Shown one piece after another: positions 1 through 64,000 of a DNA stretch of 64,000 nucleotides. Origin of the DNA: Paracoccus maritimus (GTDB taxonomy: Bacteria; Pseudomonadota; Alphaproteobacteria; Rhodobacterales; Rhodobacteraceae); assembly GCF_025195095.1 (NCBI RefSeq), contig NZ_JANAVZ010000002.1, positions 248,001 to 312,000 of the forward strand, read 5' to 3'. A model generated the notes under the pieces. It was not told the origin of the DNA, did no database searches, and saw only the letters and a program-made list of their open reading frames with translations. Position 1 is the first letter of the stretch. The number at the start of each line of letters is the position of its first letter. The translations under genes and the position numbers were made by a program.

Positions 1-1078
1 TGCCGGTCTGGACCAGCATCTGAACGACCGACAATCCGCCGTCCAGCGACCCGGCGGGCAGGGTGGCGATTTCCAGATCGCCACCCGCGCCGCCCTGTTC
101 GAAGACCTCGCGAGCCGTCGCCTCGGCGCTGGCTGCCGCGTCGGCACCGTGCAGAAGCGTTGTCACCTCGTTGGCAAGGCGCATCTTGGCCTCGTTGATC
201 TCGGACCCTTGCAGCGCGCCAAGACGGTCGCATTCCTCGACCGGCAGTTCAGTATACAGCTTCAGGAAACGGCCCACATCGGCGTCGGTGGTGTTGCGCC
301 AAAACTGCCAGAACTCGTAAGGCGACAGCATCGCGCTGCTCAGCCAGACCGCACCTCCCGCAGACTTGCCCATCTTGCGCCCGTCGCTGGTCGTCAGCAA
401 AGGCGAGGTCAGCCCCCAGATCACCGCATCGTCCACGCGCCGGGTCAGGTCGATCCCATTGACGATATTGCCCCATTGATCCGATCCGCCCATCTGCAAC
501 TGGCAGCCATAGCGGCGGTGAAGTTCAAGAAAATCATAGGCCTGCAGGATCATGTAGTTGAATTCCAGGAAGGACAGCGACTGTTCGCGGTCCAGCCGGG
601 ATTTCACCGACTCGAAGCTCAGCATCCGGTTGACGCTGAAATGCCGGCCGATATCGCGCAGGAATTCCAGATAGTTCAGCCCGTCCAGCCATTCGGCGTT
701 GTTCAGCATCAGCGCCGCGTTGTCGCCATAGTCCAGATAGCGTGCAAAGACCTGACCCATACCGTCGATATTCGACTGGATCGCCGCGGCGTCCAGAAGC
801 GGCCGTTCCTCGGACCGGAAGGACGGATCGCCGACCTTGGTGGTGCCGCCGCCCATCAGCGTGATCGGCCGGTTGCCGGTCTTCTGGAACCAGCGCAGCA
901 TCATGATGTTCAGCAGATGGCCCACATGCAGGGAAGCGGCGGTCGCATCATAGCCGATATAGGCCGTCACCGGCCCGGCCAGCAGCGCACGGTCCAGCCC
1001 TTCGTAATCGGTGCAGTCGGCGACATAGCCACGTTCGATCATCACGCGCAGGAAGTCGGACTTTGGGGCATGGGTCAT
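1..1078 (-). CDS. tyrS: Tyrosyl-tRNA synthetase, C-terminus cut by window edge
   Basis: This cytoplasmic enzyme charges tRNA-Tyr with tyrosine using ATP. The 359 visible residues carry the class I signatures: a HIGH-type motif HVGH at residues 51-54 and a KMSKS-type loop KMGKS near 235-239. The substrate-pocket stretch GGSDQWGN lies between them. The bacterial enzyme is usually a little over 400 residues, so roughly the last 50-60 residues (the S4-like tRNA-binding tail) fall outside the window. The ATG at 1078 is 56 bp from the divergently transcribed anmK. Identification is firm; only the 3' end is unseen. Confidence 0.95.
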
Positions 1079-1134
1079 GGGCTGTTTCCTTCTGATCGGG
1101 GCGGATATACCGGCTGGGGAAGCAAAGGAAAAGC

Positions 1135-2235
1135 ATGATGATACGGGCCTTGGGAATGATGTCTGGCACATCTATGGACGGTGTCGATGCGGCGCTGATC
1201 CAGACCGACGGTGTTCGTATCGGCGGCTTTGGTCGCAGTGCGTTCCGGGCGTATTCCGACAACGAATCCGCCGCATTGCACGCGGCGCTTGGGCGCTGGC
1301 CCGACGATGAAGGGGTGGCGGATGCCGCCGAAGTCTCGATCGCAAGCCATGCCGCGCTGGCTGGCGAATTTCCCGAGGCCGAGTTGATCGGCTATCACGG
1401 CCAGACTCTGGCCCATGATCCGCGTGGCCGCGGGACGCATCAGGCAGGCAGCGGTGCGGTACTGGCGCAGGCCACCGGGCGACCCGTGATCTGGGATTTC
1501 CGCCGCGAGGATGTGCGGCGCGGCGGCGAAGGTGCGCCGTTGGCACCGTTCTTCCACTGGGCCTGCGCGGACTGGGCCGCCGGAAACGGTCTGTTGGTCC
1601 GCAGCCCGGTTGCGTTTCTCAATCTGGGTGGGGTGGGCAACATCACTTGGGTCGATCCGGCCGCGTCCGCGCCCGAAGCCCCCGGCGCGTGTCTGGCCTT
1701 TGATACCGGTCCCGCCAACGCACCGATCAACGACCTGATGCGGACACGTCGTCGTCTCCCCCATGACGCCGACGGCTCGTTGGCCGCTTCAGGCCTCGCG
1801 GATGAACGGATTGTGGGGGATTTCCTGCGCCATCCCTATTTCGAACGGCCACCGCCGAAATCCCTGGATCGTGACCAGTTCGCGGACTTGCCGCGCGCGG
1901 TTCAGGATCTGGACGACGCCGATGCCGCCGCAACGCTGGTTTCCGCGTTGGCGGGGGCGGTGGCATCGGGGTGGAGATGGCTGCCGTCGGCCCCGGACAC
2001 GGTGCTGGTCTGCGGCGGCGGGCGGCACAATGCGGCGATCATGCGGTCGCTGCGCGACCGGCTTGATGCGGATGTGCAACCGGTCGAGGCGGCAGGGCTG
2101 GATGGCGACATGCTGGAAGCGCAGGCCTTCGGATGGCTTGCGGTGCGTGTCCAGCGTGGATTGCCCATTTCGGGTCCGCTGACGACCGGAGTCCCGACGC
2201 CCAGTTGCGGCGGTCGGATCAGCCATCCGCACTAG
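1135..2235 (+). CDS. anmK: Anhydro-N-acetylmuramic acid kinase
   Basis: AnmK opens the 1,6-anhydro ring of anhydro-MurNAc recovered from peptidoglycan turnover and phosphorylates it to MurNAc-6-P, feeding cell-wall recycling. The 366-residue product has the family's N-terminal phosphate-binding motif [10 protein letters not shown] (residues 7-16). It also has the central [10 protein letters not shown] and FDTGPAN motifs and a C-terminal VCGGGRHN motif, all typical of this ASKHA-fold kinase, and full family length. Two adjacent ATG codons (1135, 1138) could start it. Divergence from tyrS is a common arrangement in this bacterial group (from memory). No murQ is nearby. Confidence 0.95.
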
Positions 2236-2282
2236 GCGTTTGCCGCCGCGAAAATGACGGCGCGATTTTTTGTTCTGCTCTC

Positions 2283-2311
2283 TTGACGCGACCGTGCGCA
2301 CTGCGTAAACC
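2283..2311 (+). promoter_or_regulatory. Probable sigma-70 promoter for the tRNA-Asp pair
   Basis: TTGACG at 2283-2288 and TAAACC at 2306-2311 are separated by 17 bases, and the first tRNA-Asp begins 43 bases downstream of the -10. Spacing and position fit a stable-RNA promoter. The start point itself is inferred. Confidence 0.5.
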
Positions 2312-2354
2312 GCCCCTCACTTCGGCGGGCGATCAGCCGGAGCAAGGTGAGTGT

Positions 2355-2431
2355 GCGGTTGTAGCTCAGTTGGTTAGAGTACCGGCCTGTCACGCCGGGG
2401 GTCGCGGGTTCGAGCCCCGTCAACCGCGCCA
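2355..2431 (+). tRNA. tRNA-Asp (anticodon GTC), copy 1
   Basis: A 77-nt cloverleaf can be folded directly. The acceptor stem is GCGGTTG/CAACCGC, with discriminator G and an encoded CCA at 2429-2431. The D arm contains AGCTCAGTTGGTTAGAG. The anticodon stem CCGGC/GCCGG encloses loop CTGTCAC with anticodon GTC, and the T arm contains GGTTCGAGCC. It sits 119 bp downstream of anmK and is followed 26 bp later by an identical copy. Confidence 0.98.
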
Positions 2432-2457
2432 CTTACACCTTTCGCCCGGATATATGC

Positions 2458-2534
2458 GCGGTTGTAGCTCAGTTGGTTAGAGTACCGGCCTGTCACGCCG
2501 GGGGTCGCGGGTTCGAGCCCCGTCAACCGCGCCA
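2458..2534 (+). tRNA. tRNA-Asp (anticodon GTC), copy 2
   Basis: This copy is identical over all 77 nt to the copy at 2355-2431, including the encoded CCA. The two are separated by a 26-nt spacer with no promoter-like hexamers, so they are probably processed from one transcript. The flanking sequences of the copies differ, so the duplicated unit appears limited to the tRNA itself. Confidence 0.98.
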
Positions 2535-2581
2535 TTTCCCTTCCTTTCAGTCCGTGCCCGGTTTCTTGCGTCGTGATCGCA

Positions 2582-3046
2582 TCAGGCGCGTTCCACACGG
2601 CACAGAAAGCAGTTGTTGCTGGCCGACCGGATGTGGACGAACGCAACCTCGGGCCGTGCAAGAAGTTCGGTGCAGCGCGCGGTGATGTGTTCGGTCGCGA
2701 TCACCCCGCCGGTGCCATAAAGGATGCGTTCCCTGCTGCAGTAGCCGCGCACGATATGGGTCTGCGCAGTCAGGATGTCAGTCGGAAATTCGGTTCCTGC
2801 CATCGGACACGCGTCGTCGCACAGGAAGACCGGGCCGGTTTCGGTGTAGGGGTTCAGCCCCGAAAAGGGCCGGTGCGCGGCGATCAGATACGGGCGGCCC
2901 GGCGGAACCTGCCGCAGGCAATGCCGACATGGCGTGCCCGTGCCGCTGGACGAACCTGCGTGTTCGGCGGACAGACCATTTGCATCAAGCCCGGTTCGCA
3001 ACGCCCATGCGGTCGCACTGTTGATCGCGAGAAAACGAATGGTCAT
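2582..3046 (-). CDS. DUF1203 family protein
   Basis: This 154-residue soluble protein begins MTIRFLAI and carries a PCRHC cysteine pair near residue 40, followed by a [12 protein letters not shown] stretch. These match the DUF1203 family as I know it. No signal peptide or membrane segment is present. The function is unknown; the conserved cysteines suggest metal or redox chemistry but nothing here proves it. The ATG at 3046 is preferred over an in-frame ATG 21 bases upstream because AGGAG lies 7 bases before it. It is transcribed toward the tRNA genes and divergently from proA. Confidence 0.75.
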
Positions 3047-3154
3047 ATCGGGACTCCTGTTCTGCATCCCGATTGGTTATGCAGGGACTCCGGGTCGCGC
3101 GGGCGCGCGGAACGGGCGTTACATTCGAAAAAAGACGGGCAAGGATCACGGGCG

Positions 3155-4420
3155 ATGAAGGATATGGACGACGCCGAGGCGCTGATCGAACAGATGGGGC
3201 AGGCCGCGCGCGCGGCGGCTGTCGAACTGGCGACGGCAAGCGCCGAACGCAAACACGCCGCGCTGATCGGTGCGGCCGAGTCGATCCGACGCAATGTGCC
3301 GGCGATCCTCGAGGCGAATGCCCGTGATCTGCAGTTCGGTCGCGAAAAGGGGCTGAGCGAGGCGATGATCGACCGGCTGAGGCTGGACGAGGACCGGCTG
3401 CGCGGGATCGAGGACGGGCTGCGCGCCGTGGCCGAGCAACGCGATCCGGTGGGTGAGGTCGTCGCCGAGTGGGACCGCCCGACCGGGCTGCATATCCGCC
3501 GCGTTCGCACGCCGATCGGGGTGATCGGGGTGATCTATGAAAGCCGACCCAACGTCACCGCGGATGCCGGTGCGCTGGCATTGAAGTCGGGCAATGCGGT
3601 GATCCTGCGGGGCGGATCGGAAAGCCTGCATTCAAGCCAGGCGATTCATGGCTGCATGGTCGAGGGGTTGCGTCAGGCCGGTCTGCCCGAGGCGGCGATA
3701 CAGCTTGTGCCGACTCGCGATCGCGCGGCGGTTTCGGCCATGCTGAGGGCGCAAGGTCTGATCGACGTCATCATCCCGCGCGGCGGCAAGGGCCTTGTCG
3801 GGCTTGTCCAGCGCGAGGCGCGGGTGCCGGTTTTCGCGCATCTCGAGGGCATATGTCACATCTATGTCGATCGCGATGCCGACGCCGAAAAAGCCTGTCG
3901 AGTTGTGTTGAACGCAAAGACCCGCCGCACGGGCATCTGCGGTGCCGCCGAATGCCTGCTGATCGACCGTGGGGCGAAACCAGCGCTGCGCGAGGCGCTG
4001 ATCGCCGATCTGGTGCAGGCCGGGGTCGAAGTGCGCGCCGAGGGCGAATTGGCAGATCTGCCGGGCACCGTGCCGGCCCAGCCCGACGATTTCGGGCGCG
4101 AGTTTCTGGACATGATCATTGCCGCCAAGCTGGTCGATGGCGTGGACGGGGCGATCGACCATATCCGACGCCATGGCAGCCAGCACACCGAATCCATCCT
4201 GACCGAACGCGACGCCACCGCCGAACGGTTCTTCGCCGGTTTGGACAGTGCGATTCTGATGCACAACGCCTCGACCCAGTTTGCCGATGGCGGCGAATTC
4301 GGGATGGGCGCGGAAATCGGCATCGCAACCGGCAAGATGCATGCACGCGGTCCGGTCGGTGCCGAACAACTGACCAGCTTCAAGTATCTGGTCAGCGGAG
4401 ATGGCACGATCAGAAGCTAG
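3155..4420 (+). CDS. proA: Gamma-glutamyl phosphate reductase
   Basis: ProA reduces gamma-glutamyl phosphate to glutamate semialdehyde with NADPH, the second step of proline synthesis. The 421-residue product has the family's early motif [15 protein letters not shown], the catalytic cysteine (TGICGAAE, Cys262) and the C-terminal [18 protein letters not shown] block. Length is normal. The frame stays open far upstream, but the ATG at 3155 with AAGGA nine bases before it gives the family N-terminus (MKDMDD, then [11 protein letters not shown]). proB is not in this window. It converges with chpT, with only 18 bp between their stops. Confidence 0.95.
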
Positions 4421-4438
4421 AGAGAATTCCAGGGCTGG

Positions 4439-5071
4439 CTAGAAGGCGATTTCGGCGCCTTTCTCATCCAGCTCCCACGCCAGCGCGCGGCCTGATCCGC
4501 GCGCGGCTTCGGCCAGCAACGCGAATTGCACCTCGGCCGGAGACGGATTGCGCGAAGGGCCTGTCGCGCCGTCGGAAAGCCAGGACCAAAGCGCCGGGTC
4601 GGGACGCATCCGGTCGCTTTCCGCGACCAGTTGCCAGCCGGGCAGCTTGCGCAGGACCATGACCCGTCCGCCCCAGGGCATGGCGGTTTCCAGGCACATC
4701 AGCGCCAGCATCACCATGCGGATCTCGGGGCGGGCGAAATCTCCGTCGGCGTCCAGTTCGATCCGCAGCCTGCCATGCGCAGCCATACCGTCAAGCAGCC
4801 GGGACAATTCGACGCGCGCAACCCGCTGATCGCCTTGGGCGTGGCCGAAGGCCATCCGGAACGCCTGAATTCGCGACCGCGCCGCCGCCACCGATTCCGC
4901 GATCAGACGCAATTCGGGACTTTGGGCGATTGTCGGGAAATCGGTCGACATTTCAAGCAGTTCGACGCCGTTGCCAATCGCCCCCAGCGGTGAAACCAGA
5001 TCGTGACACAGGCGCGATCCCAGCAATGCGGCAAGATCGCCCGGCGCGATCTGCGTTGTATCAAGGCTCAT
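4439..5071 (-). CDS. chpT: ChpT-type histidine phosphotransferase
   Basis: ChpT is the phosphotransfer protein between the sensor kinase CckA and the cell-cycle regulator CtrA in alphaproteobacteria. The 210-residue product has the DHp-like motif LCHDLVSPLGAI with His23 as the expected phosphoacceptor. It is followed by a degenerate GHKL-like C-terminal domain, the usual ChpT architecture and length. In Rhodobacterales CckA-ChpT-CtrA mainly governs motility and gene-transfer-agent functions rather than viability (family knowledge). It is divergent from a DUF3553 gene, with 39 bp between starts. Identity is good; the role in this strain is inferred. Confidence 0.85.
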   Translation of the reverse strand: MSLDTTQIAPGDLAALLGSRLCHDLVSPLGAIGNGVELLEMSTDFPTIAQSPELRLIAESVAAARSRIQAFRMAFGHAQGDQRVARVELSRLLDGMAAHGRLRIELDADGDFARPEIRMVMLALMCLETAMPWGGRVMVLRKLPGWQLVAESDRMRPDPALWSWLSDGATGPSRNPSPAEVQFALLAEAARGSGRALAWELDEKGAEIAF

Positions 5072-5110
5072 GCGGGATTACCTTTCGTGGGGTTGAGCGG
5101 AGCGTTGGCT

Positions 5111-5290
5111 GTGAACGAGATACTTGAACCCGGCATGATCGTCAGACATCCCGACGCCCCCGACTGGGGCGACGGGCAGGTCCAGTCACGCATTGGGGAT
5201 CGTATCACCGTGAACTTCCTCGAAGCGGGCAAGAAGGTCATCGACGGTCGTCGCGTGACGCTGCAGATCGTGGGATTCGACAAGGGATGA
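5111..5290 (+). CDS. Small DUF3553 protein
   Basis: This 59-residue protein (VNEILEPGMIVRHP...) has a compact SH3-like/CarD-like beta pattern, including DWGDGQVQSRIGDRITVNF and a final LQIVGFD. It matches small DUF3553 proteins as I remember them. The same type of fold occurs at the end of some UvrD-like helicases, so a nucleic-acid or polymerase contact is possible but unproven. The GTG at 5111 is chosen because GGAG lies 8 bases upstream; in-frame GTG at 5087 and farther upstream codons are alternatives. It shares a 39-bp divergent promoter region with chpT. Confidence 0.7.
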   Translation: MNEILEPGMIVRHPDAPDWGDGQVQSRIGDRITVNFLEAGKKVIDGRRVTLQIVGFDKG

Positions 5291-5447
5291 ACGGCTCGGT
5301 GCATGGCGCAAGAATTGCAACCAAAGATTGTGTCATGCAAGAGATAGTTGCATCGCACCCAGCTTCGTGTCGTCGCATCTGTTGCAAACCTCTGCCGCCC
5401 CCCCTAGACAGGCCAGCGCCGCAGCATGCTTTGCAGATGAAGGCCGC

Positions 5448-6230
5448 ATGAAGTCTGATCCGTCATATTTCGACATCCGCATCGCCACCACCGAACGCGA
5501 TCTGCTGGCGGCGCAACGGCTGCGCTATCGGGTGTTCATCGAGGAACTTGGCGGGACCGGACCGCTGGTGGATCATGACGCGCGACTGGAACGGGACGAG
5601 TTCGATCCGGTGGTGGATCATCTCTGCCTGGTGGACCGGCGCCGTTCGGCCGAGGAACTGGATCATGTCGTCGGCGTCTATCGCCTTCTGCCGGGTCAGC
5701 GGGCCAGGGAATTCGGCCGCTTTTACTGCGATGCGGAATATGACCTGACGCCGCTGCGAAACTCGGGGCGTTCGGTGCTGGAGCTTGGCAGGTCCTGTGT
5801 CGATCCGGCCTATCGTGGCGGATCCGGTATGTTCCTGCTGTGGAATGCACTGGCGGATTATGTGCTGGAACTGGGCATCGAGGTTCTGTTCGGCGTCGCC
5901 AGCTTTCACGGCACCGATATCCAGACTCTGGCGCCGTCGCTGAGCTGGCTGCATCACCATCATCTGGCACCCGCAGAACTGTGCCCGCGTGCACGACCCG
6001 AAGGGTATCAGGACATGAACCTGATCCCCGCCGACCGGCTTGACCGCCGCGAGGCGCTGGTGGCGATGCCGGCCTTGATCAAGGCCTATCTTCGGCTTGG
6101 CGGGCTGGTGGGTGACGGTGCCTTCGTGGATCGCGATTTCAACACCACGGATGTCTTTCTGCTGATGGACACAAAGATGATGTCCGAGAAGCACCGCAAG
6201 TTCTATGAAAGCCGCTGGCAACCGCAATGA
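5448..6230 (+). CDS. olsB: L-ornithine N(alpha)-acyltransferase
   Basis: OlsB transfers a 3-hydroxyacyl chain from acyl-ACP to the alpha-amino group of ornithine, giving lyso-ornithine lipid. The 260-residue product is a hemolysin-like GNAT protein. It begins with AAQRLRYRVFIEELG, then VLELGRSCVDPAYRGG as the cofactor-binding region, and FHGTDIQ; all three are hallmarks of OlsB. Its stop overlaps the olsA start by 4 bases, so the two genes are translationally coupled. The start at 5448 gives the expected N-terminus. Ornithine lipids are common phosphorus-free membrane lipids in Rhodobacteraceae. Confidence 0.92.
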   Translation: MKSDPSYFDIRIATTERDLLAAQRLRYRVFIEELGGTGPLVDHDARLERDEFDPVVDHLCLVDRRRSAEELDHVVGVYRLLPGQRAREFGRFYCDAEYDLTPLRNSGRSVLELGRSCVDPAYRGGSGMFLLWNALADYVLELGIEVLFGVASFHGTDIQTLAPSLSWLHHHHLAPAELCPRARPEGYQDMNLIPADRLDRREALVAMPALIKAYLRLGGLVGDGAFVDRDFNTTDVFLLMDTKMMSEKHRKFYESRWQPQ

Positions 6231-7126
6231 CCCGCCAATCAGCCGAAACCTCGGGCGGCATCCGGATTGATCCGGGTCGAGGCGATGCAACCTGGCGGGC
6301 GGGCGTGCCGCCGGCGCTGCCACGTCCCAGCGGCTTCCGCGGCTGGTGGCGTGTCGTCCGGCGCGGCGTGCCGGCGATCCTGGTGTTGCTGGCGGGGGTG
6401 ATCCTGATCCTGCCGATGCGTGGGACCGAGCGTCTGGTTTACGGCGCGCGGCGACCCTGGACAGGGCCGTATGTCGGGGTGGTGTGCAGGCTGGTGTTAA
6501 GCTGCATTGGCATCGGTTGGCGGCGCAAGGGGCAGCCGATGCGCGGCCCAGGCGCGGTCGTGGCGAATCATTCAAGCTGGCTGGACATCCTGGCGATGAA
6601 TGCGGCCATGCCGATCTTTTTCGTCAGCAAGGCCGAGGTTCGGGGCTGGCCTGGAATCAATATCCTGACGGCCGTCACCAACACGCATTTCGTCGTTCGC
6701 GACCCGAAACACGCTCGGGCGCAGGCACTGGAATTCGCGGCCCGGATCCGTGCGGGCCATCGCCTGCTGTTCTTCCCCGAGGGCACATCGACCGATGGCA
6801 GGCGTGTCCTGCCGTTCAAGCCGACGCTGTTTCAGGGGTTCCTGGACCCGGATCTGCCCGACGGGCTGGCCATCCAGCCGATGAGCGTGATCTATCACGC
6901 GCCGCCGGACGCGGATCCGCGCTTCTACGGCTGGTGGGCCGACATGGCACTGGCCGATCATTTGCTGGCCGTGTTGTCGGCACCTCGCCAGGGAAGCGTC
7001 GATGTCATTCTGCATGCGCCGATTTCCGTCGCGGACGAGACGCGCAAGACCCTTTCTCTGAAATGCGAAATCGCGGTTCGCCAAGGGCTTGAAGGGAACA
7101 TTCTGGCCGTGGAAAAAAGCGATTGA
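6227..7126 (+). CDS. olsA: Lyso-ornithine lipid O-acyltransferase
   Basis: OlsA adds the second acyl chain to lyso-ornithine lipid at the inner membrane; some homologues also acylate lysophosphatidate. The 299-residue product has one membrane segment (about residues 48-63), then the acyltransferase motif H115-SSWL-D120 and the FPEGT motif at 183-187. Overlap with olsB (ATGA) and their shared pathway support OlsA over a PlsC called on domain alone. An extended polar N-terminus of about 35 residues precedes the first membrane helix. Confidence 0.9.
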   Translation: MTRQSAETSGGIRIDPGRGDATWRAGVPPALPRPSGFRGWWRVVRRGVPAILVLLAGVILILPMRGTERLVYGARRPWTGPYVGVVCRLVLSCIGIGWRRKGQPMRGPGAVVANHSSWLDILAMNAAMPIFFVSKAEVRGWPGINILTAVTNTHFVVRDPKHARAQALEFAARIRAGHRLLFFPEGTSTDGRRVLPFKPTLFQGFLDPDLPDGLAIQPMSVIYHAPPDADPRFYGWWADMALADHLLAVLSAPRQGSVDVILHAPISVADETRKTLSLKCEIAVRQGLEGNILAVEKSD

Positions 7127-7187
7127 AGCTTCGCAGATCCGACAATATCTGGTACAGTCTCCCGCCCTCGATACCAAGGAATGCCCC

Positions 7188-9452
7188 ATGACCCGCTTTG
7201 CCGCCCCTATCGCCGAACAGATCTGGGACATGAAGTACCGGATGAAGGATGGCGCGGGACAGCCCGTCGATACCTCGATCGAGGACAGCTGGCGCCGTGT
7301 TGCGCGCGATCTGGCGCGGGTCGAGGCAGAGCCTGCGAAATGGGAAGACCGGTTCTATGCCGCGCTTGAGGATTTCAAGTTTCTGCCGGCCGGCCGCATC
7401 CTTGCGGGGGCCGGAACGGGCAGGGCGGTGACGCTGTTCAACTGCTTCGTCATGGGGACGATTCCCGACAGCATGGGCGGCATCTTCGACATGCTGAAGG
7501 AAGCCGCGCTGACCATGCAGCAGGGTGGCGGGATCGGTTATGACTTCAGCACCATCCGCCCGCGCGGCGCCGAGGTGAAGGGCGTAGCGGCAGACGCTTC
7601 CGGCCCGCTGAGCTTCATGGATGTGTGGGACGCGATGTGCCGCACGATCATGTCTGCGGGCTCGCGGCGCGGGGCGATGATGGCCACGATGCGCTGCGAC
7701 CATCCCGATATCGAACAGTTCATCGAGGCCAAGCAGGACAGTGCGCGTCTGCGCATGTTCAACCTGTCGGTTCTGGTCACGGACGACTTCATGGAGGCTG
7801 TCAAGGCCGATGGTCCGTGGGAACTGACCTATGGCGACAAGGTCTATCGCACGGTTCAGGCGCGCGATCTGTGGAACCGGATCATGAAGGCAACCTATGA
7901 TTACGCCGAGCCGGGCGTGATCTTCATCGACCGGATCAACAAGGCCAACAACCTGAACTACGCCGAGACGATAGCCGCGACCAATCCCTGCGGCGAACAG
8001 CCGCTGCCGCCCTATGGCGCCTGCCTGCTGGGTTCGGTCAACCTGGCGCGGCTGGTCACCGACCCGTTCACCGACGCGGCGAAGCTGGATGAAAAGGCGC
8101 TGGATGACCTGGTCCGTACCGCGATCCGGATGATGGACAACGTCGTCGACGCCTCGAAATTCCCGCTGCCCCAGCAAGAGGCCGAGGCGCAGGCCAAGCG
8201 CCGGATCGGCCTGGGCGTGACGGGCCTTGCCGATGCGCTGCTAATGCTGGGCCTGCGTTACGGCGCGCCAGATGCGGTGGAACAGACCCGCGCCTGGATG
8301 AAGGCCATCGCCAATTCCGCCTATCTTGCCAGCGTCGATCTGGCCAAGGAGAAGGGCGCCTTCCCGCTGTTTGATGCCAAGAAATACCTTGCCTCGGGCT
8401 TCATGTCGAAAATGGACTCCCAGGTGCGCGACGCGGTGGCAAAGCATGGTATCCGCAACGCGCTGCTGACCAGCATCGCGCCGACCGGCACGATCAGCCT
8501 CTATGCGGGCAACGTCTCTTCGGGGATCGAGCCGGTCTTTGCCTATGCCTACACGCGCAAGGTTCTGCAAAAGGACGGCTCGCGGACCGAGGAAGAGGTC
8601 GTCGATTATGCCGTCCAGATGTGGCGCGACCTGAAGGGTGATGCGCCGCTGCCGGATTATTTCGTCAACGCGCAGACCCTGGCGCCCAAGGATCACGTGG
8701 CCATGCAGGCGGCGGCGCAGGACTGGGTGGACAGTTCGATCAGCAAGACGATCAATTGCCCCGAGGATATCGGCTTCGAGGATTTCAAGGACGTGTATCT
8801 GTCAGCCTGGGACCTGGGCTGCAAGGGCTGCACAACCTATCGTCCTAACGAGGTCACGGGCAGCGTCCTGTCGGTCAGCGAAAAGACCGAAAGCACCCCC
8901 GAGGCCGACAAGGGTGCGGACGTGGTCTATCTGACCGAGCCGCTGGACCGGCCCGCCGCGCTGGAAGGCACGACCTACAAGCTGAAATGGCCGGGCAGCG
9001 AACACGCGATCTATATCACCGTCAACGATATCGTGCAGGGGGGGCATCGCCGTCCGTTCGAGGTCTTCATCAACTCGAAGAACATGGAACACTATGCCTG
9101 GACGGTCGCATTGACGCGGATGATCTCGGCCGTGTTCCGGCGCGGCGGCGATGTGTCCTTCGTGGTCGAGGAACTGAAAGCTGTCTTCGATCCGCGCGGC
9201 GGCGCCTGGATGCAGGGCCGCTATGTGCCCTCGATCCTGGCGGCGATCGGCGGTGTGATCGAACGCCACATGATCTCGATCGGCTTCCTGGAAGGCGAGG
9301 GGATGGGGCTGAAAACCGACCCGAAGGCCGAGGCGGTCGCCGTCGGCGAAGCGCCGCGCGGTCCCGCCTGTCCGTCATGCGGGCAATATGGAATGCGCAT
9401 GGTCGAAGGCTGCATGACCTGTCCAAGCTGTGGTCACTCAAAATGCGGCTAG
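7188..9452 (+). CDS. nrdJ: Adenosylcobalamin-dependent ribonucleotide reductase (class II)
   Basis: NrdJ converts ribonucleotides to deoxyribonucleotides using a B12-derived thiyl radical, so it works with or without oxygen. The 754-residue product has FNCFVMGTIPDS, a QQGGGIGYDFS stretch, the active-site NPCGEQ (Cys268) and APTGTISLYAGN motifs. It ends in a zinc-ribbon-like tail with CPSC near 728 and a CMTCPSCGHSKCG end, which holds the reducing cysteines. AAGGA lies 7 bases before the ATG. No cobalamin riboswitch is visible in the 61 bp separating it from olsA. No nrdAB or nrdDG is seen here. Confidence 0.95.
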   Translation: MTRFAAPIAEQIWDMKYRMKDGAGQPVDTSIEDSWRRVARDLARVEAEPAKWEDRFYAALEDFKFLPAGRILAGAGTGRAVTLFNCFVMGTIPDSMGGIFDMLKEAALTMQQGGGIGYDFSTIRPRGAEVKGVAADASGPLSFMDVWDAMCRTIMSAGSRRGAMMATMRCDHPDIEQFIEAKQDSARLRMFNLSVLVTDDFMEAVKADGPWELTYGDKVYRTVQARDLWNRIMKATYDYAEPGVIFIDRINKANNLNYAETIAATNPCGEQPLPPYGACLLGSVNLARLVTDPFTDAAKLDEKALDDLVRTAIRMMDNVVDASKFPLPQQEAEAQAKRRIGLGVTGLADALLMLGLRYGAPDAVEQTRAWMKAIANSAYLASVDLAKEKGAFPLFDAKKYLASGFMSKMDSQVRDAVAKHGIRNALLTSIAPTGTISLYAGNVSSGIEPVFAYAYTRKVLQKDGSRTEEEVVDYAVQMWRDLKGDAPLPDYFVNAQTLAPKDHVAMQAAAQDWVDSSISKTINCPEDIGFEDFKDVYLSAWDLGCKGCTTYRPNEVTGSVLSVSEKTESTPEADKGADVVYLTEPLDRPAALEGTTYKLKWPGSEHAIYITVNDIVQGGHRRPFEVFINSKNMEHYAWTVALTRMISAVFRRGGDVSFVVEELKAVFDPRGGAWMQGRYVPSILAAIGGVIERHMISIGFLEGEGMGLKTDPKAEAVAVGEAPRGPACPSCGQYGMRMVEGCMTCPSCGHSKCG

Positions 9453-9466
9453 GGGTTTAATCCCTA
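9450..9466 (+). terminator. Weak hairpin at the nrdJ stop
   Basis: TAGGG/CCCTA with a 7-nt loop overlaps the nrdJ stop codon and is followed by a T-rich but interrupted stretch. The stem is short, so this is at best a weak intrinsic terminator. Confidence 0.3.
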
Positions 9467-9485
9467 CATTATTCTGACTTTGCAT

Positions 9486-9531
9486 TTTTCGCCCAGCTGT
9501 ATGTCATCACGACACCAAGCTGGGCGGAAAA
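9486..9531. repeat. Inverted repeat downstream of nrdJ
   Basis: The arms TTTTCGCCCAGCT (9486-9498) and AGCTGGGCGGAAAA (9518-9531) pair with one extra G, around a 19-nt loop. The A/T flanks are on the wrong sides for a classic intrinsic terminator in either direction. A processing site, protein-binding site or decayed element remain possible. Confidence 0.45.
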
Positions 9532-9866
9532 CTTCTATGCCTGACATGCGTTGCGAAGCACATAAGTCGGCGTCTATTTATATGTGCAGTGCAATAGAGT
9601 TTCCGGTCGTATTTTTGTTCACTTTGCTGCCCTGCGGCATTCTCCGGAAGCAAGCCGAACCGGTCCATTCGAAAATCCTCGGTGCTCTTTGTAAAGAAAA
9701 GGTTAATTTCCCGGAATTTCGCTGGAAGTGAAAAGCAGAAATCTGCTGCGTTCGCAAAGCAAGGTGATTCGGAAATCTTCGAATCGAAGCATCGAGACAT
9801 TATGAGCGTTATGTTCGCGCCTCCTGCAACCACAGGTTTCAGAATGCCGGGTGATTCGCATTTCAA

Positions 9867-9884
9867 TTGATGATCAAATTGATC
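9867..9884. promoter_or_regulatory. Overlapping TTGAT/ATCAA palindromes
   Basis: TTGAT-G-ATCAA (9867-9877) overlaps GATCAA-A-TTGATC (9872-9884), giving three alternating half-sites about 260 bp upstream of the giant gene. The half-site resembles that of FNR/CRP-family regulators, but the spacing (1 base instead of 4) does not fit an FNR box. It is therefore only a candidate operator. Confidence 0.3.
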
Positions 9885-10145
9885 TTATTCGATTCTGTTG
9901 GCGCGGCTGTGCCTAGGTTTTCTGCGAGATGGTAAAAAACCGCCGATCCCGCCTATTGGCACCGAGCCATCCTTGCGCCGCGTTCATGGCCTAAAATATG
10001 GTCGCGCTAACCTCTCGGCGTATTCTCCGTTAGTACCATGTTAAGTTGTATGTGCCTTCTTGGCCGCGTCGGAAACGAAATCGACTGACCGACACGGGCA
10101 CTGCTGCCCGGGTCGCGGGAAATCTTTTGGGAAGGTCTTCGGGAA

Positions 10146-13100
10146 ATGGCTAGGACTCCGGTTTCGGCGGGCGATCTGTCGACGGGCGTGAACTATGAAA
10201 CAGGCCTGCACGGCGCGGTATATACAGGCGAAGATTTTGACAGCCTGTTCGACGCACTCGACAGCATGCAGCGCGACCCGGACGCGACCTTTGTATCGGA
10301 CGCGTTCGATTACTCTGCGTCATACGGCACATTGCGCGATTTTCTTGGAGAGGACGCGGAAACGCTGAGCGATCCGGCGACGCGCGCCATTTCGGATCAG
10401 TATGCGCTGCATTTTTCGGGACAGATCTATCTCGAGGCCGGGCGGCACAGTTTCTACAACATGACCGATGACGGTTTCCGCCTGACCATTGGTGACGAGT
10501 TGGTCGCGCAATATTCCGATCCGCGCGCAAGCGGCCTGACCGAGGGTCAGGTGACGGTCAGCGAAGCCGGATGGTACACGATCAATGTCGATTATTTCGA
10601 GCAGTGGGGCGCATCCGAACTGCGCATCGGGCATCGGCTGAACGGCGGCCCGCTGGAATATCTTGGCGGCGACAGGTTGAGATACGCGGCCGAGACTACC
10701 GGTGTGCCGACGAACACGCCGCCGGAATCTCGCAACGATTTGATGCAGGTGGCAGAGGATGGACGGCTGACGCTGGATCCGCTGGCGAACGACACGGACG
10801 CAGACGGAGACAGCCTGACCCTGGGCGCCATCAGCGATCCCGATCACGGCACGGTCACGCGCAACGCGGACGGGACATTGACCTATGTTCCAGAGGCCGA
10901 TTTTCATGGCCGCGACAGCTTTACCTATACGATTTCCGACGGGCGCGGCGGCGAAGATACGGCCCGCGTGGTCATCGACGTCTCGCCTGTGAACGATGCG
11001 CCCGACGCTGTCGGGGACGGCGGTTTCTCGGTCGCGGCCGGGCAGACTCTTATGCTGGACATTTCCGAGCTTCTGTCCAATGACCGCGACGCCGACGGCG
11101 ATGCGTTGTCGATCCTGGGACTGAGCGATGTCAGGAACGGCACCGCCGATATCGTCGGCGACCAGATCCGGTTCATCGGCAACGGTGCGGGCGATGCCAG
11201 TTTCCGTTATGTGCTAGGCGACGGGAACGGCGGGCGCGATACGGCCACCGTATCGATTGCTGTCACCGGTGGTGCCACTGGCACCCCTGAGGAGAACCGG
11301 GCACCGCACGCGCGAAATGACGTTCGCCGGATCGACGAGGACGGACAGGTGACGCTGGATCCTCTTGAAAACGATAGCGATCCAGATGGCGATCCGTTGA
11401 CGATGTATCGTCTCGATCAGCCCGCGCACGGGACGGTCGTCAGAAATCCGAATGGCACTGTGACCTATGTTCCCGATGACAATTTCAATGGTCGGGACAG
11501 CTTTGTGTATTTCGTGAACGACGGCAACGGGCGCATTAACGCGGCTCGGGTCGTGGTCAATGTAACTGCCGTAAACGATGCACCCCAGGCGAACGACGAC
11601 GACGGCTATGAGGTCGAGGCCGGACAGGTTCTGACCATCGACATCGCCGATCTGCTGCAGAACGACAGTGATGCGGACGGCGACGACCTGTCGATTATCC
11701 GCCTTGACGATGTGACCAACGGCTCTGCCGAGATCGTCGGCGACCAGATCCGGTTTGTCGGAAATGGCGAAGGTGAAGGCAGCTTCAGCTATCTTGTCGG
11801 TGACGGAAATGGCGGGCGCGACCAAGCGCGCGTTCTGGTCGATGTCAGTGGATCGGACGATCACGGCGGCTCGGACGGCGGCGACAGCGGATCGGGCGAT
11901 CACGGCGGCTCGGACGGCGGCGACAGCGGATCGGGCGATCACGGCGGCTCGGACGGCGGCGACAGTGGTTCGGGCGATCATGGCGGCTCGGATGGTGGCG
12001 ACAGCGGTTCAGGTGGGCATCACCACGGTGGCGGCTCGTTCGAGCCGATCGATCCGCCGCAGACCCCGGCCGAGATCGCGGCCTTCGTCAACATGGTCAT
12101 GAACATGCCCGAGGACATGATGGAGGGGCATCCCGCCGGGATGGCCAACCACATGGCGACGCTGAATCTGGTTGATCGCAGCGACTCCACGCATGTAGCG
12201 ATCGGTCATGGCGACTGGAACGACCCGTCCACCTGGCATAACGGCGAAGTTCCCGGCGAGGGTGCGCGCGTGCTGATCCCCGAGGGGATCTCGGTCGGCT
12301 ACAGCCAGCAGAACGACGCCTCGATCTTTACCGTTCGCGTCGATGGCGAGCTGCATTTCGCGACCGACCAGGACAGCCGTCTTCTGGTCGATACGCTGGT
12401 GGTTTCGCCGTCGGGACGTCTGGAAATCGGCACGGCGCATGATCCGATCGAGGCGGGAACCTCGGTCGATATCGTCTTTGCCGACAACGGGAATATCGAC
12501 GTGGGCTGGGATCCGGCGCTGCTGTCGCGCGGCATGGTCGCGTTCGGCGAGGTGGATATTGCCGGACAAGAGAAAAGCTCGCATCTGAAGGTGCAGGTCG
12601 ATGCGATGGCCGGCGACACGACGCTGACCCTGGCCGAGGCTCCGACGGGCTGGCAGGTCGGCGACAAGCTTGTCCTGACCGGCACCTATCAGCAGGGCTT
12701 CTACTGGAACAACGACATCCAGGCGACGGATTTCGCGGAAAGCCAGGATGAGGAAGTGGTCATCACGGCGATCAACGGCAACACCATCTCGCTGGACCGG
12801 CCGCTGACCTTCGATCACGACACGCCACGCGACGATCTCAAGGCCTATGTGGCCAACATGACCCGCAATGTGACCTTCTCCAGCGAAGGGGGAGAGGATC
12901 TGCCCGCCCATCAGCGCGGCCATGTCATGTTCATGCACAACGACAATATCGACGTGCGCTATGCGGGCTTCAACGATCTGGGTCGTACCGACAAATCCGA
13001 ATTTGCCGGACCGGCAAGCGCGTTCGGCGGCGTCGGCAACCTGTCGCCCGACACGAATGTCGAGGCGCGCTATTCCTTCCACATCCATGAAGCCGGGGTC

Positions 13101-14639
13101 GCCGATATCGAAAACCCGGCCAGCGTTGTGGGCAACGTCGTGGACGGATCGCCGGGATGGGGTTTCGTGCAGCATTCCTCGAACGCCGACCTGACCAACA
13201 ACGTCGCCTATGACGTCTGGGGGGCATCCTTTGTCGCCGAGGACGGAAACGAGACCGGCACCTGGTATCGCAATATCGCCATCAAGGGCGAAGGCTGGGC
13301 CGCCGGCGACATCGCCGTGAAGCACAGCGAGGTGGATGGCAATGACGGGCGGACAGGCGACGGTTTCTGGTTCGCGGGCCGATTGGTCGAAGTGGTCGAA
13401 AACGTGGCGGCCAACACCACCCATGGGTTCGTCTGGCTTCACCGGGGTGAACGCGACAGCATCGACCCCGACACGATGCATCAGTACGAACTGGGCTATG
13501 GCCGGGACATGCTGGAAACCGACAAGGCGCCGATCCAGGGCTTCCGCGACAACGAGGCGTTCGGCACCAATACCGGGCTGATCGTCGTCAAGCAGAACCC
13601 CGATCAGGCCCATGACGTGCGCAGCGTCTTCGATGGTTTCCTGAACTGGGAAACACGCGAGGGCGTCGCCGTCAGCTATACCGGCCACTATACCTATCTG
13701 GATTTCGATCTGGTGGGCCAGCGACCCGAACCCGGCGAGGTGACCGATCGCGCCTATCAGGGCGTCAATCTGGGTGGCAACGCCTTCGACATGGTGTTCA
13801 ACAACATTCGGATCGACGGCTTCGAACATGCCTTCAATCTGACCGATAATGCCAATGTCGATACCGGTTCGGGCCGAGGCCTGGAAAATGTCGTCATCGA
13901 CGGAGAGTTCCTGAACATCTCCAACTCGGATATCCGGCAGAATTATCCGGGACAATTGCAGGTCTTGGGCGGGGGTGATCTGACGCCCGGCCGGCTTGAA
14001 TTCCGCCTGACCGCCGACCGGATCGTGTCCGATCGCGAGCATATGTTCTTCGATGGCATCAAGACGGATTCCATCGGCGATATCGAACGCAACTTCGATC
14101 TTGAGCAGCAGGGGATCTGGGGCGTCGATCAGTTTCTCAATGCAAACGGGTATTGGGAATTGCCGGATGGGACGCCGGTCGCGCTGGTCGAGGACTACAT
14201 TTCGGACAGGGCCACAGGCGAGATGGTCAAGCAGATGCTGGTCTTCGAACTGGACTACTCTGCCGCGATGCTGGAAAGAAGCTATCCGTTCAACGGTGTC
14301 GTCGATCTTGGCGGTCGGGGGGCGATCGCGCGCGACGACCGTGTCAGCACCTCGGTCAATCAGGATCTGATCATCGATCTGGTGGCGAACGACAGCGATC
14401 CCGATGGTGGACGGGTCTATGTCGATGGCTTGATCGACTCGCGGAACGGCACGGTCTACATGCAGGATGACGGCACCGTGCTGTATCGGCCGAACGAAGG
14501 CTTCGTCGGGGAAGATCACTTTACTTACTGGGCGGCCGATGAAGAGGGCAACTTCACCAGGGGCGAGGCTTTCGTCACCGTGATGCCTGGAAGCGGAATG
14601 ATGCACGAGGCGATGCAGGCGGACATGTTCGACATGTGA
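10146..14639 (+). CDS. Giant PA14 / cadherin-like / G8 / beta-helix surface protein
   Basis: This 1497-residue, strongly acidic protein reads as a mosaic. A PA14-like sugar-binding domain lies at about 15-180. Four cadherin/Ig-like modules at about 192-565 repeat the pattern NDTDADGDSL...GTVTRNADGTLTY...D.F.Y...DG.GG. A 13-residue repeat DHGGSDGGDSGSG occurs four times at 572-623, with a His-rich GGHHHGGG end. A G8 domain at about 690-815 starts DWNDPSTWHNGEVP. A right-handed beta-helix follows (about 890-1380), then a last cadherin-like module (about 1395-1490). The many D-x-D-x-D motifs suggest calcium binding. No signal peptide and no RTX nonapeptides are visible, so export (perhaps type I) is inferred. 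G8 plus beta-helix resembles CEMIP/PKHD1-type carbohydrate-acting proteins; adhesin or polysaccharide-binding enzyme are both possible. Confidence 0.85.
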   Translation: MARTPVSAGDLSTGVNYETGLHGAVYTGEDFDSLFDALDSMQRDPDATFVSDAFDYSASYGTLRDFLGEDAETLSDPATRAISDQYALHFSGQIYLEAGRHSFYNMTDDGFRLTIGDELVAQYSDPRASGLTEGQVTVSEAGWYTINVDYFEQWGASELRIGHRLNGGPLEYLGGDRLRYAAETTGVPTNTPPESRNDLMQVAEDGRLTLDPLANDTDADGDSLTLGAISDPDHGTVTRNADGTLTYVPEADFHGRDSFTYTISDGRGGEDTARVVIDVSPVNDAPDAVGDGGFSVAAGQTLMLDISELLSNDRDADGDALSILGLSDVRNGTADIVGDQIRFIGNGAGDASFRYVLGDGNGGRDTATVSIAVTGGATGTPEENRAPHARNDVRRIDEDGQVTLDPLENDSDPDGDPLTMYRLDQPAHGTVVRNPNGTVTYVPDDNFNGRDSFVYFVNDGNGRINAARVVVNVTAVNDAPQANDDDGYEVEAGQVLTIDIADLLQNDSDADGDDLSIIRLDDVTNGSAEIVGDQIRFVGNGEGEGSFSYLVGDGNGGRDQARVLVDVSGSDDHGGSDGGDSGSGDHGGSDGGDSGSGDHGGSDGGDSGSGDHGGSDGGDSGSGGHHHGGGSFEPIDPPQTPAEIAAFVNMVMNMPEDMMEGHPAGMANHMATLNLVDRSDSTHVAIGHGDWNDPSTWHNGEVPGEGARVLIPEGISVGYSQQNDASIFTVRVDGELHFATDQDSRLLVDTLVVSPSGRLEIGTAHDPIEAGTSVDIVFADNGNIDVGWDPALLSRGMVAFGEVDIAGQEKSSHLKVQVDAMAGDTTLTLAEAPTGWQVGDKLVLTGTYQQGFYWNNDIQATDFAESQDEEVVITAINGNTISLDRPLTFDHDTPRDDLKAYVANMTRNVTFSSEGGEDLPAHQRGHVMFMHNDNIDVRYAGFNDLGRTDKSEFAGPASAFGGVGNLSPDTNVEARYSFHIHEAGVADIENPASVVGNVVDGSPGWGFVQHSSNADLTNNVAYDVWGASFVAEDGNETGTWYRNIAIKGEGWAAGDIAVKHSEVDGNDGRTGDGFWFAGRLVEVVENVAANTTHGFVWLHRGERDSIDPDTMHQYELGYGRDMLETDKAPIQGFRDNEAFGTNTGLIVVKQNPDQAHDVRSVFDGFLNWETREGVAVSYTGHYTYLDFDLVGQRPEPGEVTDRAYQGVNLGGNAFDMVFNNIRIDGFEHAFNLTDNANVDTGSGRGLENVVIDGEFLNISNSDIRQNYPGQLQVLGGGDLTPGRLEFRLTADRIVSDREHMFFDGIKTDSIGDIERNFDLEQQGIWGVDQFLNANGYWELPDGTPVALVEDYISDRATGEMVKQMLVFELDYSAAMLERSYPFNGVVDLGGRGAIARDDRVSTSVNQDLIIDLVANDSDPDGGRVYVDGLIDSRNGTVYMQDDGTVLYRPNEGFVGEDHFTYWAADEEGNFTRGEAFVTVMPGSGMMHEAMQADMFDM
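11859..12014 (+). repeat. Four tandem 39-bp repeats inside the giant gene
   Basis: A 39-bp unit beginning GATCACGGCGGCTCGGACGG is repeated four times without spacers. The first three copies are nearly identical and the fourth has synonymous changes plus a diverged end. Each unit encodes 13 residues, so copy-number change would preserve the frame and merely lengthen or shorten the linker between the cadherin-like modules and the G8 half. Confidence 0.95.
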
Positions 14640-14659
14640 TCGTATCCGTCGATCACCGT

Positions 14660-14689
14660 CCTGCCCCGGCGAGAAAACGCCGGGGCAGG
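14660..14689 (+). terminator. Hairpin after the giant gene
   Basis: A perfect 12-bp GC-rich stem (CCTGCCCCGGCG pairing with CGCCGGGGCAGG) has a 6-nt AGAAAA loop and starts 20 bases after the stop codon. No T-tract follows, so termination may need another factor. A second GC-rich inverted repeat follows directly (CCCGCCC/GGGCGGG near 14695-14715). Confidence 0.6.
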
Positions 14690-15065
14690 GCAATCCCGCC
14701 CCGGGAAGGGCGGGCAAAAGAAAATACCAGACAGCGATTTCAGAAACGACGCGACGTGTTCCGTGACCGTGCAAGCCGCGGTGCTCATGGACCCAGGGCC
14801 TGACCCGGTCGTTTCGCGTGCGGCTCGGCGCAGCGCGCCGCACCAATCGGAACTTCTATCGTATCGAAATGGCCGCCCGCCAGCAGGATCGAAACTGTGG
14901 CGCAGATCTTGCGGGGCATGCCGAACCTGGTGATCACATGCTGTAGGGGGGCGTTTCGCGACGTGAACTTGCGCCCTCGGATCAGCGGTCACCGATTTTC
15001 ATCACGCTGCTGTTTCCACCGCCGATACATTCGCGCAGCGGGCCATTGGCGAGGGCTTGTCCCCA

Positions 15066-15102
15066 AAACGAAAAAGAACCCCCGGCGCCAGGCCGGGGGT
15101 TC
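15066..15102 (-). terminator. Intrinsic terminator of acnA
   Basis: On the minus strand an 11-bp stem (GAACCCCCGGC pairing with GCCGGGGGTTC, 5-nt loop) is followed by TTTTTCGTTTT. It starts 22 bases after the acnA stop. Textbook form. Confidence 0.9.
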
Positions 15103-15124
15103 CGCATCTTGAACTGGTCCTGTT

Positions 15125-17896
<2,772 letters not shown>

Positions 17897-18124
17897 CAGG
17901 GCCTCCCTGTCTGCAAGATGGATGGGTCGGGCATGCGTTCCCCTGATTTGCCCCATGCGGCAATGCAGCGCAAGGGCAGTCAGGATGAATTGTATGCCGT
18001 TGCATACCATAGGCAGCTCTGTTGCTCAAGAGGCACTGGTCGCAATTCACGCGACGGCTAACAAAGCCTTGATTTGTTCAGGGCCCATGGCAGCCGCTAT
18101 GCAGATAACAGGCAAGGGGAAATC

Positions 18125-19162
18125 ATGGACAGTTGCATGCGGACAGGGTCGGTGGACCGGATCACGGGCGTTTCGGTGATGCGCGGCATTCCGGCTGCGA
18201 TGGCGCTGCTTGCCTGCCTGATGTCGGCGCCGGTTCTGGCTCAGACGCCGGGCGCTGATGTCGATGTCGGGACATCGGCATCGGGTGGCTCCGCCGTGAC
18301 CTCCGCAAGCGACGCATCGGCTGTGGGCGCGGCACCGGCCGAATTGGCCGATGACGCCCCCGTGATCCCCGCACCCGACGATGCCGGCCGGGCAGAGCCC
18401 GGCGTGATGGGCTTCGCGGCGTCGGAATCGGGCGGCTTCAACAGTTTTGCGGCCCCGGATGCGCCGCCTCTGGACAGTTTTGCCCCGCCGACATTGCCCG
18501 TGGTGGTCGAACTGTTCACGTCACAAGGCTGTTCATCCTGTCCGACCGCCGACGCGATGCTGGCCGCTCTGGCCGGCAAGCCCGGCGTTCTGCCGCTGTC
18601 GTTCCACGTCGATTACTGGGACTATCTTGGCTGGGCCGACAGTTTCGCGCGGCCCGAATTCACCGCCCGACAGGAAGGCTATGCCCGCGCCTCGGGCGAA
18701 AGGTCGCTTTATACGCCGCAGCTGATCATCGACGGTCAGGATACCGCGGTCGCGCCGGGCCCGGCGCAGCTGATGGCTCTGATCGACGCCAACCGGCTGT
18801 CGCCCGCCATGCTCAGCGTCCAGCGCGACACCACCGCCGAGGGCGAGGCGATCGAGCTGATGCCGCTGTCGGATCTTGGCGGTCGGGTCGAGATCCTGTT
18901 GGTCCGCTATGCGCCGCGCCGCGACGTCAAGGTGATGGCGGGCGAGAATCGCGGCCGGACGGTCAGCTATGTGAATGTCGTGCTGGCCCTGGACGAACTG
19001 GCGAAATGGGACGGCACCGCGCCGCTGCGCCTGACGGTGCGCCCGGACGGCGAGCCGGATGAGGAGTTTCCCGCCGATGCGCGCCACGCGCTGCTGATCC
19101 AGAAGGAACTGACGGGCGATGACCTGCCGGGACCGATCCTGGCTGCGATCCGGCTGGACTGA
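18125..19162 (+). CDS. Secreted DUF1223 protein (thioredoxin-like)
   Basis: This 345-residue exported protein has a signal peptide core AMALLACLMSAPVLAQ, then an Ala/Ser/Gly/Pro-rich linker of about 80 residues. The DUF1223 domain begins VVVELFTSQGCSSCP with the cysteine pair Cys136/Cys139. DUF1223 proteins have a thioredoxin-like fold and an unknown redox role. The ATG at 18125 follows AAGGGGA; an in-frame ATG at 18179 would place the signal peptide exactly at the N-terminus and is a serious alternative. The low-complexity linker between signal peptide and domain is unusually long. Confidence 0.85.
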   Translation: MDSCMRTGSVDRITGVSVMRGIPAAMALLACLMSAPVLAQTPGADVDVGTSASGGSAVTSASDASAVGAAPAELADDAPVIPAPDDAGRAEPGVMGFAASESGGFNSFAAPDAPPLDSFAPPTLPVVVELFTSQGCSSCPTADAMLAALAGKPGVLPLSFHVDYWDYLGWADSFARPEFTARQEGYARASGERSLYTPQLIIDGQDTAVAPGPAQLMALIDANRLSPAMLSVQRDTTAEGEAIELMPLSDLGGRVEILLVRYAPRRDVKVMAGENRGRTVSYVNVVLALDELAKWDGTAPLRLTVRPDGEPDEEFPADARHALLIQKELTGDDLPGPILAAIRLD

Positions 19163-19232
19163 CGCGCGGCCCTGACGCCGGACGCGGCCGGCACATCTTG
19201 CAGATCCTGCAAATTCGCGCCATCACCAGCGG

Positions 19233-20132
19233 ATGAGCGAATGGGTCATCCAGATCGCGGGCACGCCCGAGGGCGCGCGGGTGGCCTCGGCGCTTGCGGT
19301 CATGGCGGCATTCCTGCACGCGCTGTTCGGCGCCCTGCAGAAGGGGCGGCACGACCCGTGGCTCAGCCGCGCCGCCATCGATCTCAGCTATGGTGTGATG
19401 GCATTGCCGGTAGCGTTGTTCGTCGTGCCCTGGCCTTCGGCCGCGCTGTGGCCGGTGCTGCTGGGGGCGATGGTCATTCACATCGTCTACAAGATCGCGC
19501 AGGCGATGACCTATACGCGCGGGGCCTATACGGTGGTCTATCCTGTCGTGCGCGGCAGCGCGCCGCTTTTCGCGGTAATCGCGGCCGGGGTGGTGTTTCA
19601 CGAACATTTCAACCTGATCCAGTGGGGCGGCGTGCTGCTGCTGACCGGGGGCATCTTCGGGCTGGCGGCGTGGAACCGCGCCCATCTGAAGGTGGGCCGC
19701 GAAACGCTGGGACCGGCCCTTGCCTGGGCAGTCGTGACCGGCGGTTTCGTCGCGCTTTACACGACCTATGACGCCTGGGGAATCCGGTTGGCGGCCGATC
19801 CCTTCACCTTCCTGGCCTGGTTTTTCGTGCTGGATTCGCTGTTCATGCCGATCTGGAACCTGCGCCGCCTCGCGCGGCTGCGCGGCGCCGAAATCGCCCC
19901 GCTGGCCACGCGCGGAATCCTTGGCGCGCTGGTCGCGTTCGCCAGTTTCGGCGCGATCATGCTGGCGACCCGGATCGACGATGTCGGGCGCGCTGCGGTC
20001 CTGCGCGAGACATCGACCGTGTTCGCGGCCCTTGTCGGCTGGCTGATCCTGGGCGAAAAGGTGGGGCTGGTGCCGGCCGCGCTGATGGCGCTGATCGCGG
20101 CCGGCGCGGTGGTGGTGGAATTCGCCGCCTGA
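19233..20132 (+). CDS. EamA/DMT-family transporter
   Basis: This 299-residue integral membrane protein has about ten hydrophobic helices in two EamA-type halves, typical of drug/metabolite exporters. The halves show the family's paired pattern (VYPVVRGSAPLFAVIAA in the first, VLRETSTVFAALVGWLILGE in the second). The substrate cannot be told from sequence. It is followed 21 bp later by ispZ in the same direction, so they are probably co-transcribed. Confidence 0.85.
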   Translation: MSEWVIQIAGTPEGARVASALAVMAAFLHALFGALQKGRHDPWLSRAAIDLSYGVMALPVALFVVPWPSAALWPVLLGAMVIHIVYKIAQAMTYTRGAYTVVYPVVRGSAPLFAVIAAGVVFHEHFNLIQWGGVLLLTGGIFGLAAWNRAHLKVGRETLGPALAWAVVTGGFVALYTTYDAWGIRLAADPFTFLAWFFVLDSLFMPIWNLRRLARLRGAEIAPLATRGILGALVAFASFGAIMLATRIDDVGRAAVLRETSTVFAALVGWLILGEKVGLVPAALMALIAAGAVVVEFAA

Positions 20133-20153
20133 CAAGGCAGGAGTAGTGACGCG

Positions 20154-20777
20154 ATGAAGGAACCGAAACCTTGGGTCAAACCGGTGCTGGAGCTGGGGCC
20201 CGTGCTGATCTTCTTCCTGGTCTTCATCCTCAAGCGGGGCGAGACGACCGTGATCGCCGGCCAGGAATACAGCGCGTTCATCCTGGCGACGCTGGTCTTC
20301 ATCCCGGCGCTGGCGCTGGCCACGCTGATTCAGTGGCGGCTGACCGGCAAGCTGGCGCCCATGCAGATCGCGACGCTGGTGCTGGTGATCGTTTTCGGCG
20401 GGCTGTCGGTCTGGCTGAACGATCCGCGCTTCTTCAAGATGAAGCCGACGATGATCTATCTGCTGTTCGCGGCGATTCTTGGCTATAGCCTGCTTGCGCG
20501 CAAGAACTGGCTGCAGGCGGTGCTGTCCGAGGCGCTGCCGATGGACGCGCTTGGCTGGCGCAAGCTGACCCTGCGGATGGCTTTGCTGTTCCTGGCACTG
20601 GCCGTGGCGAACGAGGTCGTCTGGCGCACCATGTCCGAAACCACCTGGGTCTATTTCAAGACCTTCGGCCTGCCGCTGATCCTGTTCGTATTCCTGATGG
20701 GCAATGCCGGGCTGTATCGGGCCCATGCGATCCAGACCGATGCAGATGAAGGAAACCCGGACAACGGCCGGAAATGA
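20154..20777 (+). CDS. ispZ: Inner membrane septation protein A / YciB
   Basis: This 207-residue membrane protein has about five hydrophobic segments and the YciB/IspZ motifs: LELGPVLIFFLVF near the start, NDPRFFKMKPTMIYLLFA in the middle and WVYFKTFGLPL toward the end. In other bacteria the family affects septation and envelope integrity; its biochemical role is unsettled. The start at 20154 is preceded by AGGAG (spacing 8-9). It is convergent with the hydrolase downstream, with a 4-bp gap between stops. Confidence 0.9.
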   Translation: MKEPKPWVKPVLELGPVLIFFLVFILKRGETTVIAGQEYSAFILATLVFIPALALATLIQWRLTGKLAPMQIATLVLVIVFGGLSVWLNDPRFFKMKPTMIYLLFAAILGYSLLARKNWLQAVLSEALPMDALGWRKLTLRMALLFLALAVANEVVWRTMSETTWVYFKTFGLPLILFVFLMGNAGLYRAHAIQTDADEGNPDNGRK

Positions 20778-20781
20778 CCCG

Positions 20782-21678
20782 CTAGCCGCGCGCCAGCCCG
20801 AACTGGGCGGGCCCGGCCAGCAGGCGTGACCAGCGCGGTTCGATCCGGCCGGGCAGGCGGGCATGCAGCATGCCGATCGGCAGCGCCCATGGCCGGCACA
20901 GCGCGGTGCGATAGAAATCGAACAGGCCGCGGCGCAGATAGGGCGTCCAGTGCGACAGGCGCAGCGGCCGCCGTTCTGTCGGGAACCCCAGTGATTCCAG
21001 CGCGGCCAGCGTCTCGCCGTGATCGATCTGCACGTCGATCCAGTTGCGCGACGGCGTGTCCAGCCCGAACCCCAGCGCCTGACGCCGGCCCCGGGACAGC
21101 CATTGTTCCAGCGCGAAATCGAAGATGTCGTTCTCGCGCGAGGTGACATTGATGATCTCGGCGTCTTGCCCGGCCCGGCTGTCCAGCGCGTCGGCGGCGG
21201 CGCAGCGGAACTCGGCGCCCGTCAGCAGGATCACCCGGCCGATGCTGCCGGGATCGGCGTGTTGCAGCGATTGCAATGCCACGCGTGCGCCCAGGGAATG
21301 TCCGATCACCGCGACGGGTCGTCCGGCCCGTTCGGCCAGTTGCGATACGATCCGGGCCAGCGATGCACCGGCTTCGCCTGCACGGCGATAGGCGCCGCCC
21401 AGGCTGCCCCGCGCCTCCCATCCGAAGGCCAGTGCCAGCCCTTCCTCCCGCGCGCCGGTGCCGAATCCCAGCGCACGCGGCCAGGAATGGGCGCGCCGAC
21501 AGCTGTGATCGGGGTCCAGCGACAGGATATGGCGATGCGGGTCATGTGCCGGGCTGGAGGGCGAATAACGGTACCCGTGCACCATCACGACGATCGGTGC
21601 CCCTTCCTGCAGCGTCTCGGCGGTCTGCCACAACCGCCGCGGCGCGTCGTGTTGTGCGTTGACCTTGACGACCGGCAT
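20782..21678 (-). CDS. Alpha/beta-hydrolase
   Basis: This 298-residue protein has an alpha/beta-hydrolase core: an oxyanion-region motif VVMVHGYRYSP near residue 30 and the nucleophile elbow VIGHSLGAR (GHSLG) near 120. A C-terminal QIDHGETL could supply the catalytic His. No signal peptide is seen. The substrate is unknown; esterase, lipase or thioesterase activity would fit. The ATG at 21678 is chosen because AGGAGG lies 5 bases upstream; a GTG 21 bases farther upstream is in frame. Confidence 0.75.
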   Translation of the reverse strand: MPVVKVNAQHDAPRRLWQTAETLQEGAPIVVMVHGYRYSPSSPAHDPHRHILSLDPDHSCRRAHSWPRALGFGTGAREEGLALAFGWEARGSLGGAYRRAGEAGASLARIVSQLAERAGRPVAVIGHSLGARVALQSLQHADPGSIGRVILLTGAEFRCAAADALDSRAGQDAEIINVTSRENDIFDFALEQWLSRGRRQALGFGLDTPSRNWIDVQIDHGETLAALESLGFPTERRPLRLSHWTPYLRRGLFDFYRTALCRPWALPIGMLHARLPGRIEPRWSRLLAGPAQFGLARG

Positions 21679-22396
21679 TCCGACCTCCTGAACAACCACC
21701 GTTACGCGACGTGGTAGGTGGATGTTGCGACAACGGCGTGAAAGAAGCGTTAAGCTCGCGTGAAGGCTGGGGCCGTTGACGGATTATTTCATAAATCTGT
21801 TTCAAAACAGGATTTTGAAGACGTTATGTAATGAATGGCATGTTGCTTTCACGGCGGCTGTTGCGCGGTCGCAACCTGTCTTCCGTCGGTGTCGCGCAAC
21901 AGGGTCCGGGCCGATCGGCCCGAAGTGTCCCGGTCTTGCGGCCCCGATGACCGACACGGCACTCGGGCGCCGATTCGACGCGTGATTTCTTTTCGGCATT
22001 GAAACTTGCCCTCATCCACCTCTATGTTGCGGTTATGCGTCATGCGCCCTCAACTTCGGGTTGCGACGCCAACAGTTTCGCAGCGCGGCACCTCTGGTCC
22101 CGGCCGACAGCCAGGCGACATGTGTCTCGCGGAAAACTCAGCCTCTGTGCAGCGACCTATCGCGACCGGGGCGATGTAGGACAGCGGTCCGGCCAGCCCT
22201 GCGGCTGACGGGCCATCACAAGGAACAGACGCGATGAAGCGCGCGACGGTCGGAGTGGAGCACGGAGGGCGGGCCGCAGGCCAAGCCGGACCCGTGACCA
22301 CCGCCATCGCCGCCATCGCGCCCACATCATCCAGCAGCCATCTTTCGTCGGGGCCATTGGCGCCGACGGACGCATGCCTGCGCGAAAGACATAAAA
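21679..22396. other. 718-bp region: divergent promoters and long rne leader
   Basis: No convincing gene lies here; the short open frames on both strands overlap each other and show no motif. RNase E genes in many bacteria have long 5' untranslated regions through which RNase E limits its own mRNA. The several hundred bases before rne are in the right place for that, but I have not identified a conserved fold. A perfect palindrome CTGTTT-CA-AAACAG at 21797-21810 lies in an AT-rich patch suitable for a promoter or operator. Confidence 0.55.
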
Positions 22397-25072
22397 ATGG
22401 CAAAGAAAATGCTGATCGACGCCACCCACGCCGAGGAAACTCGGGTGGTCGTGGTCGATGGAACGAAAGTTGAGGAATTTGACTTCGAGACCCTGAACAA
22501 GCGTCAGATCTCGGGCAATATCTATCTGGCAAAGGTGACGCGGGTCGAACCCTCGCTGCAGGCGGCCTTCGTGGACTACGGCGGAAACCGTCACGGTTTC
22601 CTGGCATTTGCGGAAATCCACCCCGATTATTACCAGATCCCCGCCGCCGACCGCGAGGCGCTGCTGGCCGAGGAGCGCGCCCATGCCGAGGCTCAGGAGG
22701 CCGAGGAAAGCAGTGGCCGCGGCCGCCGCAGATCCGCGCCCAGGGCCGAAAAATCCGAGACCGGCGATGAAACCGTCTCGGCCGAGGCCGCGTCGCAGGA
22801 CGGCGAGGCCGATGGCGACAACGGTTCCGACGCAAAGGGCGACGCCGCCTCAAAGGACGACAACATCGAGTCGGTCGCCGACGAGGATGTGTCCGAAGAG
22901 ATCCGTCCGTCCAGAAAGCCCCGCGCCCGCCGCTACAAGATCCAGGAGGTCGTGAAGGTCCGCCAGATCATGCTGGTGCAGGTCGTCAAGGAAGAACGCG
23001 GCAACAAGGGCGCGGCGCTGACCACCTATCTGTCGCTGGCCGGACGCTACTGCGTGCTGATGCCCAACACCGCGCGTGGCGGCGGCATCAGCCGCAAGAT
23101 CACCAATGCCGCGGACCGCAAGAAGCTGAAGGACATCGCGGGCGAATTGTCGGTGCCCAAGGGCGCCGGGCTGATCATCCGCACCGCCGGCAGCCAGCGC
23201 ACCCGCACCGAGATCAAGCGCGACTACGAATATCTTCTGCGCCTGTGGGAACAGATCCGCGACTTGACCTTCAAATCGGTCGCGCCTGCGCCGATCTACG
23301 AGGAAGGCGACCTGATCAAGCGCAATATCCGCGATCTCTATTCCAAGGATATCGACGAGGTTCTGGTCGAGGGCGATCGCGGCTATCGCGTCGCCAAGGA
23401 CTTCATGAAGATGATCATGCCGTCCCACGCCAGGAACGTGAAGAATTACGCGGATCCGATGCCGCTGTTCGCGCGCTACCAGGTCGAAAGCTACCTGTCG
23501 GGCATGTTCAACCCGACCGTGCAGCTGAAATCGGGCGGCTATATTGTCATCGGCGTGACCGAGGCGCTGGTGGCCATCGACGTGAACTCGGGTCGGGCCA
23601 CTAAGGAAGGCTCGATCGAGGAAACGGCGCTGAAGACCAACCTGGAAGCCGCCGACGAGGTGGCGCGCCAGCTGCGTCTGCGCGACCTGGCCGGTCTGAT
23701 CGTGATCGACTTCATCGACATGGAAGAGCGCAAGAACAACGCCGCCGTCGAAAAGCGCATGAAGGACCGGCTGAAATCCGACCGTGCGCGCATCCAGGTG
23801 GGTCGGATCTCGGGCTTCGGCCTGATGGAGATGTCGCGCCAGCGGCTTCGTCCCGGCATGCTGGAAAGCACGACGCAGCCTTGCGCGCACTGCCACGGCA
23901 CCGGCCTGATCCGGTCCGATGACAGCCTTGCACTGACGATCCTGCGTTCGGTCGAGGAAGAGGGAACGCGCAAGCGGTCGCGCGAAGTGCTGGTCCGCGC
24001 GCCGGTGGCCGTCGCGAACTTCCTCATCAATTCCAAGCGCGAACATATCGCCGGAATCGAGCTGCGCTACGGCATGTCGGTTCGGATCGAGGGTGATCCC
24101 GCGCTGATCTCGCCCGATTACACGATCGAGAAATTCAAGACCGCGATCCGCACGGTTCCCGATGCGGCCCACCCGGTCCTGTCCGTCGATGCCGAACTGA
24201 TGGCGCAAATCGATGATGAGGATGTGGGCGATCAGGACGACGACAGCGAAGCCGCTGCGCCGACCGATGAGGCCACCCCGGATGCCGCAACAAGCAAGCC
24301 GGCGGAAGCTGACACCAGCCCGTCCAACGGGGATGACGACGACGCTGGCCGCGGCCGCCGCCGTCGCCGCCGCCGGCGCAGGAAATCGGGCGAACGCGGC
24401 GAGGATCAGAACGGTGACGACACCGCCGCGGCGTCTGACCGGAATGATGGCGACGCGGATGAGGCGGAACAGGCCGCGTCGGGCGATGCGTCCGATGCAT
24501 CGGCTGATGCCGACGAAAAACAGCCCGAATCCGGCCGCAAACCCCGTGCCCGCTCGCGCAGCCGTCGCCGCGACAGCCGTCAGGACGCGGATCGCGACAC
24601 CGCCGCAGGCGCCTTGCCGGACGCCGTCGATCTTGACGACAAGGGCGAGGAAACCCGCGCCGACACGCTGCCCGGCGTGAATGCAGGCTATCCGAAGGCG
24701 GCTTCCACGGCCAGCGAGGTCACGCCTCAGGCCGGTGCCGAGGTGACCGCCGAGGTGCGCGAACCCGTCGCGGCCCAGTCTGATGACGCGGCGCACGAAC
24801 CCGCCCCGCAAGCCGATATGCAGGGCGCCCCCGTCGATGCGGTCGCGGCCGAGGACGTCGCGGCGCAAGAGGCGGTCGAACGTGACGAACCCGCGGACGC
24901 CGAACCGGCACCGCAACTCGCCGACGCCGCGGCGCAGGTGACCGATGACCGCGCCGGCGAGGACGCGGATCAGGGCCGTGCGCCCGAAATGGCCGAGGCC
25001 GAGGCTGCGTCCGAAGCGCAGCCCGAGGATGATCGTCCCAAGCGCCGCGGCTGGTGGTCGCTGGGTCGCTGA
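22397..25072 (+). CDS. rne: Ribonuclease E
   Basis: RNase E is the main mRNA-decay and RNA-processing endonuclease and degradosome scaffold. The 891-residue product has the start MAKKMLIDATHAEETRVVVV and an S1 domain interrupted by an acidic/basic insert (about residues 85-175). A 5'-sensor and a DNase I-like core (GLIVIDFIDMEERKNN) follow, then the zinc-link Cys496-x2-Cys499. The C-terminal ~300 residues are disordered, Asp/Glu/Ala-rich with Arg-rich patches (RGRRRRRRRRR), the usual scaffold part. The last residues PKRRGWWSLGR form a basic/aromatic tail. It is preceded by a long untranslated region. Confidence 0.95.
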   Translation: MAKKMLIDATHAEETRVVVVDGTKVEEFDFETLNKRQISGNIYLAKVTRVEPSLQAAFVDYGGNRHGFLAFAEIHPDYYQIPAADREALLAEERAHAEAQEAEESSGRGRRRSAPRAEKSETGDETVSAEAASQDGEADGDNGSDAKGDAASKDDNIESVADEDVSEEIRPSRKPRARRYKIQEVVKVRQIMLVQVVKEERGNKGAALTTYLSLAGRYCVLMPNTARGGGISRKITNAADRKKLKDIAGELSVPKGAGLIIRTAGSQRTRTEIKRDYEYLLRLWEQIRDLTFKSVAPAPIYEEGDLIKRNIRDLYSKDIDEVLVEGDRGYRVAKDFMKMIMPSHARNVKNYADPMPLFARYQVESYLSGMFNPTVQLKSGGYIVIGVTEALVAIDVNSGRATKEGSIEETALKTNLEAADEVARQLRLRDLAGLIVIDFIDMEERKNNAAVEKRMKDRLKSDRARIQVGRISGFGLMEMSRQRLRPGMLESTTQPCAHCHGTGLIRSDDSLALTILRSVEEEGTRKRSREVLVRAPVAVANFLINSKREHIAGIELRYGMSVRIEGDPALISPDYTIEKFKTAIRTVPDAAHPVLSVDAELMAQIDDEDVGDQDDDSEAAAPTDEATPDAATSKPAEADTSPSNGDDDDAGRGRRRRRRRRRKSGERGEDQNGDDTAAASDRNDGDADEAEQAASGDASDASADADEKQPESGRKPRARSRSRRRDSRQDADRDTAAGALPDAVDLDDKGEETRADTLPGVNAGYPKAASTASEVTPQAGAEVTAEVREPVAAQSDDAAHEPAPQADMQGAPVDAVAAEDVAAQEAVERDEPADAEPAPQLADAAAQVTDDRAGEDADQGRAPEMAEAEAASEAQPEDDRPKRRGWWSLGR

Positions 25073-25084
25073 ACGGCTTTGATC

Positions 25085-25122
25085 CCGGGGCGCGCGCGCG
25101 CTGGCATTGACGCGCGCCCCGG
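25085..25122 (+). terminator. GC hairpin after rne
   Basis: A perfect 12-bp stem (CCGGGGCGCGCG pairing with CGCGCGCCCCGG) has a 14-nt loop and begins 12 bases after the rne stop. No T-tract follows, so it may protect the 3' end or act with Rho. Confidence 0.5.
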
Positions 25123-25188
25123 CTGCACCCCACGCAACCGTGACGATTTGTCCCTAGGCGCCACGCGCCAAGTGGCTATTGTCGCGCC

Positions 25189-25932
25189 ATGCTTGGAATC
25201 GAACTTGCCAGTGCCGCCTTCCTGCCCGCCGCCTTCGTGGCGCTGCTGGCAGGTCTGCTGTCTTTCCTGTCACCCTGCGTGCTGCCCATCGTGCCGCCCT
25301 ATCTGGCCTATATGACCGGGGTCGGAGTCAACGGGCTGAAGACCGGCGAACGCAGCGCAGTCCTTCCGGCGCTGTTCTTCGTGCTGGGGCTGTCCACAGT
25401 CTTTCTGGTGATGGGCTTCGCCGCCTCGGCCTTCGGGCGCGCCTTCCTGCAATATCAGGACATTCTGGCCAAGCTGGCCGGGATCGTGGTGATCGTGATG
25501 GGGCTGCATTTCCTGCATGTCATCCGCATCCCGTTCCTGGATCAGGAGGCGCGGATCGACGCCGGTCAACAGGGCGGCGGGGCGCTGGGGGCCTATGTGC
25601 TGGGGCTGGCCTTCGCCTTCGGCTGGACGCCGTGCATCGGCCCGCAGCTTGGCATGATCCTGTCGCTGGCGGCGACCGGAGGTGAACTGTCGCGCGGCAC
25701 GGCGCTGCTGGCGGTCTATGCGCTGGGGCTGGGCATCCCGTTCCTGCTGGCGGCGATCTTCATCCGCCGTGCCATCGGTCTGATGAACCGGCTGAAACCC
25801 TATCTGAAGACGATCGAAAAGATCATGGGTGCATTGCTGGTCGTGGTCGGACTGATGCTGCTGTTCGGGGCATTCTCTGCGTTCTCTTTCTGGCTGCTCG
25901 AAACCTTTCCGGCGCTGGCCGAACTGGGCTGA
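25189..25932 (+). CDS. ccdA: CcdA-type thiol-disulfide transporter
   Basis: CcdA passes reducing electrons from cytoplasmic thioredoxin across the inner membrane, needed for cytochrome c maturation and related periplasmic thiol reduction. The 247-residue protein has six hydrophobic segments. The two redox cysteines sit in LSPCVLP (first helix) and TPCIGPQ (fourth helix), as expected for the short DsbD/CcdA family. No partner thioredoxin gene adjoins it. It lies between rne and ftsW, which is not a functional grouping. Confidence 0.9.
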   Translation: MLGIELASAAFLPAAFVALLAGLLSFLSPCVLPIVPPYLAYMTGVGVNGLKTGERSAVLPALFFVLGLSTVFLVMGFAASAFGRAFLQYQDILAKLAGIVVIVMGLHFLHVIRIPFLDQEARIDAGQQGGGALGAYVLGLAFAFGWTPCIGPQLGMILSLAATGGELSRGTALLAVYALGLGIPFLLAAIFIRRAIGLMNRLKPYLKTIEKIMGALLVVVGLMLLFGAFSAFSFWLLETFPALAELG

Positions 25933-25944
25933 TCGCAGGGCCGC

Positions 25945-25980
25945 GCGGCGGTTCCTGGAAAGCGGGGGGCACACCGCCGC
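25945..25980 (+). terminator. Hairpin after ccdA
   Basis: GCGGCGGT at 25945-25952 pairs with ACCGCCGC at 25973-25980 around a 20-nt loop, 13 bases past the ccdA stop. No T-run follows; the sequence continues into a GTATTT...AAGGAAGAA motif described in the findings. Confidence 0.35.
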
Positions 25981-26147
25981 TCCACCGTGGGGTATTTCCG
26001 CAAGGAAGAATCCTTCCAGTGGTCACGTGCCGACGGTTTTGTGATCTGCGCCGCAATCGGGAGTGGCGCGACAGATGAAATCACGCTATCCTTGCCGACA
26101 GATCCGGAAAAACCGGACGATGCAGAGGCAGTGACGGCGGTATTCCC

Positions 26148-27311
26148 ATGACCGAGATGGTCTTTGGTGCCACGCCCGCAAGGGCGGGCGACCCTATTCT
26201 TCCACGCTGGTGGCGCACGCTGGACAAGTGGTCACTTGCCTGCGTCCTTGGGCTGTTCACGATCGGCTTGCTGCTGGGTCTGGCGGCGTCGGTGCCGCTG
26301 GCCGAAAAGAACAATCTGCCGCGTTTCTACTATGTTCAGCGCCAGGCGTTCTTCGGCGGCGTCGCGCTGTGCGTGATGCTGGTCATCTCGATGATGTCGC
26401 CGCGACAGATCCGCAGGCTTGGCGTCCTCGGCTTTCTTGCGGCCTTTGCATTGATCCTTGCGCTGCCGGTGATCGGCACGGATTTCGGCAAGGGTGCGAC
26501 GCGCTGGCTGTCCCTGGGCTTCGTATCGGTTCAGCCTTCGGAATTCCTGAAGCCGGGCTTCGTGGCGCTATGCGCGTGGTTCATGGCCGCCAGCCAAGAG
26601 GTCGGCGGCCCGCCGGGCAAGTTCTATTCCTTCGTCACTGCCGGGGCGATCGTGGTGCTGCTGGCACTGCAGCCCGATTTCGGTCAGGCCTCGCTGGTGC
26701 TGTTTTCGTGGCTGGTGATGTATTTCGTGGCCGGTGCGCCGCTGATCCTGTTGATGGGGGTCGCGGGCATGGCGATCGCGGGCGGCGTCTTCGCCTATGG
26801 CGCGTCCGAACATTTCGCCCGCCGGATCAATGGCTTTCTCAATCCGGAAATCGATCCGCGCACGCAGATCGGCTATGCCACCAATGCTATTCAAGAGGGC
26901 GGCTTCTTCGGCGTCGGCGTCGGCGAGGGCACGGTGAAATGGTCCTTGCCGGACGCGCACACAGATTTCATCATCGCCGTCGCAGCGGAAGAATACGGCA
27001 CCATCATGGTGCTGGCGATCATCGCGCTGTACTGCACCATCGTCGTGCGGTCGCTGCTGCGCCTGTTGAAGGAACGTGACCCGTTCACCCGCATCGCCGG
27101 AACCGGTCTGGCCTGCGCGTTCGGCGTGCAGGCGCTGATCAACATGGGCGTCGCGGTGCGGCTGCTGCCCGCCAAGGGCATGACGCTGCCCTTCGTCAGC
27201 TATGGCGGATCGTCCGTGATCGCCTCGGGGATCGCGCTGGGGATGCTGTTGGCGCTGACCCGGACGCGGCCACAGGGCGAGATGGCCGAAATCCTGCGGC
27301 GGGCACGCTGA
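26148..27311 (+). CDS. ftsW: Lipid II polymerase FtsW
   Basis: FtsW is the SEDS-family peptidoglycan glycosyltransferase of the divisome. The 387-residue membrane protein has about ten helices and the family landmarks: [15 protein letters not shown], then the periplasmic loop region with [12 protein letters not shown], and the C-terminal [10 protein letters not shown]. Its stop overlaps the murG start (TGATG), and murG in turn overlaps murC, indicating one coupled transcript. An ATG at 26154 is an alternative start. In many bacteria ftsW follows murD; here it is preceded by ccdA, so the dcw cluster is interrupted at this point. Confidence 0.95.
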
Positions 27312-28396
27312 TGGCCCCCAGGCTGGCTCTGATCGCTGCCGGCGGCACCGGCGGACACATGTTTCCCGCGCAATCGTTGGCGGAACTGCTGCTGGCCGAA
27401 GGATGGCGGGTCAAGCTTTCGACCGACGATCGCGGCGCGCGCTATGCGGGCGGCTTTCCCGATGCGGTCGAACGTGTCGTCGTCCCCTCGGCCACGACGG
27501 CCCGCGGCGGCGTCATCGGCAAGCTGACCGCGCCGCTGAAGATCGCCGCGGGGGTGATGGCGGCACGCGCCGATTTCCGCCGCGACCGGCCATCGGTCGT
27601 GGTGGGTTTCGGCGGCTATCCGACCATTCCGGCGCTGTCGGCGGCGTTCACGATGCGCCTGCCGCGGCTTGTCCACGAACAGAACGGCGTCATGGGGCGG
27701 GTCAACCGGATCTTCGCGGCGCGGGTGAACCGCGTGGCCTGCGGCACCTGGCCGACCGATCTGCCCGCGGGGGTCGAGGGTGTCCATACCGGCAACCCGG
27801 TCCGCGCCGCCGTGCTGGACCGCGCCGCCGCAACCTATGCCGCGCCGGGGCTGGGCGTGCTGCATCTGCTGGTGATCGGCGGCAGCCAGGGCGCGCGCGT
27901 CCTGTCGGACGTGGTGCCCGCCGCGACCGCCGCCTTGCCCGATGATCTACGCGCACGACTGCGCGTCAGCCATCAGGCGCGGGCCGAGGATGCCGACCGC
28001 GTCACCGATGCCTATGCCCGATCCGGTGTCACCGCCGATGTGCAGCCCTTCTTCACAGACGTGCCGCAGCGGCTTGCCCAGGCTCAGCTTGTCGTCAGCC
28101 GCTCGGGCGCGTCCTCGATTGCGGATATCACCGTGATCGGCCGCCCGGCGATCCTGATCCCCTATGCCGCGGCCACCGGCGATCACCAGACTGCCAATGC
28201 GCGGGCGCTTGCCCGGTCCGGCGCCGCGCTCGTCCGGCCGGAATCCGGGCTTGACGCAGGCAGCCTGACGCGCGACATCCTCGCGATCCTCACAGACCCT
28301 GCGCGCGCGTCCGGCATGGCCGCGGCCGCCTTGGAACTGGGCCGCCCCGACGCGGCCCGCCGCCTTTACGATTTGATCACGGAGATAGTGCCATGA
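27311..28396 (+). CDS. murG: UDP-GlcNAc:lipid I N-acetylglucosaminyltransferase
   Basis: MurG adds GlcNAc to lipid I to make lipid II on the cytoplasmic face of the membrane. The 361-residue GT-B glycosyltransferase has the Gly-rich loop GGTGGH (residues 11-16), [12 protein letters not shown], the second Gly loop VIGGSQGAR and the donor-binding [10 protein letters not shown]. Length is normal. It overlaps ftsW upstream and murC downstream by 1 and 4 bases. Confidence 0.96.
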
Positions 28397-29820
28397 ACGC
28401 CGCCACCAAACTGCCCGGAGAGCTTGGCCCGATCCATTTCACCGGCATCGGCGGCATCGGCATGTCGGGCATCGCCGAGGTGCTGCTGACCCTGGGCTAC
28501 CAGGTTCAGGGCAGCGACCTGAAACGCTCGAAGATCACCGACCGGCTGGAAGCCCTGGGCGCCACAGTGTTCGAGGGCCAGCGCGCCGAGAATATCGGCG
28601 AGGCCGGCGTGGTGGTCATCTCGACCGCCATCAAGAAGGGCAATCCCGAACTGGAAGAGGCGCGCCGCCGCGGCCTTCCGGTCGTTCGCCGGGCCGAGAT
28701 GCTGGCCGAGCTGATGCGCATGAAATCCAATATCTGCGTTGCCGGCACCCACGGCAAGACGACGACGACCACCATGGTCGCCACGCTTCTGGACGCCGGC
28801 AACCTGGACGCCACGGTCATCAATGGCGGCGTCATCCATGCCTATGGCAGCAACGCGCGCGCGGGCGAGGGCGAATGGATGGTGGTCGAGGCCGATGAAA
28901 GCGACGGCAGCTTCAACAGCCTGCCGACCGACATCGCCATCATCACCAATATCGACCCCGAACACATGGAACACTGGGGCGATTTCGACGCGCTGCGGCA
29001 GGGGTTCTACGATTTCGCAAGCTCGATCCCCTTCTACGGCCTCGCCGTCTGCTGCACCGACCACCCCGAGGTGCAGTCGCTGGTCGGGCGGCTGACCGAA
29101 CGCCGCGTCGTGACCTTCGGCTTCAACGCCCAGGCCGATATCCGCGCCATGAATCTGCGCTATGAAAAGGGCATCGCCCATTTCGACATCGCGCTGCAGG
29201 GCGAACGCGCCAAGGACAGCACGCAGGTCGAGATGATCGAGGGATGCACCCTGCCGATGCCCGGCGATCATAACGTCTCGAACTGCCTTGCCGCCGTCGC
29301 CGTCGCCCGCCATCTGGGCATGAAGAAGGCCGAGATCCGCGAGGCGCTGGCAAAGTTCGGCGGCGTCGGCCGCCGCTTCACCCGCGTGGGCGAGGTCGAT
29401 GGCGTCACCATCATCGACGACTACGGCCATCACCCGGTGGAAATCGCCGCCGTGCTCAAGGCGGCGCGCCAGGCGACCGAGGGCAGGGTGATCGCCGTCC
29501 ACCAGCCGCACCGCTATTCGCGCCTGTCCAGCCTGTTCGACGATTTCTGCACCTGCTTCAACGAGGCGGACGTGGTTGCCATCGCCGATGTCTATGCGGC
29601 GGGCGAGGATCCGATCCCCGGCGCCTCGCGTGACGATCTGGTGGCCGGGCTGATCGCCCATGGCCACCGCCACGCCCGCGCGATCCTGTCCGAAGACGAC
29701 CTGGAACGGCTGGTCCGCGAACAGGCGCGGCCCGGCGACATGGTGGTGTGCCTGGGCGCCGGCACCATCTCGGCCTGGGCCAACGCGCTGCCCGCGCGGC
29801 TGCAAGGCAAGGCCGCGTGA
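28393..29820 (+). CDS. murC: UDP-MurNAc:L-alanine ligase
   Basis: MurC attaches L-alanine to UDP-MurNAc using ATP, the first amino-acid addition of the cell-wall stem peptide. The 475-residue protein has the N-terminal Rossmann motif [12 protein letters not shown], the P-loop GTHGKTTTT (118-126), EADESDGSF, and the C-terminal DDYGHHPVE and HQPHRYSR motifs. Its stop TGA overlaps a GTG start for the DUF2484 gene, continuing the coupled series ftsW-murG-murC. Confidence 0.96.
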
Positions 29821-30074
29821 CCGGGCTTCATCTTGCCACCGTTGCCGTCGCGGCGGTCTGGCTGCTGCTGGCCTGCCTGCTGCCGTGGCTGCGCGCCCAT
29901 CATCGTCCGCGCGCCTTCTGGGCGCTGGTCGCCACGGGCGTGCCGGTGCTGGGCTGGCTGACCCTGAACTGGGGCCCGATCCTGGGCGTTGCGGGCTTCG
30001 CGCTTGGCCTTGCCGCGCTGTTCTGGCCACCCCGCCGCCATCCCCGCGATCCGATGCTGCCGCCGCTGGACTAG
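29817..30074 (+). CDS. Small DUF2484 membrane protein
   Basis: This 85-residue protein has two or three hydrophobic helices ([18 protein letters not shown], then [17 protein letters not shown], then a third) and a basic PPRRHPRD tail. It resembles the DUF2484 proteins found next to murC and murB in Rhodobacteraceae (from memory). The GTG start at 29817 overlaps the murC stop (GTGA), which argues for translation coupled to murC and therefore for a real gene. The function is unknown; position suggests an envelope-related role. Confidence 0.75.
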
Positions 30075-30084
30075 GACCGCGCGG

Positions 30085-30432
30085 GTGTCCCCCTGGCTCA
30101 TCGCAATCGCCTGCGCCTCGGGCGCCGCGCTGATCGCCGCCGCCAGCATCTGGCTGCGCCTGCGCTGGCCGCTTGCGATCCTGTCGCTGCTGCTGGCAGC
30201 CATCGCGACCCAGCTTTTCTTCGCAACCAGGGGCCAGAACGGCTTTCACGACCTTGCCGCCCTGCGCGCCCAGATGTTCACCGTCCTTCCGGCTCTGGGC
30301 GGTACGGCTCTGGCCCTGATCGTCAGCGAAAGATTTCTCCGCCGATATCCCTGGCAAAGCCTGCCGGGGGTGTTGACGCTGCTGGGGCTGGCCGCCGCAG
30401 TCGGGATGTCGGGATGGACGATGCTGCTATAG
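30085..30432 (+). CDS. Small membrane protein of unknown function
   Basis: This 115-residue frame begins with GTG 10 bp after the DUF2484 stop and codes for four hydrophobic segments (LIAIACASGAALIAAASIWL; LAILSLLLAAIATQLFFA; FTVLPALGGTALALIV; VLTLLGLAAAVGMSGWTML). Its codon usage and GC level match the upstream mur genes, unlike the DNA directly after it. I do not recognise a family. Tight spacing suggests it is the last cistron of the ftsW-murG-murC-DUF2484 transcript. Confidence 0.6.
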   Translation: MSPWLIAIACASGAALIAAASIWLRLRWPLAILSLLLAAIATQLFFATRGQNGFHDLAALRAQMFTVLPALGGTALALIVSERFLRRYPWQSLPGVLTLLGLAAAVGMSGWTMLL

Positions 30433-30477
30433 GCAAGATGGCTTGTGCAGGCCGCTTTGTGCGTCAAAGCTGATGAC

Positions 30478-31844
30478 ATGAACGAACGACATCGCATCGC
30501 CAATATCGACGATCTCAAGATCTGACGTCAGAATGGTGATCCGGACGAGGCGACCAAATTCGCCCATCGCGCCGCCACGAGGGTAGCCCCGGTTTGGATA
30601 GCGTCCGTAGTCAAGCAATGGTCACAGAAATACGATCTATCGCCTCTGCCGGCGCTGCGCTTGGGCCTTTTGATAGGGGTCGCGATTAGATGCTCATCCG
30701 ATGAGGTTCAGGTCGCGGCATCTGCAGCCGACGCTGCTTATGCAGGCTATGACGCCGCACACAAGGTGTATCGGGCAGATGACAAGGGCGCTGGCCATGC
30801 GTTGACGCGATTCGCTACGCAGTACGCGCCAACTCCAGCTATGCCGCTGTAGCAGCGTCCTCGGCCGCCGATGCATGTGCATATGCAGTCGATAGCCGTG
30901 GCGCTACCGCGTCTTGGGTCTCATTCGAGACGGATCTCAATGCAATATTTTCTGGTCGCGATCTGCTGTCATTGCCTCTCTGGCCTGAGCACAACCCGCT
31001 TTCGGGAATCTGGTCGTCCTCGATCCCGGTTCTGAAGGATGCGCCCGGCGGCGATTTCTGGATCGACTGGTATCAACGCGCCCTCGATTGCCGTCCGCAT
31101 AGCTGGTCGCTGCTGCGCGACATCGCGCTGATCGACGATACGCAGTGGAAGCAGGGCGGCGAGGCGCTGGATCGTGAAATACGCCAGATCTCGGATCGAC
31201 ATCGCTTGCTGGAAGAGGTTCGCAGGCTGAAGGCTGCGCTAAGCCAAGCCGGCTTGGACGGGATCCTTGCTCCGCATCGGCGGCACAACGACCCGCCAGA
31301 AAGACTGTGCGATCAGGCTGATGCGGCGGTTGCCGCCGCGCAGTCCGTCGTCGAGCAGCTTGAACAGGCCGAACAGGAGCTTGAAAAGCAGCAACCTTCG
31401 GCCTCTAGATTGCGCGCCGTGGCGCGGCTTCTCAGGCAGGCAGTCATTTCGGTGGTTGAGTATGGGGCAGGGCTAGCCGACGAGGTGTTGAGAGGCGCGG
31501 CCAGAGAGATCGGCGGGTCAGTGGGCAAGTGGACGGGTCCGGCGGTTGTCACCTGGATCTTGTCGCAGAATCTGGACCTGCATCGGTTGGCCGATGCGCT
31601 GCTTCAGTATGCCGACGTGTTCATTCCCTATCGATCCCTTAACGCCGGGTCCGCAAGCTGTGTACGCTCTGTGCACGGGCTGTGCCGCCCCGGTGCACGG
31701 GCTGTGCGGCCGAAATCCCTGCGTTTGCTGGCCCTGCCGCCATCGGGGCGCGCGTCGCGGCATCACGCAACGCACGCCCTGTTGCGCGGCCCGTGCAACA
31801 CCCGCGATGTTGACGCCTCGCGCGGCTCTGGCTACCAGCATCGG
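30478..31844 (+). pseudogene. Degraded foreign gene between the murC block and murB
   Basis: Two reading frames together resemble one Ala-rich protein. From 30526 the frame reads EATKFAHRAATRVAPVW...LPALRLGLLIGVAIR...[22 protein letters not shown] and stops at 30850-30852. The -1 frame, open from 30783, continues with [38 protein letters not shown], a coiled coil (EEVRRLKAA..., [15 protein letters not shown]) and hydrophobic C-terminal segments. A TGA at 30523-30525 cuts the only upstream ATG (30478) off after 15 codons. No stop codon of its own survives; the second frame runs straight into murB. Early stop, single-base frameshift and lost stop make a pseudogene. The intact-looking pattern recalls uncharacterised Ala-rich proteins of rhizobia and Rhodobacteraceae (memory). 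The true end is uncertain, probably near 31650. Confidence 0.65.
31671..31707. repeat. 15-bp direct repeat upstream of murB
   Basis: GTGCACGGGCTGTGC occurs at 31671-31685 and 31693-31707 (22-bp period), with a weaker third resemblance just upstream. It lies at the probable end of the degraded gene. The origin is unknown; it could be part of the ancestral murB leader or a junction feature. Confidence 0.6.
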
Positions 31845-32789
31845 ATGACCCTCGATCTTCCCACCCCCCGCGGCATGCTGACCCCGAACCGACCCCTCGA
31901 CAGCCTGACATGGCTGCGCGTCGGAGGCCCCGCCGACTGGCTGTTTCAGCCCGCCGATCCGCAGGATCTGGCCGAATTCCTGGCTGCGCTGGACCCCGCC
32001 GTGCCGGTCTTTCCCATGGGCGTCGGCAGCAACCTGATCGTCCGTGACGGCGGCATCCGCGGTGTGGTGGTCCGTCTGGGGCGCGGCTTCAACGGCATTG
32101 AAATTGCTGGAGAAACCGTCACTGCCGGGGCCGCCGCGCTGGATGCCCATGTCGCCCGCCGCGCCGCCGATGCGGGGCTGGACCTGACCTTCCTGCGCAC
32201 CATTCCCGGCAGTATCGGTGGTGCCGTACGGATGAATGCGGGCTGCTATGGCAGCTATGTCGCCGATCATTTAAGCTTGGCCCGCGCCGTCACCCGCGAC
32301 GGTCGCCAGATCACCCTGACGCCGCAGGATCTGAACTTCGCCTATCGTCACGCGGACCTGCCGCCGGGCGCGATCATCACCGAAGCGGTGTTCCGCGCCG
32401 CAACGGGCGACCCCGACGCGCTGCACGACAGGATGGCGCGGCAACTGGCCAGGCGCGACGACACCCAGCCGACCAAGGACCGCAGCGCCGGCTCGACCTT
32501 CCGCAACCCGGCAGGCTTCAGCTCGACCGGCCGCGACGACGACAGCCACGACCTGAAGGCATGGACGCTGATCGACCGAGCGGGCCTGCGCGGGCACAGC
32601 TGGGGCGGCGCGCAGATGTCTGAAAAACATCCGAATTTCCTGCTGAACACGGGTGGCGCGACCGCAGCCGAGCTTGAGGCATTGGGCGAGCTGGTGCGGC
32701 GGCGGGTGATGGAGGACAGCGGTCACGACCTGCAATGGGAGGTCATCCGCATCGGCGACCCGCTGCCAGACGGCGACGACCCGCGCTAG
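31845..32789 (+). CDS. murB: UDP-N-acetylenolpyruvoylglucosamine reductase
   Basis: MurB, a flavoprotein, reduces UDP-GlcNAc-enolpyruvate to UDP-MurNAc with NADPH. The 314-residue product has the FAD motifs [24 protein letters not shown] and [16 protein letters not shown], the catalytic-serine region [10 protein letters not shown] and a C-terminal [11 protein letters not shown]. The reading frame is open for 291 codons upstream through a decayed gene, so a longer start should not be accepted. The ATG at 31845 gives the family N-terminus but has no strong ribosome site; an ATG at 31875 is the fallback. Normally it would closely follow the murC group. Confidence 0.94.
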
Positions 32790-32803
32790 GGCCAACATTC
32801 TGC

Positions 32804-32838
32804 GCGGAAACGCAAAAATGTCCTTTTGCGATTTCCGC
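32804..32838. repeat. Long inverted repeat after murB
   Basis: GCGGAAACGCAAAA (32804-32817) pairs with TTTTGCG-A-TTTCCGC (32824-32838) across a 6-nt loop, a 14-bp stem with one bulged A, starting 15 bases past the murB stop. The 3' arm carries the T-run, so it is not a textbook terminator. It may act as terminator, processing site or operator in the 148-bp murB-ddl gap. Confidence 0.5.
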
Positions 32839-32905
32839 TTTGCGGCTATCCTGCCGGAACAAGACGCAGGATCGGGAACAATCCGGCCGCGTCTCAACCA
32901 ATCCA

Positions 32906-32922
32906 GCCCGGAAAAACCGGGC
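32906..32922 (+). promoter_or_regulatory. Small hairpin in the ddl leader
   Basis: GCCCGG-AAAAA-CCGGGC is a perfect 6-bp stem 15 bases before the ddl GTG start. It could influence ddl translation; no family of leader is recognised. Confidence 0.35.
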
Positions 32923-32937
32923 GAATGAGGCGAAAAC

Positions 32938-33873
32938 GTGACGGGCAGGTCGAGCAGGACAGCCCATACCGTAGCCGTTCTGATGGGTGGCCCCTCGGCC
33001 GAGCGCGAGGTGTCGTTGTCATCGGGGCGCGAATGCGCCGCGGCGCTGCGGGTGGCGGGCTATGACGTGATCGAGGTCGAACTGGGGCCGGATCTGGGCA
33101 GCGATGTTGCTGCGCGGCTGTCCCGGATTGCGCCCGATGTCGTCTTCAACGCATTGCATGGCCGCTGGGGCGAGGATGGCTGCGTGCAGGGCATCCTGGA
33201 ATGGATGGGCCTGCCTTATACGCATTCCGGTGTGCTGGCTTCTGCCATGGCGATGGACAAGACCGTGGCCAAGCAGGCGTTTCGCGATGCCGGACTGCCG
33301 GTCGTGGAAAGTGTCATCGCGGACGCGGCCGACGTTCGGACGCGCCATGTGCTGTCTCCGCCCTATGTGGTCAAGCCCAACGACGAAGGCTCCAGCGTCG
33401 GGGTCTATATCGTGCACGAGGCGGCGAACGGTCCGCCGCAGCTTGCCGATACGATGCCGGCTCGAGTCATGGTCGAGACCTATGCACCCGGACGCGAACT
33501 GACGACCACGGTCCTGGGCGATCGCGCGCTTGGGGTGACCGAGATCATCACAGAGGGTTGGTACGATTACGACGCCAAGTACAAGGCCGGTGGATCGCGC
33601 CACGTCATCCCCGCTGCGGTCCCCGCCGAGATCGCCGAAGCCTGTCTGGATTATGCCGTCCGTGCGCACGCGGCGCTTGGCTGCCGTGGCCTTACCCGAA
33701 CCGATTTCCGCTGGGACGAGGCGCGCGGCCTAGCCGGCCTGATTCTGTTGGAGGTGAATACACAGCCGGGTATGACCCCGACCTCGCTGGCGCCCGAGCA
33801 GGCGGCCCATGCCGGTATGGATTTCCCCGCACTGATGCGCTGGATGGTGGAGGATGCGCTGTGCCGGACGTGA
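32938..33873 (+). CDS. ddl: D-alanine:D-alanine ligase
   Basis: Ddl joins two D-alanines for the cell-wall stem peptide. The 311-residue ATP-grasp enzyme has [14 protein letters not shown] at the start, [17 protein letters not shown], the [15 protein letters not shown] nucleotide-binding stretch and the C-terminal [15 protein letters not shown]. The GTG at 32938 is the start that fits the family N-terminus. The ftsQ start lies 13 bases inside its 3' end, so the two are translationally coupled. Confidence 0.95.
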
Positions 33874-34811
33874 TCGATCATCGTCCTCGGCCGCGTGCCG
33901 ATGCGCCGTCGTCGCCCCGCATCAAGCGCGATCCGGCGCCGTCGCGGCTGAAATATCGGCTGGAACGGATGTGGCTGACGCCGCTGTATCGGCGACTGCT
34001 TCGTGTCGGTGTGCCGGCCTTCCTGATCGCGATGACCGCAGGGCTTTGGCTGTCCGACGAGGATCGCCGCGCCACCTTGACCGGAGGCGTCACCGCGCTG
34101 ATCGACAAGGTTCAAAGCCGCGAGGAATTTCAGGTCCGCATGATGACGGTCGAAGGTGCGTCACCGGTCGTGGACAAGGCGTTGCGGGCGATGCTGCCGG
34201 TCGATCTGCCTGCGTCCAGCTTTGACATCGACCTGCCAGCACTGCGGCTTCAGGTGATGCAGCTTGATGCCATTGAATCGATTGATCTGCGGGTCAAGCC
34301 GGGCGGCATCCTGTCGGCTGTGGTGACCGAACGCGAACCGGCGCTGCTGTGGCGCCATGCGCGCGGCATCGAGATCCTTGACGAGGGCGGACACCGGGTT
34401 GCAGGCGTCACTTCACGCGAGGTTCGACCCGATCTGCCGCTGATCGCCGGGGATGGTGCGGATCTGGCAAGCGCCGAGGCCTTGGAACTGATCGACGCGG
34501 CGGGGCCGATCCTGCCGCGGCTGCGGGGCTTGGTGCGCCGCGGCGAGCGGCGCTGGGACGTCGTGCTGAATCACGGCCAGCGGATCATGCTGCCTGAAGA
34601 CGGCGCCGTGATCGCGCTGGAAGCGGCGATCGCGCTGGACCGGGCCCAGGACATGCTGGGCCGAGATGTCACGACCGTCGATCTGCGCGATCCCTCGCGA
34701 CCTGTTTTGCGCCTGGGCATCGACGCGCGCAACACCATCCGTCAGGCACGCGGCAAGCCGCTTCTGGGACCGGACGGCAATATTCTTGAAGACGAGAAGA
34801 AGGGGGGCTGA
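33861..34811 (+). CDS. ftsQ: Cell division protein FtsQ
   Basis: FtsQ links early and late divisome proteins with a periplasmic POTRA domain. The 316-residue product has a basic cytoplasmic tail, one membrane helix (about residues 53-69, [17 protein letters not shown]), a POTRA-like region ([10 protein letters not shown].., [26 protein letters not shown]) and the beta-domain ending [12 protein letters not shown]. The GTG at 33861 has GGAGGA six bases upstream and overlaps ddl by 13 bases. Longer reading frames upstream lie inside ddl and are not real. Confidence 0.92.
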
Positions 34812-34817
34812 GACCAG

Positions 34818-36152
34818 ATGGCGGAATTGTATCAGACGCAGCGGGCAATGCGGAACATGCGCCGCGCAGCCCTGCAACGCGGGGTTATCGGCATTCTTGA
34901 TATCGGCACCTCGAAGATTGCGTGCCTGGTCCTGAAATTCGATGGCACCGGCACGTTCCGAGAGACCGACGGCGTCGGCCCGATGGCGGGGCAAGCGAAT
35001 TTCCGGGTAATCGGCGCGGCCTCGACCCGGTCGCGCGGGATGCGGCGTGGCGAGATCGAGACCATGGCCGAAACGGAACGCGCGATCCGAACCGTCGTGA
35101 CCGCCGCCCAGAAACTTGCGGGCGTACGTGTCGATCACGTTATTGCCTGCCTGTCGGGCGGTCGCCCGGCCTCTTACGGCTTGGCGGGTGAGATCGTGCT
35201 GGAATCCGGCAAGGTCGGCGAACACGATGTCGCGTCGGTGCTGGCGGCATGTGATGCGCCGGATTTCGGGCGCGGTCGCGAAGTGCTGCACGCGCAGCCG
35301 GTCAATTTCGCAGTTGATAACCGCAGCGGCCTGGCCGATCCGCGGGACCATGTGGGCAACAAGCTGGCCTGCGACATGCATGTGCTGACCGTGGACGGCG
35401 ACATGTTGGGCAACCTGGTCCAGTGCATCCGGCGCTGCGACCTGGAACTTGCGGGTATCGCGTCGGCATCATACGCCTCGGCTCGGGCCAGCCTTGTCGA
35501 GGATGAACAGGAACTGGGCGCCGCCTGTATCGACTTCGGCGGCGGCGGCACATCCGTTTCGATTTTTGTTAAGAAACACATGATCTTCTCGGATCATGTT
35601 CAGATTGGCGGCGCGCTGGTGACGCAGGATATCGCCCAAGGGCTGCGGGTTCCGTTGCCGATGGCCGAACGGTTGAAGACCCTGAATGGCGGGGTCGAGG
35701 CAACCGGGCGCGATGACCGGGACATGATCGAGGTCGGCGGCGATACCGGCGATTGGGAGGCGGATCGTCGGCTGGTCAGCCGCGCCGACGTCATCGGCGT
35801 GATGCGGCCGAGGATCGAGGAAATTCTAGAGAATGTGCGCCAAGTCCTTGATGCTGCGGGATTTGATTTCATGCCCAGTCAGCAGATCGTGTTGACGGGC
35901 GGCGGCAGCCAGATCCCAGGGTTGGACGGGTTGGCGGCACGGATACTGGGTCCGAATATCCGCTGCGGCCGACCCTTGCGAATCGACGGGCTGGCGCATC
36001 AACTGACCGATCCCAGTTTTTCCAGCGCAGTCGGGCTGGCTTTGTTCGCGGCCCATCCGCAGGACGAATGGTGGGATTTCGAAATGCCGGCCGAGGCGTA
36101 TCCGGCCCGCAGCTTGCGTCGGGCCTATCGCTGGTTCCGCAACAACTGGTGA
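34818..36152 (+). CDS. ftsA: Cell division protein FtsA
   Basis: FtsA is the actin-like protein that tethers FtsZ to the membrane. The 444-residue product has the phosphate-1 motif ILDIGTSKIACLV, the 1C subdomain, phosphate-2 (CIDFGGGGTSVSIF) and the adenosine motif VLTGGGSQIPGL. A C-terminal basic/aromatic end (SLRRAYRWFRNNW) fits the amphipathic membrane helix. It starts 6 bp after ftsQ. A 222-bp gap separates it from ftsZ, suggesting ftsZ has its own promoter. Confidence 0.95.
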   Translation: MAELYQTQRAMRNMRRAALQRGVIGILDIGTSKIACLVLKFDGTGTFRETDGVGPMAGQANFRVIGAASTRSRGMRRGEIETMAETERAIRTVVTAAQKLAGVRVDHVIACLSGGRPASYGLAGEIVLESGKVGEHDVASVLAACDAPDFGRGREVLHAQPVNFAVDNRSGLADPRDHVGNKLACDMHVLTVDGDMLGNLVQCIRRCDLELAGIASASYASARASLVEDEQELGAACIDFGGGGTSVSIFVKKHMIFSDHVQIGGALVTQDIAQGLRVPLPMAERLKTLNGGVEATGRDDRDMIEVGGDTGDWEADRRLVSRADVIGVMRPRIEEILENVRQVLDAAGFDFMPSQQIVLTGGGSQIPGLDGLAARILGPNIRCGRPLRIDGLAHQLTDPSFSSAVGLALFAAHPQDEWWDFEMPAEAYPARSLRRAYRWFRNNW

Positions 36153-36320
36153 TTGCAGGAAAGTTTCACTATGGGCGCGCCACAGTGCGGCCACCATATT
36201 CAGGTTGCTTGGCAAGATACCGCCGATATGAACCGGCAGGAACGCCAGATTTTGCGGTGAAGAACTGTTTTTCGGGTGACGCGCGGTATCCTAACCGCTA
36301 CGATTGCAGTTAATTCGGGG

Positions 36321-36325
36321 GATTC
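36321..36325. promoter_or_regulatory. GANTC (CcrM) site upstream of ftsZ
   Basis: A GATTC lies 50 bases before the ftsZ ATG in the ftsA-ftsZ gap. In Caulobacter, CcrM methylation of GANTC in the ftsZ promoter affects its transcription; here the site is seen but its role is inference. Confidence 0.3.
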
Positions 36326-36374
36326 GAACGGGCGGTTCACGTCCGCGGCGAACTAAGACAAACAGGCGGAAACC

Positions 36375-38006
36375 ATGAATCTCAATCTGATGATGAACGA
36401 CGAAGAAGAGCTGAAGCCACGCATCACCGTGTTCGGTGTCGGCGGCGCCGGCGGCAACGCGGTCAACAACATGATCGAGAAGCAACTCGACGGGGTCGAG
36501 TTCGTGGTTGCCAACACCGACGCGCAGGCACTGGCCCAGTCGCGCGCGACAAGCCGCGTGCAGATGGGGCCGAAAGTGACCGAAGGGTTGGGCGCAGGCG
36601 CCAAGCCGTCGATCGGTGCCAAGGCCGCCGAGGAAACGATCGAGGATATCGTTGATCACCTGATGGGCGCGCATATGTGCTTCATCACCGCCGGCATGGG
36701 CGGCGGCACCGGCACCGGTGCAGCGCCGATCATCGCGCAGGCCGCCCGCGAGATGGGCATCCTGACGGTTGGCGTCGTGACCAAGCCCTTCCAGTTCGAA
36801 GGCACCAAGCGGATGCGTCAGGCGGAAGAGGGCGTCGAGGCCCTGCAGAAGGTCGTGGACACGCTGATCATCATCCCCAACCAGAACCTGTTCCGCCTGG
36901 CCAATGAGAAGACCACCTTCACCGAAGCCTTCGCGATGGCCGACGACGTGCTGTATCAGGGCGTCAAGGGCGTCACCGACCTGATGGTGCGCCCGGGCCT
37001 GATCAACCTCGACTTCGCTGACGTTCGCGCGGTGATGGACGAGATGGGCAAGGCCATGATGGGCACCGGCGAAGCGGCCGGCGACAACCGTGCGCAGGAA
37101 GCCGCCGAACGCGCCATCGCCAACCCGCTGCTGGACGAGATCAGCCTGAACGGCGCCAAGGGCGTGCTGATCAACATCACCGGCGGTTACGACATGACCC
37201 TGTTCGAGCTGGACGAGGCCGCGAACGTGATCCGCGACAAGGTGGACAGCGACGCGAACATCATCGTCGGCTCGACGCTGGATCCCGATATGGAAGGCAA
37301 TATCCGCGTTTCCGTCGTCGCGACCGGCATCGACGCCAGCGCTGTCGAGGAAGTTCCGGCCCCGCGCCGCAGCATGGCTGAGCCGCTGACCCAGACGCCG
37401 TCGGTTGCCCGCAAGGATGACGCTGCCGATGACGTCGTTGCTGGCGACGACCTGCCGGTGCCGCCGCGCCGCACCCCGGCCGCCGAAACTCGTCCCGCCG
37501 CGCCGGTGTCCGCGTCCCGGACGGAAGAGGACATGCCGAAGCCCGCGTATCAGCCGAAAGAGCCTGCTCGTGCGGCTGCGGTTCGGGTTGATGACGACAT
37601 GCCCGATTTTGTCGCTCCGCGCGCGCCTGCCGGTGGACGTGGCCAACCCGCACCCGAGGTGATGGATCGCCTGCGCCGCGCGGTCGAACATCACGGCCAG
37701 GGTCGTGCGCCGCAGCAGCCCGCTGAACGCGCCCCGCAGCAAGTCGCCGATGCACAGCAGCGCACCAGCCACGGTCAAAGCCGGATGAGCGGGCTTGGCC
37801 GGATGCTGGAGCGGATGGCCGGACATAATGAACAGGGTGGACATGCCCCGTCGAAGCCGGGCGGTTCCTCCATCGCCGAACGGGTCAGCGATCGCGTTGC
37901 CGCCCGCGCGCGTCAGCAAGAAACCGACTTCGACGATCTGGCCGATCCCGACCACGGCCAGGATAACGTCGAGATCCCCGCTTTCCTGCGTCGTCAGGCG
38001 AATTGA
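36375..38006 (+). CDS. ftsZ: Cell division GTPase FtsZ
   Basis: FtsZ polymerises into the division ring. The 543-residue protein has the N-terminal [13 protein letters not shown], the tubulin signature GGGTGTG (109-115), and the T7-loop region [12 protein letters not shown] Pro/Arg/Gln-rich linker of about 190 residues is followed by the conserved C-terminal peptide EIPAFLRRQ that binds FtsA and other partners. The long linker is normal for alphaproteobacteria. A strong terminator follows, so ftsZ ends a transcription unit. Confidence 0.97.
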
Positions 38007-38038
38007 GCCGATCACGAAACTGTCACGAAGACTGACCT

Positions 38039-38069
38039 AAAGGGCCGCCTCGCGCGGCCCTTTTCTTTT
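38039..38069 (+). terminator. Intrinsic terminator of ftsZ
   Basis: A 10-bp perfect stem (AAAGGGCCGC pairing with GCGGCCCTTT, 5-nt loop) is followed by TCTTTT. It starts 33 bases past the ftsZ stop and separates the ftsZ unit from lpxC. Confidence 0.92.
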
Positions 38070-38147
38070 GTTTATCAGATAATTACGACAGCACCCGCCG
38101 GGGTTGCGCCGGGTTCGCGTCTGAATGTTTCATGCCGTTACAATTCG

Positions 38148-38163
38148 TTAATTGAACGCTAAC
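38148..38163. promoter_or_regulatory. Possible CtrA-like site upstream of lpxC
   Basis: TTAA-N7-CTAAC at 38148-38163 differs by one base from the CtrA consensus TTAA-N7-TTAAC and lies in the lpxC promoter region. Chance occurrence cannot be excluded. Confidence 0.25.
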
Positions 38164-38234
38164 GCCGCTGCGCCTAGCTGAAACTGTGCCAAAGCGATCA
38201 GGCTTTGGACAACGAATTCAAAAGCAGGCTCGTC

Positions 38235-39167
38235 ATGCAGGCAACGCTGAAAAAAATGGTGACCTTCGCCGGTGTGGGACTGCATTCCGGCGCGCCCGCG
38301 CGGCTGGACATCCACCCGGCGCCGGCAGATCACGGCATTGTCTTCCGCCGTGCCGATCTGGACCCGGCAGTCGATATCGTGGCGCGCTGGGACAACGTGA
38401 CACCGTCGAAGCTGTGCACGCTGCTGGACAACGGGGCGGGTGTGACCTTGTCCACCGTCGAACATGTGATGGCGGCACTGGCCGGTACCGGCATTCATAA
38501 CGCGCTGATCGTCGTGGACGGACCCGAGATCCCGATTCTGGACGGTTCGGCAGCGCCATTCGTGCGCGGCATCCTGCGTGTCGGTATTGCGATGCAGTCG
38601 GCCAAGTTGCGGGCCATTCGCGTCCTGCGCCCTGTCGAGGTGCGCGAAGGCGCGGCGTTTGCCCGGCTCAGCCCGGCCGACCATCTAGAGATCGAGTTTC
38701 ACATCGACTTCGTGGACGCGGCGATCGGCCGGCAGCAGAAAACGCTGGATATGGCAAACGGCGCGTTCCTGCGTGAACTTGCCGACAGCCGCACCTTCTG
38801 CCGTCAGGCCGATGTCGATGCGATGCGCAAGAACGGACTTGCGCTGGGTGGTACCTATACGAATGCGGTCGTCGTTGACGGCGCACAGGTTCTGTCGCCG
38901 GGCGGCCTGCGTCACACCGACGAAGCCGTGCGTCACAAGATGCTGGATGCGATGGGTGATCTGGCCTTGGCCGGGGCGCCACTTCTGGCGCGCTATACCG
39001 GCCATCGCGCCGGTCACGCGATGACGAACCGCCTGCTTCGGGCCCTGTTCGCCGATCCGACCGCATGGACGTGGGAGACCTGTTCGCCCGCGCTTGAGGA
39101 CCGTCTGCCTGGTGCGGGCGTTGCCGCCTACAAGGAACTGGCGGGAATCGAGATGGCCGCGCTGTAA
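38235..39167 (+). CDS. lpxC: UDP-3-O-acyl-GlcNAc deacetylase
   Basis: LpxC catalyses the committed step of lipid A synthesis, a zinc-dependent deacetylation. The 310-residue product has the zinc-ligand motifs VEHVMAAL (His77) and HKMLD (His234, Asp238). It also has FVGVGLHSG-type start residues (FAGVGLHSGAPA) and RTFCRQADVDAMRKNGLALGG-like catalytic loops. The ATG at 38235 gives the family N-terminus MQATLKKMVTFAGVG. Placement after ftsZ is the common gammaproteobacterial and alphaproteobacterial arrangement. Confidence 0.95.
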   Translation: MQATLKKMVTFAGVGLHSGAPARLDIHPAPADHGIVFRRADLDPAVDIVARWDNVTPSKLCTLLDNGAGVTLSTVEHVMAALAGTGIHNALIVVDGPEIPILDGSAAPFVRGILRVGIAMQSAKLRAIRVLRPVEVREGAAFARLSPADHLEIEFHIDFVDAAIGRQQKTLDMANGAFLRELADSRTFCRQADVDAMRKNGLALGGTYTNAVVVDGAQVLSPGGLRHTDEAVRHKMLDAMGDLALAGAPLLARYTGHRAGHAMTNRLLRALFADPTAWTWETCSPALEDRLPGAGVAAYKELAGIEMAAL

Positions 39168-39353
39168 GGCGCGGCCGCCGTGCCCGAGTCGCGTTTCGTC
39201 GCGGCAGTCCGATCAGGACCGGACAGAGCCTCAAATCACTCGTGAAATTCAACGGATTGCCATTTTGCGCCCCCTGATGTTCTGTGCTAGGAGATGCCGG
39301 CAGCCCGGCCTGAAACGGGCGGTCGCACAGCAGAATCGCAGGGCAGGGTAAAG

Positions 39354-40205
39354 ATGGCGCGCTCGAAAATCTCGGCTTCCATGATGGCTGCGGTGTTGGC
39401 GGGGATGACGCTGGCGGGGTGTTCGTCGCTTGGTTCGGACGACTCGGACAAGCGGAATCTGGAACGCTTCACCGCCGAACAGATCTATACACGCGGCGAA
39501 TTCGAACTGGAGAACAGTCGCAGCCCGGAAGACGCCGTCTTCTATTTCAGCGAGGTGGAGCGGCTTTACCCCTATTCCGAATGGGCCAAGCGCGCGCTGA
39601 TCATGCAGGCTTATGCAAATCACCGGGCCAAGGAATATGAAGAGGCGCGCGGCGCCGCGCAACGGTTCCTCGACACCTATCCCGGTGACGAGGATGCGGC
39701 CTATGCACAGTATCTGCTGGCGCTGTCCTATTACGACCAGATCGACGAGGTCGGTCGCGACCAAGGTCTGACCTTCCAGGCGTTGCAGGCCCTGCGCACC
39801 GTGATCGAACAATATCCCGACAGCGAATATGCGCGCAGCGCGATCCTGAAGTTTGACCTTGCCTTCGATCACCTTGCGGCGAAGGAAATGGAAATCGGTC
39901 GCTATTATCTGAAGCGTGGGCACTACACGGCCGCGATCAACAGATTCCGGGTTGTCGTCGAGGAGTTTCAGACCACGACGCAAACGCCCGAGGCGCTCTT
40001 GCGCCTGACCGAAGCCTATCTGGCACTTGGCCTGAACGACGAGGCACAGACCGCAGGGGCCATCCTTGGCTATAACTTCCAGTCGTCGCCCTTCTATGAC
40101 GATGCCTATCGGCAGTTGCGTGGGCGCGGACTGGCGGCCGAGGCACGTGGCGACAGTTGGCTGAGAAATGTCTATCGTCAAATGATTCAAGGCCGCTGGC
40201 TGTGA
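39354..40205 (+). CDS. bamD: Outer membrane assembly lipoprotein BamD
   Basis: BamD is the essential lipoprotein of the BAM complex that inserts beta-barrel proteins into the outer membrane. The 283-residue product has a lipoprotein signal peptide with lipobox LAGC (residues 20-23, Cys23 lipidated). Tetratricopeptide-like repeats follow (FYFSEVERLYPYSEWAKRA; AQRFLDTYPGDEDAAYAQYLLALSYYDQ; RYYLKRGHYTAAINRF), as in BamD/ComL. The ATG at 39354 is the only start giving the signal peptide at the N-terminus. lpxC-bamD-recN order is typical in Rhodobacteraceae (memory). Confidence 0.93.
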   Translation: MARSKISASMMAAVLAGMTLAGCSSLGSDDSDKRNLERFTAEQIYTRGEFELENSRSPEDAVFYFSEVERLYPYSEWAKRALIMQAYANHRAKEYEEARGAAQRFLDTYPGDEDAAYAQYLLALSYYDQIDEVGRDQGLTFQALQALRTVIEQYPDSEYARSAILKFDLAFDHLAAKEMEIGRYYLKRGHYTAAINRFRVVVEEFQTTTQTPEALLRLTEAYLALGLNDEAQTAGAILGYNFQSSPFYDDAYRQLRGRGLAAEARGDSWLRNVYRQMIQGRWL

Positions 40206-40246
40206 TCGGGGACATGCCGCGCTGACGCGCGGCCTGTGGGGGCGGT

Positions 40247-41893
40247 ATGCTGCGAAGCCTCGAAATCCGGGATATGCTGCTGATCGACCGGCTGGACCTG
40301 ACGTTCGGGCCGGGTCTCAACGTGCTGACCGGCGAGACCGGAGCGGGCAAGTCAATACTTCTGGATTGTCTGGGTTTCGTGCTTGGCTGGCGGGGTCGTG
40401 CGGATCTGGTCCGGCAGGGTGCGTCCCAGGGCGAGGTGACTGCCGTCTTTGATCTGCCTGCGGATCATCCGGCGCGGGCAGTACTGGATGAGGCAGGTCT
40501 GTCCATCGACGATGACGAATTGATCTTGCGGCGCGTCAATGGCGGAGACGGGCGCAAGACCGGGTTCGTCAATGATCGCCGCGCCTCGGGCGAGGTTCTG
40601 CGGCGGCTGTCCGAATTGCTGATCGAACTACACGGACAGCACGATGATCGGGGGCTGCTCAATCCGCGCGGGCACCGCGCCTTGCTTGATGCGTTCGGCG
40701 CACAGGATCTTGGCCCGGTCCGCGCAGCGTGGGCGGCGCGGCGCGAGGCGATGAGGGAACTGGAAGCTGCCGAAGCGGCGCTGACAGCCGCCCGCGAGGA
40801 GGAGGATTTCCTGCGACATGCCGTCAAGGAACTGGACGACCTGAACCCGGTGGTTGGCGAGGAACAGGATCTGGATATCCGCCGTCGTGCGATGCAGGCG
40901 GCTGAAAGGATCCGCAAGGATGTCGCGCAGGCATTGCACTTGCTGGGACCGGAAGCGGCCGAAGGCGCCATGCTGGATGCCACGCGGTGGTTGGAGACGT
41001 CGGCCGACGCAGCCGATGGCCGTCTGGATGAACCCATCGCAGCACTGTCCCGCGCGCTGATCGAACTGGGCGAGGCGCATCGTGGTGTCGAGGATGCCCT
41101 GTCGGCGATGGATTTCGATCCCCGCGCACTTGAGGCCGCCGAGGAGCGGCTTTTCGCGCTGCGCGCACTGGCGCGCAAACACGATGTGCTGGCCGATGAC
41201 CTGCCCGGCCTAGCGGGCCAGTTCCGCGACAGGCTGGACCGCATCGACGCAGGGGATGCGCGGATCGGGGATCTGCGCGCGGCGGCACGTCGCGCGGAAG
41301 AGACGTATCATGCTGCGGCCGACAAGCTTAGCCACGAACGGCATCAGGCGGCGATACAGCTTGACCGTGCGGTTTCGGCCGAACTCGCGCCGTTGAAGAT
41401 GGATCGCGCGGTGTTCGAGACGCGTCTGTCGCCGGCCGACCCCGGCCCAGAGGGCAAGGACAGCGTTGCTTTCACGGTCGCGACCAATCCGGGTGCCCCG
41501 GCCGGACCTTTGGACAAAATCGCCTCGGGCGGAGAACTGTCCCGGTTTCTGCTGGCGCTGAAGGTTTGCCTGGCACGCGGCAACGACGCGCTTGTGATGA
41601 TCTTCGACGAAATCGACCGTGGCGTCGGTGGGGCCACTGCTGATGCCGTTGGCCGCCGTTTGAAACGTCTTGCCCAGGATTCCCAGGTGCTGGTCGTCAC
41701 CCATTCACCGCAGGTCGCCGCGCAAGGAGACAGGCATTTCCGCGTCGCCAAGTCGGTTGCCGACGGGATGACCACATCCACGGTAACGGCGCTGCCCGAC
41801 GGCGCGCGGATAGAGGAAATCGCGCGGATGCTGTCGGGCGACAGGATCACCGACGCCGCGACCGAAGCCGCCCGCGCGCTTCTCAGCGGGTAA
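40247..41893 (+). CDS. recN: DNA repair protein RecN
   Basis: RecN is an SMC-like ATPase that acts on double-strand breaks. The 548-residue product has the Walker A GETGAGKS (29-36), the ELHGQHDD motif, a long coiled-coil middle (about residues 155-365), and the C-terminal ABC signature ASGGELSRFLLALK, Walker B VMIFDEIDRGVGG and H-loop VTHSPQVAA. It is preceded by bamD (41-bp gap). Its 3' end overlaps the convergent DUF2892 gene by 11 bp. Confidence 0.95.
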   Translation: MLRSLEIRDMLLIDRLDLTFGPGLNVLTGETGAGKSILLDCLGFVLGWRGRADLVRQGASQGEVTAVFDLPADHPARAVLDEAGLSIDDDELILRRVNGGDGRKTGFVNDRRASGEVLRRLSELLIELHGQHDDRGLLNPRGHRALLDAFGAQDLGPVRAAWAARREAMRELEAAEAALTAAREEEDFLRHAVKELDDLNPVVGEEQDLDIRRRAMQAAERIRKDVAQALHLLGPEAAEGAMLDATRWLETSADAADGRLDEPIAALSRALIELGEAHRGVEDALSAMDFDPRALEAAEERLFALRALARKHDVLADDLPGLAGQFRDRLDRIDAGDARIGDLRAAARRAEETYHAAADKLSHERHQAAIQLDRAVSAELAPLKMDRAVFETRLSPADPGPEGKDSVAFTVATNPGAPAGPLDKIASGGELSRFLLALKVCLARGNDALVMIFDEIDRGVGGATADAVGRRLKRLAQDSQVLVVTHSPQVAAQGDRHFRVAKSVADGMTTSTVTALPDGARIEEIARMLSGDRITDAATEAARALLSG

Positions 41894-42083
41894 GCTTGCA
41901 GGTGCTGATCCCGAAGATCGAATAGGCGGGGCAAGTTCTCATCAGGCCCGTCAGCAGGGGCACGATGCCAAGCAGATACAGCCAGCGATAGCTTGCATCA
42001 CCGTCCAGGAAGAACCCCGCGATCAAGGACAGGCCAATCAGGATGCGCAGGAAACGGTCCGCGCCGCCGACATTCCGGGTCAT
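41883..42083 (-). CDS. Small DUF2892 inner-membrane protein
   Basis: This 66-residue protein starts MTRNVGGADRFLRILIG and has two hydrophobic helices (ILIGLSLIAGFFL and WLYLLGIVPLLTGL), ending with CPAYSIFGISTCKL. These are the DUF2892 (YgaP C-terminal-like) features, with the conserved CP...G..C pattern. Family members often accompany sulfide or rhodanese functions, but none is adjacent here. The ATG at 42083 has AGGAG eight bases upstream; ATGs at 42110 and 42143 have none. The stop overlaps the convergent recN end. Confidence 0.8.
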   Translation of the reverse strand: MTRNVGGADRFLRILIGLSLIAGFFLDGDASYRWLYLLGIVPLLTGLMRTCPAYSIFGISTCKLTR

Positions 42084-42104
42084 CTTCAGATCTCCTATTT
42101 TTTC

Positions 42105-42120
42105 ATTCATGATAATGAAT
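42105..42120. promoter_or_regulatory. Palindrome in the DUF2892 promoter
   Basis: ATTCAT-GATA-ATGAAT is a perfect 6-4-6 inverted repeat in an AT-rich patch 22-37 bases upstream of the DUF2892 start codon. It is well placed to be an operator for an ArsR- or Fur-type regulator; the regulator is unknown. Confidence 0.4.
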
Positions 42121-42235
42121 ATATAAGCTCGGAATTCTGTCAAGTCACCATTGTCGTGTGCGTGGCGTCACGCCTTGTCGGTGACTGTCGCTGCGGCTAC
42201 CGTGGGGCCCAGCCAATCAGCCGCAAGGATAGGCC

Positions 42236-43183
42236 ATGTCAGACCGTCGCAATCCCGGCATTGATCTGGACACGTCATTTTTCGCGGATATCCGCATCAA
42301 TACGCCCGCGGTCGAACGGCGCGCGGCGACCTTGCCGGTGCGTCGCAGCCTCAAGAAGGACTGGCAGGCCGCATGGCTTCTGAACGCGGTGCGCTGCATC
42401 GATCTGACGACACTTGCGGGCGACGACACCCCGGATCGCGTCGCGCGCCTGTGTGCGAAGGCACGTCAGCCGATTGCCTCGGATCTGCTGGCCGCGATGG
42501 GCGTCGAAGGTCTGACCACAGGTGCGGTCTGCGTCTATCCGACGATGGTCGCCGCCGCCAAGACCGCGCTCGGAAATTCCGGCATACCGGTGGCCAGTGT
42601 CGCGACCGGATTTCCCGCCGGGCTGATGCCGTTGGATCTGCGGCTGGCCGAAATCCGCTATGCCATCGATCAGGGTGCCGACGAGATCGACATCGTGATC
42701 ACTCGCGCCCATGTCCTGCGCGCCGACTGGGGCGCCCTGTATGATGAATTGCGGGCCATGCGCGCAGCCTGTGGCTCCGCGCGGATGAAGGCAATTCTGG
42801 CGACTGGCGATCTGAAATCGCTGGAAAATGTTGCGCGTGCCAGTCACGTGGCCATGCAGGCTGGCAGCGACTGGATCAAGACATCGACGGGGAAAGAAGG
42901 CATCAACGCCACTCTGCCCGTCTCGTTGGTGATGTGCCGCGCGATCCGCGACTATTGCGCGCGGACCGGACACAGGGTCGGCTTCAAGCCCGCCGGAGGA
43001 TTGCGGACTGCCAAGGATGCGATCAGTTGGCAGGTGCTGATGCGCGAGGAGCTTGGACGCGATTGGCTGTCGCCGGACCTGTTCCGCATCGGCGCCAGCA
43101 GTCTTCTGGGCGATATCGAAAGACAGATCAGCCACCACGTCACCGGCCGATACGCCGCCGGTCATCGTCAAGCCATTGCCTGA
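42236..43183 (+). CDS. deoC: Deoxyribose-phosphate aldolase
   Basis: DeoC splits deoxyribose-5-phosphate into glyceraldehyde-3-phosphate and acetaldehyde. The 315-residue product has the long-form DeoC features: CIDLTTLAGDDT, VCVYPTMV, VATGFPAG, the Schiff-base region DWIKTSTGKEG (Lys in IKTSTG) and VGFKPAGGLRT. The next gene, an aldehyde dehydrogenase, starts 7 bp after its stop, so the pair is probably one transcript in which the second enzyme could remove acetaldehyde. Confidence 0.93.
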   Translation: MSDRRNPGIDLDTSFFADIRINTPAVERRAATLPVRRSLKKDWQAAWLLNAVRCIDLTTLAGDDTPDRVARLCAKARQPIASDLLAAMGVEGLTTGAVCVYPTMVAAAKTALGNSGIPVASVATGFPAGLMPLDLRLAEIRYAIDQGADEIDIVITRAHVLRADWGALYDELRAMRAACGSARMKAILATGDLKSLENVARASHVAMQAGSDWIKTSTGKEGINATLPVSLVMCRAIRDYCARTGHRVGFKPAGGLRTAKDAISWQVLMREELGRDWLSPDLFRIGASSLLGDIERQISHHVTGRYAAGHRQAIA

Positions 43184-43190
43184 GGAAGAT

Positions 43191-45524
43191 ATGAGCCGCG
43201 TGAGCGAAATCATGGAAAACATGGAATATGGTCCGTCGATCGAGGACAGCGATGCGGTGCGCGACTGGTTGCGCGGCCGAAGCCCCTTCGGCCACTTCAT
43301 CGGCGGCAAGTTCACACGGTCCGGCACGACCTTCACTACACGCGACCCTTCCACGGGCGAGGTGCTGGCCGAGGTCACGCAAGGCGGCGACCAAGACGTG
43401 GCCGAGGCCGTCAGGGCCGCCCGCAAGGCGCAAAACAAATGGTCGGGATTATCGGGCACCGAGCGTGCAAGGTATCTCTATGCAATCGCGCGTCACATCC
43501 AGAAACGCGAACGGTTCCTGTCGGTTCTGGAAACCCTGGATAATGGCAAGCCGATCCGAGAAAGCCGCGATATCGACATTCCGCTGGCCGCGCGGCATTT
43601 CTATCACCATGCCGGATGGGCGGAATTGCGAGACAGCGAATTTCCCGGTCACGCGCCGCTTGGCGTTTGCGGACAGATCATTCCCTGGAACTTTCCGCTG
43701 CTGATGCTGGCCTGGAAGATCGCGCCGGCGCTGGCGGCCGGGAATACCGTCGTGTTGAAGCCTGCTGAATATACACCCCTGACGGCGCTGGCCTTTGCCG
43801 AGATTTGCCAAGAGGTCGGATTGCCCGCAGGCGTCGTCAACATCGTGACCGGCGACGGGGCAACGGGCGCGGCGCTGGTTCAGGCCGAACTGGACAAGAT
43901 CGCGTTTACCGGCTCGACCGAGGTGGGGCGCGCCATTGCGGACAGCCTTGCCGGGACAGGCAGGAAGCTGACCCTTGAACTGGGCGGCAAGTCGCCGTTC
44001 GTCGTGATGGATGACGCCGATCTGGACGCGGCGGTGGAAGGGGTCGTCGATTCGATCTGGTTTAACCAGGGGCAGGTCTGCTGTGCGGGCTCGCGCATTC
44101 TGGTGGCAGAAGCGGTGGCGGAACGCTTCGAGGCTCTGCTGCGCGCGCGGATGGAAAGACTGCGTATCGGACAGCCGCTGGACAAATCCACCGATATCGG
44201 CGCCATCGTCGATCCAGTGCAGAAGGACCGGATCCTGTCGATCTGCACCGAGGCAATCGGGGCGGGCGCAGAACTGATCGGCGGTCAGCAGGGCGAAGGT
44301 TGCTTTATCGCACCGGGCTATCTGCGCAACATCGCGCCCGCAAATCCGGGTATGCAGCAGGAAATATTTGGCCCCATCGCCACGCTTTCGACATTTCGTA
44401 CCGCGGATGAGGCAGTCGAACTGGCCAACAACACACGCTACGGGCTGGCCGGATCGGTCTGGTCAGAAAGCGCGACGGTCGCCACCGATATCGCCGCGCG
44501 GATCAAGGCCGGGGTCATCTGGATCAACTGCGCGAACATGTTCGACGCCAGCGCGCCCTTCGGCGGATATCGCGAAAGCGGCTTTGGTCGCGAGGGCGGG
44601 CGCGCAGGCATGCTGGACTATCTGTCCGAACCAAAGGTGAAATCAGCCAGGGACCCGGCGCCGAGGCAGCCTGTGTTGATCGACGGTGCCGAAGGCAAGG
44701 GCCACGATATCGACCGCACGATGAAGCTGTATCTGGGCGGCGCGCAGAAGCGCCCCGATGGCGGGGCCATGTACAAGGTGCCCGGCGGGCTTGCGCCCCT
44801 GGGCAACCGCAAGGACATTCGCAACGCCGTCGAGGCTGCGGCTAAATCAGGAAAATGGGCTGCGATGGGCGGTCATGCGCGCGCGCAGGTGCTGTATTAC
44901 ATCGCCGAGAACCTGTCCGCCCGCGCCGACGACTTTGCCAAGCGAACCAATCGACAGGAAACCGACGCGGCCATCGCCCGCGCGTTCCAATATGCAGCTT
45001 GGGCCGACAAGTTCGACGGTACGAATGTGCAGGCAAAACCGGGCCATCTGGTCAATGTGCTGCCCGAACCGTACGGCGTGATGGCCATCGCCTGTCCGAA
45101 CACCCAACCGCTGGCGGCATTCATGTCGCTGGTGATGCCCGCCATCGCGATGGGCAACAATGTCGTCGTCATTCCCGCGCAGGACGATCCGCTGGTGCTG
45201 TCGGACCTGTATCAGGTGTTCGATACCTCGGATCTGCCCGGCGGTGTGGTCAACATCGTCACGGGCGTCCGCGATGAATTGGCCCGCACGGCCGCCGCAC
45301 ATGATGGGGTGGCCGCGATGTGGTATGTCGGGGATCGTGACGGGCTGGCATCTGTCGAACGCGACGCGGGCGGCAACCTGAAACCCGTCTGGTCGCCCGC
45401 AAATCGCGACTGGACCAAGCCTGACGCGCAAGGCGCCGTGTTCCTCCGTCACGCGATCCAGTGGAAGACGATCTGGCTGCCTTACGGCGCCTTGCCCGAG
45501 GGCAGTGGCGGCGCGGCCTATTGA
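43191..45524 (+). CDS. Two-domain class 16 aldehyde dehydrogenase
   Basis: The 777-residue protein carries two ALDH folds in tandem. The first (about residues 30-495) is complete, with PWNFPLLM, TGSTEVGR, the general-base LELGGK and the catalytic cysteine in NQGQVCCAG (Cys297). The second (about 530-777) keeps the NAD-domain pattern (GVMAIACPNTQPL, GGVVNIVTG) but lacks a catalytic cysteine region and is shortened. This is the ALDH16 architecture; bacterial members, unlike the human protein, keep the active cysteine (family knowledge). It starts 7 bp after deoC with GAGGAAG as ribosome site, so acetaldehyde or a similar deoxyribonucleoside-catabolism aldehyde is the likely substrate. Confidence 0.88.
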   Translation: MSRVSEIMENMEYGPSIEDSDAVRDWLRGRSPFGHFIGGKFTRSGTTFTTRDPSTGEVLAEVTQGGDQDVAEAVRAARKAQNKWSGLSGTERARYLYAIARHIQKRERFLSVLETLDNGKPIRESRDIDIPLAARHFYHHAGWAELRDSEFPGHAPLGVCGQIIPWNFPLLMLAWKIAPALAAGNTVVLKPAEYTPLTALAFAEICQEVGLPAGVVNIVTGDGATGAALVQAELDKIAFTGSTEVGRAIADSLAGTGRKLTLELGGKSPFVVMDDADLDAAVEGVVDSIWFNQGQVCCAGSRILVAEAVAERFEALLRARMERLRIGQPLDKSTDIGAIVDPVQKDRILSICTEAIGAGAELIGGQQGEGCFIAPGYLRNIAPANPGMQQEIFGPIATLSTFRTADEAVELANNTRYGLAGSVWSESATVATDIAARIKAGVIWINCANMFDASAPFGGYRESGFGREGGRAGMLDYLSEPKVKSARDPAPRQPVLIDGAEGKGHDIDRTMKLYLGGAQKRPDGGAMYKVPGGLAPLGNRKDIRNAVEAAAKSGKWAAMGGHARAQVLYYIAENLSARADDFAKRTNRQETDAAIARAFQYAAWADKFDGTNVQAKPGHLVNVLPEPYGVMAIACPNTQPLAAFMSLVMPAIAMGNNVVVIPAQDDPLVLSDLYQVFDTSDLPGGVVNIVTGVRDELARTAAAHDGVAAMWYVGDRDGLASVERDAGGNLKPVWSPANRDWTKPDAQGAVFLRHAIQWKTIWLPYGALPEGSGGAAY

Positions 45525-45531
45525 GATGAAA

Positions 45532-45550
45532 AGGGGGCTGTCTGCCCCCT
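45532..45550 (+). terminator. Terminator of the deoC-aldehyde dehydrogenase unit
   Basis: AGGGGGC pairs with GCCCCCT around a TGTCT loop, 7 bases after the stop, followed by CTTGTCT. A second motif, ACCC-CTGA-GGGT followed by TTTTT (45570-45586), lies just downstream and may act with it. Confidence 0.6.
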
Positions 45551-45621
45551 CTTGTCTCGTGGCCGATTCACCCCTGAGGGTTTTTTCGCGAAGAAGCAGC
45601 GGCCAGAGGATCTGGGGGACG

Positions 45622-46617
45622 TCAGCGACCTCGAATCCGCGGATCCATCGCGTCGCGCAGGCCGTCACCGATATAGTTCACGCACAGCACCGTCAGCGAG
45701 ATGAAGACGCCCGGCAGGATCACCCGGCTGGGATACAGCACCATCTGGTCGACGGCGTCGTAAAGCAGCCGACCCCAGGTCGGAAAATCAGGTGGAAACC
45801 CAAGACCCAGAAAACTGAGCGCGCTTTCGGTGATGATCGCGGTGGCGATCCCCAGCGTCGCGGCGACCATGATCGGTGACATCACGTTGGGCAGGATATG
45901 GCGCAGGATCATCCGGCGAGGCGGCGTGCCGATGGATCTTGCCGCCAGGATGAATTCGCGTTCCTTCAGGCCCAGAACATCGCCGCGCACGATCCGCGCC
46001 GATTGCATCCAACTGGTTGCGCCGATGGCCGACACGATCAGGATGAAGATCCCCATCGCGGGACCGAAATTCTGCGACAGCGGCTCGCGGAACAGCGTCA
46101 CCATCAGCAACAGCAGGGGCAGAAGGGGCAGAGCCAGAAACAATTCGGTCATGCGCATCAGCGGCGCATCGAGACGCCGGAAATAGCCCGCCATCACGCC
46201 GATGAAACTGCCAAGGGTGACAGCGATGATCATTGCCGTCAGCCCGACAGCGATTGACACGCGTCCGCCCGCCATCAGGCGGGCCAGCATGTCGCGGCCC
46301 AGTTGGTCGGTTCCCAGGGGATGGGCTGCGACAAAGCCCGAGTTGCGTGCACGGATATCGACATAGGTCGGGTCGATGGTCCACAGAAGCGGTCCAATCG
46401 AAACGAACAGAAGTACGCCGGCGAACAGCACAAGCGCCACCATGGCGCCCTTGTGGCTGCGGAACTGCCGCCAGACATCGCGCCACTGGCTGCGCGTCTG
46501 GTCGCCGGCATGCACCGGGTCGTCGGGCGGCAGGTCGCTGGTGACGGGCGCGGCCGAAGCGGTTTCATCGACCAGTTCTCGGGTATCCAGCCGTGCCTGG
46601 CGGTCGGTTTCAGTCAT
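45622..46617 (-). CDS. Opp/Dpp-type ABC permease (OppC-like)
   Basis: This 331-residue inner-membrane permease has an N-terminal cytoplasmic tail of about 55 residues. A first helix (MVALVLFAGVLLFVSIGPLL), the OppC N-terminal motif HPLGTDQLGRDMLARL and five further helices follow, with the EAA-like coupling loop ARSIGTPPRRMILRHILPN. The gene overlaps oppB-like by 8 bases and forms one unit with the binding protein upstream. The substrate (peptide, opine or similar) is not set by the sequence. Confidence 0.9.
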   Translation of the reverse strand: MTETDRQARLDTRELVDETASAAPVTSDLPPDDPVHAGDQTRSQWRDVWRQFRSHKGAMVALVLFAGVLLFVSIGPLLWTIDPTYVDIRARNSGFVAAHPLGTDQLGRDMLARLMAGGRVSIAVGLTAMIIAVTLGSFIGVMAGYFRRLDAPLMRMTELFLALPLLPLLLLMVTLFREPLSQNFGPAMGIFILIVSAIGATSWMQSARIVRGDVLGLKEREFILAARSIGTPPRRMILRHILPNVMSPIMVAATLGIATAIITESALSFLGLGFPPDFPTWGRLLYDAVDQMVLYPSRVILPGVFISLTVLCVNYIGDGLRDAMDPRIRGR

Positions 46618-47617
46618 AGCGGATCCTCGGGTCGAGCACGCCGTAGAGTATGTCGGCGATCAGGGTGAACATCACGATCAGGATCGCGAACAGGAAGGTC
46701 ACCGTCAGCACCATCGGCAGGTCGTTGGCGTAGATGGCGGTGATCAGCAACTGCCCCAACCCGTTCACCTTGAACACCTGTTCGGTGATCAGCGCGCCGC
46801 CGAAGACGGTCGGCAACCCCAGCGCGATCACTGTCACGACCGGGATCAGGCTGTTGCGCAGCACATGCTTCAACACCACGGTCCGTTCGCCCAACCCCTT
46901 GGCACGCGCGGTGCGGACATAGTCCTGCCCCAGATTGTCCAGCATGGACGCGCGCATGAAACGACTGACCTGCGCGGCATTATAAAGTGCCAGGACCGTC
47001 ACCGGCATCACCATCTGTCGGACCTGGGCCATGAAGCTGTCCCAGTCGCGCACTTCCAGCGTCGTGTCATAGACCGACGGAAACCACTGCAGCTTCACGC
47101 CGAAGATGATGATCATGACGACGCCGGTGAAGAAGGTCGGCATCGAGAAGCCGATCATCGACACGAAGGTGCCTACCTGATCGAACCATGAATACTGCTT
47201 GTAGGCCGACAGGATGCCGATCGGAATCGCGATCATGACTCCGACGACATAGGACATTCCCACCACGATCAGCGTCTGCGGCACGCGCTGCGCGATCACG
47301 TCGAAGACCGGGCTGCGGGACTGGAAGCTGATGATCCGCTGCATGCCGTCGCTGAAGGATGTCCCGAAGACCTGATCGAACCAGAACAACGGCTCGACCC
47401 AGAAGAACTGCTTCAGCCAAAGCACATAGCGAATATACCACGCTTGGCCCAGACCCAGCGCCTCGCGCATCCTTTCCTTCACCTCGGGTGGCACGGTCAG
47501 CGGCACGTCACCCAAGGGGTCGCCTGGCGACGCCTCGAGCAGCAGGAAGATCACCAGTGATATGAACAGCAGCGTCGGAATGGCCAGCAGCAATCGGCGG
47601 ATGGTGAAGTTGAGCAT
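46610..47617 (-). CDS. Opp/Dpp-type ABC permease (OppB-like)
   Basis: This 335-residue permease starts MLNFTIRRLLLAIPTLLFISLVIFLLL, the classic OppB/DppB N-terminal helix. It has the coupling loop ARAKGLGERTVVLKHVLRNSLIP and the ending ADILYGVLDPRIRYD. A stretch of about 45 residues between the first helix and the core (QFFWVEPLFWFDQVFGTSFSDG) is typical of the family. The ATG at 47617 with AGAGG 5 bases upstream is preferred over an ATG at 47632. It lies 237 bp downstream of the binding-protein gene. Confidence 0.9.
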   Translation of the reverse strand: MLNFTIRRLLLAIPTLLFISLVIFLLLEASPGDPLGDVPLTVPPEVKERMREALGLGQAWYIRYVLWLKQFFWVEPLFWFDQVFGTSFSDGMQRIISFQSRSPVFDVIAQRVPQTLIVVGMSYVVGVMIAIPIGILSAYKQYSWFDQVGTFVSMIGFSMPTFFTGVVMIIIFGVKLQWFPSVYDTTLEVRDWDSFMAQVRQMVMPVTVLALYNAAQVSRFMRASMLDNLGQDYVRTARAKGLGERTVVLKHVLRNSLIPVVTVIALGLPTVFGGALITEQVFKVNGLGQLLITAIYANDLPMVLTVTFLFAILIVMFTLIADILYGVLDPRIRYD

Positions 47618-47812
47618 CTGGACCTCTTTCACAGGTCTTGAGATCTGCCCGCACCGGTATTGCCGTGGGTCTGGCGCGGACGATGTGACATGACTTCCGG
47701 CGGTGCCGGTCTGCGGGACCGTCGGGGCAGGGCGCCGTTTTCGGGGACGGAACGGAAACCCTGAACCTTTTCCTTGTCCGCGTCGATCCGGGATCGCCGC
47801 TCGCCCAAGGGC

Positions 47813-47837
47813 CCACGCCGATCAATGACCGGCGTGG
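47813..47837 (-). terminator. Hairpin between binding-protein and permease genes
   Basis: CCACGCCG pairs with CGGCGTGG around a 9-nt loop, 18 bases past the binding-protein stop on the minus strand. Hairpins at this spot usually stabilise the abundant binding-protein mRNA and limit read-through into the permeases. Confidence 0.5.
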
Positions 47838-47854
47838 TGAGGTGCATGATCAAC

Positions 47855-49558
47855 TCATTCCGTCTTGCGATGCCACTCCGCGACGTTCCACAGCTCCGTA
47901 TCCCAGGCGTTCAGTTCGACCCCGCCAAGCGTATCGCTGACCGCCGAGGCGGTGCCGCGATAGACCAACGGAATGATCGCGTTGCTGTCCTTGGTGATCA
48001 GGTCGTTCATCTGTTGGCCCAGCTTGCCGCGAGCTTCCAGATCGACTGTCTTTCCCAGTTCCGCAAGCAGTTCGTCATGCTTCGGATCGCAGAAGCGACT
48101 GGTATTCTCGCCCTGCCACTGGTTCTCGGGGCCGGGCGCCTTGTTGCAGGTATTCTTCGCCAGATACGGCTCGGGGTTGTTGCCTTCGAAGTTGTTGGCA
48201 TACATCTCGACATCTGCATAGAATTTTTGCAGCGTGTCGGGCGAGCCCGCGTCACTGCCGAAGAACACCGAGGCATCGACGGTCTTCAACTCGGTCTCGA
48301 TTCCGATTTCCGACCACCACTGCTTGATCAGCGCCTGAAAATCCTGACGCACGGCGTTGACCGAGGTCTGGAAGACCATCGACAGGCGCACGCCGTCCTT
48401 TTCGCGCACGCCATCGCCGCCCGGCACCCAACCTGCCTCGTCCAGCAATGCCTTGGCACCCTCTATATCCTGGGTCAGGCATTCGGTGTTGTCCGAGGCC
48501 CATGCCGCGGGCGCGGGAACAAGATTGCAGGTTGGTTTGCCGGCCTGTCCGTAACCGATCTCGGTCAGCAGGTTGCGGTCGATTGCCATCGACAGCGCCT
48601 TGCGTACAGCGGGATCGGTCAGGAACGGATGCGGATGCTTGGTTGTCGACCGCTCGCCTTCGGGCAGCGACGACGACGGATCGGTCAGGTTGACGTGGAT
48701 CCGTTCGACAAGGCTGCCAAACGCCGCCTGCACATGGCCCTTGCCATTGGCCTCCATCCCCTCAAGCACTTCGGGTGCAAGCTGGGTGTTCCAGGCATAG
48801 TCGAACTCGCCGGTTTCCAGCACCGAACGCGCCGCTGCCGCCGCATCGCCGCCGCCCTTCATGGTCAGCGTCGCGAAGGCGGGCTTGTCAGGGTCGCGAT
48901 ATTCGGGATTGGCCTCGAAGGTGATGACGTCGTTGGTCTTGAACTCGACCACCTTGAACGGGCCGGTGCCGATCGGGTTGAAGTTCTGGTCGGTGCAGGT
49001 GGGGGCCGCCGAACCGATGCATTGTTCGAACTGCGCCTTTTGCAGGATCGGGGACTGACCGCCCACAAAGGCAGAAAACGGATCGGGGTGCGGTTCCGTG
49101 AAGGTGACCTTGACGGTCAGTGGATCGACGGCTTCAACGCTTTCGACACCCTCGAATTTTGCCAGCTGTGCGCAGCCGCCATCGGGATGCATGCAATAAT
49201 TGGCGGTGAATACGACGTCATCGGCGGTCAGGTCGGTCCCGTCAGACCACTTGATCCCCTCTTTCAGCTTCCATGTGACGGTCTTCAGATCCTCGGAAAT
49301 GCCGCCATTCTCGATCGACGGCAGTTCGGTCGCCAGGCGCGGCGTCAGCGTGCCTTCGGGGGTAAAACTTGCCAGCGGCTCCAGCGTCATGCTGGCGGCG
49401 ATGATATCCTTGGTGCCGCTGGACAGATACAGATTCATCGTCGATGGCGCCTGCCACATGATGACATTGACCTGACCATCGGCGCCTCGCTCGGCCATCG
49501 CCGCCGGCGCAAACGCCATCGTGGCCGCCGCGCTCATCAACAAGGTTCTCAGTTTCAT
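47855..49558 (-). CDS. Extracellular solute-binding protein of the Opp type, Cys-rich
   Basis: This 567-residue periplasmic binding protein of the SBP_bac_5 (peptide/opine/nickel) family has a signal peptide MKLRTLLMSAAATMAFAPAAMA. The family's early pattern TVTWKLKEGIKWSDGTDLTADDVVF and FLTDPAVRKALSMAIDR follow. The mature part has eight cysteines in apparent pairs (NYCMHPDGGC, EQCIGSAAPTC, then single Cys near PTCN, ECLT, NTCN, RFCD), more than usual, suggesting disulfides. The ATG at 49558 has AGGAG upstream. It heads the minus-strand unit and faces the ATPase gene across a 265-bp divergent promoter region. Confidence 0.92.
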   Translation of the reverse strand: MKLRTLLMSAAATMAFAPAAMAERGADGQVNVIMWQAPSTMNLYLSSGTKDIIAASMTLEPLASFTPEGTLTPRLATELPSIENGGISEDLKTVTWKLKEGIKWSDGTDLTADDVVFTANYCMHPDGGCAQLAKFEGVESVEAVDPLTVKVTFTEPHPDPFSAFVGGQSPILQKAQFEQCIGSAAPTCTDQNFNPIGTGPFKVVEFKTNDVITFEANPEYRDPDKPAFATLTMKGGGDAAAAARSVLETGEFDYAWNTQLAPEVLEGMEANGKGHVQAAFGSLVERIHVNLTDPSSSLPEGERSTTKHPHPFLTDPAVRKALSMAIDRNLLTEIGYGQAGKPTCNLVPAPAAWASDNTECLTQDIEGAKALLDEAGWVPGGDGVREKDGVRLSMVFQTSVNAVRQDFQALIKQWWSEIGIETELKTVDASVFFGSDAGSPDTLQKFYADVEMYANNFEGNNPEPYLAKNTCNKAPGPENQWQGENTSRFCDPKHDELLAELGKTVDLEARGKLGQQMNDLITKDSNAIIPLVYRGTASAVSDTLGGVELNAWDTELWNVAEWHRKTE

Positions 49559-49823
49559 CGCTTGCTCCTGTTGGGTGTCCGAACCCGCGGGATTCCGGTC
49601 AGGCGGTTTTCCCAAGCCGTTGTCTGGCTTTCATTATTCATTGCCTTCCCCGTTTGGCCGGGTGTGTTGTTGGGTGCCGTCATCCCTGCGGACTGCGATC
49701 AGTTTCAAACGAAGCCCATTTGGAAAGCAAGTCCAATCGCGCGGCGGTTGCCGCGAGGTTTCGTCTTTGACTTTCTACGCACGCCCGCTAGCCTTTGCGG
49801 AAGACCTGATCTGGGGGTGCCGT
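49559..49823. promoter_or_regulatory. Divergent promoter region of the Opp locus
   Basis: These 265 bp separate the binding-protein gene (minus) from the ATPase gene (plus) and must hold both promoters. I see no clear operator palindrome and no regulator gene nearby. A moderately AT-rich patch (TTTCATTATTCATTG, 49628-49642) is the likeliest promoter core. Confidence 0.4.
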
Positions 49824-51656
49824 ATGCTGGACGAAAAACCGCTTGTTTCCATTGAGAAACTTCGTGTCGAGTTCGAAACAAATGACGGCGTCGTGGTGGG
49901 CGTCAAGGATGTCAGCTTCGACATCAAGCCCGGCGAATGCGTCTGCGTGGTGGGGGAATCCGGATCCGGCAAGTCGGTCAGCTCGCTGTCGCTGATGCGG
50001 CTTGTCGAATTCGGCGGCGGCACGATCACCAAGGGCCGGCTGATGTTCGATCCCGGCGATGGAACCATGGTTGATCTGGCACAGCAATCGTCCCCCACGA
50101 TGCGCGATATCCGCGGCAACAAGATCGGCATGATCTTCCAAGAGCCGATGACCGCGCTGAACCCGGTCTTCACCGTCGGCGATCAGTTGACCGAGGGGCT
50201 GATCGAACATCGCGGGATGGACAAGAAACAGGCCCGTGCCCGCGCGCTTGAGATCCTGAAGCAGGTCCGCATCCCCGAGCCAGAACGTCGATTGGATCAG
50301 TACCCGCATGAATTGTCGGGCGGTATGCGCCAGCGCGTCGTCATTGCCATCGCGATGGCCTGCGAGCCACGACTGCTGATCTGCGACGAACCCACCACCG
50401 CGCTGGACGTGACGATCCAGGCCGAGATCCTGGCCCTGATCGACAGGTTGAAACGCGAAAAGCAGATCGCCGTGCTGTTCATCACCCATGACATGGCGGT
50501 GGTCGCGCAGATGGCCGACCGCGTGGTGGTGATGTATCGCGGCGACAAGGTCGAAGAAGGGCCGGTCACCGACATCTTCGAAAACCCGCGCGAGGATTAT
50601 ACCAAGATGTTGCTGGCCGCCGTCCCGCGTCTGGGCGAGATGACCGGTAAGGCCGCGCCCGAAAGGCTGCGCCTGATGCGCGACGGGTCCATGGGACAGC
50701 CCGAACCCATCATCGTCAAGGATCCAAGGCCGCTGCTGACGGTTCAGAACCTGATCACGCGATTTGCGGTCAAGGGCGGCCTGCTGCGGCGTATCGTGGC
50801 GAATGTCCACGCCGTCGAGGATGTCAGCTTCACCATCAACGCCGGCGAGACGATGTCGCTGGTGGGGGAATCGGGTTGCGGAAAATCGACCTGCGGCCGG
50901 TCGATCCTGCGGCTGGTCGAACCGAATTCGGGTCATGTCACCCTTGGCGACACAGATATTCTGGCATTGTCGCAGTCGGATCTGCGCAAGGCACGTCGCG
51001 ATATGCAGATGATATTTCAGGATCCGTTCGCCAGCCTCGATCCGCATATGAAACTGTATGATCAGGTCGCCGAGCCGATGCAGAATTACGGCATCGGCAG
51101 CCGCAGCGAACGCGAGGACCGGATCGCGCAACTTTTCGACCGGGTCGAACTGCCACGCAGCTTCATGCGGCGATATCCGCACGAAATGTCGGGCGGGCAG
51201 CGCCAGCGAATAGCCATCGCCCGCGCACTTGCACTGAACCCGAAGCTTATCGTCGCGGATGAGGCGGTTTCCGCGCTGGACGTATCCGTGCAGGCGCAGG
51301 TGCTGAACCTGCTGATGGAGTTGCAGCAGGATCTGGGGATCTCGATGCTCTTCATCAGTCACGACATGGCGGTCGTGGAACGCGTGAGCCACCATGTCGG
51401 CGTGATGTATCTGGGCCGCATCGTCGAGATGGGCACAAGGCAGCAGGTCTTCGAAAATCCCCAGCACAGCTATACCAGACAGTTGATGCTGGCCGTGCCG
51501 GTCGCAGATCCGCGTCAGAAGAAGATCAGCGAGGACCTGAGCTTCACGCCGATCCCGTCGCCGATTCATCCGGTGGATCACGTGGCCCAACCCTCGGTCT
51601 ATCGCGAGGTCGCACCGGGGCATCGTGTTCTGGTCGATCCGGTGACCCATTCGTGA
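49824..51656 (+). CDS. Fused double ATPase of an Opp-type ABC transporter
   Basis: The 610-residue protein joins two ABC ATPase domains (OppD-like then OppF-like). The first has Walker A GESGSGKS (44-51), signature LSGGMRQRV and Walker B LLICDEPTTALD. The second has Walker A GESGCGKST (348-356), signature MSGGQRQRI and LIVADEAVSALD. It also has the oligopeptide-type C-terminal extensions (HSYTRQLMLAVP and similar). It lies in a unit divergent from the binding protein and permeases, which it must energise since they lack an ATPase of their own. The following oxidoreductase GTG overlaps its stop by 4 bases. Confidence 0.93.
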   Translation: MLDEKPLVSIEKLRVEFETNDGVVVGVKDVSFDIKPGECVCVVGESGSGKSVSSLSLMRLVEFGGGTITKGRLMFDPGDGTMVDLAQQSSPTMRDIRGNKIGMIFQEPMTALNPVFTVGDQLTEGLIEHRGMDKKQARARALEILKQVRIPEPERRLDQYPHELSGGMRQRVVIAIAMACEPRLLICDEPTTALDVTIQAEILALIDRLKREKQIAVLFITHDMAVVAQMADRVVVMYRGDKVEEGPVTDIFENPREDYTKMLLAAVPRLGEMTGKAAPERLRLMRDGSMGQPEPIIVKDPRPLLTVQNLITRFAVKGGLLRRIVANVHAVEDVSFTINAGETMSLVGESGCGKSTCGRSILRLVEPNSGHVTLGDTDILALSQSDLRKARRDMQMIFQDPFASLDPHMKLYDQVAEPMQNYGIGSRSEREDRIAQLFDRVELPRSFMRRYPHEMSGGQRQRIAIARALALNPKLIVADEAVSALDVSVQAQVLNLLMELQQDLGISMLFISHDMAVVERVSHHVGVMYLGRIVEMGTRQQVFENPQHSYTRQLMLAVPVADPRQKKISEDLSFTPIPSPIHPVDHVAQPSVYREVAPGHRVLVDPVTHS

Positions 51657-52996
51657 GGACAGCCCCGCCGATCGGCCCGGACTGTGCGCCGCGTTTTCGT
51701 GACCCTCTGCCCGATGCGGCAGATGTCGTGGTTATAGGCGGCGGTATCGCGGGTATCACGACGGCGCTGTATCTGGCGCGCGAGGGGCTTTCGGTCGTGC
51801 TGTGCGAAAAAGGCGTGATCGCGGGCGAACAATCGTCACGCAACTGGGGCTGGATCCGGGCGCAGGGTCGCGATGCAGCCGAAATCCCGATCATGATGCA
51901 GGCCAGGGATCTGTGGCGCGACCTGTCGCGGGAACTGGGCCACGAACTTGGCCTCAGGGTCTGCGGTGTCACATATCTGGCGGATGATCGGGCTGCCATG
52001 GACCGCTATGAGGCCTGGTTGGGAATTGCCCGGCAGCACGGGCTGGACAGCCGGCTGATGGGGCAGGCCGAACTGGCGACAGCGCTGCCAAATCGGGCGG
52101 GCTGGATCGGCGGTCTGATCACGCCTTCCGACATGCGGGCGGAGCCGGCGTCCGCCGTGCCCGGCATCGCGCGGCTTGCCGCCGCTGACGGGGTAGTCAT
52201 TCGTGAACACTGCGCGGTGCGTGCCCTTGATTTCAGCGCCGGACATCTTTCGGGCGTGCTGACCGAAGATGGACCTGTCCGCTGCGATCGTGTGTTGCTG
52301 GCCGGGGGGGCATGGTCGGGGCTGTTCGCTGGCAATGCGGGACTGTCCGTTCCGCAGCTTTCGGTTCGGGCCACCGTCGCCGCGACCGAACAGATGCCAG
52401 ATTTCTGGACCGGCGCCGCTGCGGGTTCGAATTTCGCCTTCCGACGCCGCGAGGATGGCGGCTATACACTGGCGCCCGGAATGGCGCATGATTTCTGGAT
52501 CGGCCCGGCGGCATTCCGCCATCTGCGCGCCTATCTGCCGATGATGCGCCGCGACCTGCGCCTGACCCGACTGCAACCCTCTGCGCCGCGCGGCTTTCCC
52601 GACGCATGGACCACGGCGCGCCGCTGGTCGCCCGACCGGAAAACCCCGTTCGAGGCGATGCGCGTACTGTCGCCTGCACCGAACCTCGCCCGCGTCGCGC
52701 GGCTGCAGGATGACTTCGCCGCAGCCTTTCCGCAGGTCGGCCGCCCCAGGATACGGGCAGCATGGGCCGGGATGATCGACACGCTGCCCGATCAGGTGCC
52801 TGTCCTGGATGAAACCACCTTGCCGGGTTTCTTTGTCGCGACCGGATTGTCCGGTCACGGCTTTGGAATTGGCCCCGGGGTCGGCCGCGTGATGGCCGAT
52901 CTGATCCGAGGGGTCGATCCCCGCCATGACCTGACACGTTTCCGGTTCAGCCGCTTCTTCGATGGTTCGGGGATCAAGCTGGGCCCTGACCTCTAG
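51653..52996 (+). CDS. FAD-dependent (DAO-type) oxidoreductase
   Basis: This 447-residue flavoprotein of the D-amino-acid oxidase/DadA family has the ADP-binding motif GGGIAG (29-34) within VVVIGGGIAGITTALYLAREG. EKGVIAGEQSSRNWGWIRAQGRD follows, and the C-terminal FAD motif GFFVATGLSGHGFGIGPGVGR. The GTG start overlaps the ATPase stop (GTGA), so the enzyme is tightly coupled to a transporter. It probably oxidises the imported amino compound (opine, N-methyl or D-amino acid type), but the substrate is inference. No small ferredoxin-like partner subunit is seen, unlike heteromeric opine oxidases. Confidence 0.88.
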   Translation: MRTAPPIGPDCAPRFRDPLPDAADVVVIGGGIAGITTALYLAREGLSVVLCEKGVIAGEQSSRNWGWIRAQGRDAAEIPIMMQARDLWRDLSRELGHELGLRVCGVTYLADDRAAMDRYEAWLGIARQHGLDSRLMGQAELATALPNRAGWIGGLITPSDMRAEPASAVPGIARLAAADGVVIREHCAVRALDFSAGHLSGVLTEDGPVRCDRVLLAGGAWSGLFAGNAGLSVPQLSVRATVAATEQMPDFWTGAAAGSNFAFRRREDGGYTLAPGMAHDFWIGPAAFRHLRAYLPMMRRDLRLTRLQPSAPRGFPDAWTTARRWSPDRKTPFEAMRVLSPAPNLARVARLQDDFAAAFPQVGRPRIRAAWAGMIDTLPDQVPVLDETTLPGFFVATGLSGHGFGIGPGVGRVMADLIRGVDPRHDLTRFRFSRFFDGSGIKLGPDL

Positions 52997-53112
52997 CGCC
53001 GCAAGCGCCGTCTGGCTTCACAATCGTCTGAGGCCGGGGATGAAAAGATGACATCTTCTCGTGTCCGGCTATGCTGACAGCCGCGCGGTATCTCGCCATG
53101 GGGAACATGACA

Positions 53113-53721
53113 ATGAATGCTCGCTGCAAACTTCTGGCGGCTCTAAATTCGGCCAATTCGACGACTGGGTTGTTTCCGCGTGGCAGAAACAATGCCATGT
53201 CAGCTTTTGTCGCGTTCGCCGTACTTTTGGCCGTGCCGTATTCGCAAGCGTCTGCGCAGGCCGGGGCCGGCGACGACGTTCCCTCTGCGCAGCGGATCTG
53301 GCGTCATCTGCTGGATAATCCGTTGACCGAAGATGGGGCGGAAAACCAAGAATCCGCGCCAACCGCAGAGATGACAACGTCGGTCGATGCCGACCGGTCG
53401 TCTCACCGCCCCGTCGCGCAGACGGATGAGGCCTCGCTTGCCCGGGCCCGGGTTGTCATTCATCATCCGTCATCCTCCGGTGAGGCGGTGTCGCAGGCCG
53501 TGGCCAGCCGTCTGCGCAACGCAGGGGCGGGCGAGGTCGAGATACGACGGGTTCCGTTCGGGATCGATCAGGAAAGCATCCGCTTTTTCTTCGGGGCCGA
53601 TCGCGGCGTTTCGGAAGATATCGGGACTTTGATCGCGCCCGAGCGCAGGGCCGAGGTGCAGGACTTTACCCATTACGCGCCTGCACCGCGCAGGGGCACG
53701 GTTGAAATCTGGCTGCGCTGA
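53113..53721 (+). CDS. Secreted protein with LytR C-terminal-like domain
   Basis: This roughly 200-residue protein has a hydrophobic export segment (MSAFVAFAVLLAVPYSQASAQA) some 30 residues into the frame, a disordered middle, and a C-terminal domain of about 90 residues. That domain's pattern (ARVVIHHPSS...AVASRLRNAGAGEVEIRRVPFGID..SIRFFF..DRGVSEDIGTLI...GTVEIWL) looks like LytR_C/SPOR-like beta-alpha modules. Function is unknown; a cell-envelope role is plausible. The start is uncertain: the ATG at 53113 has GGGGA 8 bases upstream, but ATGs at 53071, 53098 and 53197 are in frame, the last placing the signal peptide first. It is convergent with the LysR gene. Confidence 0.6.
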   Translation: MNARCKLLAALNSANSTTGLFPRGRNNAMSAFVAFAVLLAVPYSQASAQAGAGDDVPSAQRIWRHLLDNPLTEDGAENQESAPTAEMTTSVDADRSSHRPVAQTDEASLARARVVIHHPSSSGEAVSQAVASRLRNAGAGEVEIRRVPFGIDQESIRFFFGADRGVSEDIGTLIAPERRAEVQDFTHYAPAPRRGTVEIWLR

Positions 53722-53750
53722 CGGCTATCCGATGCCCCCCGTCCGGCGGT

Positions 53751-54728
53751 TCACGGCCTGTGCGGTCTGTCGTGCCCCTGATACTTCCAGGCTTCGCGGA
53801 TCGGACTTTGCGAGCTTTGTGCAAGCCGTTCGCGCAGGCGCAACGCAAGCGGTGACAGCGGACGCCGCCGCAGATCCAGAAGATAATATGGCGACACCCG
53901 CAGATCGTGGCGCACGCTCAGCCGACTGAAGCCGGCGGAAACGGGCGGTTCGATCAGCAGGTCGGCAACTTCGTCCGAAACCGGGGCGATCGCATTGCTT
54001 TGCGCAAGATAGGCCATGGTCAGAAGAAGCGACGGACTGTTGACGACATTCGCCGGTTCGGGCAACCCGACATTAGCAAAGGCGGCCAGTGTGGCCTCTC
54101 GGATGGGGGCGCCACGCTGCTGCATGATCCATTCGCTGCCTGCCAGTTCGGTCAGCGTGACCGAATGCGATCTGGCCAACGGGTGGGACGAGCGGGCGAT
54201 GAAGACGACCCGTTCGTCGCGCATTGGCAGAATGTTGAAATCATGGCTGTCGAATTCCGGCAGAATGCGCGCCAGAACCAGATCCATCTCTCCGGCTTCC
54301 AGATGGGTCAGCAATTCGCGCGACGGCATCACGTCAACGGTGATGTCCGCCTCGGGCGCTTCGTGCTTGATCTGCCTTATCGCACCGACCAGGTGGCTGA
54401 CAGCCGGTCCGGTGACCGCGCCCACGCGAACCGCACCGGCATAGCCTTCGCGCAATCCGCGAACATCGGTCTCGATACTGGCCATTTCGCGGATGATGGC
54501 ACGGGCGCGGCGAAGGACCGCGATCCCGATCTCGGTCGGTTCCATCCCCTTGGGCTGTCGGATGAACAACGGCGCGCCGATCTGGCGTTCGGTCTCTGCC
54601 AGCATGCGCGAGGCGGCCGGTTGGGTCATCGCCAGCGCCTCTGCCGCGACCTGCAGCTGATGATGGGTGGCGATCTGGTGGATCAACCGAAGCTGCGCGG
54701 GTTTCAGGGTCAGCCGAGGGATTGACAT
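53751..54728 (-). CDS. LysR-family regulator (GbpR-like)
   Basis: This 325-residue LysR regulator has an N-terminal winged helix-turn-helix ([31 protein letters not shown]) and a C-terminal periplasmic-binding-protein-like effector domain. It is divergent from the chvE-like gene with a 120-bp gap. In Agrobacterium a LysR protein, GbpR, sits next to chvE and controls it in response to sugars, so the same role is likely. Control of the whole chvE-ggu-sugar dehydrogenase unit is inference. Confidence 0.85.
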
Positions 54729-54733
54729 AACAT

Positions 54734-54741
54734 TACCGGTA
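54734..54741. promoter_or_regulatory. Candidate LysR operator TACCGGTA
   Basis: The perfect 8-bp palindrome TACCGGTA, inside CATTACCGGTATG, lies just upstream of the regulator's start codon in the LysR-chvE gap. A related sequence, CATTTTACCGACATG, follows at 54761-54775. Two similar sites side by side fit LysR-type binding; no experiment is implied. Confidence 0.4.
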
Positions 54742-54848
54742 TGCAGATTGCACGATTTCTCATTTTACCGACATGTCATCACCCTGCTACAACTTTCTCA
54801 CCGACACAGGGACGTGACCCGGACCGGGCACGGCAGGGAGGAAATATC

Positions 54849-55904
54849 ATGAAAATCAGAAACGCCGCGGTCGCGCTGGCGATCGGAGTCTCGTGGCTGG
54901 CGTCCGGCGCGATGGCTGAAACCGTGGGCATCTCGATGCCGACGAAATCCTCGGCCCGCTGGATCGACGATGGCAACAACATGGTCAAGCAGTTTCAGGA
55001 CGCAGGCTACGACACCGACCTGCAATATGCCGAGGATGACATTCCCAACCAGCTTGCGCAGGTCGAGAACATGATCACCAAGGGTGTGGATGTCCTGGTG
55101 ATCGCGGCCATCGACGGCACCACTTTATCCAACGCGCTGGCCAATGCGAAGGCCGCAGACATCAAGGTGATCGCATATGACCGGCTGATCCGCGATACGC
55201 CAGACGTGGACTATTACGCGACCTTCGACAATTTCAAGGTTGGGGTAGAACAGGCGAATTCGCTGGTCGAAGGACTGAACGAACGGTTCCCCGACGAGAA
55301 GCCGTGGAACGTCGAACTGTTCGGCGGCAGCCCCGACGACAACAATGCCTATTTCTTCTATGACGGGGCGATGTCGGTTCTGCAGCCGATGATCGACGCA
55401 GGCGACATCGCGATTCCGTCCGGTCAGATGGGCATGGATACGGTCGGCACGCTGCGCTGGGACGGCGCGGTTGCGCAAGCGCGGATGGATAACCTTCTGT
55501 CGGCAAACTACACCGACAAGAAGGTGCAGGGCGTGTTGTCGCCCTATGACGGATTGTCCATCGGCATACTGTCTTCGCTGAAGGGCGTCGGCTATGGCTC
55601 GGGCGACATGGCGATGCCGATCGTCACCGGCCAGGACGCCGAGGTTCAGTCGGTCAAATCCATCCTTGCCGGTGAACAATATTCGACGGTGTTCAAGGAC
55701 ACGCGTGAACTGGCCCGTGTCACAGTGGGCATGGTCGAGGCAATGCTGAAGGGCGGCGAGCCGGAGATCAACGACACCGAAACCTATGACAACGGCGTCA
55801 AGGTCGTGCCGTCCTACCTGCTGGAGCCAGTGGGCGTGGACAAGTCGAACTGGGAAGAGGTGCTGATCGGATCGGGTTACTACACCGCCGATCAGATCCA
55901 GTAG
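54849..55904 (+). CDS. chvE: Sugar-binding protein ChvE/XylF type
   Basis: This is the periplasmic sugar-binding protein of a CUT2-type importer. The 351-residue product has the signal peptide [23 protein letters not shown], then [40 protein letters not shown] and a C-terminal [13 protein letters not shown]. These match ChvE, which binds aldoses such as arabinose, galactose and glucose and, in Agrobacterium, also signals to VirA. GGAGG precedes the ATG. It heads the plus-strand unit with gguA and gguB. No virA homologue is here, so transport is its expected job. Confidence 0.9.
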
Positions 55905-55923
55905 CGGCGTTCCTCGGGGGGAC

Positions 55924-55951
55924 GGGGCCGCGTGCCATGATGCGCGGTCCC
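55924..55951 (+). terminator. Hairpin after chvE
   Basis: GGGGCCGCG pairs with CGCGGTCCC (one G-T pair) around a 10-nt loop in the chvE-gguA gap. It is suitable for protecting chvE mRNA and attenuating read-through so that binding protein exceeds the membrane components. Confidence 0.5.
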
Positions 55952-55971
55952 GCTGTGAAGGGAAGACAGGC

Positions 55972-57492
55972 ATGGCCGCGCTTCTGGAAATGCACAACAT
56001 CACCAAGACATTTCCCGGTGTGAAGGCGCTGGACAATGTCAGCCTTGAGGTTCGCGAGGGCGAGATCCACGCGATCTGCGGCGAAAACGGTGCCGGAAAA
56101 TCGACACTGATGAAGGTGCTGTCGGGTGTCTATCCGGTCGGGACATATGACGGCCAGATCGTCTATGACGGTCAGCCTGCCCGCTTTTCCGGGATCCGCG
56201 ACAGCGAGGATCGGGGCATCATCATCATTCACCAGGAACTTGCGCTAGTGCCGCTGCTGACCGTGGCCGAGAACATCTTTCTGGGAAACGAACGTGCAAG
56301 TCGCGGTGTGATCGACTGGCCCGAGACATTTCGCCAGACCGAGGCACTACTGGCCAAGGTCGGTCTGCGCGAGACGCCGGGCACCAAGGTCGACAGTCTT
56401 GGCGTCGGCAAGCAGCAACTGGTCGAGATCGCGAAGGCCCTGTCCAAGAATGTCCGCCTGCTGATCCTGGACGAGCCGACGGCGGCCCTTTCCGAAGGCG
56501 ACAGTCAGGCGCTGCTGGATCTGCTGCTGGAACTGAAATCGCAGGGTGTGACCAGCATCATCATCAGTCACAAGCTGAACGAGGTCCGCCGCATCGCCGA
56601 CAGCGTGACGGTCATCCGCGACGGGGCGACGATTTCCACCATCGATGCGCGGGGCGGTGACCTGACCGAGGATCGGATCGTGCGCGATATGGTCGGCCGC
56701 GACATGGCGCACCGCTATCCCGACCGGGATCGCCGCGCAGGCGACACCGTGTTCGAACTGAAGGATTGGAATGTCTGGCATCCCGAACATGCCGATCGCC
56801 AGATGATCCGCGACCTGTCGATGACCGTGCGCGGCGGCGAGGTCGTTGGCATCGCCGGGCTTATGGGGGCGGGCCGGACCGAACTGGCGATGAGTATCTT
56901 CGGACGTTCCTACGGGCGCAACATCTCGGGTCAGGTGCTGATGCATGGCAAGCCGGTCGATGTCTCGACGGTGGATCGGGCGATCAAGGCCGGGCTGGCC
57001 TATGTCACCGAGGATCGCAAGTCGCTTGGCCTGATCCTCGAAGAAACCATCCGTCGCAACACGGTGCTGGCCAATCTTGATGCGGTCGCCACGCGCGGCG
57101 TGGTCGAGGAGGGGCGCGAAACCGCCGTGGCCGAAAAATATCGCGACGTGCTGTCGATCCGCACGCCATCGGTTTTCCAGAAGGTCATGAACCTGTCGGG
57201 CGGCAACCAGCAGAAGGTGGTTCTGGCCAAATGGCTGTTCACCGAACCCGACCTGCTGATCCTGGACGAGCCGACGCGCGGCATCGATGTCGGCGCCAAG
57301 TATGAAATTTACAGCATCATCAACGATCTCAGCGCTGCGGGTAAGGCCGTCATCATGATTTCGTCCGAGATGCCCGAACTGTTGGGCATGTGCGACCGGA
57401 TCCATGTGATGAACGAAGGCCGCTTCGTGGGTGAACTGACCGCCGAAGAGGCCAGTCAGGAAGCCATCATGTCGCTGATCGTAAGGGAATAG
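55972..57492 (+). CDS. gguA: Sugar ABC transporter ATPase GguA
   Basis: This 506-residue ATPase has two fused ABC domains, as in XylG/MglA. The first has Walker [10 protein letters not shown] (37-45), signature variant [15 protein letters not shown] and Walker [15 protein letters not shown]. The second keeps signature [15 protein letters not shown] and [14 protein letters not shown] but has a degenerate Walker A (GLMGAGRTE), as is usual in this family. It lies between chvE and gguB, 4 bp from the latter. Confidence 0.93.
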
Positions 57493-57496
57493 GAAC

Positions 57497-58699
57497 ATGA
57501 CCGCCAACCAGACCGACCAGACCGCCCGCGCGCCGGGGATCGGCATCGGCGCCTATATCGCCAAGCATATCCGCGAATACGGACTGCTTTTCGCGCTGAT
57601 CGCGATCATGGCCTTTTTCCAGGTCGTCACCGGCGGCGTTCTGCTGAAACCCGTCAACATCACCAATCTGTTCCTGCAGAACAGCTATATCATCATCATG
57701 GCGCTGGGGATGCTGCTGGTGATCGTGGGCGGCAATATCGATCTGTCGGTCGGTTCGGTCATGGGATTCATCGGCGCGCTGGCTGCCGTGATGATCGTCA
57801 GCTGGCAGATTCCGGTCGGCGTGGCGATGCTGGTCTGCCTGGTGGCCGGCATGGTGATCGGCGGCATCCAGGGCTATTTCGTGGCATACTGGAAAATCCC
57901 GTCATTCATCGTGACGCTGGCCGGGATGCTGGTCTTTCGCGGGCTGTCGCTGTGGCTGCTGGCGGGACAATCCATCGGGCCGTTCCCGCGCAGCTTTCAG
58001 GCCTTGTCCACAGGTTTCATCCCTGACCTGTTCGGAGTGGGCCGGCCGAACGCGCTGGCCATGACGATCGGCGTTGCCGCCGTTCTGCTGATCCTGTGGC
58101 TGGGGCTGCGGACGCGCGCCCGGAACGCCCGCTACGGCATCGAGGACGAGCCATGGGGCCTGTTCATCCTGCGCAACGCCATCGTGGCGGCGGCACTGTT
58201 GTTCGTGACCTGGAAGCTGGCCTGGTTCCGCGGCCTGCCGAATGTGCTGCTGTCGATGGTGATCCTGACGGTGATCTATGTCTTCCTCACCGAGCGCACG
58301 ACGCTTGGCCGCCGGATCTATGCGGTCGGCGGCAATGCCAAGGCCGCCAAGCTGTCGGGCATCCGGACCGAACGTCTGACCTTCCTGACCTTCGTCAACA
58401 TGGGGCTGCTGGCTGCATTGGCCGGGCTGGTCTTCGCGGCGCGGCTGAACACGGCGACGCCCAAGGCGGGGTTCGCGGTCGAATTGGACGTGATCGCGGC
58501 AGTGTTCATCGGCGGTGCGTCGATGTCGGGTGGCGTCGGCAAGATCGTCGGCGCGGTGGTCGGCGCCTTCATCATGGGTGTGATGAACAACGGCATGTCC
58601 ATCATGGGGATCGGTATCGACTATCAACAGGTCATCAAGGGACTGGTGTTGTTGGCCGCGGTCTTCTTCGACGTCTACAACAAGAACAAGGAAGCCTGA
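57497..58699 (+). CDS. gguB: Sugar ABC transporter permease GguB
   Basis: This 400-residue membrane permease of the CUT2/BPD_transp_2 family has about ten helices. GGNIDLSVGSVMGFIGALAAV and GRRIYAVGGNAKAAKLSGI (the coupling loop) are characteristic, as is the ending VFIGGASMSGGVGKIVGAVVGAF. A longer central segment (about residues 165-220) separates the two halves, as in the XylH/GguB subgroup. It forms a complete importer with chvE and gguA. Confidence 0.92.
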   Translation: MTANQTDQTARAPGIGIGAYIAKHIREYGLLFALIAIMAFFQVVTGGVLLKPVNITNLFLQNSYIIIMALGMLLVIVGGNIDLSVGSVMGFIGALAAVMIVSWQIPVGVAMLVCLVAGMVIGGIQGYFVAYWKIPSFIVTLAGMLVFRGLSLWLLAGQSIGPFPRSFQALSTGFIPDLFGVGRPNALAMTIGVAAVLLILWLGLRTRARNARYGIEDEPWGLFILRNAIVAAALLFVTWKLAWFRGLPNVLLSMVILTVIYVFLTERTTLGRRIYAVGGNAKAAKLSGIRTERLTFLTFVNMGLLAALAGLVFAARLNTATPKAGFAVELDVIAAVFIGGASMSGGVGKIVGAVVGAFIMGVMNNGMSIMGIGIDYQQVIKGLVLLAAVFFDVYNKNKEA

Positions 58700-58702
58700 G
58701 CC

Positions 58703-59692
58703 ATGTTTCTGTCGCAACTTCACTTGCCCGACGGAACGCGTGTCGTGGCGAAGCGCCAAGGCGAGACGGCCCATCTGGTGCGCGGTGCGTCAGGCACCCG
58801 AGAACTGGCGCTGGCGGCCATCGAGGCCGGGCGCAGCTTGGCGGACGAGGTCGCCTTCCGTGGCGTAGGCGATCCCGTCGATCTTCCAGCGGCGCTGGCC
58901 CAGGGTCGAATGCTGCCGCCGGTCGATCATATCGATCCCGCACATCTGCACATGACCGGCACCGGGCTGACGCATCTGGGCAGCGCCTCGACCCGCGACG
59001 CGATGCATCAGAAGACCGACCCCGAGGATCTGACCGACAGCATGAAGATGTTCCGCATGGGGCTGGAAGGCGGCAAGCCCGCGGCAGGGCAGATCGGCGC
59101 GCAGCCCGAATGGTTCTACAAGGGCAACGGATATGCCGCCGTTGCCCCGGGTGCGGCACTGACCAGCCCCGGCTTTGCGCTGGACGCGGGCGAGGAACCT
59201 GAAATCGCGGGTCTTTATGTCATCGCGACCGATGGCCGACCCTTTCGTCTTGGCTTTGCCCTTGCCAATGAATTCTCGGATCATGTGACCGAGCGCGGCA
59301 ACTATCTGTGGCTGGCACATTCCAAGCTGCGCCCGGCCAGCTTTGGTCCCGAAATGCTGGTCGGCGATCTTCCTGCACATATCGAAGGCGTCAGCCGGGT
59401 GATCCGGGACGGCAGCACGATCTGGGAAAAACCCTTCCTGTCGGGCGAGGCCAACATGTCCCACAGCCTGGCCAATCTGGAACATCATCATTTCAAGTAT
59501 GCGCTGTTCCGGCAACCGGGAGATGTGCATGTCCACTTCTTCGGGACCGCGACGCTGTCGTTCGCCGACGGCATCTCGACCCGCCCAGGCGACGAATTCC
59601 AGATAGAATGCACAGCCTTTGGCCTGCCTTTGCGCAACGCCATCACCCAAGACCCCAATGACGCGGCTCCGGTCGCCGTCGCAGCCCTATAG
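58703..59692 (+). CDS. gguC: GguC / AraD1-type FAH-fold protein
   Basis: This 329-residue protein resembles GguC, the gene that follows gguAB in Agrobacterium and related bacteria. It has a fumarylacetoacetate-hydrolase-like C-terminal part (LYVIATDGRPFRLGFALANEFSDH, RVIRDGSTIWEKPFLSGE, HFFGTATLSF). In the L-arabinose route this position is occupied by the dehydratase that turns 2-keto-3-deoxy-arabonate into alpha-ketoglutarate semialdehyde; a FAH-fold enzyme could do this, and 'AraD1' names are used for the group. Assignment to that step is inference. It starts 4 bp after gguB. Confidence 0.8.
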   Translation: MFLSQLHLPDGTRVVAKRQGETAHLVRGASGTRELALAAIEAGRSLADEVAFRGVGDPVDLPAALAQGRMLPPVDHIDPAHLHMTGTGLTHLGSASTRDAMHQKTDPEDLTDSMKMFRMGLEGGKPAAGQIGAQPEWFYKGNGYAAVAPGAALTSPGFALDAGEEPEIAGLYVIATDGRPFRLGFALANEFSDHVTERGNYLWLAHSKLRPASFGPEMLVGDLPAHIEGVSRVIRDGSTIWEKPFLSGEANMSHSLANLEHHHFKYALFRQPGDVHVHFFGTATLSFADGISTRPGDEFQIECTAFGLPLRNAITQDPNDAAPVAVAAL

Positions 59693-59699
59693 GTGCGCC

Positions 59700-61442
59700 A
59701 TGTCCTTCACCCCCGCAAAATGGCCCCGCAAACTGCGCTCTCAGGAATGGTATGGGGGCAATTCGCGTGACACGATCTATCACCGCGGCTGGCTGAAAAA
59801 TCAGGGCTATCCGCATGACCTGTTCGACGGCCGCCCGATCATCGGCATCCTGAACACATGGTCCGACCTGACGCCATGCAACGGGCATCTGCGGGAACTG
59901 GCAGAGAAGGTGAAAGCCGGCGTCTGGGAGGCCGGTGGCTTTCCGGTCGAGGTTCCGGTGTTCTCGGCGTCCGAAAACACATTCCGCCCGTCGGCGATGA
60001 TGTTTCGCAATCTGGCGGCGTTGGCGATCGAGGAAACGATACGCGGACAGCCGATGGACGGAGCGGTGCTGCTGGTCGGCTGCGACAAGACCACGCCTTC
60101 GCTGATGATGGCGGCTGCATCGACGGACATCCCGTCAATCGTCGTCACCGGCGGGCCGATGCTGAACGGCTGGTTCCGGGGCGAACGTGTCGGATCGGGC
60201 ACCCATCTTTGGAAATTTTCCGAAGCCGTGAAAGCCGGCGACATGACGCAGGACGAGTTCCTGGAGGCCGAGGCATCGATGTCGCGATCCTCCGGCACCT
60301 GCAACACGATGGGCACGGCGTCGACCATGGCCTCGATGGCCGAGGCGCTTGGCATGGCATTGTCCGGCAATGCCGCCATCCCGGCGGTGGACAGCCGCCG
60401 CCGGGTGATGGCGCAACTGTCCGGTCGGCGGATCGTGCAGATGGTCAAGGACGACCTGAAACCCAGCGACATCCTGACGAAACAGGCCTTCGAGAACGCA
60501 ATCCGGACGAACGGTGCGATCGGCGGATCCACCAACGCGGTCGTGCATCTGCTGGCCTTGGCTGGTCGGGTCGGGGTCGATGTGACGCTGGACGATTGGG
60601 ACCGCTGCGGGCGCGACGTGAAGACCATTGTGAACCTGATGCCATCGGGCAAGTACCTGATGGAAGAGTTTTTCTATGCGGGTGGCCTGCCTGTCGTCCT
60701 GCGTCGTCTGGGCGAGGCGGGACAGTTGCACAGGGACGCACTGACCGTCAGCGGTGGCCCGATTTGGGACGAGGTGAAGGACGTCACCAACTGGAACGAG
60801 GATGTGATCCTGCCCGCCGACCGGCCGCTGACCGATCAAGGGGGAATCGCAGTGCTGCGGGGCAATCTGGCGCCGAACGGCGCGGTCCTTAAGCCTTCTG
60901 CGGCCAGTCCGCATCTGCTGACCCATCGCGGTCGCGCCGTCGTGTTCGAGGATATCGACGATTACAAGGCCAGGATCATCGACGACGATCTGGATATCGA
61001 CGAGACCTGCGTGATGGTCCTGAAGAACTGCGGTCCGCGCGGCTATCCAGGCATGGCCGAGGTCGGGAATATGGGCCTGCCGCCCAAGGTTCTGAAAAAG
61101 GGCATCACCGATATGGTGCGCATTTCGGACGCGCGCATGTCCGGCACCGCCTACGGCACCGTGGTGCTGCATACCAGCCCCGAGGCAGCGGCCGGCGGCC
61201 CGCTGGCGGTGGTCCGGGACGGCGACATGATCGAACTGGACGTGCCCAACCGCCGCCTGCATGTCGAGATCAGCGATCAGGAAATGGCCGCGCGTCTGGC
61301 AAAATGGCAGCCGCAGCCCGGCCTGCCCGAAAGCGGTTACGCCTGGCTGCATCAGCAGCATGTGATGGGCGCGGATACCGGTGCGGACATGGACTTCCTG
61401 CGCGGCTGTCGCGGCAACCCGGTCGGAAAGGACAGCCACTGA
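59700..61442 (+). CDS. araC: IlvD/Edd-family sugar-acid dehydratase (L-arabonate dehydratase-like)
   Basis: This 580-residue Fe-S dehydratase has the three cysteine motifs of the family: TPCNGH (Cys60), GCDKTTPS (Cys128) and SGTCNTMGTAST (Cys201). Its N-terminal region (SQEWYGGNSRDTIYHRGWLKNQGYP) matches the L-arabinonate/D-xylonate dehydratase branch rather than IlvD or Edd. It should dehydrate an aldonic acid such as L-arabonate to the 2-keto-3-deoxy acid. The symbol araC follows the Azospirillum usage, not the E. coli regulator. It begins 7 bp after gguC, and the next gene starts on its stop codon. Confidence 0.85.
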   Translation: MSFTPAKWPRKLRSQEWYGGNSRDTIYHRGWLKNQGYPHDLFDGRPIIGILNTWSDLTPCNGHLRELAEKVKAGVWEAGGFPVEVPVFSASENTFRPSAMMFRNLAALAIEETIRGQPMDGAVLLVGCDKTTPSLMMAAASTDIPSIVVTGGPMLNGWFRGERVGSGTHLWKFSEAVKAGDMTQDEFLEAEASMSRSSGTCNTMGTASTMASMAEALGMALSGNAAIPAVDSRRRVMAQLSGRRIVQMVKDDLKPSDILTKQAFENAIRTNGAIGGSTNAVVHLLALAGRVGVDVTLDDWDRCGRDVKTIVNLMPSGKYLMEEFFYAGGLPVVLRRLGEAGQLHRDALTVSGGPIWDEVKDVTNWNEDVILPADRPLTDQGGIAVLRGNLAPNGAVLKPSAASPHLLTHRGRAVVFEDIDDYKARIIDDDLDIDETCVMVLKNCGPRGYPGMAEVGNMGLPPKVLKKGITDMVRISDARMSGTAYGTVVLHTSPEAAAGGPLAVVRDGDMIELDVPNRRLHVEISDQEMAARLAKWQPQPGLPESGYAWLHQQHVMGADTGADMDFLRGCRGNPVGKDSH

Positions 61443-62362
61443 TGGCACGCAACAGAGTTGCCCTTGTCGGTATTGGAAAGATCGCGCTTGACCAGCACGT
61501 GCCCGCGCTGGCGGCCAGCCCCGACTGGGAATTGGCCGCGACGGTCAGCCGTCACGGATCGGTCGAGGGGATCGAGGGTTTTGCGGACATCCAGACCATG
61601 CTGGATAAGCGTCCGGATATCGGCACAGTCAGCCTTTGCCTGCCGCCCGTGCCACGGTTTCACGCCGCGCAGGCGGTCCTGCGGGCAGGTCGCAACCTGA
61701 TGCTGGAAAAACCACCCGGCGCGACGCTGGCCGAGGTGCATATTCTGCGCGACCTGGCGCAGGCGCAAGGTGTCAGCCTTTATGCCACTTGGCACAGCAG
61801 GATGGCCGAGGGTGTCGAGGCCGCCCGCCGTCTGCTGGCCGATCGTGTGATACACGAAGGCCGGATCACATGGCGCGAGGATGTGCGCAAATGGCATCCC
61901 GGACAGGACTGGATCTTCGAGGCCGGTGGGATGGGGGTCTTCGATCCCGGCATCAACGCGCTGTCGATCCTGACCAGGATCCTCCCGGTTCCGGTTCATC
62001 TGACCGCGGCCGATCTGGACTTTCCCGCAAATCGTCAGGCACCGATCGCCGCGCGCCTGACGTTCTCGGGCGGGATCACTGCCGATTTCGATTTCCGGCA
62101 GCAAGGCCCGCAGACCTGGGACATGGAATTTAAGACCGACCAAGGCATCGTCGCCCTGCGGATGGGGGGCAACCGGCTGGAAATAGACGGCCACAAGGCC
62201 GGGGGCGACGACAGCATCATGGGCGAATACCCGGCGCTTTATGCGCGCATGGCGGAACTGTTGCGGGACAATGCGTCGGATGTGGATCTGTCGCCGATGG
62301 TGCTGGTCGCGGACGCGTTCACGCTGGGACGCCGCGGCATCGTCGAACCGTTCGAATTCTGA
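61442..62362 (+). CDS. Gfo/Idh/MocA-type aldose 1-dehydrogenase
   Basis: This 306-residue oxidoreductase has an N-terminal Rossmann motif (VALVGIGKIALDQHVPAL) and the LEKPPGATLAE motif of the Gfo/Idh/MocA family. By similarity of sequence and context it is the sugar 1-dehydrogenase oxidising L-arabinose, D-galactose or D-fucose to the lactone, as in the Azospirillum enzyme. The start overlaps the upstream stop by 1 base. No separate lactonase gene is present; lactones may open spontaneously or by an enzyme encoded elsewhere. Confidence 0.83.
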   Translation: MARNRVALVGIGKIALDQHVPALAASPDWELAATVSRHGSVEGIEGFADIQTMLDKRPDIGTVSLCLPPVPRFHAAQAVLRAGRNLMLEKPPGATLAEVHILRDLAQAQGVSLYATWHSRMAEGVEAARRLLADRVIHEGRITWREDVRKWHPGQDWIFEAGGMGVFDPGINALSILTRILPVPVHLTAADLDFPANRQAPIAARLTFSGGITADFDFRQQGPQTWDMEFKTDQGIVALRMGGNRLEIDGHKAGGDDSIMGEYPALYARMAELLRDNASDVDLSPMVLVADAFTLGRRGIVEPFEF

Positions 62363-62372
62363 AGGAGAGACC

Positions 62373-63887
62373 ATGGCATTCACCCCTCATGGCAAGCATC
62401 TGATCGCGGGCGAGTGGATCGCCGGGGACGGGCATTTCACCTCGCGCCCCGCATCGGGACCGGCGCATGAATTCAGTTCCGGAACGTCCCGAATGGTTGA
62501 TTGCGCGGCCAGGGCCGCAGAGGATGCGTTCTGGACGTTTGGCTACACCTCGCGCGAAGATCGCGCCGCGTTTCTTGATGCCATCGCCGACGAGATCGAG
62601 GCTCGGGCCGAACAGATCACCCTGATCGGCACGCAGGAAACCGGATTGCCAGCCGCCCGGCTGCAAGGAGAACGGGGACGCACCACGGGTCAACTGCGGC
62701 TGTTCGCGGCGCATATCCGCAAGGGCGACTATCTTGACCGCCGCCATGATACGTCACTGCCTGACCGCGAGCCGCTGCCGAGGCCGGATCTGCGGATGAT
62801 CCAGCGTCCGATCGGCCCGGTTGCGGTATTCGGGGCCTCGAACTTTCCGCTGGCCTTTTCGACGGCGGGCGGCGACACCGCATCGGCGCTTGCTGCGGGT
62901 TGCCCTGTCGTCGTCAAGGGCCATCCCGCCCATCCCGGCACCGGTGAGATCGTGGCAGAAGCCATCGACGCCGCGATCCGCGGGACCGGAATGCCGGTGG
63001 GTAGTTTCAACTTCATCCACGGCGACAGCCACGAGGTCGGACAGGCGCTGGTCCAGCATCCCTTGATCCGGGCCGTGGGCTTCACGGGCAGTCTTGCTGG
63101 TGGCCGGGCGTTGTTTGACATGTGCGCCGCAAGGCCCGAGCCGATTCCGTTCTTCGGTGAACTGGGGTCGATCAACCCGATGTTCCTGTTGCCAAACGCG
63201 GTCGCTGCCCGTGGTGACGAGCTGGCGCGGGGCTGGGCCGGATCGCTGTCCATGGGGGCAGGGCAGTTCTGCACCAATCCCGGCATCGCGGTCATCCGCG
63301 CCGATCAGGCCGGGGAATTCGCCGCAGCAACCGTGGACGCACTTCGTGAGACGGGGCCGCAGGTGATGCTGAGCGATGGTATCGCAGAAGCCTTTGCGAA
63401 GGGGCGCGACCGGGTGAAGGGACGGTCGGCGGTGCTTGATCTGCTAAGCCAGCCCTGTGATCGCCGTCAGGCGACGCCGCAGCTTTACATGGTCGAAGCT
63501 GAGCACTGGCTGGAAGATCAGACCCTGGCGGAAGAGGTATTCGGCCCGCTTGGCCTGATCGTGACGGCGGCGGATGACGATCAGATTGTCGCGCTGGCCC
63601 ACGCGTTCGAGGGGCAATTGACCGCAACGCTGCATCTGGACGACGCGGATGCTGCACTTGCTGCGCGCCTTCTGCCGGTTCTTGAACGCAAGGCCGGCCG
63701 CATACTTGCCAACGGCTTTCCGACCGGCGTCGAGGTCAGCGAAGCGATGGTGCATGGCGGCCCCTATCCGGCCAGCACCAATTTTGGCGCGACCAGTGTC
63801 GGGACGTTGGCGATCCGCCGCTTCCTGCGCCCGGTCTGTTTCCAGAACATCCCCGAGAGCCTGCTGCAAGACGACTTACGGGGTTGA
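62373..63887 (+). CDS. Alpha-ketoglutarate semialdehyde-type dehydrogenase
   Basis: This 504-residue aldehyde dehydrogenase has FGASNFPLAFSTAGGDTASALAAGCPVVVK, TGSLAGGR, the general base in FFGELGSINP and the catalytic cysteine in GAGQFCTNPG (Cys300). These are features of the NADP-type alpha-ketoglutarate semialdehyde dehydrogenase group. In this operon it would make 2-oxoglutarate, the last step of the non-phosphorylative pentose route. AAGGAGAG precedes the ATG, 10 bp after the previous stop. A 2,5-dioxovalerate dehydrogenase label would mean the same activity. Confidence 0.88.
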   Translation: MAFTPHGKHLIAGEWIAGDGHFTSRPASGPAHEFSSGTSRMVDCAARAAEDAFWTFGYTSREDRAAFLDAIADEIEARAEQITLIGTQETGLPAARLQGERGRTTGQLRLFAAHIRKGDYLDRRHDTSLPDREPLPRPDLRMIQRPIGPVAVFGASNFPLAFSTAGGDTASALAAGCPVVVKGHPAHPGTGEIVAEAIDAAIRGTGMPVGSFNFIHGDSHEVGQALVQHPLIRAVGFTGSLAGGRALFDMCAARPEPIPFFGELGSINPMFLLPNAVAARGDELARGWAGSLSMGAGQFCTNPGIAVIRADQAGEFAAATVDALRETGPQVMLSDGIAEAFAKGRDRVKGRSAVLDLLSQPCDRRQATPQLYMVEAEHWLEDQTLAEEVFGPLGLIVTAADDDQIVALAHAFEGQLTATLHLDDADAALAARLLPVLERKAGRILANGFPTGVEVSEAMVHGGPYPASTNFGATSVGTLAIRRFLRPVCFQNIPESLLQDDLRG

Positions 63888-63926
63888 ACGTGCCTGTTTG
63901 AAATCAAAACACCAAGGGAGGATAAC

Positions 63927-64000
63927 ATGACTACCAACACACTGATGACGACGGTCGCCGCTTTGGCGATTTCTGCCACGGCCGCGATGGCCGAGGGTGA
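63927..64000 (+). CDS. Start of an exported protein, cut by window edge
   Basis: Only 24 full codons are visible: MTTNTLMTTVAALAISATAAMAEG, a clear Sec signal peptide ending in AMA. GGGAGG stands 7 bases before the ATG, 39 bp after the aldehyde dehydrogenase stop. A signal peptide of this kind at this place suggests another substrate-binding protein, but the mature part is outside the window. Confidence 0.7.
   Translation, partial: MTTNTLMTTVAALAISATAAMAEG

Follow-up and report, generated by a model that had tools for sequence, protein, structure and literature searches.

The window, a stretch of 64,000 nucleotides from Paracoccus maritimus, contains a cell-wall gene cluster in the order ftsW-murG-murC-DUF2484, followed by orfX, a decayed gene, a DNA element, a predicted promoter, and murB. 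The decayed gene belongs to a family that we name after the murC-murB interval, or slot, in which its members recur. The features of the interval and of murB are as follows.

29823-30074, plus strand: gene of the small membrane protein DUF2484, on the left side of the slot (Pfam PF10658, E 1e-18).
30085-30432, plus strand: orfX, an intact and optional open reading frame (ORF) for a small hydrophobic protein of 115 residues.
30478-31628, plus strand: decayed gene of the murC-murB slot family with a type A C-terminus (matches of the family profile in two frames, intact relatives, and C-terminal group).
30523-30525, plus strand: in-frame TGA, the 16th codon of the decayed gene (reading frame).
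30793-30827, plus strand: stretch of the frame change, in an Ala-rich region (bounded by the two profile matches).
31056-31208, plus strand: best-conserved segment within the constant N-terminal module, with the pattern FW.DWYQ..LD ... W..G ... I (alignments of the family).
31622-31644, plus strand: right-hand boundary of the exchangeable cargo; identity to the closest relative, genome G098, is 95% from approximately this point on and into murB.
31644-31791, plus strand: dispersed Paracoccus DNA element of about 150 bp (match to the element model, E 7.2e-25).
31653-31709, plus strand: 11-bp phased GTGTAC/GTGCAC array within the element (sequence).
31717-31733, no strand assigned: palindrome of the CCAGCA..TTGCTGG type, imperfect here (sequence).
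31766-31787, no strand assigned: GCAACGC..GTTGCGC palindrome, the right end of the element (sequence).
31810-31838, plus strand: predicted murB promoter, TTGACG, 17 bp, TACCAG, with the ATG 6 bp further (motif with shuffle control).
31845-32789, plus strand: murB, intact (ORF).

Homologs of orfX occupy the same place in other Paracoccus genomes; none was found in G098, and a Pfam search with orfX gave no match. Elsewhere in the window, tandem tRNA genes at 2355-2428 and 2458-2531 have identical covariance scores.

The decayed gene starts with an ATG at 30478 and is interrupted in frame by the TGA at 30523-30525. Two family profiles, both of which include the C-terminal piece of the window copy (30897-31628 in profile A2) and neither of which includes its N-terminal piece, recognize the gene in two parts: the first (A2) matches 30478-30792 with one TGA inside (E 2.2e-11) and 30828-31628 in a different frame without a stop (E 3.4e-97), and the second (A5) matches the pieces with E values of 2.0e-15 and 5.2e-46. 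Because the two matches sit in different frames, the frame change is located at 30793-30827. The second frame reads on through murB, and its first stop is that of murB itself, at 32787. An earlier note on this DNA had described one gene split over two frames near 30783-30852, with a TGA in frame at 30523 and no stop left; all three observations are confirmed, and the frame change is now placed more narrowly. The decay that the note proposed is supported by three separate lesions, the in-frame stop, the frame change, and the loss of the terminal stop, when the copy is set against its intact Paracoccus relatives of 389-540 residues. Intact relatives were found in six genomes with murB nearby and in one, G100, with murB elsewhere, whereas G048 contains a fragment. 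In the six intact relatives that were fetched together with murB, the slot gene ends about 170-310 bp before murB.

The coding remnants that had been proposed for the whole of 30433-31844 are limited to the gene at 30478-31628, and the segment at 31644-31844 is composed of the DNA element and the murB promoter. The GC content of 30433-31640 is 59.9%, compared to 63.6% in the window, 66.8% in murC, and 68.7% in murB. The lower GC noticed previously is thus real but mild, since 5.7% of equal-sized pieces of the window are equally low. The window copy is one decayed gene of the slot family, with which it shares the homologous N-module and the position between murC and murB.

Slot-family proteins are composed of a constant N-terminal module, in which Ala-rich helices are followed by the pattern FW..WYQ..LdG...W..L...aLI...W..G, and of helical C-terminal modules of several kinds. 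The N-modules of 18 proteins form one blastp cluster and their C-termini five. Single-linkage grouping of 42 proteins, from which L183 was left out as its module end was not found, gave nine C-terminal groups, four of which include members located at murC-murB or beside murC. The addition of members partly merged the first five groups, and some of the C-termini are therefore likely to be distantly related rather than unrelated. Three Rhodovulum alleles from the same interval have similar N-modules, with 64-69% identity over the aligned part and best blastp segments of 62% over 250 residues and 87% over 101 residues. The N-modules of R. strictum (L192) and R. euryhalinum (L199) share 62%, but their C-terminal groups differ. 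The C-termini of R. euryhalinum and R. steppense (L204) do not match directly and fall into one group through intermediates. A second, broken copy with another type of C-terminus is located past DUF2484 in L205. We read the modularity of the family as the outcome of in-place recombination by which ends are swapped. Loci L199 and L204 also share an ORF of about 400 residues (L199:6095-7321 and L204:6718-7902) that is 84% identical between them, looks permease-like by eye, and separates the slot gene from DUF2484.

Among 20 alleles compared, those of four Paracoccus genomes are nearest to the window allele, with 47-54% identity in the N-module; three Rhodovulum alleles (39-41%) and a fifth Paracoccus allele (37%) come next. 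The within-genus pairs listed have N-modules that are 36-69% identical where murB is 82-95% identical. Similarity of the N-modules correlates weakly with that of murB (r 0.25), a value reached in 28 of 2000 permutations (Mantel test, 21 loci). This weak tracking of murB, together with the unrelated gene that lies between flanks of 95-98% identity in the slot of G098, makes it possible that alleles were exchanged.

The members have no informative family match in Pfam, NCBIfam, PHROGs (six members only), or PADLOC, and no family matched more than one member in the alignment scans of Pfam and NCBIfam. Near-threshold matches of single members, for example to one NCBIfam model (E 0.00052) and to FlgN (E 0.00026), were absent from a second member, and the PADLOC matches were likewise confined to single members (best E 0.0046). 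Profile searches against the sequences of the PDB gave nothing convincing. The AlphaFold model of the P. caeni protein (392 residues) is all-helical, with a mean pLDDT of 79.6, and 85.8 for the N-module alone. Foldseek returned nothing at E <= 0.001 from the PDB or BFVD, and the C-terminal matches listed in the fold comparison are mostly generic helical bundles. No description of the family was found among the papers listed by the literature searches.

The family is tied to the neighborhood of murC and murB. Nine of 121 Paracoccus genomes, including that of the window, contain family matches, all of which adjoin murC-DUF2484. In a sample of about one genome per genus, a profile search found matches in 77 of 295 Rhodobacteraceae genomes, again including that of the window. 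murB was found in 74 of the 76 others, and in 29 of these 74 a member lies less than 3 kb upstream of murB. All 29 are on the murB strand, and no member on the other strand was found within 5 kb upstream. The strongest matches are within 3 kb upstream of murB in 15 of 19 cases. Counted against the slot reading are the 45 of the 74 genomes without a member within 5 kb upstream of murB, in which the matches are further off or on another contig; many of these genomes are drafts, and the other-contig cases cannot be judged. The 45 include G145, with a member beside murC and murB 66 kb off, and G325, with a member directly downstream of murB. ORF lists of seven loci away from murB show neighbors that vary locus by locus. 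murC and murB flank nine of the 14 named loci, and a tenth is directly 5' of murB near a contig end. Of 72 fetched Paracoccus loci with murC, 62 have DUF2484 next to it, and the slot gene occurs on either side of DUF2484; the slot is therefore an interval and not a single site. A search of alphaproteobacteria gave matches in 9 of 385 genomes, three of which are Rhodobacteraceae (that of the window included). Searches of 72,556 plasmids and 50,697 phages with the P. caeni protein (L193) as the only query gave no matches, and since it was a single protein, distant members may be missed there; no candidate from viral contigs was confirmed.

Intervals were fetched from 78 of the 118 other murB-bearing genomes, which with two murC-side loci gave 80 loci; L095 and L098 were excluded from the interval and promoter counts. 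The murC-murB interval has a median of 814 bp and a range of 46-3755 bp in 71 Paracoccus genomes, the window included, in which murC lies within 6 kb (eight further genomes without it were left out). It measures up to 1 kb in 47 of these genomes, 1-2 kb in 15, and more than 2 kb in nine. The proposal of a foreign insert in a cluster that is otherwise tight is not supported, given this variability, the position of all eight other Paracoccus matches next to murC-DUF2484, and the presence of the family just 5' of murB in 29 other genera. Relatives have the slot in common, but its content is not conserved in all of them. Ten cargo proteins of other intervals were compared with Pfam and include an MFS protein, a polysaccharide pyruvyl transferase, an HlyD protein, an ABC transporter, a multicopper oxidase, an FAD oxidoreductase, UvrB, a UDP-galactopyranose mutase, and two proteins without a match; only the MFS protein and one unmatched protein come from intervals with murC within 6 kb. 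In ten Paracoccus genomes (L072, L073, L077, L084, L105, L121, L129, L131, G100, and G048), murC and murB do not lie within 6 kb of one another, and the mur-fts cluster seems to be broken by rearrangement or a larger insertion.

The slot of G098, whose murB is 97% identical to that of the window, is without a family member. Identity to the window is 98% as far as the stop codon of DUF2484 and, past about 31622, 95%. Between these flanks, G098 carries an unrelated gene of 281 residues on the minus strand (L071:4788-5633), for which no Pfam or PADLOC match was found. At the right edge of the slot (L071, L075, and window positions of about 31626-31644), relatives have TAACG-like half-sites spaced about 11 bp apart, as in CCCTAACGATTCCTTAACG. 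Control of murB by CenR was considered and rejected, as the published CenR motif, TGA-N8-TGA (PMC9275681), is unlike this repeat.

Of 79 genomes, 64, including that of the window, have a promoter motif immediately ahead of murB, composed of TTGACN, a spacer for which 15-19 bp were allowed, and TA; after dinucleotide shuffling, the motif was found in 1.04 genomes on average and in four at most. The spacer is 17 bp among the matches listed, and the ATG mostly follows 6-9 bp beyond the motif. The 15 genomes without the motif include L146, in which murB begins 46 bp after murC, but long intervals occur among them as well, for example in G029 (L108), which has an intact member. murB thus apparently has its own conserved promoter, and a leaderless start is predicted because the predicted transcription start would coincide with the ATG. 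The earlier note held that murB expression must have been affected; with the promoter motif intact in this genome, a necessary effect is unsupported. Taken as a whole, the earlier interpretation is partly supported.

The DNA element between the decayed gene and the promoter has at its core a phased array, which matches itself at 0.50 at a lag of 11 and at 0.65 at a lag of 22; with all lags of 5-23 considered, 22 of 2000 shuffles reached 0.50. The genome of the window contains 21 element matches (copies L151-L171), 16 of which are strong. The element is present in at least 48 of 121 Paracoccus genomes, including that of the window, with one to at least 25 matches per genome. In 147 genomes outside Paracoccus, at least two weak matches were found, and the element appears to be nearly confined to the genus. 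Among the 78 other genomes fetched, 19 have it upstream of murB, where the cargo differs. Each of the 16 strong copies has a counterpart in G098 that shares at least one flank, and at least 12 share both; several are also flank-matched in G101 or G023 (the comparison covered, among the matches listed, 17 element loci in G098, 8 in G101, and 15 in G023). In G107, the unit of the array is different, TTATAGACGC-like, at five places (L206, L208, L210, L211, and L212), one of them at murB; such a change would be compatible with co-evolution with a trans-acting factor. Two candidate explanations of the element were rejected. A structured RNA finds no support, with a two-sided change in 1 of 21 pairs, a covariation term of -0.34, and no Rfam match there. 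The copies keep their flanks across species, which speaks against a mobile repeat or a recently mobile MITE. Literature searches found no description of the element.

We consider it likely that the murC-murB interval is a resident slot for the slot gene family, in which the window copy is dead and murB is served by its own promoter. In Rhodobacteraceae, a gene of the family recurs in the stretch bounded by the murC end and a separate promoter predicted for murB. The slot gene would be read on the mur strand, and its alleles would diversify, be exchanged, and get lost. The slot may tolerate insertions because murB is independent of read-through. The window copy would have no action, and murB would be transcribed from its own promoter. 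An apparent accident would then become a testable pattern, in which a core cell-wall interval is a standing slot for one rapidly diversifying family, new to the protein-family libraries searched. The independent and apparently leaderless murB promoter would be the reason why an essential cluster takes insertions unharmed. The comparison also brings to light a position-stable Paracoccus DNA element.

The function of the family can be addressed only tentatively from its sequences. We speculate, with the odds somewhat against it, that the product is an intracellular conflict protein of a defense-like kind, the N-module of which gates and the C-module acts; modularity, fast divergence, and patchy presence argue for such a role. 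A fuller version, which we regard as doubtful, is that the slot holds a single-gene immune or conflict system with a constant helical sensor module and C-terminal effector helices that can be interchanged. It would be read on the mur strand, recombine in place, and be represented in the window by a dead allele, while a co-evolving chromosome protein would bind the 11-bp array, which is GTGYACGC-like here and differs in G107.

Other explanations of the locus were weighed against the resident slot. The constant N-part, the varied C-parts, and the displaced second copy in L205 are what a secreted polymorphic toxin with swapped C-terminal warheads would show. No known trafficking or toxin domain was found in the family, however, and no adjacent immunity gene: in eight of ten named murB-side loci, the downstream gap to the next known gene is 75-313 bp, and apart from translations of the element no ORF of at least 50 residues recurs in those eight. 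We regard a toxin as unlikely. It is improbable that one foreign gene, acquired horizontally, disrupted an otherwise tight mur-fts cluster, decayed, and disturbed murB, since the family is at home in the interval in Paracoccus and 29 other genera, the interval is already variable in Paracoccus, the murB promoter motif is intact, and the one query found no plasmid or phage copy, even though the GC dip, the absence of the gene from G098, where another gene sits, and the weak tracking of murB by the N-module speak for such an origin.

The remaining explanations concern the lesions themselves. The sequence comes from one assembly only, and its frame change falls within a coding region that is Ala-rich and of low complexity, where a sequencing or assembly error could disguise an intact gene. 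Such an error would have to have occurred three times, in the stop, the frame change, and the lost terminal stop, and the six intact Paracoccus relatives end well before murB, which makes this explanation very improbable. The least probable explanation is a contingency gene toggled by slippage in Ala-rich repeats and caught in the off state in the window: slippage cannot restore a nonsense codon or a lost stop, and the frames of the relatives are open, although the frame change is within the Ala-rich region and the length of this region differs between relatives.

The resident slot with a dead window copy can be compared with several known systems. At chromosomal hotspots, where single accessory genes sit between core genes, the core flanks are fixed, the content changes, and genes decay. 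The murC-murB slot shares these three properties but differs from such hotspots in that one gene family is over-represented, that it precedes an independent core-gene promoter, and that no plasmid or phage copy was found with one query. Polymorphic toxin systems (PMC3482391) resemble the slot family in the conserved N-terminal part, the differing C-terminal parts, and the displaced extra copy. In comparison with such systems, the slot family is strongly tied to one core-gene interval and was found without a known trafficking or toxin domain or a recurrent immunity gene. DUF416 (PDB 2q9r) may be similar, in fold only: residues 4-194 of the full-length AlphaFold model superimpose on it with a Z score of 13.7, just above the level of about 13 at which the tool warns for helical folds, and an rmsd of 3.0 Å over 169 residues. 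Its sequence identity to the slot protein is 6%. The Pfam matches of the scanned members do not include DUF416 (PF04222) at E limits of 1, 0.1, and 0.01, nor does it appear among the matches listed for the N-domain model, whose candidate list differs from that of the full-length model, and no DUF416 was found in 120 Rhodobacteraceae. The DNA element is dispersed, intergenic, and palindromic, as are REP/BIME or MITE repeats (compare PMC2817692, PMC10969869). Unlike these repeats, the element keeps its positions between species and is built around a phased array with an 11-bp period.
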